Under the pieces are notes generated by a model. It searched no databases. It saw only the letters and a program-made list of their open reading frames with translations, and was not told the origin of the DNA. Shown here one piece after another: positions 1 to 34,857 of a stretch of DNA of 34,857 nt (the first letter of the stretch is position 1; each line of letters opens with the position of its first letter). This DNA is from Deltaproteobacteria bacterium. GTDB taxonomy: Bacteria > Myxococcota_A > UBA9042 > DTJE01. The stretch is taken from positions 1 to 34,857 of the forward strand of contig JAKPTZ010000021.1 of assembly GCA_029555025.1 (NCBI GenBank). The letters run 5' to 3'. The position numbers and the translations under genes are program-made.

Positions 1-112
1 GACAGGTTCGTGCGTCGTCCTGGGGATGACCGACGGCACCGACGCGCCTCTGTCGCCGACCAGCACCTATTTCGATCACCGCCCCGTGCTGTGCACCGTC
101 GATATGCCGTGA
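1..112 (+). CDS. C-terminal end of a gene, probably endonuclease/exonuclease/phosphatase family (partial)
   Basis: An open frame enters from the left edge and ends at the TGA at 110-112, giving 36 visible residues. The tail reads TSTYFDHRPVLCTV, which resembles the last catalytic motif of the endonuclease/exonuclease/phosphatase (DNase I-like) fold, where an Asp-His pair sits in an (S/T)DHxPV context just before the C-terminus. Only this short tail is visible, so the family call rests on one motif. The gene converges on the pyrophosphatase gene. The match is plausible but could be chance. Confidence 0.45.
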   Translation, partial: TGSCVVLGMTDGTDAPLSPTSTYFDHRPVLCTVDMP

Positions 113-141
113 CCCGGCCCGATCCGTCCCACGATCCGTAG

Positions 142-181
142 GGGCGAATGAAAATTCGCCCGCCGGCGTGAAAATTCGCCC
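142..181. repeat. Perfect hairpin GGGCGAAT-GAAA-ATTCGCCC plus a repeated half-site, between convergent genes
   Basis: Bases 142-149 and 154-161 form a perfect 8-bp stem around a GAAA tetraloop, and the downstream half (GTGAAAATTCGCCCG) is repeated at 168-182. It lies between the convergent partial gene and hppA, so it could act as a bidirectional transcription stop, although neither side has a T-run. The GTAGGGGCGAAT...ATTCGCCC form resembles dispersed intergenic palindromes seen in many bacterial genomes. That resemblance is from memory and was not tested. Confidence 0.5.
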
Positions 182-217
182 GTCTGTCTGAAGTGATGCT
201 GGATTTGTCGGTGGAAA

Positions 218-2638
<2,421 letters not shown>

Positions 2639-2693
2639 CACACGTCTCCAGATTGGGTTCTTTTCAAAATGACGTTGCGTCCAAAGCCCGGCG

Positions 2694-2722
2694 ATTTTCA
2701 ATCAAAACCGCCAATTTTTCAA
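2694..2722 (-). promoter_or_regulatory. Candidate sigma-70-type promoter for hppA
   Basis: On the minus strand TTGAAA (2722-2717), a 17-base spacer and GAAAAT (2699-2694) precede hppA. The start of transcription would fall near 2687, leaving a leader of about 50 bases. The -35 matches 5 of 6 and the -10 matches 4 of 6 consensus bases. The surrounding 2639-2836 gap is AT-rich relative to the genes and shows nothing else clear. Confidence 0.45.
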
Positions 2723-2836
2723 GGTTTGCCCAAGTTTGCCATGCACCGCCGCCGCTGGCTTGGGGGAAGCGGATTTTTGCTTAAATTTCAGATTGTTGGG
2801 TGGCTGTGTCGGGGTGTCCGGTGGACTGCGCCTGAA

Positions 2837-4519
2837 TCAGACCAGCACGAAAGCCTTGATATAGACGACGGAAGGCGTCAGCAGTATGGTTACCGTCGTC
2901 GTTTCGCCATAGGTCACCTGATAGTCGATGCCCTCGGTCAGCAGGTTGCCTTCAATGTCGTAAACCGCCAGGCCGTCGTAAAGTTCCGGCAGCGGCAGCA
3001 GCAGTTCGTGGCTGGTGTCTTCGCCACCGGGGCCATCGACGCCCCACGAAGTATCGGGGAAGTCACGGCCGTCCCATGCGGCCACCGTCAGGCGTCCCCG
3101 GTCGTCCATGAAAGCAAGCGCATATACGTCGTTCGGCAGTTCGAGCGCGGTCGAGACGTCGCGGGCGAACCGCATCTCGCCAAGGTTGTCGGCAAGCGCC
3201 TTCAACGCCGCCCAGGCCGGCTTGGCCCTGCGCACGGTCCCGTCCCCGCCGGTCCAGCCGAAGAGCCCGAAGTATGATTCGTGCGGCCGAACGCCTTCCG
3301 TGGTCGGATATCCGTCCCAGAAGGTGTACCACAGGTATTTTTCGACCCCGTCACGGATGGCAAGCAGGATGCTGCGGGGCAGGAAAAGGCCAACCTGTTG
3401 CTCGGTCAGGTCGTATGAAGGCCAGCCCTGTTCCGAGATGATGACCGACTTGTCCGGACACCCGATTTCATCAAGGATCCCTTTAAGTATCGCGGTCTGC
3501 CACGACTGCCCTTGGAAGGCCAGGGTGTCGTCGATGATGACGTCGCGTTCCGGCGGGTCGTACTGCATGAACGTGTATGGATGGAACGCGACCACCTCGA
3601 AGTACTCGCAGATGTCGGGATGGGCCGCGGCGACCCGCTTCAGGAAGCCATAGCGGTCGGCAAGGTCGGTTTCGGCGTCGTACGAAGCAATGCCGCCGAA
3701 CGCCACGCGGGCTTCGGGGCACGCGCCCGTGATGGCCTGGTGCGCCGCCTTCAGCATCCGCCCGTAAGCCTCGGCATCCGGTTTTCCCGACCAGAAGCGC
3801 GGAATGTTTTCCTCGTTCCAGATCTCGAAGATGTTGATGTTCTGGCAATACTGGCCCGCGACATGACCGACGTATTCGCCATATTCCGCCATGTCGATTG
3901 AACTGGCGCCGTCGGTCTGGGCCCAGTCGTTTTCGTACCCGAACATCGGGATCACTTCGATTCCGCGCGAAATTGCCATGTCCATCTGGCCTTTCACGTG
4001 ATCCATGTTCCACTGGTCGTCGGCAGGTTCGATCCCGTCCCAGTGGAAGTCCTCGCGAATGGTCGCGCCGCCAAGCTCGACATACTTCTCGAATTCGAAA
4101 TTGCGTTCCGCGTTGTCCCCCGGTCCCTGGTGCATGTGTGTCGAGACCCCGATCGTCGCGCGCACCGTGTTTGGCCCGGTGGGCGCGATGTCTTCCCACA
4201 GCGGCGGCGTCACGGCATCGACGGCGTCGTCGTCGGCAGCGTCGCCCGGGACTTCGCCAGAATCCAGGGGGTCATCATCAAAGCCGTCGTCGCTCGAATC
4301 GTCAGGCAGGTCATCGGCTGTTTCGGCGAAGTCGTCCCCTTCAAGCCTGGCGTCAATGTCGCCCGCGCCGTCCGCACCGTCGTCGGAATGCGCGTCGGCA
4401 ACGATGTCCAACCCGTCGTCCCGCGTCGCATCGGATTGAACCGGGCCGCCGGAACACCCCGCGAGGCTGAAAACGGCGATTGCCGCGACAACGATTGTGA
4501 ATGTGGCATGGATGTTCAT
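2837..4519 (-). CDS. Lipoprotein with a clan GH-A glycoside hydrolase-like domain (GH39/GH5-like)
   Basis: A 560-residue protein with a type II signal peptide (lipobox LAGC, Cys about 22) and a strongly Asp-rich linker to about residue 105. A TIM-barrel-like domain then spans about 120-450. The acid/base Glu is visible at about residue 236 in FEIWNEENIPRFW and the likely nucleophile Glu at about 363 in VIISEQGWPSYD; this arrangement fits retaining clan GH-A enzymes. The last 100 residues look like a beta-sandwich. It should act on a polysaccharide or glycoside outside the cytoplasm, but the substrate cannot be read. It follows the prs-like gene by 53 bases on the same strand and may be co-transcribed. 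Its ribosome site (GGAA) is weak. Which GH family it belongs to is uncertain. Confidence 0.8.
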   Translation of the reverse strand: MNIHATFTIVVAAIAVFSLAGCSGGPVQSDATRDDGLDIVADAHSDDGADGAGDIDARLEGDDFAETADDLPDDSSDDGFDDDPLDSGEVPGDAADDDAVDAVTPPLWEDIAPTGPNTVRATIGVSTHMHQGPGDNAERNFEFEKYVELGGATIREDFHWDGIEPADDQWNMDHVKGQMDMAISRGIEVIPMFGYENDWAQTDGASSIDMAEYGEYVGHVAGQYCQNINIFEIWNEENIPRFWSGKPDAEAYGRMLKAAHQAITGACPEARVAFGGIASYDAETDLADRYGFLKRVAAAHPDICEYFEVVAFHPYTFMQYDPPERDVIIDDTLAFQGQSWQTAILKGILDEIGCPDKSVIISEQGWPSYDLTEQQVGLFLPRSILLAIRDGVEKYLWYTFWDGYPTTEGVRPHESYFGLFGWTGGDGTVRRAKPAWAALKALADNLGEMRFARDVSTALELPNDVYALAFMDDRGRLTVAAWDGRDFPDTSWGVDGPGGEDTSHELLLPLPELYDGLAVYDIEGNLLTEGIDYQVTYGETTTVTILLTPSVVYIKAFVLV

Positions 4520-4556
4520 CTTCGATGTTCCAAAAAGGGAATGTCGGTGACCAGTC

Positions 4557-4574
4557 AGGCCGACCAGTCGGCCT
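4557..4574 (-). repeat. 7-8 bp hairpin spanning the stop codon of the prs-like gene
   Basis: AGGCCGA (4557-4563) pairs perfectly with TCGGCCT (4568-4574) around CCAG. It covers the TAG stop of the prs-like gene and lies in the 53-base gap before the lipoprotein gene. There is no T-run after it on the minus strand, so an intrinsic terminator is doubtful. It could attenuate or stabilise a processed transcript. Confidence 0.35.
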
Positions 4575-5664
4575 AGCGGCGCTTCAGAAGGTCGTTGATC
4601 GGGCTGTACAGGCTTTCCTTGAAAGCGTCCAGCGAGTTGTCCTCGCCCGGCAGGGCGGCAAGGATTTCGATTGCCCGGGCGAATTCCGGCGCGACCGACC
4701 TGACGCGCAGCTTGCTTATACGCTTTTCCGGCGGAACGGGAATTGTGTCAGTGACCAGGAGTTCCTTGATCAGGGGATGCGCCTCGATTCTTTTCAAACC
4801 GTCCATCGAAGTCAGGACGGGGTGACAGATGGCCGCGCGCAGCGATCGGGCGCCCTTCGTGACACAGAAATCGGCCGCCTCGACAAGCGTGCCGCCGGAC
4901 ATCGTTTCATCGTCGATCAGCCAGCAGTCGCGATCCTCGACGTTGCCGACCATGTGCTGGGCCCTTGCCGATTCATTGTCGGACGTGCGTTCCTTGTTGA
5001 TGATGGCGATATCCATCTTCAGCATGTTCACGAACGGGCCCAGGTGCTTCGCCTCGCCGATGTCGGGCGCGACGAAGACCGTTTTGTCGCGTTCCGAATT
5101 CGCAAGGATTTCGTACGCGAAGATCGGTTTCATGTTCAGCGTATCGACCTTGATGGCCTTCTGGTCGAAGAACCCGTGAATCTGCTGGAAATGCGGTTCC
5201 ATGATGACGATGCCGCGGGCGCCGACGCTTGTCAGCAGATCCGCGAACGTCCTGGCCCCGATGCTTGCCCGGGGATGATCCTGCTTGTCGCTGCGGATGT
5301 AAGGCAGGTACGGCGTCACCACCGTGACGCGGGCACCGGCGCATGTCAGCGCGTGAACCATCCAGTACAGCTCGATGATCATGTCGCTGACCGTCAGGTT
5401 GACGCCAAACACGTCGTTCCCGTTCGAATCCTTTCCGATCAAAGCCCGGCCGGGCGCCTGCGTCTGGATCACGAAGCAGTGCTTTCCGCGGACGTTGATC
5501 TTCGGATCGACCAGGACGTTGCCGTTCGAAAACCACTTGATGGTCGGGCCGCGTCGATCCGATTCGTCCGGTTCGTGCAGCACGACGCCCAGTTGCCTGG
5601 CAATCGCCCGTGCAAACCCAAGATGCGAATTCCCCGCGAAAAGAAGGAAATCCTTGTGTGCCAT
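4573..5664 (-). CDS. Ribose-phosphate pyrophosphokinase-like protein (PRPP synthetase family, divergent)
   Basis: PRPP synthetases transfer pyrophosphate from ATP to ribose 5-phosphate in the cytosol, feeding nucleotide, His and Trp synthesis. The start at 5664 (363 aa) has AGAGG 8 bases upstream and gives the family N-terminus (AHKDFLLFAGNSHLG). The order of motifs follows Prs: PYLPYIRSDKQD (flexible loop region), EPHFQQIHGFFD in place of the usual DLHAxQIQGFFD but keeping the catalytic-site His, INKER in place of DKRR, then the PRPP loop LIDDETMSGGTLVEAA and the C-terminal RISKLRVRSVAPEFARAI. It is about 45 residues longer than standard Prs, and several normally invariant positions differ. 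It may be a paralogue with altered regulation. Family membership is secure; catalytic competence is likely but unproven. Confidence 0.85.
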   Translation of the reverse strand: MAHKDFLLFAGNSHLGFARAIARQLGVVLHEPDESDRRGPTIKWFSNGNVLVDPKINVRGKHCFVIQTQAPGRALIGKDSNGNDVFGVNLTVSDMIIELYWMVHALTCAGARVTVVTPYLPYIRSDKQDHPRASIGARTFADLLTSVGARGIVIMEPHFQQIHGFFDQKAIKVDTLNMKPIFAYEILANSERDKTVFVAPDIGEAKHLGPFVNMLKMDIAIINKERTSDNESARAQHMVGNVEDRDCWLIDDETMSGGTLVEAADFCVTKGARSLRAAICHPVLTSMDGLKRIEAHPLIKELLVTDTIPVPPEKRISKLRVRSVAPEFARAIEILAALPGEDNSLDAFKESLYSPINDLLKRR

Positions 5665-5725
5665 TTTCGTGACCTCTGTTTGCCGATCTGGATGGAACCA
5701 GAAAGCGGTTCTGTTTCGGTTTTGC

Positions 5726-5754
5726 CGATTAACACTTTGGAGCCGAATTATCAA
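5726..5754 (-). promoter_or_regulatory. Weak candidate promoter for the prs-like gene
   Basis: TTGATA at 5754-5749 on the minus strand is a good -35. With a 17-base spacer the -10 would be TAATCG; a better match, GTTAAT, sits two bases closer. The divergent gap 5665-5848 also contains TACTAT at 5822-5827, a possible -10 for the plus-strand lipoprotein, but without a good -35. Confidence 0.3.
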
Positions 5755-5848
5755 CCCTCATGGCCGCCCCGCGGCGCGTCCCGGCGGCCGGTTTTTCCGT
5801 GGAAATCGAATCTTGTTGCGGTACTATTGATGCCTCAGCGAGGTTTTC

Positions 5849-8449
5849 ATGATGAAGAAATTTCCACTGTCGGTTCTGGTCGTGACTCTTATTGCCTTTG
5901 CAGGCTGCGGCGACGGCGGGGGCCGATCCGATCTGTCTGGAGATGAATCGTTCATTCCGGACGTCCCCCAGGATATCGAGCCGGATCACAGCGGCACGGA
6001 CGTTCCGACCGACGAAACGGCCGATGACGCCGACGGTGCGGATTACGGGCAGGACGTCGCCGGGAACGATTCGATCGAACCGGTTGATGTCGTCGATGCG
6101 GCCGACACTCCTCTCGATGCGCCGATGGAATTGCCCGAGCCGGATGCCGCCTTCGTGTGGGAGATCCGCAATCGGCAGGGGTGCGTCGCCGACGGCCCCT
6201 GGAAGGTTGATCGCGTCCTGCGTCTTGGCGCCGGCACGGCCGGGCTTGGCGATGTCGATGTGGAAACGGCCGTGGACGTCGCGGGGCGGGTCTGGCTGGT
6301 TTCCGACGGTCGCCTTCTTGTCGCGGATCTGGCCGATCCGGCGGCCGCGGGATTTTCGGACGTGACCGCCGAGCTTGCCGGATCCCCCGCGATGGCGATT
6401 CAGGCCAGCGGCGATGTCCTTCTGGTGGCGACCGGCGCTGGAATCGAGTCGTTCGATTCGGCCCGCGTGCACTCTGTTGTGTCATCCACCCCGATGGAGT
6501 ACGCCCGAATCCTTCAGTGCGATGGCGAAATCTGGGCGGTCGCGGCAGGGCGGCTCTATCTGATCCAGGAAGCGCCGTTTGAAGTCGTTCTTGAAGAAGG
6601 CGCCGGCGAAGTGGTGTCCCTGGCGTGCCTTGACGGCGATGTCGTTGTCGGTGCCACGGGAGGCGTGTTTTCGGGCCCCGGCGGCGACATGCTTGAATTG
6701 CGGTGGGAACCGGGCGACGACGCAATCGTCGATGTGGCGGCCGGCAACGGCATTGTCGTGGCCGTCACCGCCACCGGACTCGCCGTGATCGATGCCGCAA
6801 GCTGGCAATCCACTCTTGTTGAACCGGGCATTGGCGGACTGCCGGCCGGCGGCATGCACCAGGCGGCCGTTTCCGCCGACGGTCGGCGTGTCGCGATCGC
6901 CCACGAGGTTGGATGCACCCTGCTGGATCTGCTGCCGGGACGGGGCGATGCGCTTGCGGTCAACCGGATTGACGTCGGCGGTGTAAATCAGGCGGTCGTC
7001 GATCATTTCAATTCGGCCAGGTGGCTTCCGTCGGACACGGTCAATTCCGTCGCGTTCGGGCAGGACGGTGAAACATTGTGGGTTTCGACCGCGGCCGGTA
7101 TCTCGCGCATCCGTCCGCAGCAGTTGGTGCTTGCCGACAAGGCGGCCGAGATGATGGGCAACCTGGATCGCTGGTTCTGGCGCCTGGACGGATTCGTCAC
7201 GGCCGAGGCCGGCTTCGAGAGCGCGACATCGGACGTCAGGCTGCAACTGCGGGACAACGACAACGACGGGCAGTGGACCCAGGAAGCCGTCGGCGCCTTC
7301 TGCTATGCGTACCGCGTGACCGGTGACGAGCGATATTACGAGGCTGCCCGCAAGGCAATCACCAACATGTGCATGCTCATCGACGTTCCGGCCCAGGATT
7401 TCATCGATGCCGGCCTGGGGCGCGGTTTCGTGACCAGGTCGTTCGTCCGTGATGACGAAGGAGCTCTGTTCACGGAAAAGGCGGCGCTTTCGAACTGGCA
7501 CCTGGTCGATTACATGGACGGCCACCAGTACTACTGGAAGGACGACACGTCTTCCGACGAAATGACCGGGCATTTTTACGGTTTTTCAATTTACCACGAC
7601 CTTTGCGCGAAGGACGATACCGAACGCGCATGGGTGGCCAGCCATCTTACCGACCTGGTTTCCTACATCGTGACGCACGGTTACAGGTTGCTTGATCTTG
7701 ACGGCGAGCCGACCGAGCACGGCAAGTACGGCCCGGAATACCTTGCCGTCGCCGTTGACGGGCTGGAGGCGTGCACGCTCACGTACGACATGGAAACCTG
7801 TATCGGCGCGTGGGGTGGCGGAGCCTTCCTTGATTCGACGGAAATACTTGGCGGGTTGCTTGCCGCCTGGCACGTTTCGGGCGACAGGCGCTTTTATGAC
7901 GCGTACGAATCGCTGATTTCCGAGCACCGCTATGACGAACTGGCGACTTTCAACGAATTCGTGATGACCTGGACGAATCCGCAGATTGCCAATTACTGCG
8001 ACCACGAACTGTCCGACCTGGCCCTTCTGACGCTGATTCGGTACGAGCAGCGGCCGGACCGCCGGGCCATCTGGATCAAGTCGATGCTGGACGCCTGGCA
8101 ATACGAAGTCGGCGAGCGCAATCCTTTGAAGACGCTTACCATGGCGGCCGCGCTTGCCGATATCGAGGGAATCGACGGAGGAGTCTCGACCCTGCTCGAT
8201 TTCCCCGAAGACCAGCGCGATTACCCGTACGATAACAGCCACCGGGTCGATGCGGGCAGCATGGGCAAGGATCGTTTCCAGAAGCCCCAGTTCGACACAG
8301 TCTTTCCGTATGACGAAATCCATACCATGCGCTGGGATTCAAATCCGTACCGGAAGGTCGGCGGGGGTTCGGCCACCCAGCGACGCGCCCCGAACTTCTG
8401 GCTGCTGCCGTACTGGGGACTTCGTTACTACGGTGTAATCTGCGATTGA
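5849..8449 (+). CDS. Lipoprotein with an N-terminal propeller-like region and a C-terminal helical toroid-like region
   Basis: An 866-residue secreted lipoprotein. The signal peptide ends in a FAGC lipobox and an Asp-rich linker runs to about residue 95. GCGAGG lies just before two adjacent ATGs (5849 and 5852). Residues about 115-425 are beta-rich with recurring short repeats; ETLWVSTAAGISRI resembles the blade ends of two-component-regulator-type propellers. Residues about 430-866 are rich in Trp, Tyr and amphipathic helices, with phrases such as EAVGAFCYAYRVTGDERYYE and DDTSSDEMTGHFYG that suggest an (alpha/alpha) toroid of the six-hairpin glycosidase or polysaccharide lyase kind. I cannot name the family or a catalytic residue. 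It may bind and cleave a glycan outside the cell. It stands alone between a divergent and a downstream promoter. Confidence 0.75.
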   Translation: MMKKFPLSVLVVTLIAFAGCGDGGGRSDLSGDESFIPDVPQDIEPDHSGTDVPTDETADDADGADYGQDVAGNDSIEPVDVVDAADTPLDAPMELPEPDAAFVWEIRNRQGCVADGPWKVDRVLRLGAGTAGLGDVDVETAVDVAGRVWLVSDGRLLVADLADPAAAGFSDVTAELAGSPAMAIQASGDVLLVATGAGIESFDSARVHSVVSSTPMEYARILQCDGEIWAVAAGRLYLIQEAPFEVVLEEGAGEVVSLACLDGDVVVGATGGVFSGPGGDMLELRWEPGDDAIVDVAAGNGIVVAVTATGLAVIDAASWQSTLVEPGIGGLPAGGMHQAAVSADGRRVAIAHEVGCTLLDLLPGRGDALAVNRIDVGGVNQAVVDHFNSARWLPSDTVNSVAFGQDGETLWVSTAAGISRIRPQQLVLADKAAEMMGNLDRWFWRLDGFVTAEAGFESATSDVRLQLRDNDNDGQWTQEAVGAFCYAYRVTGDERYYEAARKAITNMCMLIDVPAQDFIDAGLGRGFVTRSFVRDDEGALFTEKAALSNWHLVDYMDGHQYYWKDDTSSDEMTGHFYGFSIYHDLCAKDDTERAWVASHLTDLVSYIVTHGYRLLDLDGEPTEHGKYGPEYLAVAVDGLEACTLTYDMETCIGAWGGGAFLDSTEILGGLLAAWHVSGDRRFYDAYESLISEHRYDELATFNEFVMTWTNPQIANYCDHELSDLALLTLIRYEQRPDRRAIWIKSMLDAWQYEVGERNPLKTLTMAAALADIEGIDGGVSTLLDFPEDQRDYPYDNSHRVDAGSMGKDRFQKPQFDTVFPYDEIHTMRWDSNPYRKVGGGSATQRRAPNFWLLPYWGLRYYGVICD

Positions 8450-8505
8450 CGGGAACCTGCCGAGGCCAAGCCCGGATCCGCGGTTTCGCGACGCGCCGGC
8501 ATTCG

Positions 8506-8534
8506 TTGACAAACACAGTTTCAAGCCCGATTAT
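8506..8534 (+). promoter_or_regulatory. Strong sigma-70-type promoter for lemA-M48
   Basis: A consensus -35 TTGACA (8506-8511), a 17-base spacer and GATTAT (8529-8534) lie 58 bases before the lemA start. The pair is among the best-matching promoter-like sequences seen in the window. It separates lemA from the preceding lipoprotein gene. Confidence 0.6.
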
Positions 8535-8591
8535 GTTGACGCATTTTTCCGGGCGGCTGACCCCGTCCGCTTGCATTGAAGGAGAAATCAC

Positions 8592-9194
8592 ATGGGCGCT
8601 TGGATTCCGGTACTGGTTGTCCTGGGTGCTGTCGTCCTGTTCGTCATCATCGTCGCCGGCATGTACAACGGGCTGGTCACGCTTCGGAACCGTTACAAGA
8701 ACGCGTTTTCCCAGATCGACGTCCAGCTTAAGCGTCGGTATGACCTGATCCCGAACCTGGTCGAGGCGGTCAAGGGATACATGTCGCATGAACGGCAGAC
8801 GCTTGAAGCCGTTATCGCCGCGCGTAACGTGGCAATGGCGGCCGGAAAGACTGCCGCCGCAAACCCGGGCGATCCCGCGGCGATGAAGGCCCTGGGTGGC
8901 GCGGAAGGCGCGCTGACCGGCGCCCTGAGCCGGCTGATGGTCGTTGCCGAGGCCTATCCCGACCTGAAAGCGAACCAGAATATGATGTCGCTGCAGGAAG
9001 AACTGACTTCCACCGAAAACAAGATTGCTTTCGCCAGGCAGGCATATAACGACTCGGTGACGGTCTATAACACCGGCCGCGAGAAGTTCCCGGCCAACAT
9101 CATCGCCGGCATGTTCAATTTCGGTCCGGCCGAGCTGCTGGAATCGACCGAATCCGCCGAGGAACGCAAGGCCCCGAAGGTCAGCTTCAACTGA
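8592..9194 (+). CDS. lemA: LemA family membrane protein
   Basis: A 200-residue protein with one N-terminal membrane helix (about residues 4-24) followed by the classical LemA helical domain: NGLVTLRNRYKNAFSQIDVQ, KRRYDLIPNLVEAVKGYM, and ENKIAFARQAYNDSV near residue 140. AAGGAG lies 7 bases before the ATG. LemA proteins are cell-envelope proteins of poorly defined role, often encoded beside membrane proteases or TPM-domain proteins. Here an M48 protease gene follows after 28 bases, so the two are very likely co-transcribed and act together in membrane protein quality control. Confidence 0.95.
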   Translation: MGAWIPVLVVLGAVVLFVIIVAGMYNGLVTLRNRYKNAFSQIDVQLKRRYDLIPNLVEAVKGYMSHERQTLEAVIAARNVAMAAGKTAAANPGDPAAMKALGGAEGALTGALSRLMVVAEAYPDLKANQNMMSLQEELTSTENKIAFARQAYNDSVTVYNTGREKFPANIIAGMFNFGPAELLESTESAEERKAPKVSFN

Positions 9195-9222
9195 TCCCCG
9201 CTGTTGACAACAGGTGAAATCA

Positions 9223-11202
9223 ATGGACTTTTTTGCCCATCAGGACAAGGCCCGCAAGAAGAGTTTCCAGTTGGTTGTTCTGTTTTCGCTTGCCGTCGTG
9301 TTCATTGTCGTCGCGGTGTATCTGGCCATCATGGGCGTCATGTACTTCGCCTCCGGGAAGATGAGTGAGGTCGGGCCCGAGACCATCCCGTTCGAATGGT
9401 TCAATTTCGAGGTCTTTTACACGGTCGCGATAATTGTCGGCGCGGCGATCGGCGTCGCCACCCTGATGAAGATCCTGGCCTTGAGGCAGGGCGGATCTTA
9501 TGTTGCCGAAGCGCTTGGCGGAACGCTTGTCCAGCCGGACAGCACCGATTCTCTTGAACGACGCCTTCTTAACGTGGTCGAGGAAATCTCGATCGCCGCC
9601 GGCGTCCCGGTGCCGGCGGTCTATGTGATGAAGAAGGAACGCGGGATTAATGCGTTTGCCGCCGGCTGGAGTCCGTCCGACGCCGCGGTCGCCGTCACGG
9701 CCGGTTGCCTGGAGCAGTTGAACCGCGACGAGCTTCAGGGCGTCATCGCCCACGAGTTCAGCCACATCCTGAACGGCGACATGCGCCTGAACATCCGCCT
9801 GATCGGTTTCATCTCCGGGATCATGGTGCTTGCGACGATCGGATACTGGGCGCTTCACATGCGTCCTTCGTCGCGTGGCAAGAACAACGGATACGCCGCG
9901 ATCCTGCTGGCTGCGATTGCCCTGCTGATAATCGGTTACGGCGGCGCCTTCGTCGCCAGGCTGATCCAGAGCGCCGTGTCGCGCCAGCGCGAGTTCCTTG
10001 CGGATTCCAGCGCGGTCCAGTTCACCAGGAATCCGTCCGGCATCGCGAATGCGTTGAAAAAGATCGGCGGGTACGAAATCCACAGCACCATCCATTCGCC
10101 TGCGTCCAGGGAAGTGCGTCACATGTTCTTCGGCCCGTCGGACGTGGTCTCCATGCTCGGCTCGGTTCTGGCGACACATCCCCCCATCGATGAAAGGATT
10201 AAGCGTCTTGATCCGTCCTTTGATGGAGACTATTCGAAAAGGAGCGTGCTGCCGGACTTGCAGGCGCCGGAAGCCGCGGCCGGACAGGCCGGCGTGGCGG
10301 GAATGGTTGGAGCCGCCGCCTTCGGTTCGGCAGGTGCGTCCGCCCGCGCCGTTTCTTCCGGTTCGCCAACCTTGCCGACGTCGGCGGAATCGGTTGCCGG
10401 AATGGGAGTCCTGACACAGGAACATATCGACGCCGGCGCGGCACTTCTGGCCGCCATCCCGGATCGTCTGCGACAGGGCGTTTCAGAGCCGATGAGTGCT
10501 TGCGCGACCATCGCGGCGCTTCTTCTCGATTCGGATCCCGATGTCCGTTCGCGTCAGCTTGAGTCCGTCGCCCGTGAATTCTCGCCGGCCCTTGCCCGGG
10601 AAACGGGGCTTGTCGCGAAGGACGTGGCCTCGATTGATCCCGCTTTCCGCCTTCCTCTGGTGGATCTTGCGCTGCCGGCGCTTCGCCGCCTGTCGCGTCC
10701 GCAGTACGCGGCCTTTTCACGGACGCTTATCGAACTTGTGCGCGCGGACGAAAACGTCACCCTGTTCGAGTTCTGCCTTCAGAAGGTCGTCGAATTCAGG
10801 TTGTTCCAGGCGTTCGACGCCGCAAGCCGCGGTTACCGCGCCGTTTCCCCCAGGGAATTCATCGGTGATGCGGTCGTTCTTCTTTCGGCTGTTGCCAGGG
10901 CCGGTTCCAGTGTCGAAGACGACGCCCGCCGGTCGTTTGAAGCCGCCGTTTCAACGCTCTTCATGGGCCGTGTCCCCGCCGGGGTCGGGCCGTTGCAGAA
11001 GCCCGGCATCGACCAGCTTGACCAGGCATTCCAGAGGTTCTCGATGGCCCCGATGAAGATAAGACGGCAGGTATTTCTTGCCGTTTCCGACTGCGTGCTG
11101 CACGACGGCCATGTGACCGTTCAGGAATCCGAACTGATTCGCGCCGTTGCCTATTGCATGGGATTGCCGCTTCCGCCTTTCGTGGTCGGACAGGCCGCCT
11201 GA
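9223..11202 (+). CDS. M48 family (HtpX-like) membrane zinc protease with a long C-terminal extension
   Basis: A zinc metalloprotease with hydrophobic segments near residues 15-45, 65-85, 190-215 and 230-250. The HEFSH site has zinc ligands His177 and His181, with catalytic Glu178 and a third ligand Glu257 in REFLADSSAV, matching HtpX. The ATG at 9223 is preferred because AGGTGA precedes it by 5 bases; a GTG at 9214 is possible. HtpX proteins are about 290 aa, whereas this one is 659: after the protease there is an Ala/Gly-rich linker (about 340-400) and a helical region. Its last 60 residues (FLAVSDCVLHDGHVTVQESE, then CMGLPLPPF) resemble a TerB-like fold. The LemA neighbour supports a role in cleaving misfolded or damaged membrane proteins. 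Confidence 0.92.
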   Translation: MDFFAHQDKARKKSFQLVVLFSLAVVFIVVAVYLAIMGVMYFASGKMSEVGPETIPFEWFNFEVFYTVAIIVGAAIGVATLMKILALRQGGSYVAEALGGTLVQPDSTDSLERRLLNVVEEISIAAGVPVPAVYVMKKERGINAFAAGWSPSDAAVAVTAGCLEQLNRDELQGVIAHEFSHILNGDMRLNIRLIGFISGIMVLATIGYWALHMRPSSRGKNNGYAAILLAAIALLIIGYGGAFVARLIQSAVSRQREFLADSSAVQFTRNPSGIANALKKIGGYEIHSTIHSPASREVRHMFFGPSDVVSMLGSVLATHPPIDERIKRLDPSFDGDYSKRSVLPDLQAPEAAAGQAGVAGMVGAAAFGSAGASARAVSSGSPTLPTSAESVAGMGVLTQEHIDAGAALLAAIPDRLRQGVSEPMSACATIAALLLDSDPDVRSRQLESVAREFSPALARETGLVAKDVASIDPAFRLPLVDLALPALRRLSRPQYAAFSRTLIELVRADENVTLFEFCLQKVVEFRLFQAFDAASRGYRAVSPREFIGDAVVLLSAVARAGSSVEDDARRSFEAAVSTLFMGRVPAGVGPLQKPGIDQLDQAFQRFSMAPMKIRRQVFLAVSDCVLHDGHVTVQESELIRAVAYCMGLPLPPFVVGQAA

Positions 11203-11254
11203 AAGCGCGGGCCGTCGTCAGGATACCCCGGACATACAGAACAAGCTGGACACC

Positions 11255-11288
11255 CCGGCCAGTCCGGCCAGTCCGGCCAGTCCGGCCA
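11255..11288. repeat. 9-bp tandem repeat (CCGGCCAGT) between convergent genes
   Basis: CCGGCC occurs four times separated by AGT, giving about 3.7 copies of a 9-base unit in the 112-base gap between the convergent M48 and receptor genes. It resembles a slipped-strand tract. The rest of the gap holds no clear hairpin with a T-run. Confidence 0.7.
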
Positions 11289-11314
11289 CCACCGATACCC
11301 CGGCAGCCCGGCCT

Positions 11315-14128
11315 TCAGAACGAACCCTTGATGCCCAGCACGGGAAGTATCGGAAGACCGGTCAGATAGGCCATCTTCGAGTAATCGTAGTTGTAGATCA
11401 CGCCTTCGGGGTTCTTGTGGAAATAGACGTTCTGGACTTCCAGGTACAGTCCAAGACGCCACGCCTTGAACACCCATTCCTTATCGACGCGGATGTCAAG
11501 CTGGTGGAACAGGGGCAGTTCCTGTGCGTTGATCCCCGGGGCGCGGACGCCGACATACGTGTCGTTGTCGGCATCGTACTGGTAACTTTCGTACTTCGTG
11601 TATGGATACCCGGACGTCAGCCTGAAGCGACCGCCGATCGTCCAGTTGCGCGGCAGCTTGTAGCTGATGGCGATGTTCAGGTTGTGGTTCTGCTGGAAGT
11701 CCGACGGCCGCCACCTCGCCAGGCCGAAGTCATAAAGTTCCGACTTGACGAACGTATATGCAATCCAGCCGGTCAGCGGGATGCGTTCGCTCGGGTTCAT
11801 ACGAAGCAGCACGTCGAAACCCCAGGCCCGCCCGATTCCGCCGTTGTCGTAACGGACGGTTGCATCGTCCGACACCTGTGCGCGGTTCCAGAAGTACTTG
11901 AAGAATCCGTTGAAATCCAGGGTCAGGCGGTCGATCGGGTTGTACTGGAAGCCGACAAGCGCGTGAGTCCCGTTTTCCGGATCGATGTCCGGGTTGCCGT
12001 ATCCCTCGATCAGCGTGAACGACTGCGGCGGCTGGCTGTAAAGACCGCCCGCGGCGCGGAAGCTGAGTTTGTCCTTGATCGCATCGACCGTCATGGAAAG
12101 TCGCGGGTCGATTGACCACGCCTTCCACGTCCCGACGTTCAAGTCGGCACGAATCGAAGGCACCAGCGTCAGCCGTTCAACCGGCTTGTATTCGACCGAA
12201 ACCCACGGCGAAATCGTCGCCATCACTCCGTCACCGGAAAGTTCCAGGACTTCCGACGACTCGTACGGCGTCATGTTTTCGCCGTCCAGTCCCATTTGCG
12301 GCCCCTTCAGCAGGAAACTGTACGGATCGACGTCGAAGTTCAGTCCGGCGCGCACGACCACTTTGCTGTGGGCCTGTACCGTAAGGGTTTCCTTGATCGT
12401 GACCGGATGGTCGCGCACCTTCATCTTGACCTGGCCGAACACGTCGAAGCCGGCCTGGGTAATCAGGCCCTGGACCTTCAGCTCGTTCGAAAGCCCGGCC
12501 CTTGGTTCCCAGTTCCATGTGGCCTGCAGCGCATGTCCCCACAGGGCGCCGGAAACGCTGCCGACAAAGGTCGGGTTGACGTCGTTTTCTTCGTTGATCA
12601 GTTCTCCGCGATCGTCGGAACCGTTGATGAAGAACGTCAGCTTGTGTCCGCCGGAGAACCGGTGCTGGAGCCTTACCTGGTAATCGTAGTACGCCGGGGC
12701 GGACGTAAGGATGCGGCCGTCGCCGAATGCATTGATGCTTTTCAGGATCGCGTCGTAATAGCTTCGCCTGAACGCGATCTGGATGTCGCCGCTGTCCTTC
12801 TTATAGGGGCCGCCGACGATGATTCCCGCGTGAAGCAGGTTCACATCGATCGAGCCGTGCCATGCCTTCAGGGGCTCGTCCTTCAGTTTCACGTTGACAA
12901 TGCCGCCCACCGCGCCGCCGTAGGATGCGTCGAATCCGGCCGGGACGAAGTCGATCGCCTCGATGAAGTCCGAATTGATCACCGAATAAAGGCCCGCGAA
13001 GTGGTACAGGAGCACGAAGGGCATCTGGTTGATGAAGACCTTGGTGTCGTTTGGCGGGCTGCCGTAAACGACAAGCTGCCCGACGCCGAAACTGGACCGG
13101 GCGATCCCGGGAAGGTTTTCAACCACTTTCAGGACGTCGCCGGCGGATCCCGGGAAGGACACCAGTTCCCCGGCCGAAAGCGATTGCTTGGCCGCGAACC
13201 TGGCCTCGCGCGGTGCCCTGATGATCGTCTGGTTGGAAACCGCCCCGTAAGCGCGCTTCAGGTAAATGGGCGACTCCGGCGGTTTTGCCCTGTCGTCCGC
13301 GCCCACCTTGAATTCCTGGCGGATTTCGTCGAACTCGCCCGCCGGGATGTAAAGGGTGTACCTGCCTGGCTGAAGGTTTGAAATCTCCATCCGGCCGTCG
13401 ATGGATGTGAATGTTGCGCCGGTTTCCTCGATGAATCCGGACACTTCGGAAATCGGATCCCTGGTGCCGCGTTCCAGCGTCAGGAACACCCTTACGACTT
13501 CGCGGATCTTCTGCCTGACTTCAAACTGGTATTCGTACTGCACCTGGACAAGAACCGCCTTGTCCTGATACGTGGCCGGCTTGAAACGGAATTTCTTCGC
13601 GGCCTCGATTGCCGGCGCGACAAGCTCGGGACGCGGCGGATCGGCCGCCGACACTTCGGTGACCGCCCCGTTTTCGTCGATCGTCAATGTAAGGACGACA
13701 ACGTACTGGCCGTCGGGGATGTCCAGCTCCGGCGGAAGCACGGCCTGCACGAACTCCAGCAGTTCTGGCGGGGTGACTTCCTGAAGGACGTCGCCTGCGT
13801 CCGCGGCCGGGCCCTGAGCGCCTTCCTCGACAGGGCCCTCATCAACCGGTCCTTCGTCGTCCGAACCGTCGTCCGCCGAACCTTCCTGAACCGGCCCCTC
13901 GCCGTCATCCTTGTCCGCCGGACCTTCCTGGACGGGACCTTCCTGGACGGGACCTTCCTCGATCGGGCCCTCGTCGGCCGGGCCTTCAACTGCCGGACCT
14001 TCGTCAACGGGATCCCCGCCCACCGCGCCTTCCACGGTCGGGGCGTCGGCAGTCGTCATCGATATGGCCGACATTGGGGCAAGCGCCAGAACAAGCGCGC
14101 CGAACGATGCAAGGGCAAGTCTTTTCAT
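11315..14128 (-). CDS. TonB-dependent outer-membrane receptor with an N-terminal TonB-like domain
   Basis: A 937-residue outer-membrane receptor. The ATG at 14128 has a GGGGG ribosome site and overlaps the stop of the preceding gene (ATGA). Layout: signal peptide 1-25; Glu-Gly-Pro repeat region about 42-108; a TonB C-terminal-like domain about 117-205 (VVVLTLTIDENGAVTEVSAA, then AIEAAKKFRFKPATYQDKAV); a carboxypeptidase-regulatory-like beta domain about 210-275; the plug about 315-420 (DVLKVVENLPGIARSSFGVG, AGFDASYGGAVGGIVNVKLK); and a barrel to the C-terminus, which ends in Phe as outer-membrane barrels do. It is the last gene of the exbB-exbD-tonB operon, so it is the likely importer energised by that complex. 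The substrate is unknown: there is no neighbouring siderophore, cobalamin or SusD gene. Confidence 0.93.
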   Translation of the reverse strand: MKRLALASFGALVLALAPMSAISMTTADAPTVEGAVGGDPVDEGPAVEGPADEGPIEEGPVQEGPVQEGPADKDDGEGPVQEGSADDGSDDEGPVDEGPVEEGAQGPAADAGDVLQEVTPPELLEFVQAVLPPELDIPDGQYVVVLTLTIDENGAVTEVSAADPPRPELVAPAIEAAKKFRFKPATYQDKAVLVQVQYEYQFEVRQKIREVVRVFLTLERGTRDPISEVSGFIEETGATFTSIDGRMEISNLQPGRYTLYIPAGEFDEIRQEFKVGADDRAKPPESPIYLKRAYGAVSNQTIIRAPREARFAAKQSLSAGELVSFPGSAGDVLKVVENLPGIARSSFGVGQLVVYGSPPNDTKVFINQMPFVLLYHFAGLYSVINSDFIEAIDFVPAGFDASYGGAVGGIVNVKLKDEPLKAWHGSIDVNLLHAGIIVGGPYKKDSGDIQIAFRRSYYDAILKSINAFGDGRILTSAPAYYDYQVRLQHRFSGGHKLTFFINGSDDRGELINEENDVNPTFVGSVSGALWGHALQATWNWEPRAGLSNELKVQGLITQAGFDVFGQVKMKVRDHPVTIKETLTVQAHSKVVVRAGLNFDVDPYSFLLKGPQMGLDGENMTPYESSEVLELSGDGVMATISPWVSVEYKPVERLTLVPSIRADLNVGTWKAWSIDPRLSMTVDAIKDKLSFRAAGGLYSQPPQSFTLIEGYGNPDIDPENGTHALVGFQYNPIDRLTLDFNGFFKYFWNRAQVSDDATVRYDNGGIGRAWGFDVLLRMNPSERIPLTGWIAYTFVKSELYDFGLARWRPSDFQQNHNLNIAISYKLPRNWTIGGRFRLTSGYPYTKYESYQYDADNDTYVGVRAPGINAQELPLFHQLDIRVDKEWVFKAWRLGLYLEVQNVYFHKNPEGVIYNYDYSKMAYLTGLPILPVLGIKGSF
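13805..14005 (-). repeat. Degenerate repeat tract encoding (V/A)xEGP units in the receptor
   Basis: The DNA encodes about a dozen acidic xxEGP units directly after the signal peptide of the receptor. At the DNA level an exact 15-bp unit (GACCTTCCTGGACGG on the plus strand) is repeated in tandem at 13921-13950. The repeat length suits copy-number change in frame. The peptide is probably an extended periplasmic spacer. Confidence 0.75.
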
Positions 14129-15342
14129 GGCTTGTCCCCCTTCTTCAGGCTGTCGAGGGTTCCCGGCGCGGGGCATTTGTCCCGGGTCTGGGCCTCTACA
14201 AAGAACCTCAAAAAGTTCAGGCCGAAGAGCTCGTCGCGCATCACCAGGGTGACCTGAGTGCGCCGCACCGGCTCTTCCTCCTTGAATTTCAATGTGTTGG
14301 TCAGATCCAGATCGACACCTTCCGCGGTGACCGACCCGATTCGAATCTTCTTGAACCTTCCGTTGTTGGCATACCAGGAAATGACCCAGTATTCGTCGGT
14401 CTCGACACCGTCATCCCCGGTAACGCGATCAATCGAATCCGGGGGAACCGTTGCCTGGAAGACAATTTCCTGTCCCGGACACGCCAGGATTTCCGGCTGT
14501 TCATGATTTCCAAGCGTCGTCGCCACAAGACCTTCCGGGTGCATCATGTCGAAAAGGTCATCGACGGGCTTGGCGCCCAGCCGGACGGAAAACTGCGGGT
14601 TCCTGTTCGGCTTCTGTCCTTCCTTCAATCCGCCGAAGGTTACCGTCTTGAATGTTTCCAGCACCCGCTGGCGCATCACCGGCTTGCCGTCGTCGTCAAA
14701 TACCGGCAGGTCCGAGTCGTCCAGCAGCATATCCCTGACCGTTACGCGAACCTTGAAGACTGGATTCAGGCCGTTCTGGAAGACGCATTTTCTGAAACCT
14801 TCGAATGCGTTCCCGTTGCAGGTTTCAAGATCCCCGTCCTTCAGGCAATCATCGTATTCGACAATAAGATCCTTGTTGCACTGGTCCGTGAAGGCGACCG
14901 CCTGCCGTATTCCGTCCATCAGGACTTCCACCTGATCCCGGACGAATTCCAGGCCAAGGGCAATCAGCGCGCCGTCGAATGTCGCGATCCGGCCCGAGTC
15001 TGAAACGTCGGTAACCGGGATTTCAGGCAGCGTGCACGCGAAATTTGCCGCGGCACCGGCCGAAATCAGGCAGACGGACCATTCGATGCCTTCAATTTCC
15101 GGCCCGACCAGATCGCCGGTTGGCGGCAATGGGAACGCCTCGACCAGCTCAAGTCTCACGGTCCCCTGGTATTCCGGCGTGAACTCGACCGCGGGCGGCT
15201 CGGCCATGACCCCGATTACCCGGTACTTCTCGATGAAGTTGGACGGGTTGTAATCCGGCATGCATCCCGCGGCCACCACGACCGCGAAAGCCCCGGTCAA
15301 AGCCACGGCCGTCCTTGTCCTTTCAGCCAGCCTGGTTATCAT
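14125..15342 (-). CDS. Lipoprotein of unknown function inside the TonB operon
   Basis: A 405-residue lipoprotein (lipobox VAAGC, Cys27). The ATG at 15342 has GGAGG 5 bases upstream and overlaps the stop of tonB (ATGA). Its own stop overlaps the start of the receptor gene the same way, so translation of all three is probably coupled. After the lipobox comes IEKYRVIGVMAEPPAVEFTP, a pattern I associate with uncharacterised lipoproteins of myxobacteria that carry Ig-like beta domains. The middle (about 130-190) has several Cys residues (DQCNKDLIVEYDDCLKDGDL, then CNGNAFEGFRKC). No enzyme motif is visible. By position it may be a periplasmic or surface accessory of the receptor, but this is inference only. 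Confidence 0.8.
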   Translation of the reverse strand: MITRLAERTRTAVALTGAFAVVVAAGCMPDYNPSNFIEKYRVIGVMAEPPAVEFTPEYQGTVRLELVEAFPLPPTGDLVGPEIEGIEWSVCLISAGAAANFACTLPEIPVTDVSDSGRIATFDGALIALGLEFVRDQVEVLMDGIRQAVAFTDQCNKDLIVEYDDCLKDGDLETCNGNAFEGFRKCVFQNGLNPVFKVRVTVRDMLLDDSDLPVFDDDGKPVMRQRVLETFKTVTFGGLKEGQKPNRNPQFSVRLGAKPVDDLFDMMHPEGLVATTLGNHEQPEILACPGQEIVFQATVPPDSIDRVTGDDGVETDEYWVISWYANNGRFKKIRIGSVTAEGVDLDLTNTLKFKEEEPVRRTQVTLVMRDELFGLNFLRFFVEAQTRDKCPAPGTLDSLKKGDKP

Positions 15343-16217
15343 GTCCCCTCCGGAATGAAGACGACCGTCCACTTCAGGTTGAATGCAATCGGGACGCCGT
15401 TCCTGGTCGCCGGCTCGAACTTCAACTGGTTGACCGCGCGAATCGCCGCGTCGTTGAATTCCTGCTCGGCACCTTTTCGCACTTTCACCGACTTGACCGC
15501 GCCATCCGAGCCGATAGTCAGCATCAGTTCCACGCGGACCACCCGTCGCAGATCCCTGAATGCCTGGGGGTACTGCCCCTTGACGTCGTTAAGCGCCTTG
15601 GGCTGGGTGATGACGACCTTCTCCTTTGCCGGCCCGCCCTGGCCGCCAGTCCCCCCTTCACCGCCGGTGCCGTCGTTCCCGGGAACCGAAGGCGCATCGA
15701 CGCCCTTTACGAAACCTTTGGCACTGACGGTCGGGTCGCCGAACAGGTTGCTGTCATCCCCGGTCTGAACCGCGACGCTGCCCTTCAGGGCCACATTCTT
15801 CAGCACGAAAGGCTTCGGCTTGGCCGGTTCCGCCGGCGGGGCGGGCGGCGGCGGGACTTCCCTGGGCGGTTCGACCGGTTTTGGCGGCTTCGGCTTCGGC
15901 TCCTGCTTCGGCGGCGGCTTCGGTGTTTCCTGTTTCGGTTTCGGGGGCTCGGCCTTCTTTGGGATTGGCTTGGGGGGCTCGGGGGTCTTCTCGATCGGTT
16001 TCGGTTCCGGCGAGGGCTCCTCAAGCTTCCTGATCAGATCCTGCCTGACCTGGATCGGGACCGGGCGCACGGCAACCTTCTTCGGCCGCGGCGGCGGGGC
16101 GGGCCGTTCGTCAGGGGCGGCCAGATATGCCCCCACGTGCATCAGCACGGACAGGCCCACGCTGACACCCAGGATCAGCGACCTTGGCATTTCGCGTGAT
16201 TTTGAACCGCCGCCCAC
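15339..16217 (-). CDS. tonB: Energy transducer TonB
   Basis: A 292-residue TonB: an N-terminal membrane helix (about 13-33), a long Pro/Lys/Glu-rich spacer (about 35-150), a Gly-rich stretch (GTGGEGGTGGQGG) and a C-terminal TonB domain (about 205-292; VRVELMLTIGSDGAVKSVKV, then AIRAVNQLKFEPATRNGVPI). I chose the GTG at 16217 because GGGGGA lies 8 bases upstream and this leaves a short 37-base gap after exbD. A later ATG at 16190 lacks a ribosome site, and longer open starts would run through exbD. TonB spans the periplasm and transmits energy from ExbB-ExbD to outer-membrane receptors, here presumably the one encoded two genes downstream. Confidence 0.93.
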   Translation of the reverse strand: MGGGSKSREMPRSLILGVSVGLSVLMHVGAYLAAPDERPAPPPRPKKVAVRPVPIQVRQDLIRKLEEPSPEPKPIEKTPEPPKPIPKKAEPPKPKQETPKPPPKQEPKPKPPKPVEPPREVPPPPAPPAEPAKPKPFVLKNVALKGSVAVQTGDDSNLFGDPTVSAKGFVKGVDAPSVPGNDGTGGEGGTGGQGGPAKEKVVITQPKALNDVKGQYPQAFRDLRRVVRVELMLTIGSDGAVKSVKVRKGAEQEFNDAAIRAVNQLKFEPATRNGVPIAFNLKWTVVFIPEGT

Positions 16218-16254
16218 GTCTGAAGTCCCCCGAAGGACATGCCGCAAACCAGTG

Positions 16255-16785
16255 TCACCCGCCCGTCGCGCCCGTTCCGGCGGCACCCGCGGTGCCATCC
16301 GCGCCAGCCGCACCAGGCGCGGGCGCGCCCCCGGCACCCGTGGCCGACGGATCGATCGTCTGTTCCTCGACGTTGACGGCAAGGTTGCCGATGCCTTTCA
16401 GTTTCAGGTAATCGATGACCCGCGTAATACGTCCCCAGCTCAAGTCCTTGTCAGCCGACACGACCGCCTGGGGATCACCGCCGGACTCGCGTCGCCTGTC
16501 GATTTCCGTCCCGATCTTTTCCAGGGTCGTTTCAGTGCCGTCCAGATACAGCTTTTCCTGCCTGTCCAGTATGACGTTCAGGGGAACCTGCGGATTGTCC
16601 GGGACAAGCCCGCTCGCCGCTGTCGGCAGCGTAAGCTGAATCTCGCGCATCTTCTTTTCCTGCTGGATGAACAGGTTCGCCGTCACCATGAAGATGATCA
16701 GCAGGACCAGGAAGATATCGACCAGGGGCGTGACGTTTATCGCGGAGATCATCTCCTCGTCGTCATTTTGTGTCGCACCAGCCAT
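16255..16785 (-). CDS. exbD: Biopolymer transporter ExbD/TolR family
   Basis: A 176-residue inner-membrane protein of the ExbB-ExbD proton-driven motor. The N-terminus has the family motif INVTPLVDIFLVLLIIFMVT, containing the essential membrane Asp, followed by a periplasmic domain (PLNVILDRQEKLYLDG, VVSADKDLSWGRITRVIDYL). The ATG at 16785 has GGAGG 8 bases upstream, and the gene overlaps the 3' end of exbB by 23 bases. The last 30 residues are an unusual Gly/Ala/Thr/Pro tail that is not part of the normal ExbD fold. TolR is an alternative name, but the adjacent tonB and receptor favour ExbD. Confidence 0.93.
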   Translation of the reverse strand: MAGATQNDDEEMISAINVTPLVDIFLVLLIIFMVTANLFIQQEKKMREIQLTLPTAASGLVPDNPQVPLNVILDRQEKLYLDGTETTLEKIGTEIDRRRESGGDPQAVVSADKDLSWGRITRVIDYLKLKGIGNLAVNVEEQTIDPSATGAGGAPAPGAAGADGTAGAAGTGATGG

Positions 16786-17398
16786 CCTCTCCGCCTCCAA
16801 ACTTCCTGTGGATCAGGCCGGTAACGATTTCCTTGGTCTGTTCGACCGACGCGGAAACCTTGCGCCTGAATATGTTGTAGAACATGACTGCCGGGATCGC
16901 GACGATCAGGCCCATGGCCGTCGCGACAAGCGCTTCGGAAATGGCCGTCATCAGCAGCTCGTTCTTTTCGGCCGTCTCGCCGACGTCGGCAAGGACGAAG
17001 AACGCGGCCATGATTCCCAGAACGGTTCCAAGAAGCCCGATGAACGGGGCGTTGTTGCCAAGCGTTGCCAGGAAGGTAAGCCCCTTCTCGTACCGCGCCT
17101 TCTGCTTGCGAACCTCGGTTTCAAGGGCGCTTTCCGCGTCTTCCCGGTCGATGAAGTTGCGGCCGCCGTCAAGGATCGTCTTCGCGACGATGACTTCCAT
17201 GCAGTCTGCCGGCATTCCATCGGTGCTGCCGCACACAAGGCGCCTTGCCACGTCGGGCTGCACCCGTCGCCTGAAGTAAAACAGCCATCGCTCGAAAATG
17301 ACGGCCAGCGAGAGAACCGAAAGCAGGATCAGCAGGTAAAGAACCCACTCGACCCCGAGTGCGATGAAAAACTCCTGAAGCATGTCCGAAAATGTCAC
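16763..17398 (-). CDS. exbB: MotA/TolQ/ExbB proton channel family protein
   Basis: A 211-residue inner-membrane protein with a first helix at about 17-38 and the conserved two-helix channel region at about 110-190 (LATLGNNAPFIGLLGTVLGI, then ISEALVATAMGLIVAIPAVM). A GTG start at 17398 is chosen: GGGGGA lies 8 bases upstream, exactly as for tonB, whereas the ATG five codons later has no ribosome site. It is the first gene of the operon, preceded by a good promoter. With ExbD it uses the proton gradient to drive TonB. Confidence 0.93.
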   Translation of the reverse strand: MTFSDMLQEFFIALGVEWVLYLLILLSVLSLAVIFERWLFYFRRRVQPDVARRLVCGSTDGMPADCMEVIVAKTILDGGRNFIDREDAESALETEVRKQKARYEKGLTFLATLGNNAPFIGLLGTVLGIMAAFFVLADVGETAEKNELLMTAISEALVATAMGLIVAIPAVMFYNIFRRKVSASVEQTKEIVTGLIHRKFGGGEDGWCDTK

Positions 17399-17441
17399 TT
17401 TTTGAATCCCCCGATAAAAGAGGCAGGTCAAGCTGGCAGTA

Positions 17442-17471
17442 ATAATGTTTACCGAACCCCGGTCTAGTCAA
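17442..17471 (-). promoter_or_regulatory. Candidate promoter of the exbB-exbD-tonB operon
   Basis: On the minus strand TTGACT (17471-17466), an 18-base spacer and CATTAT (17447-17442) precede exbB; the leader would be about 35 bases. No Fur-box-like 19-bp palindrome is evident around it, so iron control is not supported by the sequence. Confidence 0.5.
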
Positions 17472-17522
17472 GGTCGCATGTGAAGTTATCGATGAAATAA
17501 GCGTTTTTCCCGCCGGACATCG

Positions 17523-17528
17523 TATAAT
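17523..17528 (+). promoter_or_regulatory. Consensus -10 box (TATAAT) before the M23 peptidase gene
   Basis: A perfect TATAAT lies 44 bases before the ATG at 17573. No good -35 is present at the right distance, so this may be a regulated or activator-dependent promoter. It is divergent from the exbB promoter; the two share the 174-base gap. Confidence 0.4.
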
Positions 17529-17572
17529 CCGGCCTGCTGAAACATTTGCCGCCGGTCGGCAGGGGGGCAGTC

Positions 17573-18745
17573 ATGAATCGAATTCAGGTGGCCGTTTTCG
17601 CGGCGTTTCTGGTGCTTGTCGCCGCCGGGCCGGCGTGGGCGGTCAAGTTTCGTTTTCCGATTATCGATGTTGAAAGAATCCAGTTCGACTACGTGGTCTA
17701 TGCGGATCATGACCCGGCCGATGGCGTGATGACCTGGGCCTGCCTGCCGTGGTGCGCCGGCACATGGATCAACCGGTACGTGGAATGCACCGAGAATTTT
17801 CCTTTCTGTTACGACGCGCACGACGGAACCGACTTCATGCTGATTGACGGCTTTTCGATGATGGATTCCGGAAGCGCGCAGGTTGTGGCGGCAGCCGACG
17901 GAACCGTCATCGCGACCGAGGACGGCAATTACGACCGCTGTCATGCCGACATCGTGACCCAGGACGTGACCTGCGACGGATACCCGATGCGTGGCAACTA
18001 TGTGAAACTACGTCATTCAGACGGCATGGAAACCTGGTATTGGCACTTCAAGAAGGACTCGATCCAGGTTGAAGTCGATCAGCAGGTTAAGTGCGGCGAC
18101 GTGCTGGGCCTTGTGGGCAGTTCCGGATATTCGTCGGCCCCCCATCTTCACTTCGAGGTCAGGATGCCGACCGGGGTGGGCGACGAGACGGCCTGGATTG
18201 ATCCGTTTGCCGGCCCGCACAGCCAGGAAGAGTCATATTGGGTGCTTCAATATGACCCGACCACATGGCTGCCAGGCGTATATTGTGAAGGCGACGAGAT
18301 ACCGGATTTCCCCGAGCCCGAAACCGACCAGGGCGGCACCGCGGATGTTCCGGCGGAGCTGGCCGCATCGGACGAGGCCGTTTCCGAGGAAGTGTCCGGC
18401 GACGTCGTGGAACCGTTGGATGCATCCGCGGATGGGGTCTCCGACGCGACCGGCCCGAAGGATGTCCCGGCAGTCGATGTGGGCGGCTTTGATCTTGTTG
18501 TTTCCGACCTGCCGGCCGATGCCGGCGCGGACGGCCTGGTCGCCGACGCTGCCCCAGCGGTCGATACGGGATTGAATGACAACGGCCAGGTTCTGGCCGA
18601 TTCTGGCGTGGGCGACAGCGTGCCGGGTGAACCTTCCGGCGGCTGCAGTTCCGGGCCGAGGGCCGTTCCACCTTTCGGCTTGCTGTTGATGGTCGCGGGC
18701 GCTATCTTTGCCTTCGTGTCGCGCAGAAGGGGCCTGTTCAGTTGA
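17573..18745 (+). CDS. Secreted M23 (LytM-like) peptidase with an Asp-rich linker and a MYXO-CTERM-like tail
   Basis: A 390-residue protein. The ATG at 17573 follows a GGGGGG ribosome site and gives a Sec signal peptide ending near AWA. The M23 domain (about 60-230) has the zinc motif HDGTD (His83, Asp87) and the HLH motif (His191, His193) in SSAPHLHFEVRMP, with NYVKLRHSDGMETWYWHF before it. M23 enzymes cut peptidoglycan cross-bridges; some act on other proteins. From about residue 245 there is an Asp/Val/Ala-rich linker, then CSSGPRAVPPFG, a hydrophobic helix and RRRG: the layout of the MYXO-CTERM sorting tag of myxobacteria, which anchors proteins at the cell surface. The stop overlaps the TTG start of holA. 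Confidence 0.88.
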   Translation: MNRIQVAVFAAFLVLVAAGPAWAVKFRFPIIDVERIQFDYVVYADHDPADGVMTWACLPWCAGTWINRYVECTENFPFCYDAHDGTDFMLIDGFSMMDSGSAQVVAAADGTVIATEDGNYDRCHADIVTQDVTCDGYPMRGNYVKLRHSDGMETWYWHFKKDSIQVEVDQQVKCGDVLGLVGSSGYSSAPHLHFEVRMPTGVGDETAWIDPFAGPHSQEESYWVLQYDPTTWLPGVYCEGDEIPDFPEPETDQGGTADVPAELAASDEAVSEEVSGDVVEPLDASADGVSDATGPKDVPAVDVGGFDLVVSDLPADAGADGLVADAAPAVDTGLNDNGQVLADSGVGDSVPGEPSGGCSSGPRAVPPFGLLLMVAGAIFAFVSRRRGLFS

Positions 18746-19782
18746 AGATCCAGGAAATCGAACAGATTCGCGTCGAGCTTGAATCGGGAAAAGCGATTCC
18801 CATGGTCTATGTCGCGGGTGGCGATGACGGCGTGATGGACGCCCTTGTCCAGGTCTTTGGCGGCCACTATTCAGCCGCCGGGACTGAAACCAAGGTGGTC
18901 CGGCTGGACGCTTCGGGCGCCAAGTCCGATGCGTGGGAACAGCTTGCCGGGATTGCCGGCTCGTTCCCGATGTTCGACGAAAAGACCATCGTCGTGATGA
19001 CCGGGTGCGCCGGCGGCGCGAAGGTGCCGAAGGAAACGCGTCCATTCCTGGAAAATCCGCCCGATCATGCCGTGTTCCTGTTCTGTGCCGACCGAAAGAC
19101 TTCCGCGTCGCCGCTGGCGAAGCTGGTCAAGGAACACGGCCGGGTTCTGGATTTCAAGGATCTGAAGGATGCCCAGGCCCGCGCGGTCGCGATTTCCGGC
19201 GCCCGGCAGATGGGGTTGCTGCTTGATGCGGCGGCCGCCGACGCGCTGATTGACATGGTCGGCACCGATCTCGGGGCAATCGACAGCGCCTTGAAGAGCC
19301 TTGCCGGTCTTGTGGTACCGGGGGCCGGAACGGTCAATGTCGGCGTCCCCGATCTTGCCGGCCTGGTGCGGCGTACGCGCAAACATGCCCCGTGGGATCT
19401 GGACGAAGCAATCGAAAAGCGGGATCTGGCAAGGGCGGTCAAGGTCGCCATCCGGGAACTGCAGGATTCCAAGGATCCCAGATCGCGTGTCATCGGACTT
19501 TTCAACACGGTCCTGCGAAGGGCCAGGACGATACTGGTTGCTTCGGATCTTCTTGCCGACAGGGTCGGGCAGACCGAGGCGATGGAAAGGCTGGGAATCA
19601 CCTGGCCCTTCATGTACGAAAGGGTGGTCGATGCAACCAGGCGCTATTCCCGCGCCGAACTGAAGACGTTCCTGAAGAACGCGATGGAAATGGACATCCG
19701 CATGAAGCGCGGCGTCGCGGGTCCCGAAACCAGGGTCGTCGAGATCCTGACTTCCCTGATGGTCAGGCGCGCCGGGCAGTGA
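18742..19782 (+). CDS. holA: DNA polymerase III subunit delta
   Basis: A 346-residue protein of usual length for the clamp-loader delta subunit, which opens the beta sliding clamp. The TTG start at 18742 overlaps the previous stop (TTGA), with AAGGGG 9 bases upstream. It is supported by the family-like N-terminus (ELESGKAIPMVYVAGGDDGV); the next ATG would cut into this. Other family features are SFPMFDEKTIVVMTGC, FLFCADRKTSASPLAKLV, and the C-terminal collar region after about 210 (RDLARAVKVAIRELQDSKDP). Coupling to an M23 peptidase gene is unusual but probably reflects only compact packing. Confidence 0.9.
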   Translation: MKIQEIEQIRVELESGKAIPMVYVAGGDDGVMDALVQVFGGHYSAAGTETKVVRLDASGAKSDAWEQLAGIAGSFPMFDEKTIVVMTGCAGGAKVPKETRPFLENPPDHAVFLFCADRKTSASPLAKLVKEHGRVLDFKDLKDAQARAVAISGARQMGLLLDAAAADALIDMVGTDLGAIDSALKSLAGLVVPGAGTVNVGVPDLAGLVRRTRKHAPWDLDEAIEKRDLARAVKVAIRELQDSKDPRSRVIGLFNTVLRRARTILVASDLLADRVGQTEAMERLGITWPFMYERVVDATRRYSRAELKTFLKNAMEMDIRMKRGVAGPETRVVEILTSLMVRRAGQ

Positions 19783-19841
19783 CCTTCAAGCGTTTTCGGC
19801 GAAATCCGTGAAGATTGATGGGCCGGATCCCGGGGCCGCGC

Positions 19842-20330
19842 CTACGGACGGTGGATCAGGACTACGGCGCTGGATTCTATACCCAGGCCGCGGCCCGCAA
19901 ATCCCAGGCCTTCCGCATGGCGAGGCTTGATTGAAATCTGGTCCGCGCCGATTCCGAGTGCCCCGGCAGCGGCCTGGCACATCGCCGGAACCAGGTGGCC
20001 AAGCCGTGGACTGTCGCAGACGACCACGCAATCAATGTTGCCGACGATCCAGCCAGCATCGCGAACCAGCCTTCCGGTCCATTTCAGGATCTCGCAGCCG
20101 GAAATTCCGGTGGTGGCGTCGCAAGTCTCGGGAAATGTCGTCCCGAGGTCGGGCAACCCGGCCGCCGAAAGCAGCGCGTCCGCGATGCAGTGCGCAACCG
20201 CGTCGCCGTCCGAATGACCGAGCAGCCGCCGGTTGAAGTCCACGTTCACGCAGCCAAGCGCCAGCGGGCCGTGTCCCGGTTTTGAAAACGGATGCCTGTC
20301 ATGACCAAAACCAACCCTGAACGCGTTCAT
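19842..20330 (-). CDS. ispF: 2-C-methyl-D-erythritol 2,4-cyclodiphosphate synthase
   Basis: A 162-residue enzyme of the non-mevalonate isoprenoid pathway that cyclises CDP-ME 2-phosphate, releasing CMP. The metal ligands Asp11 and His13 are in GHDRHPF, the third (His39) in LLGHSDGDAVAHCIADALL. Near the C-terminus KPRHAEGLGFAGRGLGI matches the CMP-binding and hydrophobic-cavity region; the usual GRGEG is GRGLG here, and the normal Thr cluster before the conserved Glu is replaced by PRH. ispD is not adjacent. The ribosome site is weak (GGCGGTG). It is divergent from the helicase gene. Confidence 0.95.
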   Translation of the reverse strand: MNAFRVGFGHDRHPFSKPGHGPLALGCVNVDFNRRLLGHSDGDAVAHCIADALLSAAGLPDLGTTFPETCDATTGISGCEILKWTGRLVRDAGWIVGNIDCVVVCDSPRLGHLVPAMCQAAAGALGIGADQISIKPRHAEGLGFAGRGLGIESSAVVLIHRP

Positions 20331-20388
20331 GATGCACCGCCATTATTCCGCGCCGAAACGGCCCGGAATGTGTTGTCCGAATTCTGTC

Positions 20389-20394
20389 TATAAA
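20389..20394 (+). promoter_or_regulatory. Candidate -10 box (TATAAA) for the helicase gene
   Basis: TATAAA in a locally AT-rich stretch, 81 bases before the chosen helicase start. No clear -35 at 16-18 bases. It lies inside the divergent gap between ispF and the helicase. Confidence 0.3.
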
Positions 20395-20475
20395 TCGGCA
20401 AGGCCCCGGAATGCAAATGTCGCGTCGAATTTTTCCGTGCTATCTTGCGCGCGGCCATGTTTTTCGGCGCCGTCG

Positions 20476-22443
20476 ATGTTCCTGAAATTGAAGCCATCCC
20501 AGGTGTTCGGGAAGAATGGGCTGGCCGCGTCAGCCCTGCCGGGATACGAGTACCGTGCCGAGCAGGAAAGGATGATGGCCGCGGTCCAGAAGGCCATCAT
20601 GACCGACGACGTGATAATCGTCGAGGCCGGCACCGGCGTGGGAAAGACGCTAGCTTACCTGGTTCCCGCCGTTGCGTCCGGGCGCCAGACGGTCGTGGCG
20701 ACCGGGACCCGCACATTGATGGAACAGCTTGTCAACAAGGATCTGGCGATTCTTTCCGGGATTCTCGGGGAGCCGGTCGATGCCGCGGTCCTGAAGGGCA
20801 GATCGAATTATCTGTGCCTGGCCCGTCTGGACATGGCGATGGACAGCCCGGATCTTTTCCAGCCCGACGATCGCAGGCTTCTGGGAATTATTCGCAGGTG
20901 GTGCGACGAGACGAAGACCGGCGATGTCGGGCAGCTTTCCGGCGTTGCCGAAGACGATGCGATCCTGCGTTCGGTCGTCTGCCAGGCCGACACGTGCACC
21001 GGCCGGGTATGCCCGTTTTATTCACGCTGCTTCCTGTTCAGGGCCCGGGCCCGCGCACTGGAGGCCGAGCTGGTAATCACCAATCACCATCTCCTGATGG
21101 CCGATCTGGCGATGTCGGACGGAAGCGAGGATGATTCGGGCGCCGGGCCCCTTCTTCCTTCGGACGCCAACCTGATAATCGACGAGGCGCATGGGCTTGA
21201 AGACGTGGCAACCGTGGCTTTCGGCCTGGTCGCGACGCGTGCAGGTGTCGCGGAGATTTCCCGGGATACGCTTGCACTCGCGAATCATGCCGATCCGCGG
21301 ACCGCCCGGGTTGTGGTCAACGTCGCGCGCAGACTGGATGATGGTTTCGTCAAACTGCTGAACCTGGTGGCCGGGCGGCGCGAGCGGTGCAGGCTGGCGG
21401 ACGGGCCGGACGACGTGCAGCTTTCGAAGCAGGCCGTGGCTGCATGGCACGGGCTTGACCAGGATCTCGAAGCGGTCGGCATCGAAACCACCTCGATCGC
21501 CAGGGAAATGGAAAGAACCAGTGAAATTCCCGGTCGCGTCGCCCAGGTTCGCGCGACCCTTTGCCAGGTACTTGATCGCGACGACGGTTCGATGGTCAGG
21601 ATCGTCGAAAGAAAGGGCCATGGCGGCTCATTCGCCGCATACCCGGTCGATGTTTCCACGATTCTGCGCCAGAAGATGTTCCAGAAGGGACGGCCGATCG
21701 TCCTGACAAGCGCGACGATGAGCGTGGCCGGCCAGACCGCTTTCTTCCGCAGCCGGCTGGGAATTCCCGAAGGTGCGCCGGAGTGCGTGCTCCAGTCGCC
21801 GTACGACTATGCGTCGAATGTCGTGCTTTACATTCCGTCCGGGATGCCGGTTCCAACCGATGACAACTGGCCCGGCCAGGTCATTGATGAAACGGTGAGG
21901 CTGATCGAACTGGTCGGCGGACGTACGCTGGTGCTTTTCACTTCACGCGCTGCCCTGAATCGCGCCGCCGTTGAACTGCCCGAACGGGTCGGTTATCCCA
22001 TCCTGGTCCAGGGGACTATGCAGCGTGGTGAACTGGTCGAACGCTTCCGTTCGGCCGGGAACGCCGTACTTCTGGCGACCGCGGCATTTCGGGAGGGACT
22101 CGACATTGCAGGCGGGGCCTTGAGTTGCGTGATCATGGACAGGCTTCCGTTCGAACCGCCCGACGAACCACTTCTGGTGGCCCGCTCGGACAGGATGAGA
22201 TTGTCGGGGCAGGAACCGTTTTTCCATTACCAGGTTCCGCTGGCGGCGATCCGGCTTCGGCAGGGGTTTGGCAGACTGGTGCGCCGTCGCACCGACAGGG
22301 GCGTGGTCGCGATACTCGATCCGCGAATCGCCAACAGGAATTACGGCAAAATTTTCCTCGACAGCCTGCCGCCGGCCTTTCGCGCGACGGAATTCGAGGC
22401 GGTTCGATCCTGGTGTCTTCGGAATCTTTTACCAGAGAATTGA
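20476..22443 (+). CDS. DinG/YoaA-family (XPD-like) iron-sulfur ATP-dependent DNA helicase
   Basis: A 655-residue superfamily 2 helicase. Walker A is EAGTGVGKT (Lys57), the DEAH box is at 236-239 (NLIIDEAHGLEDVA), and the C-terminal motif is QGFGRLVRRRTDRGVVAILD followed by YGKIFLDSLPP. Cys114, Cys174, Cys179 and Cys185 are spaced like the four Fe-S ligands of E. coli DinG. Such 5'-3' helicases unwind R-loops and damaged replication structures. The ATG at 20476 yields the expected N-terminus (FLKLKPSQVFGKNGLAASAL), although no clear ribosome site precedes it. The frame remains open upstream to 20329, but that part looks non-coding and contains the -10 box. No exonuclease domain is fused. Confidence 0.92.
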   Translation: MFLKLKPSQVFGKNGLAASALPGYEYRAEQERMMAAVQKAIMTDDVIIVEAGTGVGKTLAYLVPAVASGRQTVVATGTRTLMEQLVNKDLAILSGILGEPVDAAVLKGRSNYLCLARLDMAMDSPDLFQPDDRRLLGIIRRWCDETKTGDVGQLSGVAEDDAILRSVVCQADTCTGRVCPFYSRCFLFRARARALEAELVITNHHLLMADLAMSDGSEDDSGAGPLLPSDANLIIDEAHGLEDVATVAFGLVATRAGVAEISRDTLALANHADPRTARVVVNVARRLDDGFVKLLNLVAGRRERCRLADGPDDVQLSKQAVAAWHGLDQDLEAVGIETTSIAREMERTSEIPGRVAQVRATLCQVLDRDDGSMVRIVERKGHGGSFAAYPVDVSTILRQKMFQKGRPIVLTSATMSVAGQTAFFRSRLGIPEGAPECVLQSPYDYASNVVLYIPSGMPVPTDDNWPGQVIDETVRLIELVGGRTLVLFTSRAALNRAAVELPERVGYPILVQGTMQRGELVERFRSAGNAVLLATAAFREGLDIAGGALSCVIMDRLPFEPPDEPLLVARSDRMRLSGQEPFFHYQVPLAAIRLRQGFGRLVRRRTDRGVVAILDPRIANRNYGKIFLDSLPPAFRATEFEAVRSWCLRNLLPEN

Positions 22444-22456
22444 GGATAACGGCGGA

Positions 22457-22912
22457 TCACATGCCGGCGATTCGTTCCATGTCGTTCAATTCGGCCTTCA
22501 GCAGCATGTTCCACGTCGCCTTTTCAAGCGCCTCGACAGCGCTGTCGATGATCTTGTGCTGATCAAAGATAAGCTGAATAAGGGTGCGAAGCGGCAGGGT
22601 AGCCTCGGACGCATCAATTGAAAGATCGATAGTCTTCATCGACCAGTCCGGGCACAGACGGCTCAGCCCGCCTTCCTCGGAAGACAGGATGACCACATCG
22701 ACATGCCTTGGATCCGCCTTGATTCGCGACCACAGCGCGTCGATCTCCTGGCGCGGACCTTCGATCATCTGAAAGAAGATCTGGCCGGTCGCAAGAAGCG
22801 CCCCGGTGATCTGGTGTCCCGAATTGAACTCGGACGCCTCCCGGGCAAGGGCCTGGATTGCCGCTGGCGACATGTTCTCGCGAAACCTCGAAACATAGCG
22901 TACGCGTTTCAT
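22457..22912 (-). CDS. BLUF domain blue-light sensor protein
   Basis: A 151-residue cytosolic flavoprotein. BLUF domains bind FAD and report blue light by rearranging a hydrogen-bond network. The key residues are all present and spaced as in AppA: Tyr6 (YVSRF), Asn30 (FNSGHQITG), Gln48 (FFQMIEGP), and Trp90/Met92 (CPDWSMK). GGGGA lies about 8 bases before the ATG at 22912. No effector domain such as EAL or GGDEF is attached; only about 50 helical residues follow (about 100-151), as in short BLUF proteins that signal through a partner. No obvious partner regulator is adjacent. It converges on the helicase gene with a 13-base gap. Confidence 0.95.
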   Translation of the reverse strand: MKRVRYVSRFRENMSPAAIQALAREASEFNSGHQITGALLATGQIFFQMIEGPRQEIDALWSRIKADPRHVDVVILSSEEGGLSRLCPDWSMKTIDLSIDASEATLPLRTLIQLIFDQHKIIDSAVEALEKATWNMLLKAELNDMERIAGM

Positions 22913-23025
22913 CTGGATTCCCCTGATTGATTGAATAGTTGGGTCTGACCACAAAGTCTTGCCCCGATCCTGCCGGCCGGTCAAGTTCCGCGCTCATTTT
23001 CCAGCGAAAACGCGAGGTTTTGCAG

Positions 23026-24780
23026 TTATTTCGGCGTTTCAGCCAGATCCAGCGGGGCGTACGGGGCCGCGGCGGTTCTTTCAAGCACGCCGGCGTAATC
23101 TTCGTCCACCGTGAAGAATTCGGTGTTCAGCTTTTCGAATGCCCGGTTGATCGTGTCGAAGTCGTTGTCCCTGACGTCAAGGCGTTCTCCGGCGCCATCG
23201 GTCGGGTACAGGACTCCCCACAGGGAAGGCGCGTCGAAGTACTTCCAGCTCCACGGGGCCCAGTGGACGCCGCGCCTGTTCATCATTTCAAGGACGCCTT
23301 CCATGGCGTCAAGTTGCCACCTGTCCGCCGGATCGTCGGTCGAGTTGAAGGCGTTTGGCCCATATACGTTGAATTCGCCGTAAAACAGTGGACAGTCGAA
23401 GCGATCCCAGACCTTCTCAAGTTGCGTGATCTCCTCTTCCATCATCCGGATATGGTTTGCCGCATCCTTTCCGCCCGGATAGTCGTGAAACGACATCATT
23501 GCGTTATCCCAGCCGTACTCAGCCGGCCCGGCCAGTGTTGACATGGCCAGGAAGCCGTCTTCAAGCATGATGATGTGTTCGGTGTTTTCCTGGCGGATTG
23601 CGGAAATGATTGCCTGGTGGGCGGCCAGGTAGCGTTCATGGTCGGGTGCCCCGGCCGGTTCGTTAAGAAGGTCGAGCACCGCCACGTGGGGCTCGCCCTT
23701 GAAATACCGCGCCATCGCCTGCCACAACCTGGCAGTCTTGTCGATGCAGTCCTGTCGGGTGAAGAACTGGCCGCCGTTTTCAAGGCCCTGGTGCCACCAC
23801 GGGCTCTGGCCGCCCGGCGCTCCGTGCAGATCAAGCATGATGTAAAGACGGTACTTCCGGGCCCACTCGATGACCTGATCCAGCCGGCGCCATCCTTCAA
23901 GGACGAAAGCGTTTTCACCGTCGATGTCGGTTTCGAGTGTCTGGTACCAGACGGGAACGCGGACCAGGTTCATACCCATCTCCGCGACAAGCTCGAAGTC
24001 CCGCTCGGTGATGTAGTTGTCCTGGAAGGTCGTTCTGAGTTCGTTCATGCCGTCGTATCCGAAACGCTTCGTCAGCCAGTTCCACAGGGCGCGCTCCTCG
24101 AAAATCCATGGCTCCGAATCGAACCAGGCCCAGAATGCCCCGGATCCGGCTTCAAGACCCGGCTTCATGTTTTCTTCCATGTACTGTCGCCATTCCTGGA
24201 CGCACAGCCATGCGGCCTTCAACTGGAAACTGCAGTCGATGATGTTGATGGCCTGCGCCTCACCGAAAAGTTCCGCCACGCCGAATTCGACGGCCTTGTC
24301 CGGCATCATCCCCAGCAGTTCTTCCTGGCCCAGGACACCGATTCCGGCAAGCCAGCTTTCCATCATCAGCCAGCTTCCAAAGTTCATGCCGCGAAGCATC
24401 ACCTTGTTCCCTTCGTCATCGACGATGTCGCGTCCTTCAACATGAAGCAGGGGAAGCGTGGCCTTCTCGATCGGTTCCGGTCTTGTCGGGAACGGCTGGC
24501 TGTTCGGCCTGCAGTCGGCCTGGACCGGCCCCATGAAGACTTCATTGCCGTTGTCCGCCGCATCCGCCCCGTCAGCCGCGTCGTTCTGGGCCGAGTCGCC
24601 GTGCCCCTGGTCGGCGTGCACATCCATCATGTCGGTCTCGTCGCCCGTGTCGTCCCCCGTCATCGCGTCCGCTTCGGTGTCGGCAAGGGATGCATCGGTT
24701 TCCTGGACCGAGCCGCCGCACCCGGAAATGAAAAGGAACGTCGCGGTTGCAAGCATCGCCGTCAGTAAGCTCTTAATCAT
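23026..24780 (-). CDS. Lipoprotein with a glycoside hydrolase family 5-like domain
   Basis: A 584-residue lipoprotein (lipobox ISGC) with an Asp-rich linker to about residue 75 and a GH5-type TIM barrel from about 105. N-terminal strand RGMNFGSWL, then MNLVRVPVWYQTLE and MLDLHGAPGGQSPWW are typical of GH5. The acid/base Glu374 is in LDLLNEPAG and the nucleophile Glu469 in PLFYGEFNVY. AAGGGG precedes the ATG by 8 bases. An insertion of about 100 residues (about 150-260) follows the first strand. GH5 covers cellulases, mannanases and exo-1,3-glucanases; the substrate here cannot be told. It likely acts at the cell surface. Confidence 0.88.
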   Translation of the reverse strand: MIKSLLTAMLATATFLFISGCGGSVQETDASLADTEADAMTGDDTGDETDMMDVHADQGHGDSAQNDAADGADAADNGNEVFMGPVQADCRPNSQPFPTRPEPIEKATLPLLHVEGRDIVDDEGNKVMLRGMNFGSWLMMESWLAGIGVLGQEELLGMMPDKAVEFGVAELFGEAQAINIIDCSFQLKAAWLCVQEWRQYMEENMKPGLEAGSGAFWAWFDSEPWIFEERALWNWLTKRFGYDGMNELRTTFQDNYITERDFELVAEMGMNLVRVPVWYQTLETDIDGENAFVLEGWRRLDQVIEWARKYRLYIMLDLHGAPGGQSPWWHQGLENGGQFFTRQDCIDKTARLWQAMARYFKGEPHVAVLDLLNEPAGAPDHERYLAAHQAIISAIRQENTEHIIMLEDGFLAMSTLAGPAEYGWDNAMMSFHDYPGGKDAANHIRMMEEEITQLEKVWDRFDCPLFYGEFNVYGPNAFNSTDDPADRWQLDAMEGVLEMMNRRGVHWAPWSWKYFDAPSLWGVLYPTDGAGERLDVRDNDFDTINRAFEKLNTEFFTVDEDYAGVLERTAAAPYAPLDLAETPK

Positions 24781-24850
24781 TCAAGACCCCTTCGAAGATT
24801 CACTGAAACGAAAAAGTGGGTGAGGTACTTCAAAGTCACCCGCTGTATTT

Positions 24851-24865
24851 TGACAGTATATGTCA
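24851..24865. promoter_or_regulatory. TGACA-N5-TGTCA palindrome in a divergent promoter region
   Basis: A perfect inverted repeat, TGACAGTATATGTCA, sits in the AT-rich centre of the gap between the divergent GH5 lipoprotein (start 24780) and Cys-rich lipoprotein (start 24916) genes. Adjacent promoter-like words are TTGACA (24850-24855) and TATTAT (24866-24871) on the plus strand, and TATACT on the minus strand. The position suits a dimeric regulator controlling both genes. The regulator is unknown. Confidence 0.4.
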
Positions 24866-24915
24866 TATTATCGGGCTTGAGGCAATCGAGTGCGTCGGCA
24901 CCAAGGAAGGACAAC

Positions 24916-26043
24916 ATGAAGCTGCTTGAATCACTGGCACTTGCCGCCATCCTCGCCGTTGGCTGCGGGAATAGTCCGTCCGATTTCGACAATGGTTTCC
25001 CGGTCGATATCGTCATTCCGGTCGATGTGCCGTCCGATGTGATCGGCGTGGACACCGCCGTTCCGGACCAGGGTGGTCGCGACCAGGGGCAGCAGGATCC
25101 CGGTGGGTCAGGCGACACGGTGGTTCACAGGGATCTGCCATCCCTTGATCTTCCCGACACCGAATGCGGCGTCACGCTGGACAATTATTTCGACATGCTG
25201 ATCGACGCGCTGGCCGGCTTTTATGCAAGGTGCAGTCCCGGCGACCGCATCAATTTCTGGCAGAATCCGAAGAATGCCCGCTGGATGCTCGAGGGCCAGA
25301 TCCGACCCATGGAAGTGGAGTACCGGGTCAGAATCGACAAGGGCGCCCTGACACTGGACAAGACCGTTGCATGCGCATACCTGGGGCTTTTGAAGGACGG
25401 GGACTGCAACGCGACCAGAACGATGAACAGCGGGCTTGTCGGGACTGCCGGGCCAGGTGGCGCCTGCGGCGTCGACGAGGAATGTCCGGACGGTTACTTC
25501 TGTCGTTTCCCGAATGCGACGACGTGCCTGGGTGAATGCACGGCAAGGGTCGGGGCCGGTCAGATTTGTGATTTCGGCGGATGCCAGCCCGGTTTTGCCT
25601 GCAGGCTGAACGATGCCGACGAATTCAGGTGCGTGGCCTCGTATTACATCAGGCAGCCCGGCGACGACTGCGACCCGGAAACAGACGTCTGTGCGCAGAG
25701 CTTCTGTGATGGAAGCTTGTGTCACGAGCTTCCCGGCCCGGGAACCCAGTGTTCACCCGGTTCATACTGCCGCGACGGCTGGTGTGACAGGAACCTGAAC
25801 ATCTGCAAGCCGTACGTCGGCGCCGGGGGAAGCTGTGAAACATGGACTTCCTGCGAGGACGGCATGTACTGTCTTCCGTTCCCGGACGAAAAGTGCGCCA
25901 CCAGGTTGACCCTGGGCGCCCAGTGCGACCCGGCCAGGAATTCTTTCGACTTTCCCGGCGTGTCCCTGGCCTGCGCCAGCGGCCTTTGCGACAAGTTGAA
26001 CAACGTCTGCACCGATTCCGCGCCGGCATCGGCGTGTAACTGA
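24916..26043 (+). CDS. Cys-rich lipoprotein of unknown function
   Basis: A 375-residue lipoprotein. AAGGAAGG lies just before the ATG at 24916; the lipobox is LAVGC and the linker up to about residue 75 is Asp/Val/Pro-rich with DQGGRDQG. A helical segment (about 85-160) precedes a Cys-rich half (about 175-375) of repeated small modules such as CPDGYFC, CQPGFAC, CSPGSYC and CEDGMYC, with Gly and paired Cys. These resemble Dickkopf-like or EGF-like disulfide modules common in Deltaproteobacteria surface proteins. No catalytic motif is seen. The next Cys-rich gene starts 22 bases later and is probably in the same transcript. Confidence 0.8.
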   Translation: MKLLESLALAAILAVGCGNSPSDFDNGFPVDIVIPVDVPSDVIGVDTAVPDQGGRDQGQQDPGGSGDTVVHRDLPSLDLPDTECGVTLDNYFDMLIDALAGFYARCSPGDRINFWQNPKNARWMLEGQIRPMEVEYRVRIDKGALTLDKTVACAYLGLLKDGDCNATRTMNSGLVGTAGPGGACGVDEECPDGYFCRFPNATTCLGECTARVGAGQICDFGGCQPGFACRLNDADEFRCVASYYIRQPGDDCDPETDVCAQSFCDGSLCHELPGPGTQCSPGSYCRDGWCDRNLNICKPYVGAGGSCETWTSCEDGMYCLPFPDEKCATRLTLGAQCDPARNSFDFPGVSLACASGLCDKLNNVCTDSAPASACN

Positions 26044-26065
26044 AGTCCCCGCATCGGAGGTTCCA

Positions 26066-28774
26066 ATGAGGTTTCATCTCGCAATTCCGGCAATTTTCGC
26101 TGTCGCGTCGCTGTGCTTCGTTACCGGGTGTTCCGGTGGCGGCGTTGCGGTCGATGCGCCTGGGGCGGACGATTCGGAATGGTTCGACGTGGTATCCGAT
26201 GAAGGCACTGAAGATGCCGGGATCGAAGATGCAGGGCTCGACGCCAGGCCGGATCAGGGGGGTCAGGACGTCGGTGAAGCCGATAACGGGCAGGGTGAAT
26301 CATATCCCAACGCATGCCGGGGCTTCGACCAGCCGTCGGGGACTTCGTGCACCGGAACCAGCGCGGTCGGTTGCTGCGACGACCTTGGCCGGGTGGTCTG
26401 GTGCCAGGACAACTCGCTGTACTGCTTTGACTGCAACCTGAATCCGAAGGACAGCCAGTCGTGCGGATGGCGTGTCGTGGAAAAGTTCGCCGGATACGAT
26501 TGCGGCGGCAGCGGTGCCGATCCGGCAGGCATATTCCCCCTTGAATGCGGCGATACGTGTATTCCCGACTGCGAGGGCCGCGACTGCGGTTCGGACGGCT
26601 GTGGCGGTTATTGCGGCACTTGCGGTGAGGGGCTTCTGTGCGAATCCGGTCGGTGCGTGCAGCCGGGCGCCGAATACCCGGACGTCTGCCGCGGCTTCCA
26701 GGAGCCGAGCGGCGGGACGTGTCCCGGTTACATAAGCACCTATGGATGCTGCGATGCCCAGGGCAGGGTCGTCTGGTGCGATCGCGGTCGGATTTACTGC
26801 AACGATTGCAGCCGTAACCCGGCCCCGCAGAATTCGTGCGGCTGGTTTGAGATGGAGGCCTTTCGCGGATACGACTGCGGCGGATCCGGCGAGGATCCCG
26901 AAGGTCTGGCGATACGCGAATGCGGCGCGACGTGCCAGCCGGAGTGTGATGGAGCCCAGTGCGGCCCTGACGGTTGCGGCGGGCTTTGCGGCGCCTGCGT
27001 GCAGGATCGCATATGCAGCGCCGGGCAGTGCGTCGTGCCGGCCGGCGGCGTGCTGACAGGTTCCTTGAAGTATCAGGTAATTCTTCCCGAATACGATGGC
27101 ACGGCCGTCAATCTCGGGCAGACGGTCGTCAGGGATGCGGCGCGCGTCCCGGTTGCCGTGGTCGATTCGTCCGGTGCGGTGATTGGCCGGGCATCCGTCG
27201 GTGAAGACGGCACCTTCCGGGTGGGACTGGAAAAGGCCCTGAAAGGTGGTGAAACGCTCGTCGTCACGGCGGGCTACATGCCGGCTGGGCTGATGCTGGT
27301 GGCCGTCCTTCGTCCCGAGCCGGTCGTCGAGCCGGGCTCGTTCTCTTCGCCGATGTGGTCCTGGAGCATGCCGGTCACCGGGATGGACGTCGGCACGAAG
27401 ACGATAACCGTTGAACAGGGTTCCGGCGCGATCCACGTGTTCAGGATGGCCGTCCTTGGCATGGATCGGATCCTTGAACACCTGGCGAAGACGACGTACG
27501 GGTTGCCAGGCCTGGCTCTTCTCTGGGCTCCGGACGCGCCGTGGAGCGTCGGACTGGCCTTCGGCAAGGTTGCCCAGAAGATCCAGGACGGGCCGTACAT
27601 GCCCCAGTCCATCTTCGTGGGCGGCGGCGACGGCACTTCCGGTCCATGGGGCGAGGCGGTCATCCTTCACGAGTTCGGTCATTACATCACGAACAATTTC
27701 ACGAAGCACGATTCGCCCGGCGGAAGCCATTACGTCGGTGAACTGATTTCACCGCCGTTTGCGTGGGCCGAGGCGTTCTCGAACTTCTTCGGCGTATCGA
27801 CCCAGTCGCAACTGGCCGGAGCCCCGAACGGCCGGATGTGGCTGATTGTCGATTACGGAAAGGGCGCGAAGGCCGGATGGTGGATTGACTACGCGTCAGG
27901 GACGAGTACCGTCGGGGGCTTCAAGCAGCCGGTCGCGGCCGAAGGCATGACCCAGTACCTGGACGAGAATTACCTGACATCCATGTTGTGGGATCTGTGG
28001 GACGGGCTGGAGTTCGCGGACGACGACGCCGACGGAACCGCCCTTGGAACCGGAAGGTTCCTGAAGGCGATGGTAACGGATCGATTCCTTGACATGAACC
28101 GTGGCGCGGTCGGGGTCGATTTTGTCGATTTTGTCGATTCGGTTCTTTGTGCCGAGCCCGGCCTGAAGACTTCAGTGACCGCGACAATAAAGGACTTCCT
28201 GAAGTTTCCTTATGACGGCCAGCCGTCCTGCCCGGCCTCGGCCGCCGTCGCGGCGGTTCCTGTCACCATGCCGGCCCAGGCCGGCGGCGTATCGGCGAAG
28301 GCGGCGTGGCCGCGCAATCCGTCCATGACGTGGGCGATGGGCAGGGACGCCCGCTTTGGCGGCGATGCATCGCTTGACGGTTCGTTAAGGCCTCCGCTGC
28401 AAGTCGAAGTGTCGGGAATGAAGGTCGGCGACGAAGTCGTCCTTACGGCGACGGTAACCGTGACACCCGGCCTTCGTTCGGCCCCGGTTCTTGCGTTATC
28501 CCTGCCCGAAGGGGCGACCCTGGTCAAGGGCGCGCCCGTCGAACGCCTGGACATTTCCCAGGGGGGAATGGTGCTTGCACGTACCTTCCGCGTCAGGGCC
28601 CTGAACGGTCAGGTCGCTGTCGCCGTGTCCGCGGGTGACGATAAGTCCGGCGCGATGGCGCGGGCCGCCTGGCCGGCCCTCGCTGAAGTGCGGTCTTCTG
28701 GAATCGGCCTGGCACGTCCCATTGTCCCGGCCGTCATCGATGGAGTCCGCCACACCACGGCCATACCATTCTGA
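26066..28774 (+). CDS. Lipoprotein with two 18-Cys modules and a zinc-metalloprotease-like domain
   Basis: A 902-residue lipoprotein (lipobox VTGC, Cys22) with GGAGG 5 bases before the ATG. After an Asp-rich linker come two tandem modules of about 124 residues (about 80-328), each with 18 Cys in the same order and ending in a DGCGGxCGxC motif. Next is a beta domain (about 330-455), then a protease-like domain with HEFGHYI (His535, His539, Glu536) and a probable third ligand Glu569 in AWAEAFSNFF, the spacing of gluzincins. The last 125 residues look like an Ig-type domain (VSGMKVGDEVVLTATVTVTP). It probably acts at the cell surface. I cannot assign a peptidase family. Confidence 0.82.
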   Translation: MRFHLAIPAIFAVASLCFVTGCSGGGVAVDAPGADDSEWFDVVSDEGTEDAGIEDAGLDARPDQGGQDVGEADNGQGESYPNACRGFDQPSGTSCTGTSAVGCCDDLGRVVWCQDNSLYCFDCNLNPKDSQSCGWRVVEKFAGYDCGGSGADPAGIFPLECGDTCIPDCEGRDCGSDGCGGYCGTCGEGLLCESGRCVQPGAEYPDVCRGFQEPSGGTCPGYISTYGCCDAQGRVVWCDRGRIYCNDCSRNPAPQNSCGWFEMEAFRGYDCGGSGEDPEGLAIRECGATCQPECDGAQCGPDGCGGLCGACVQDRICSAGQCVVPAGGVLTGSLKYQVILPEYDGTAVNLGQTVVRDAARVPVAVVDSSGAVIGRASVGEDGTFRVGLEKALKGGETLVVTAGYMPAGLMLVAVLRPEPVVEPGSFSSPMWSWSMPVTGMDVGTKTITVEQGSGAIHVFRMAVLGMDRILEHLAKTTYGLPGLALLWAPDAPWSVGLAFGKVAQKIQDGPYMPQSIFVGGGDGTSGPWGEAVILHEFGHYITNNFTKHDSPGGSHYVGELISPPFAWAEAFSNFFGVSTQSQLAGAPNGRMWLIVDYGKGAKAGWWIDYASGTSTVGGFKQPVAAEGMTQYLDENYLTSMLWDLWDGLEFADDDADGTALGTGRFLKAMVTDRFLDMNRGAVGVDFVDFVDSVLCAEPGLKTSVTATIKDFLKFPYDGQPSCPASAAVAAVPVTMPAQAGGVSAKAAWPRNPSMTWAMGRDARFGGDASLDGSLRPPLQVEVSGMKVGDEVVLTATVTVTPGLRSAPVLALSLPEGATLVKGAPVERLDISQGGMVLARTFRVRALNGQVAVAVSAGDDKSGAMARAAWPALAEVRSSGIGLARPIVPAVIDGVRHTTAIPF
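26303..27046 (+). repeat. Tandem duplication of a Cys-rich module (about 372 nt units)
   Basis: Two in-frame copies begin at 26303 (YPNACRGF) and 26675 (YPDVCRGF). Both carry CGW, YDCGGSG and DGCGG landmarks and 18 Cys; the second has one extra residue between its second and third Cys. The two copies are clearly diverged, so the duplication is old and retained. Confidence 0.85.
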
Positions 28775-28853
28775 AAAGGCAGGGTCGGTCATCCAGGCTG
28801 AATCCTTTTCGGCGATATTGTGTGCAGCTCGATTCGACCTGGCGATCCCGACG

Positions 28854-29720
28854 TCAGAAAGTCACGGCGATGCCGACGCTGGTTGCCACCCAGGCCCCAA
28901 TCGATGAAGCCGTTTTTTCCTGGCCGGTACCGGGGTCCTTACGGAATGTCCAGCAGATTTCGGGGCCCGCCTCGGCGGCGATGAAGACGTGCAGCTTTTC
29001 GGAAACCAGGAACTCGGCGCCCACGTGTCCGGCGAACGCAAGGCCCAGCTTGAAGTCGGGATGAACGCGCAGCGTCACGGGAACCTTCATTCCACCGAAT
29101 ACCAGGACCTTTTCGGAAACCATCCCGCTTATAAGAAGCTGGGGAAAGACAAGGTTCATCAGGAAGCTGTTTGTCGGATGCAGTCCGACCCCGAACGACA
29201 GATCGGCCACGAGGGCGATTTGAAGAGAGTTCCTGTCATATCCGTTCAGCTTCAGGCGGGCGCCGATGTTTGTCGCGACAAGGGGCGAACTGGAAGTCAC
29301 CTTGTCCCAGTAGTTGATCGAGAAGAACGGATCGACTTCCAGGTGCCTGACGACGGGCAGGCTGAACATAACGGTCAGCCCCGGGAACCCGGCGGAAATA
29401 TCGGTCGTGTATTTGCCTGGCGGTTCGACCCCTGCGCCCTGGCTCGTCCACGAAAGATTGAATGCGCGTGGCGGTTCGCTTTCATCCACGGCCGCCGCAT
29501 CGCCGGCCGCCGCTCCGGGCGAAGCAGGTGGTTTTTCGCCGTCGGCTTGCGTCGTGTCTGCGGCCGGCTCCGAATCCGCTTCAGTCGCCTGTTCCGCCGC
29601 CGGCTGGGTGACGGCAGCCGCGCTGTCCGTCGATGCCGGCGGTTCTTCCCCGGCCGAAGCCATGGCCGGGATGGCGGCAGCCGCCGTTACGGCCAGGATC
29701 AATTTCAGGAATTTCAACAT
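28854..29720 (-). CDS. Outer-membrane beta-barrel protein, function unknown
   Basis: A 288-residue protein. The ATG at 29720 has GAGGG upstream and gives a Sec signal peptide (MLKFLKLILAV...AMASA). Residues about 24-85 are low-complexity Ala/Glu/Asp/Pro. The rest alternates polar and hydrophobic residues in short strands (KYTTDISAGFPGLTVMFSLP, LQIALVADLSFGVGLHP, LGLAFAGHVGAEFLVSEKLH) and ends in VTF with a C-terminal Phe, as BAM-inserted barrels do. No family is recognised. It follows truD by 38 bases. A TATAAT on the minus strand at 29757-29752, at the end of truD, could give it a separate promoter. Confidence 0.75.
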   Translation of the reverse strand: MLKFLKLILAVTAAAAIPAMASAGEEPPASTDSAAAVTQPAAEQATEADSEPAADTTQADGEKPPASPGAAAGDAAAVDESEPPRAFNLSWTSQGAGVEPPGKYTTDISAGFPGLTVMFSLPVVRHLEVDPFFSINYWDKVTSSSPLVATNIGARLKLNGYDRNSLQIALVADLSFGVGLHPTNSFLMNLVFPQLLISGMVSEKVLVFGGMKVPVTLRVHPDFKLGLAFAGHVGAEFLVSEKLHVFIAAEAGPEICWTFRKDPGTGQEKTASSIGAWVATSVGIAVTF

Positions 29721-29758
29721 TTCGACCCTCAGAATCCGGCCAGGTGACGTGATTATAA

Positions 29759-30880
29759 TCATATCCCGCGGGTATCGTTTACAAACTCGCGCATCAGGAC
29801 GGAAGCATAACTTCCCTTTGGCAGGGCGAAATCGAAAACGATGCGATCATCGACGACATCGACCGACATCGCTTCCGGCACCACGACTATTTCGCGCCGC
29901 GTCCCCTCGGCAAGCTTTCCGGCGGCCCCCCAGGCCCTGGCATCAAGTCCGGCCGCATCCTGGATCGCCTTTTCCCTGGTGCCGGCGATTCCCTGCGCCG
30001 ACATCAACTTTGTCCCGAACATCGGCCCGGTGATCTGGATTTCACCGGCTTCCAGCCTGGCCTGATCCGTGTCGGGCTCTTCACAAGTGAACATGCCGCC
30101 GGTAACGGTTTTTGCGAGCACGTCGCCGGCAAGGACCGTCCTGGAAAGGCCATCCGCGAACCGGGCCTTGACCCACAGGTTGAAAAGCGCCGACTGGACG
30201 GCGGAAACCGACATGCGGCGTTCGAAGTTCCCAATCCTTCGTCCGTGCCGCCCACCCGGCGCCGAAGGGTCGATTCCAAGAACGCCCAGCCCCATCACCA
30301 GGGATTCTTCGTTCCGGCCGAACCGCTGGCTCCCGAACAGGTTGGGAAAGCCGCTTGCCGACACGGTGGCCGCCGCCGACTTCAGTTCTTCGATGCACGA
30401 CGTGTCGGCGCCACGGATCGCAATCCGGAAGCGGTTTCCCCGCAGATGCCCGGGCTTCAGCTTGTTGGTGTGCCGTGTCTGCTGGATTACGGATATGCCG
30501 GGAACCCCCGGCCAGTCCGGATCGTCGGGCCTGAAGAGTCCGCGTTCCTCGACAGCCCTTGCCGGCAGGGAAATCCACTGGGTCGTCACGGCCCGCCTGT
30601 CCTTGGTTCCGGCGGTTCCGATCTCTTCCTCGCGTATTCCCGCCGCCCTGGCGATGATGCGAATCATGTCGCCGCCGGCGATGTCACGCTTCCTGACGTT
30701 AAGCATCAGGTGGTCGCCTTCGCCGGAAAACGGGTAAGCCGGAATCTCATCGACCATGAAATCTTCCGGTTCCGTCTTGATGGCCCCCGAAACCCGTGGA
30801 GTGTCTGGCGATGCGAAGGGAAGGGCCGCCATGTCGGCGCCCCCCCTGAGGAAGTCCAGGAGCTGGTTCCTGTCAATCAC
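29759..30880 (-). CDS. truD: tRNA pseudouridine(13) synthase TruD
   Basis: A 373-residue RNA-modifying enzyme that converts uridine 13 of certain tRNAs to pseudouridine. The catalytic Asp94 is in GTAGTKDRRAVTTQ, and other signatures are KTEPEDFMVDEI, NKLKPGHLRGNRFRI and the FGSQRFG motif. The start is a GTG at 30880 with GGAGG 7 bases upstream, and it overlaps the tsaC stop (GTGA). Length is slightly above the 349 of E. coli. It forms a tRNA-modification pair with tsaC. Confidence 0.95.
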   Translation of the reverse strand: MIDRNQLLDFLRGGADMAALPFASPDTPRVSGAIKTEPEDFMVDEIPAYPFSGEGDHLMLNVRKRDIAGGDMIRIIARAAGIREEEIGTAGTKDRRAVTTQWISLPARAVEERGLFRPDDPDWPGVPGISVIQQTRHTNKLKPGHLRGNRFRIAIRGADTSCIEELKSAAATVSASGFPNLFGSQRFGRNEESLVMGLGVLGIDPSAPGGRHGRRIGNFERRMSVSAVQSALFNLWVKARFADGLSRTVLAGDVLAKTVTGGMFTCEEPDTDQARLEAGEIQITGPMFGTKLMSAQGIAGTREKAIQDAAGLDARAWGAAGKLAEGTRREIVVVPEAMSVDVVDDRIVFDFALPKGSYASVLMREFVNDTRGI

Positions 30881-31509
30881 AGCAGATCCTCCGGGATGGC
30901 GCCGTGCCTTAATACGACCGGTCGGTCATCCTTGAATGAAACCAGTGTCGAAGGAATGCCTCCGATGATCCCGTGGTCAACGACGAACAGATCGCATGCG
31001 TCAAGCAGGGTCTGTTCGACTTCGGCCCAGGAAGTGGCCGGCGGCCTTCCCGAAAAATTGGCGCTTGTTGAAATCAGCGGACATCCGGCCGCCGCCGACA
31101 GGGCGCGTGAAAACGGGTGTGCATCGACCCGGATGGCCACCGTTCCGTCGGTTGCGCGCAGATCGGGCGGCACCGGATCGCTTGCCGGAACGACGAGCGT
31201 CAGCGGACCGGGCCAGTGCCTTGCAGCAAGATCCATCGCCGCCCGCGGCCATATGGCGCCAAGCGCAAGGGCCGATTCGAGTCGGTCGCAAAGCAGTATG
31301 AACGATGTCCTGTCGCGACCCTTAATCCGGGCGATTCGCTGGGCCACCGCCGGGTCGAAGCCGTTCCCGCCGATTCCGTAAACGGTGCCGGCGGGATAGA
31401 CGATCACCCCGCCATCAACGACGGTCCTGCGAACCCGTTCAAGATCTTCCGCCGTGGCCGTGCCGTTTGACAGCAGGACGGTTTTTGCGCCGTAGGTTGA
31501 TGATTTCAT
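30877..31509 (-). CDS. tsaC: L-threonylcarbamoyladenylate synthase (TsaC/Sua5/YrdC family)
   Basis: A 210-residue enzyme that makes threonylcarbamoyl-AMP from Thr, bicarbonate and ATP for the t6A37 modification of tRNA. Signatures are VIVYPAGTVYGIGGNGFD, RIKGRDRTSFILL, HWPGPLTLVVPAS and CPLISTSANFSG. The ATG at 31509 fits the YrdC domain start; its ribosome site is poor. The Sua5 C-terminal domain is absent, so TsaC is the better name. It lies 43 bases after the HEAT-repeat gene and overlaps truD. Confidence 0.93.
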   Translation of the reverse strand: MKSSTYGAKTVLLSNGTATAEDLERVRRTVVDGGVIVYPAGTVYGIGGNGFDPAVAQRIARIKGRDRTSFILLCDRLESALALGAIWPRAAMDLAARHWPGPLTLVVPASDPVPPDLRATDGTVAIRVDAHPFSRALSAAAGCPLISTSANFSGRPPATSWAEVEQTLLDACDLFVVDHGIIGGIPSTLVSFKDDRPVVLRHGAIPEDLL

Positions 31510-31552
31510 TGTTCGATGCCCGGGAAAGGGTCGGTCAGTCCGCCCGGTGGGA

Positions 31553-33460
31553 TCACTTGCGGCCCTGGGCCTTTTTCGGCGCCGGCTGGGCCTTGCTGCC
31601 ACGCGGGCCCTTCTTGGTGGCGGCGGCGCGTTCCAGGATTGCACCGGCCGCAACGGTCTTGACGTATTCGTCCGGATCCTCGATCCCGGCAAGCAGCATC
31701 TGGGGAACTTCGGGTGCCGCCGACTGTCCGATAACGCGGAACGCCGCGGCACGGATCCGGGGGCTTTGATCCTTCATCATCGCGTCGGCGATCTTGAAGG
31801 CGATGTCGGCGTCAAACCTGGCAAGCACGCCAAGCGCGGCGATCCTGGTGTCCTCATAGTTGCTTGCAAGCGCCATTTCCTGCAGAAGGTTGATCCTTAC
31901 CGCCGGCATGTACTTCATGGCCTTCAGGACGGCGTCCCGGGCCCACTGGTACTGGGAGGTCGAGGCCGCCTTCGCGAACGGCGCGAAATCGTCCTTCATG
32001 TCGGCGGCGTATTCAAGGAAGGTACGCTCGCCAAGATTCACAAGGGCCCGCTCGAAGCGGTTCAAGGAGGCGTTGCTGTCGAGCTTCATCATGGCGCCAA
32101 GGACCATCGCCCTGACGGCCGGGTTCGGGTCGTCGGCGGCAGTCCGCAGGATTGCGACGGCATCCTTGTGGTTGACGTCCGCAATCACCTTCAGCGCGGC
32201 CAGCCGAACCTGCTGGTTCGGGTCGAATGCCAGGGAACTGACGCGACCGATGACCTCGCGATCCCTGATTTTGCCCATGGCTTCAATAACGGCCATCTTC
32301 ACGGCAATTTCGCGATCGTTAAGCGCCTTGTGCAGGGCCGGAATCGACTCGACCTGGGCCAGATCGCCGATAGCCTGCGCCGCGGCAGTCCGGACATTCG
32401 GGTTTCCGGCGTTGGACATCAGGTCATAAAGTTGCGGAAGGGCCCGGTTCCCCTTGACCCGTCCAACCGCCCTGACGGCGCCCGGCCGCCTTGCGGCGTC
32501 CGTGCTTTCAACGTCGGCGTCAAGCGCCTTCAGCACGTCCCTGTTGTCGGTCGCCGGGAAGCACATGTAAATCAGGTTGACCATTTCGGGGTTGACGTCG
32601 GGCTTCATCATGGCCCACGCCTTCTGCTGGGCAACGGGGGACGGGGCCGACGCGGCGGCCTTCAGGAAGCGGATCCGGTCGGCCTCGCTTCCGTCCGCAA
32701 GCGGCAGAAGGATGGCGATGGCGTCCTGGTTGCCCTGGCGCGCGGCGGCTTCGGCGGCCATCACCCGAAGCGTGGCGTCCTTTGACTTCATGACGGCGTT
32801 CAAGACAGCCATGTCAATCTTCAGGCCCTTCATGGCCGCGACCTTCACCGCTGGCTCGAATACTTCAGGACGCTTGTCGCCCGCCAGCTTGTCCAGCAGC
32901 GCCGGAAGGACATCCTTGGGAACCTTTTCAAACTTGTCGATGAACCACGCCGGATCGGCCACCAGCCCTTCGGCAAACCATTTGGCCATCACGTCCGGAC
33001 AACCGGAAAGCACGTTGTTCATCAGCAGGTCGCGCGCCGGGTTGGCTGCTTCCAGCAGGGCCGCCTTGAACACCTGGTCGGCACTGGCCGGGGGAAGATA
33101 CCCGACAAGTTCCAGTGCTTCGGCTTCCAGTGGAATCGACTGGTTCCGCAGGCTTTCGGCCACAAGGCCCTGGGCCTTCGGGTCACCAGCAAGCACAAGC
33201 CCGATGATGGCGTGCCTGCGGACCGACCACTGGCTGTCGGCCAGCGAGTCCTGAAGCACCTGGGCCGTCGGACGTCCGACCGCGAAACGCATCGCGCGAA
33301 TCGCTTCGGCGCGGGCGTTGATATCGGTGCTTCTGGAGTTGCGTTCAACGGCCATCCAGGCAAGATCCTGATCCAGCGGAACAGTTTCCTGGGCCACGGC
33401 CGAGAACATCGGAACGGCCAGCATCATTGAAGTCACAAGCGCAAAACCCGCCATTTTCAT
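31553..33460 (-). CDS. Secreted HEAT-repeat protein
   Basis: A 635-residue protein. The ATG at 33460 follows GGAGG by 9 bases and gives a signal peptide (cleavage near SAVAQ/ETV). The whole mature part is built of about 15-18 helical repeats of 30-40 residues with the HEAT pattern, for example VRRHAIIGLVLAGDPKAQGL, VRTAAAQAIGDLAQVESIPA, VRLAALKVIADVNHKDAVAI and IRAAAFRVIGQSAAPEVPQM. The last 20 residues are a basic Lys/Arg/Pro tail. HEAT solenoids bind other proteins; a periplasmic location suggests a scaffold for an envelope complex. No enzyme motif is visible. It has a strong promoter and leads tsaC-truD. Confidence 0.88.
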   Translation of the reverse strand: MKMAGFALVTSMMLAVPMFSAVAQETVPLDQDLAWMAVERNSRSTDINARAEAIRAMRFAVGRPTAQVLQDSLADSQWSVRRHAIIGLVLAGDPKAQGLVAESLRNQSIPLEAEALELVGYLPPASADQVFKAALLEAANPARDLLMNNVLSGCPDVMAKWFAEGLVADPAWFIDKFEKVPKDVLPALLDKLAGDKRPEVFEPAVKVAAMKGLKIDMAVLNAVMKSKDATLRVMAAEAAARQGNQDAIAILLPLADGSEADRIRFLKAAASAPSPVAQQKAWAMMKPDVNPEMVNLIYMCFPATDNRDVLKALDADVESTDAARRPGAVRAVGRVKGNRALPQLYDLMSNAGNPNVRTAAAQAIGDLAQVESIPALHKALNDREIAVKMAVIEAMGKIRDREVIGRVSSLAFDPNQQVRLAALKVIADVNHKDAVAILRTAADDPNPAVRAMVLGAMMKLDSNASLNRFERALVNLGERTFLEYAADMKDDFAPFAKAASTSQYQWARDAVLKAMKYMPAVRINLLQEMALASNYEDTRIAALGVLARFDADIAFKIADAMMKDQSPRIRAAAFRVIGQSAAPEVPQMLLAGIEDPDEYVKTVAAGAILERAAATKKGPRGSKAQPAPKKAQGRK

Positions 33461-33528
33461 GAAACCATTCCTCCGAATGCAGATGTCCGGCAAATATCGT
33501 CAACTTCCCTTTTCCGGGAGGCGCGGAT

Positions 33529-33557
33529 ATTATCCTTCCGATGTATCTGTTTATCAA
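33529..33557 (-). promoter_or_regulatory. Strong sigma-70-type promoter for the HEAT-tsaC-truD operon
   Basis: TTGATA (33557-33552), a 17-base spacer and GATAAT (33534-33529) on the minus strand each match 5 of 6 consensus bases. The leader would be about 60 bases. Confidence 0.6.
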
Positions 33558-33584
33558 AGGTCAGTAATTTTTGCCACAAGAAGG

Positions 33585-33612
33585 CTGCCAAGTTTGCATT
33601 TTTCTGTAAAAT
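33585..33612 (+). promoter_or_regulatory. Candidate promoter for the Cys-rich lipoprotein at the right edge
   Basis: CTGCCA (33585-33590), a 16-base spacer and TAAAAT (33607-33612) precede the ATG at 33641 by about 28 bases. The -10 is good, the -35 moderate. It is divergent from the HEAT-operon promoter in the same AT-rich gap. Confidence 0.4.
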
Positions 33613-33640
33613 GGCAGTCGTACGGCTTTCGGGGTCTCTC

Positions 33641-34857
33641 ATGACGAATAAATTCGGCAGTCTCGCGAAGTTGACGATTGTCGCGATCGCATTCGGCTTT
33701 GCCGCCTGCACGGGCATTACCTCCCAGACGGATGACGGCCCGGCGGATATCCCGGTGGTTATTCCCGATTACGGCCAGGAAGTCGATGTCATCGTGGATC
33801 CGGACGTCAATCCGGGTGACCCCGGTGCAACCGATGCCGACAGGGATCAGGGCGGCGAAGTGACCGATCAGGGCGGCCTGACCGATAACGGCGACGTTCC
33901 CGACGACGGCTCGTCCGTTGATGTGGGCCCGGGCGACGCGGTTGAAGTGACCGACAACGTCGGCACCGACCTGAATGAAACGATCGATGATCAGGGGGTC
34001 GAGCCGGACGGATGCGTTCCCCAGTGCGGCGTGATGGGAACCGAAACCGAACGTGAATGCGGGCCGGATCAATGCGGCGACGACAACGGGTGCGGATTCT
34101 GCTCGACCGGTTATGTCTGCGACCGCGTCGCGGGCAAGTGCATCCTGATGTGCATCCCCAACTGCCTTGAGCTTGGCAAGGTCTGTGGCGACGACGGCTG
34201 CAACGGAAATTGCGGCGAGTGTGGCGACGGATTTGAGTGCGGCCTGGACTTCAAGTGTTATCCGTCCGAATGCAAGTCGGACTGCATCGAAAAGGGCATG
34301 GAGTGCGGCGTTGACAAATGCGGCGACTCCTGCGGCACCTGCGGCGGCAGCGAAGTATGTTCGGCCGGTGGGAAGTGTGCCCCTGGCGCGTGCTTCGGGA
34401 TCGACAAGGAAAGGAATTCGTGCAGTCCGGATTCAAGGTACCTTTTCATCTGCCAGGTTTCGGGACAGCCGCCCACCCAGACAGAATCTCTGCTGAAGAT
34501 CGATTGTTACGCCATAACGGGCGAGCAGTGCGGGACCCGCGGCTGCGACTGCCATTACAATGCGTTTTCCGGGCACAACGAGTGCCTTGAAAAGCCGCCC
34601 TGCGTGCCGGCCTGCGATGGCAAGGAATGCGGCGACGACGGTTGCGGGGGCCTTTGCGTGACTGGCCAGACGGACATTTACGGCTTCTGCAAGGGCGGCT
34701 GGCGCTGCGGCACCGACGACAAGTGTCGTCCGTTCGAGGGCGCCGAATGCCTGTGGGTTGACTGGATGGGTACGTGCTGGGCCGACAACTGGCTTTACCA
34801 GTGCAGCGGCGACGTCCCCGGCCAGGGAAGCATCATCGCCGAAAACTGCACGACTTC
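33641..34857 (+). CDS. Cys-rich lipoprotein, cut by the window edge (N-terminal 405 residues)
   Basis: The frame from the ATG at 33641 stays open to the right edge. The lipobox FAAC is followed by a roughly 100-residue Asp-rich linker with DRDQGGEVTDQGGLTDNGD. From about residue 125 the protein is packed with Cys in repeated modules: CGPDQCGDDNGCGFC, CGDDGCNGNCGEC, CGVDKCGDSCGTC and CGDDGCGGLC, the same type as in the metalloprotease-like lipoprotein at 26066-28774. It is probably a surface protein rich in disulfides. Its C-terminal part, and hence any enzymatic domain, is outside the window. Confidence 0.85.
   Translation, partial: MTNKFGSLAKLTIVAIAFGFAACTGITSQTDDGPADIPVVIPDYGQEVDVIVDPDVNPGDPGATDADRDQGGEVTDQGGLTDNGDVPDDGSSVDVGPGDAVEVTDNVGTDLNETIDDQGVEPDGCVPQCGVMGTETERECGPDQCGDDNGCGFCSTGYVCDRVAGKCILMCIPNCLELGKVCGDDGCNGNCGECGDGFECGLDFKCYPSECKSDCIEKGMECGVDKCGDSCGTCGGSEVCSAGGKCAPGACFGIDKERNSCSPDSRYLFICQVSGQPPTQTESLLKIDCYAITGEQCGTRGCDCHYNAFSGHNECLEKPPCVPACDGKECGDDGCGGLCVTGQTDIYGFCKGGWRCGTDDKCRPFEGAECLWVDWMGTCWADNWLYQCSGDVPGQGSIIAENCTT

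Follow-up and report, generated by a model that had tools for sequence, protein, structure and literature searches.

The window, a DNA stretch of 34,857 nucleotides, encodes on its minus strand a TonB-dependent outer-membrane receptor (11315-14128) in which a predicted TonB C-terminal-type domain precedes the plug and a TonB-box-like strand is retained between the two. The layout TonB_C, sandwich, plug and barrel is phylum-wide and ordinary within Myxococcota. The receptor gene is the last of an operon that also encodes ExbB-, ExbD- and TonB-type proteins and a lipoprotein.

Domain anatomy of the receptor

The receptor was recognized from its reading frame, Pfam, AlphaFold and Foldseek as a protein of 937 aa. 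It is encoded by a single unbroken frame of 937 codons with the ATG at 14128 and the stop at 11315 (features are on the minus strand unless stated otherwise). A basic start and a hydrophobic core, judged by inspection, mark a signal peptide at residues ~1-25 (14054-14128). An acidic tail follows at residues 31-109 (13802-14038), delimited by composition, tandem repeat and the alignment of relatives. Its 79 residues include 25 Asp/Glu and nine [ED]GP triplets, with a single Lys and no Arg, in agreement with the acidic EGP repeat tract described in the first-pass annotation, and the tract is partly encoded by a 15-base tandem repeat. The tail is poorly kept among relatives (7-11% identity, about half gaps). 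The same annotation had taken the tract for an interdomain spacer. This part was dropped, since the tract is the free, lineage-specific N-terminal tail of the mature protein and does not lie between TonB_C and the plug.

Three independent sequence models and structure prediction identify residues 117-206 (13511-13780) as a predicted TonB C-terminal-type fold. Both Pfam and NCBIfam scored above their curated cut-offs: PF03544 (TonB_C) matched residues 143-203 with 30.3 bits (cut-off 24.6) and TIGR01352 matched residues 143-204 with 28.9 bits (cut-off 27.1). For comparison, the operon TonB, encoded two genes upstream, scored 50.0 bits to PF03544. A profile of the TonB_C region built from 20 sequences matched the solved TonB domains 2k9k (E 1.1e-10), 6fip (5e-9) and 1u07 of E. 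coli (4e-6); the window receptor alone gave no significant match to the PDB with phmmer. AlphaFold2, run with 22 sequences, predicted strands at residues 140-150 and 155-161, a helix at 167-177 and a strand at 194-204 with a pLDDT of ~90, the confident fold spanning residues 120-205. The proposal that such a domain stands ahead of the plug was thus borne out by profile searches and by the strand-strand-helix-strand order of the model. Across 21 relatives from independent genomes, the TonB_C stretch had 0-1% gaps, and it was as conserved as the barrel both within the family (47% versus 49%) and farther out (31% versus 31%). The conserved positions P121, P132, G154, A176 and F182 look structural and do not indicate a binding face.

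Residues 211-290 (13259-13498) form a predicted beta-sandwich of the carboxypeptidase-regulatory-like kind. The match to PF13620 was weak (15.5 bits, cut-off 32.3) and the strands were modelled at pLDDT 80-90. A Pfam search for an STN domain (PF07660) in the receptor gave no match at E values up to 1.

The putative TonB box, the strand NQTIIRAP at residues 299-306 (13211-13234), was assigned by position and family pattern and is retained immediately ahead of the plug. Of 62 relatives, 61 had a plug motif that could be placed. A box-like strand lies ~20-30 residues before it, reading in most of them ETVVRGE, EIVVTAP, DVLVEGE, EVVVQGE or similar, much as classical boxes do, and less typically in some groups (YRATAVAPPE, PGIIGSYHKE); an automatic pattern caught 29 of the 61 and the remainder were assigned by eye. 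The earlier suggestion that TonB_C occupies the usual place of the box therefore had to be revised: the box is kept downstream of the domain, and relatives have equivalents.

The plug domain spans residues ~315-420 (12869-13186). Its match to PF07715 (E 2e-4, 22.3 bits) was slightly below the curated cut-off of 23.9, and the aligned region is 45-70% identical to relatives. The remainder, residues 421-937 (11318-12868), is the large beta-barrel of TonB-dependent transporters, as judged by AlphaFold and Foldseek. With the predicted structure, Foldseek matched plug and barrel to FepA, Cir and BtuB (E ~1e-24) and also to PirA and FecA. The nearest named record belongs to a Myxococcota MAG, with 80% identity over residues 625-937.

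Distribution and origin of the fusion

A single-protein scan of genome contigs yielded only two loci. With P0001 as query, relatives were found in 52 of the 53 genomes of the neighbourhood. We then surveyed Myxococcota genomes with a profile comprising TonB_C and the sandwich. Matches at 1e-10 or better occurred in 232 of 285 genomes and at 1e-20 or better, by our own count, in ~199 of 285. Nearly all of the matches listed cover the full profile and lie in open frames of ~800-1300 aa. Matches to PF03544 alone were mostly in TonB-sized frames (~200-430 aa) or in receptor-sized ones (~800 aa and more). Three receptors (L098, L089 and L126) have two tandem TonB_C copies ahead of the plug.

The origin of the domain was approached with a tree of 63 receptor-borne and 31 TonB-borne TonB_C domains, which is weakly resolved as it has 94 columns. 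Receptor and TonB labels changed four times on the tree, compared with 26 times in shuffles, and a single receptor clade was not rejected (AU p 0.25). The TonB_C of the window receptor grouped with the receptor domains of its own family (support 100/98), apart from the TonB of its own operon. This grouping points to a long-kept part with a role of its own, and we rejected a recent capture of the neighbouring tonB because the tree places the domain with receptors.

An artificial origin, in which a frameshift or an assembly error joined a tonB gene to a receptor gene, is extremely improbable and is refuted by the relatives. We found no evidence for such a join; the frame is unbroken, the same join recurs in relatives from independent genomes, and the domain groups with other receptors and not with the neighbouring tonB. 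Equally, we rejected the idea that TonB_C serves as a second TonB driving transport. The domain lies behind a signal peptide and acidic tail, where the membrane anchor and the proline-rich periplasmic arm of a TonB are absent, and it therefore cannot drive transport as TonB does.

The operon and its lipoprotein

The genes are arranged in the order exbB-exbD-tonB-lipoprotein-receptor, all on one strand: an exbB/tolQ-type gene (16763-17431), an exbD/tolR-type gene (16255-16800), tonB (15339-16217, with its TonB_C at 15357-15575), the lipoprotein gene (14125-15342) and the receptor gene. At the last two junctions, the stop of one gene and the start of the next share an ATGA: tonB and lipoprotein at 15342-15339, lipoprotein and receptor at 14128-14125. 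Seven family orthologues have the identical order. The first-pass picture of a receptor with an N-terminal TonB_C-type domain beside a ton operon, a kind seen in myxobacteria, held for the window, and the receptor layout extends across Myxococcota. Co-occurrence with exbB-exbD-tonB, which the first-pass annotation had proposed to survey, was partial: exb/ton genes were found nearby, within the fetched stretch, in 29 of 62 sampled receptor loci, a figure that is not a phylum rate since the sample favours strong matches and has limited flanks, and about half of the loci had none nearby. At three loci (L128, L129 and L130), an exbB-exbD-tonB-lipoprotein cluster is not followed by a receptor gene.

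Elsewhere in the window, 2837-4519 and 23026-24780 match glycoside hydrolase family 5 (cellulase), the first weakly. These matches are a possible hint at glycan use, and no link to the receptor is shown. A LemA gene (8592-9194, plus strand) is directly followed by a gene for an M48 peptidase with a long C-terminal extension (9214-11202, plus strand).

The partner lipoprotein has 405 aa and a lipobox with Cys27. Its model (pLDDT 83, pTM 0.81) predicts two Ig-like sandwiches with a helical insert. The lipoprotein family has no Pfam or NCBIfam name, and neither collection gave a match apart from isolated chance-level ones in single relatives. The fold search returned generic Ig-like matches with no close solved relative, and no SusD was among the 50 best. 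The family shares the signature C-x3-F-x-P ... R-V-L-A-[IV]-x-A-[DE]-P-P-E (window 14125-15342; L036-L127).

A first pass with a profile from the window family only recovered 37 lipoprotein ORFs by sequence, of which 30 had not been used for training. With a profile anchored at the lipobox Cys, for which some of the counted sequences served as training, a copy was found on the same strand in 49 of 61 sampled loci; 48 of these adjoin the receptor and one is ~2.4 kb away. The lipoprotein gene lies upstream of the receptor in most of the window's class and downstream elsewhere. In a strict lipobox scan, 31 of 61 receptors had a lipobox gene next to them, a count that includes a few unrelated lipoproteins and misses clear cases. 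All 25 receptor-bearing genomes contained the lipoprotein, while none of the 30 genomes whose matches to the receptor profile were absent or weak did. In the 25 receptor genomes, 37 of 47 copies are no more than 1 kb from a TonB_C receptor, where ~0.1 would be expected by chance; some receptor paralogues have no lipoprotein. At two loci (G036:C515 and G040:C311) the copy beside the receptor is divergent, on the opposite strand, unlike the usual same-strand pair. By analogy with known transporter-lipoprotein pairs, the lipoprotein is a candidate substrate partner of the receptor, a role for and against which we see the balance as roughly level.

Possible roles of the domain and relation to known systems

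Our preferred reading, held at about even odds, is that TonB_C in the receptor would act as a gate or docking part in the periplasm, much like the signalling domain of FpvA. The N-terminal extension of TonB_C and small beta-sandwich, followed by an ordinary TonB box, plug and barrel, would stand ahead of the box like that domain or like the carboxypeptidase-type extensions of the Oar and SusC type. In the resting state, the exposed third strand of TonB_C would pair with a TonB-box strand, the receptor's own box first. Ligand binding would then free the box for the operon's TonB, powered by ExbB/ExbD. The lipoprotein would serve for substrate binding or as a lid on the barrel, like SusD and BtuG with their partner transporters. 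The parts of this scheme differ in strength: a gating role could about equally well be right or wrong, and pairing with the receptor's own box is possible but doubtful.

Several observations argue for the gate or docking module: three sequence models and the structure prediction agree on the TonB_C fold, the domain order is conserved over most of the phylum with the box retained before the plug, the domain lacks the anchor and arm of a TonB and is a long-kept part by the tree, and dedicated exb/ton genes adjoin the receptor at 29 of the 62 sampled loci. There are also precedents (PMC11658791): the TonB CTD takes up TonB boxes as an added strand next to its third one, and in FpvA the strand of the TonB box is paired with the signalling domain. 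Others weaken it. In the single-receptor AlphaFold2 model, residues 294-306, including the box, were disordered (pLDDT < 50) and TonB_C was not docked onto the box; the conserved positions give no binding face; and in about half of the sampled loci exb/ton genes are missing near the receptor. The tandem TonB_C copies would be unneeded by a clamp on a single box.

The same operon data bear on a rather unlikely alternative, in which the TonB_C of the receptor pairs with that of TonB and so recruits TonB. Such pairing would fit the exbB-exbD-tonB genes in the window operon and in all seven family orthologues, the nearby exb/ton genes at other sampled loci, and FoxA, where a segment before the box binds TonB constitutively (PMC11658791). 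A local tonB is, however, missing for many receptors of the family, and we saw no direct sign of a TonB_C-TonB_C contact. TonB_C also has the position of an STN domain, as a small periplasmic fold before the box, and might like STN contact an inner-membrane or periplasmic regulator and report substrate binding. We consider this improbable, as no sigma or anti-sigma gene is among the neighbours annotated in the window and the receptor has no STN match. Finally, the structural look of the conserved positions and the freely variable EGP tail ahead of them would suit an inert relic that only spaces or stabilises the receptor. This is quite improbable, because TonB_C matches the barrel in conservation and shows no gaps across the phylum; such long retention speaks for function.

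Returning to the gate or docking module, its widest form is a Myxococcota-wide class of transporters with a built-in TonB mimic that would occupy TonB boxes (its own or a neighbour's), compete with TonB, gate the energy supply and work with a dedicated Ig-like lipoprotein in a system distinct from SusCD. We put this forward tentatively and think it the less probable outcome. If true, it would add regulation of Ton by a mimic as well as this separate kind of transporter-lipoprotein system. Such receptors bear on two questions: by what means TonB finds the correct receptor and lets go of it again, and how empty transporters avoid wasting energy. A receptor with the gripping domain of TonB ahead of its own box makes competition between domain and TonB for the box testable. 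By its linkage to these receptors, the lipoprotein family missing from Pfam and NCBIfam points towards a SusCD-like pair for uptake in Myxococcota, where nutrient uptake is poorly known.

In the openly readable literature searched, we found no paper describing a receptor fused to a TonB domain, and the architecture seems functionally undescribed there. A survey of 34,893 transporters gave five N-terminal architectures, none with TonB_C (PMC6434023). The fusion is already present in a curated family, since the NCBIfam model of MxcH, the TonB-dependent myxochelin receptor (NF038079), begins with TonB_C; its positions 1-89 match both the receptor domain and stand-alone TonB. All 22 aligned receptors match NF038079. 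The window receptor scores 48.7 bits, only over positions 1-89, against an equivalog cut-off of 925 bits and is thus not an MxcH equivalog; no siderophore gene was found in the window.

In Oar of Myxococcus xanthus, which has its own Ton operon (PMC6434023), a carboxypeptidase-type sandwich precedes box and plug (CarboxypepD_reg, plug, barrel), at the place where such a sandwich is predicted in the window receptor; no TonB_C is described in Oar, whereas the receptor here has one. FecA, FpvA and FoxA also carry a small periplasmic domain before the box; theirs is STN, whereas that of the window receptor is TonB_C, with no sigma or anti-sigma neighbours annotated. SusC/SusD and BtuB/BtuG of Bacteroidota similarly combine a transporter with a lipoprotein from an adjacent gene. 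In contrast to these, the lipoprotein described here is predicted as two Ig-like sandwiches lacking a close solved relative.

Follow-up and report, generated by a model that had tools for sequence, protein, structure and literature searches.

The intact open reading frame at 26066-28774 (+) of the window, by which we mean the whole stretch of 34,857 nucleotides analysed here, encodes a 902-residue protein that is probably a lipid-anchored, extracytoplasmic zinc endopeptidase with the thermolysin fold, belonging to a Glu-zincin family without a name in the libraries searched. Contig 23 of the source genome (3.49 Mb, 158 contigs, 97.6% complete), that of an uncultured relative of the myxobacteria, is covered in full by the window, and the layout of the protein and of its upstream neighbour is given in Table 1. 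Searches of the window with PADLOC and Rfam returned no match, and promoter and terminator scans performed no better on the window than on shuffles.

Table 1. Features of the putative protease gene and its upstream neighbour, in window positions.
Feature	Position	Strand	Basis
Cys-rich lipoprotein gene, 22 bases upstream of the protease gene	24916..26043	+	same pair in L051, the closest relative
Lipoprotein signal peptide, residues 1-22, lipobox V-T-G-C22	26066..26131	+	read from translation
Low-complexity acidic linker, residues 23-79	26132..26302	+	read from translation
Module 1, residues 80-203: unit A, 10 Cys (80-164), and unit B, 8 Cys (165-203)	26303..26674	+	module alignment, unit profiles
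Module 2, residues 204-327: unit A and unit B, same 18 Cys	26675..27046	+	module alignment, unit profiles
Predicted thermolysin-fold domain, residues 328-727, with a helical catalytic part after a beta-rich one	27047..28246	+	model, PDB matches
HEFGH, residues 535-539: putative zinc ligands H535/H539, putative catalytic E536	27668..27682	+	conservation; aligned with M36 HEYTH
GGSH, residues 552-555: family-specific loop with His555	27719..27730	+	conservation
AWAE, residues 566-569: E569, putative third zinc ligand	27761..27772	+	conservation; M36 alignment; model helix 236-257
Glu634, invariant, opens later helix	27965..27967	+	31/31; model residue 307, helix 307-318
C-terminal region, residues 728-902, without family match	28247..28774	+	Pfam search

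The peptidase domain was evident in its predicted fold. A model of residues 328-727, built with 27 aligned sequences, had a pLDDT of 93.1 and a pTM of 0.92, and all 9 of its Foldseek matches at E<=1e-3 were M4 enzymes (aureolysin, vibriolysin, thermolysin and neutral proteases). The VIA comparison gave a Z of 20.4 to ProA (rmsd 3.8 and 9% identity over 294 aligned residues) and of 20.2 to thermolysin, followed by M36 enzymes (Z 17.9 and 17.3) and M1 aminopeptidases (Z about 9-11), and sequence identity to the structurally matched solved peptidases was about 10%. The first 126 residues of the model are also matched by transthyretin-like sandwiches (Z about 9), and the only Pfam match of the protein, a weak one to the Ig-like Big_6 family (PF17936, E 1.2e-6), falls in the beta part. 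Helix 203-218 of the model (adding 327 gives protein numbering) carries H535 and H539, and the long helix that follows it, 236-257, carries E569; in the model, this layout over two helices is that of a Glu-zincin, and judged from the predicted structure a zinc site in the domain is very likely. The preliminary description, made from the letters of the DNA, had proposed a beta domain followed by a gluzincin-like HEFGH...E site and had called for structure prediction of the zinc geometry. The model bears this out, with a beta-rich stretch ahead of HEFGH and Glu569 at the residue numbers and boundaries first given, matches to M4 and M36 enzymes, and zinc residues that align with those of M36. That description had also found the peptidase family not evident, and libraries agree: peptidase models of Pfam and NCBIfam all stay below their cut-offs, no NCBIfam model comes near the cut-off for the window protein, and searches of PDB sequences with either the protein or a profile picked up nothing but Ig-like or adhesin repeats, and no peptidase.

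To evaluate conservation, we used an alignment (A1) of 31 sequences, the window protein included, which covers 31 of 45 places, namely those given loci together with the paralog in the source genome. E536, E569 and E634 are present in 31/31 sequences, H555 in 30/31, and H535 and H539 in 29/31, and none of these six residues varies among the 29 members in which both zinc histidines are retained. The GGxH loop that contains H555 is nearly invariant as well. In the two remaining members (L025 and L034) neither zinc histidine is left (R/K-E-x-x-K); with the conserved residues of the fold still in place, they look like dead enzymes retained for another use, and their loci apparently coincide with L074 and L077. 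Since one of the two also lacks H555, there is a hint that this residue serves the zinc site. Cys722 is invariant and Cys695 occurs in 29/31 members, and a Cys695-Cys722 disulfide is likely given this pattern of conservation. The Asp of the ExxxD motif (position 573) is D in only 1/31 members, being mostly T, S or N (N in the window protein), and no His after position 555 reaches 80% conservation in the 31 sequences. At the place of thermolysin His231, M36 VHADGE aligns to QYLDE with a one-residue ambiguity, and because of this our claim is limited to there being no conserved downstream His. No Pfam match to an FTP/PepSY prodomain was found anywhere in the full window protein.

These residues bear on the family to which the protein belongs. 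As described in an excerpt of PMC3890501, MA(E) peptidases carry HExxH with two His ligands and a Glu third ligand that is C-terminal to HExxH; here, we found the His pair of HEFGH in 29/31 members, E569 in 31/31, and a zincin fold in the model, with zinc ligation by these residues presumed. The M36 features given in an excerpt of PMC6117016 are ExxxD after HExxH and an FTP prodomain, and thermolysin His231 is the downstream catalytic His in an excerpt of PMC10343166. Because the MA(E) features are present and the M36 and M4 features are not, we placed the protein in its own Glu-zincin family, and the best reading of the peptidase is a distinct family, unnamed in the libraries searched, with M36 and M4 as its nearest neighbours. 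Literature searches did not find the family, although this is no proof of its being unpublished.

Profile comparisons with M36, M4, M1 and M9 sets identified M36 as the closest of these, with a probability of 86% using alignment A4 and 81% using A1; HEFGH aligned with M36 HEYTH and, using A1, E569 aligned with the M36 Glu. A scan of the GTDB species collection yielded 28 loci from relatives; A4 joins 26 of these to the window, leaving out the fragments L064 and L076, and it overlaps A1, many loci being the same places. The M36 set comprised 18 of 20 loci from related genomes (L109 was kept apart, and L110 is without HExxH). Probabilities were 24% and 66% for M1, 7-8% for M4, whose set held 3 of 11 sequences (the remainder consisted of wrong frames, sequences already in the M36 set, and L134, which was left out), and below 1% for both M9 and the reversed controls. 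Neither M36 (PF02128) nor M4 (PF02868) had a match in the window protein, in the 31 A1 members, or at the locus in a genome-wide search, and M1 (PF01433) had none in the window protein or the 31 members. The Pfam search of these members matched 12 families overall. Sub-threshold peptidase matches to M43 (2/31), Reprolysin_4 (1/31) and DUF5700 (1/31) were discarded, as was M9 collagenase, since PF01752 matched weakly (best E 0.0053) in 3/31 members, was absent from the window protein, and showed profile similarity below 1%. The M9 set was fetched by PF01752 and includes one wrong frame (L166). The loci that pass the M9 cut-off (L158-L169) have a strongly conserved NNSMQLYFHELVHAMMGE...WPIWFDEG site, and their proteins may be yet another Glu-zincin family.

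The fold matches, the 86% probability against Myxococcota M36 sequences, and the weak match (E 0.025) of two members to the NCBIfam model of rhombosortase-dependent M36 would also suit a very divergent member of M36 (or M4) without a family of its own. We consider this unlikely, since M36 and M4 score 96% against each other in the same profile test, above the score of either with the window's family, and since PF02128 and PF02868 are silent at the locus and ExxxD, the downstream His and the FTP prodomain were not found. Compared with the M36 fungalysins of MEROPS, the window protein shares the predicted fold, the HExxH and a Glu third ligand after a short loop, but differs in lacking a PF02128 match, the ExxxD Asp (absent in 30/31) and, within the window protein, an FTP/PepSY prodomain, and its loop, with GGxH, is longer than in the M36 set. 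The MEROPS M4 enzymes thermolysin, vibriolysin and ProA are its best structural matches (Z 19-20, and all 9 Foldseek matches), but M4 gives no profile support, on 3 sequences only, and the conserved downstream His is not seen. The second zinc His and the Glu are 29 residues apart here, and this spacing is shorter in thermolysin. With MEROPS M1 aminopeptidases the protein shares the Glu-zincin core, at the Z and profile values given above, but only about 210 residues superpose and there is no PF01433 match. A distinct Glu-zincin family stays our preferred assignment.

The peptidase domain was present in 27/52 related genomes, the source genome included (single-sequence search, E<=0.001), and in 52/188 genomes drawn from the phylum (profile search, E<=1e-5). 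The depositors' labels of the 28 loci from the GTDB scan are Myxococcota, Myxococcales, Kofleriaceae, Deltaproteobacteria, Oligoflexales and uncultured proteobacterium; having been run with two short peptide patterns, the scan favours close relatives and is no proof of confinement to the phylum. The closest relative (L051) has a peptidase 68% identical to that of the window, and the source genome holds one peptidase paralog (C145:8235-9659). A further zinc protease on the contig, at 9214-11202 (+), is an ordinary M48 peptidase (E 8.9e-30).

Ahead of the peptidase domain are the two modules that hold 36 of the protein's 40 cysteines, 18 in each. They had been described as diverged 124-residue modules with all 18 Cys in order, and the alignment of residues 80-203 with 204-327 agrees, having a single one-residue gap, all 18 Cys in register, and 68/122 identical residues (56%, E 5e-46, BLASTP, single comparison). 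A recent duplication was not supported, because module 2 has more in common with the lone L051 module (69%) than with module 1 (55%). Each module is made of two units, A (10 Cys) and B (8 Cys, with the pattern C-x-P-x-C...CG-x-DGCGG-x-CG-x-C), which are also found apart; the profile of unit A was built from matches to the window's own module, and that of B from the motif pattern. The units have no Pfam match, and the motif CGxDGCGG was not found in literature searches. A model of the module, from 11 aligned sequences, had a mean pLDDT of 73.0, and no PDB fold matched it at E<=0.001 (best E 0.94), an absence that says little for a low-confidence model.

A search for the module elsewhere, as the preliminary description had suggested, gave matches to module 1 in 50/52 genomes, many of them to unit B only, and the source genome has more B units in other proteins. 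When the best module match of each genome was taken, the peptidase was present in 3 of the resulting 30 ORFs (the window's included) and absent from 27; these 27 contain 1-5 A units, with unit B too in all but one. Seen from the side of the peptidase, unit A occurs in 4 of the 31 A1 ORFs, B only in 10, and neither in 17, this last number being an upper bound because some ORFs are cut by locus ends. Two A+B pairs are found in the window protein only, numbers among its relatives starting from none. Because the units occur in many non-peptidase proteins, the 18-Cys module is a general building block in the phylum.

These distributions also bear on what the modules do. The preliminary description had pictured a surface protease carrying a tandem disulfide-rich binder of substrate or matrix, which would bring the protease to its target. 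The position of the modules between anchor and protease, their duplication in the window protein, and the ligand binding that is frequent among small disulfide domains in general are consistent with such a binder, but both the occurrence of the peptidase in so few of the ORFs picked by module and the scarcity of complete A+B pairs in A1 argue against it, and we regard it as improbable. A role of the modules as spacer or stalk is more likely than that of a dedicated binder. The eye-catching 18-Cys repeats are not by themselves evidence of a special binder, being common building blocks in these bacteria. Other ORFs with unit B include a second Cys-rich ORF in the window at 33611-34855 (+), which runs off the contig end and is incomplete, with two unit-B repeats and no Pfam match. 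Unit B is also present in both of two adjacent ORFs in another locus (L062:2808-5060 and L062:5064-6488), the second of which is a peptidase relative; contig C250 of G033 has two peptidase matches side by side, apparently the same place as this pair.

The surface part of the earlier proposal fared better. The hydrophobic signal of the protease ends, by direct reading, in FVTGC22, a typical lipobox; the N-terminal signal and lipobox Cys mark the protein as a putative bacterial lipoprotein for which surface anchoring is plausible, a surface position that rests on a lipobox read by eye. The myxobacterial surface protein TraA is described in an excerpt of PMC13184517 as having Cys-rich repeats and being anchored by MYXO-CTERM. 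By this description, Cys-rich repeats on an anchored surface protein would be common to both, and unlike TraA the protease is probably anchored by its N-terminal lipobox.

The lipoprotein gene directly upstream of the protease gene has a homolog in the same position in L051, with 76% identity over query residues 103-407, and the two genes probably form one transcription unit. Among the 52 relatives, a strong match to the lipoprotein was seen only in the source genome and in the one with the closest protease (G003), and two more genomes had weak partial matches. As a guess, this lipoprotein may be a regulator, inhibitor or substrate of the protease. Its signal peptide begins at 24916, so that translation from the listed GTG at 24820 would probably start too early. 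Six other neighbour genes had no match to any of the 28 GTDB-scan loci. Two genes of glycosyl hydrolase family 5 (cellulase-like) lie at 23026-24780 (-) and 2837-4519 (-), the second below the Pfam cut-off.

We propose that lipidated Cys22 fixes the protein in the outer membrane, where the acidic linker and the two A+B disulfide units would act as a stiff, protease-resistant spacer. Residues 328-727 would be the peptidase, in which, on the predicted fold and conservation, H535, H539 and E569 would hold zinc and E536 would activate water. In thermolysin, Tyr157 and His231 provide transition-state or zinc-site support; here, H555 of GGxH probably takes over this support, as suggested by how well it is conserved and by its location in the same loop. 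Likely substrates, again as a guess, would be surface proteins of the cell itself, or proteins from prey or organic matter. Because the ExxxD Asp, a conserved downstream His and a detectable FTP/PepSY prodomain are missing, activity by the standard scheme cannot be taken for granted, and because L025 and L034 are apparently dead, the scaffold may have non-catalytic uses. That the domain is no longer a protease, but a thermolysin-fold scaffold or metal-binding surface protein, would fit the missing support residues and the lost zinc His of two relatives, but is quite unlikely, since H-E-H-E is complete in 29/31 members, whose identity to the window protein is 16-67%, and conservation centres on those residues.

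Taken together, the preferred reading of a zinc endopeptidase can be extended, tentatively, to a distinct Glu-zincin family centred on Myxococcota, in which the thermolysin active site would have been rebuilt, the ExxxD Asp and downstream His having gone and E634 and the GGxH His, which lies in the loop joining the two zinc helices, doing their work, and in which the enzyme, a lipoprotein, would be carried on interchangeable disulfide spacers and act without a linked prodomain, possibly checked by the upstream Cys-rich lipoprotein. These results provide a predicted fold, a likely mechanism and residues to test for a protease family that is unrecognised by Pfam, NCBIfam and PDB sequence searches. 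If it is true that a loop His has replaced the catalytic support of thermolysin, the family would be a natural experiment in rewiring a textbook active site.
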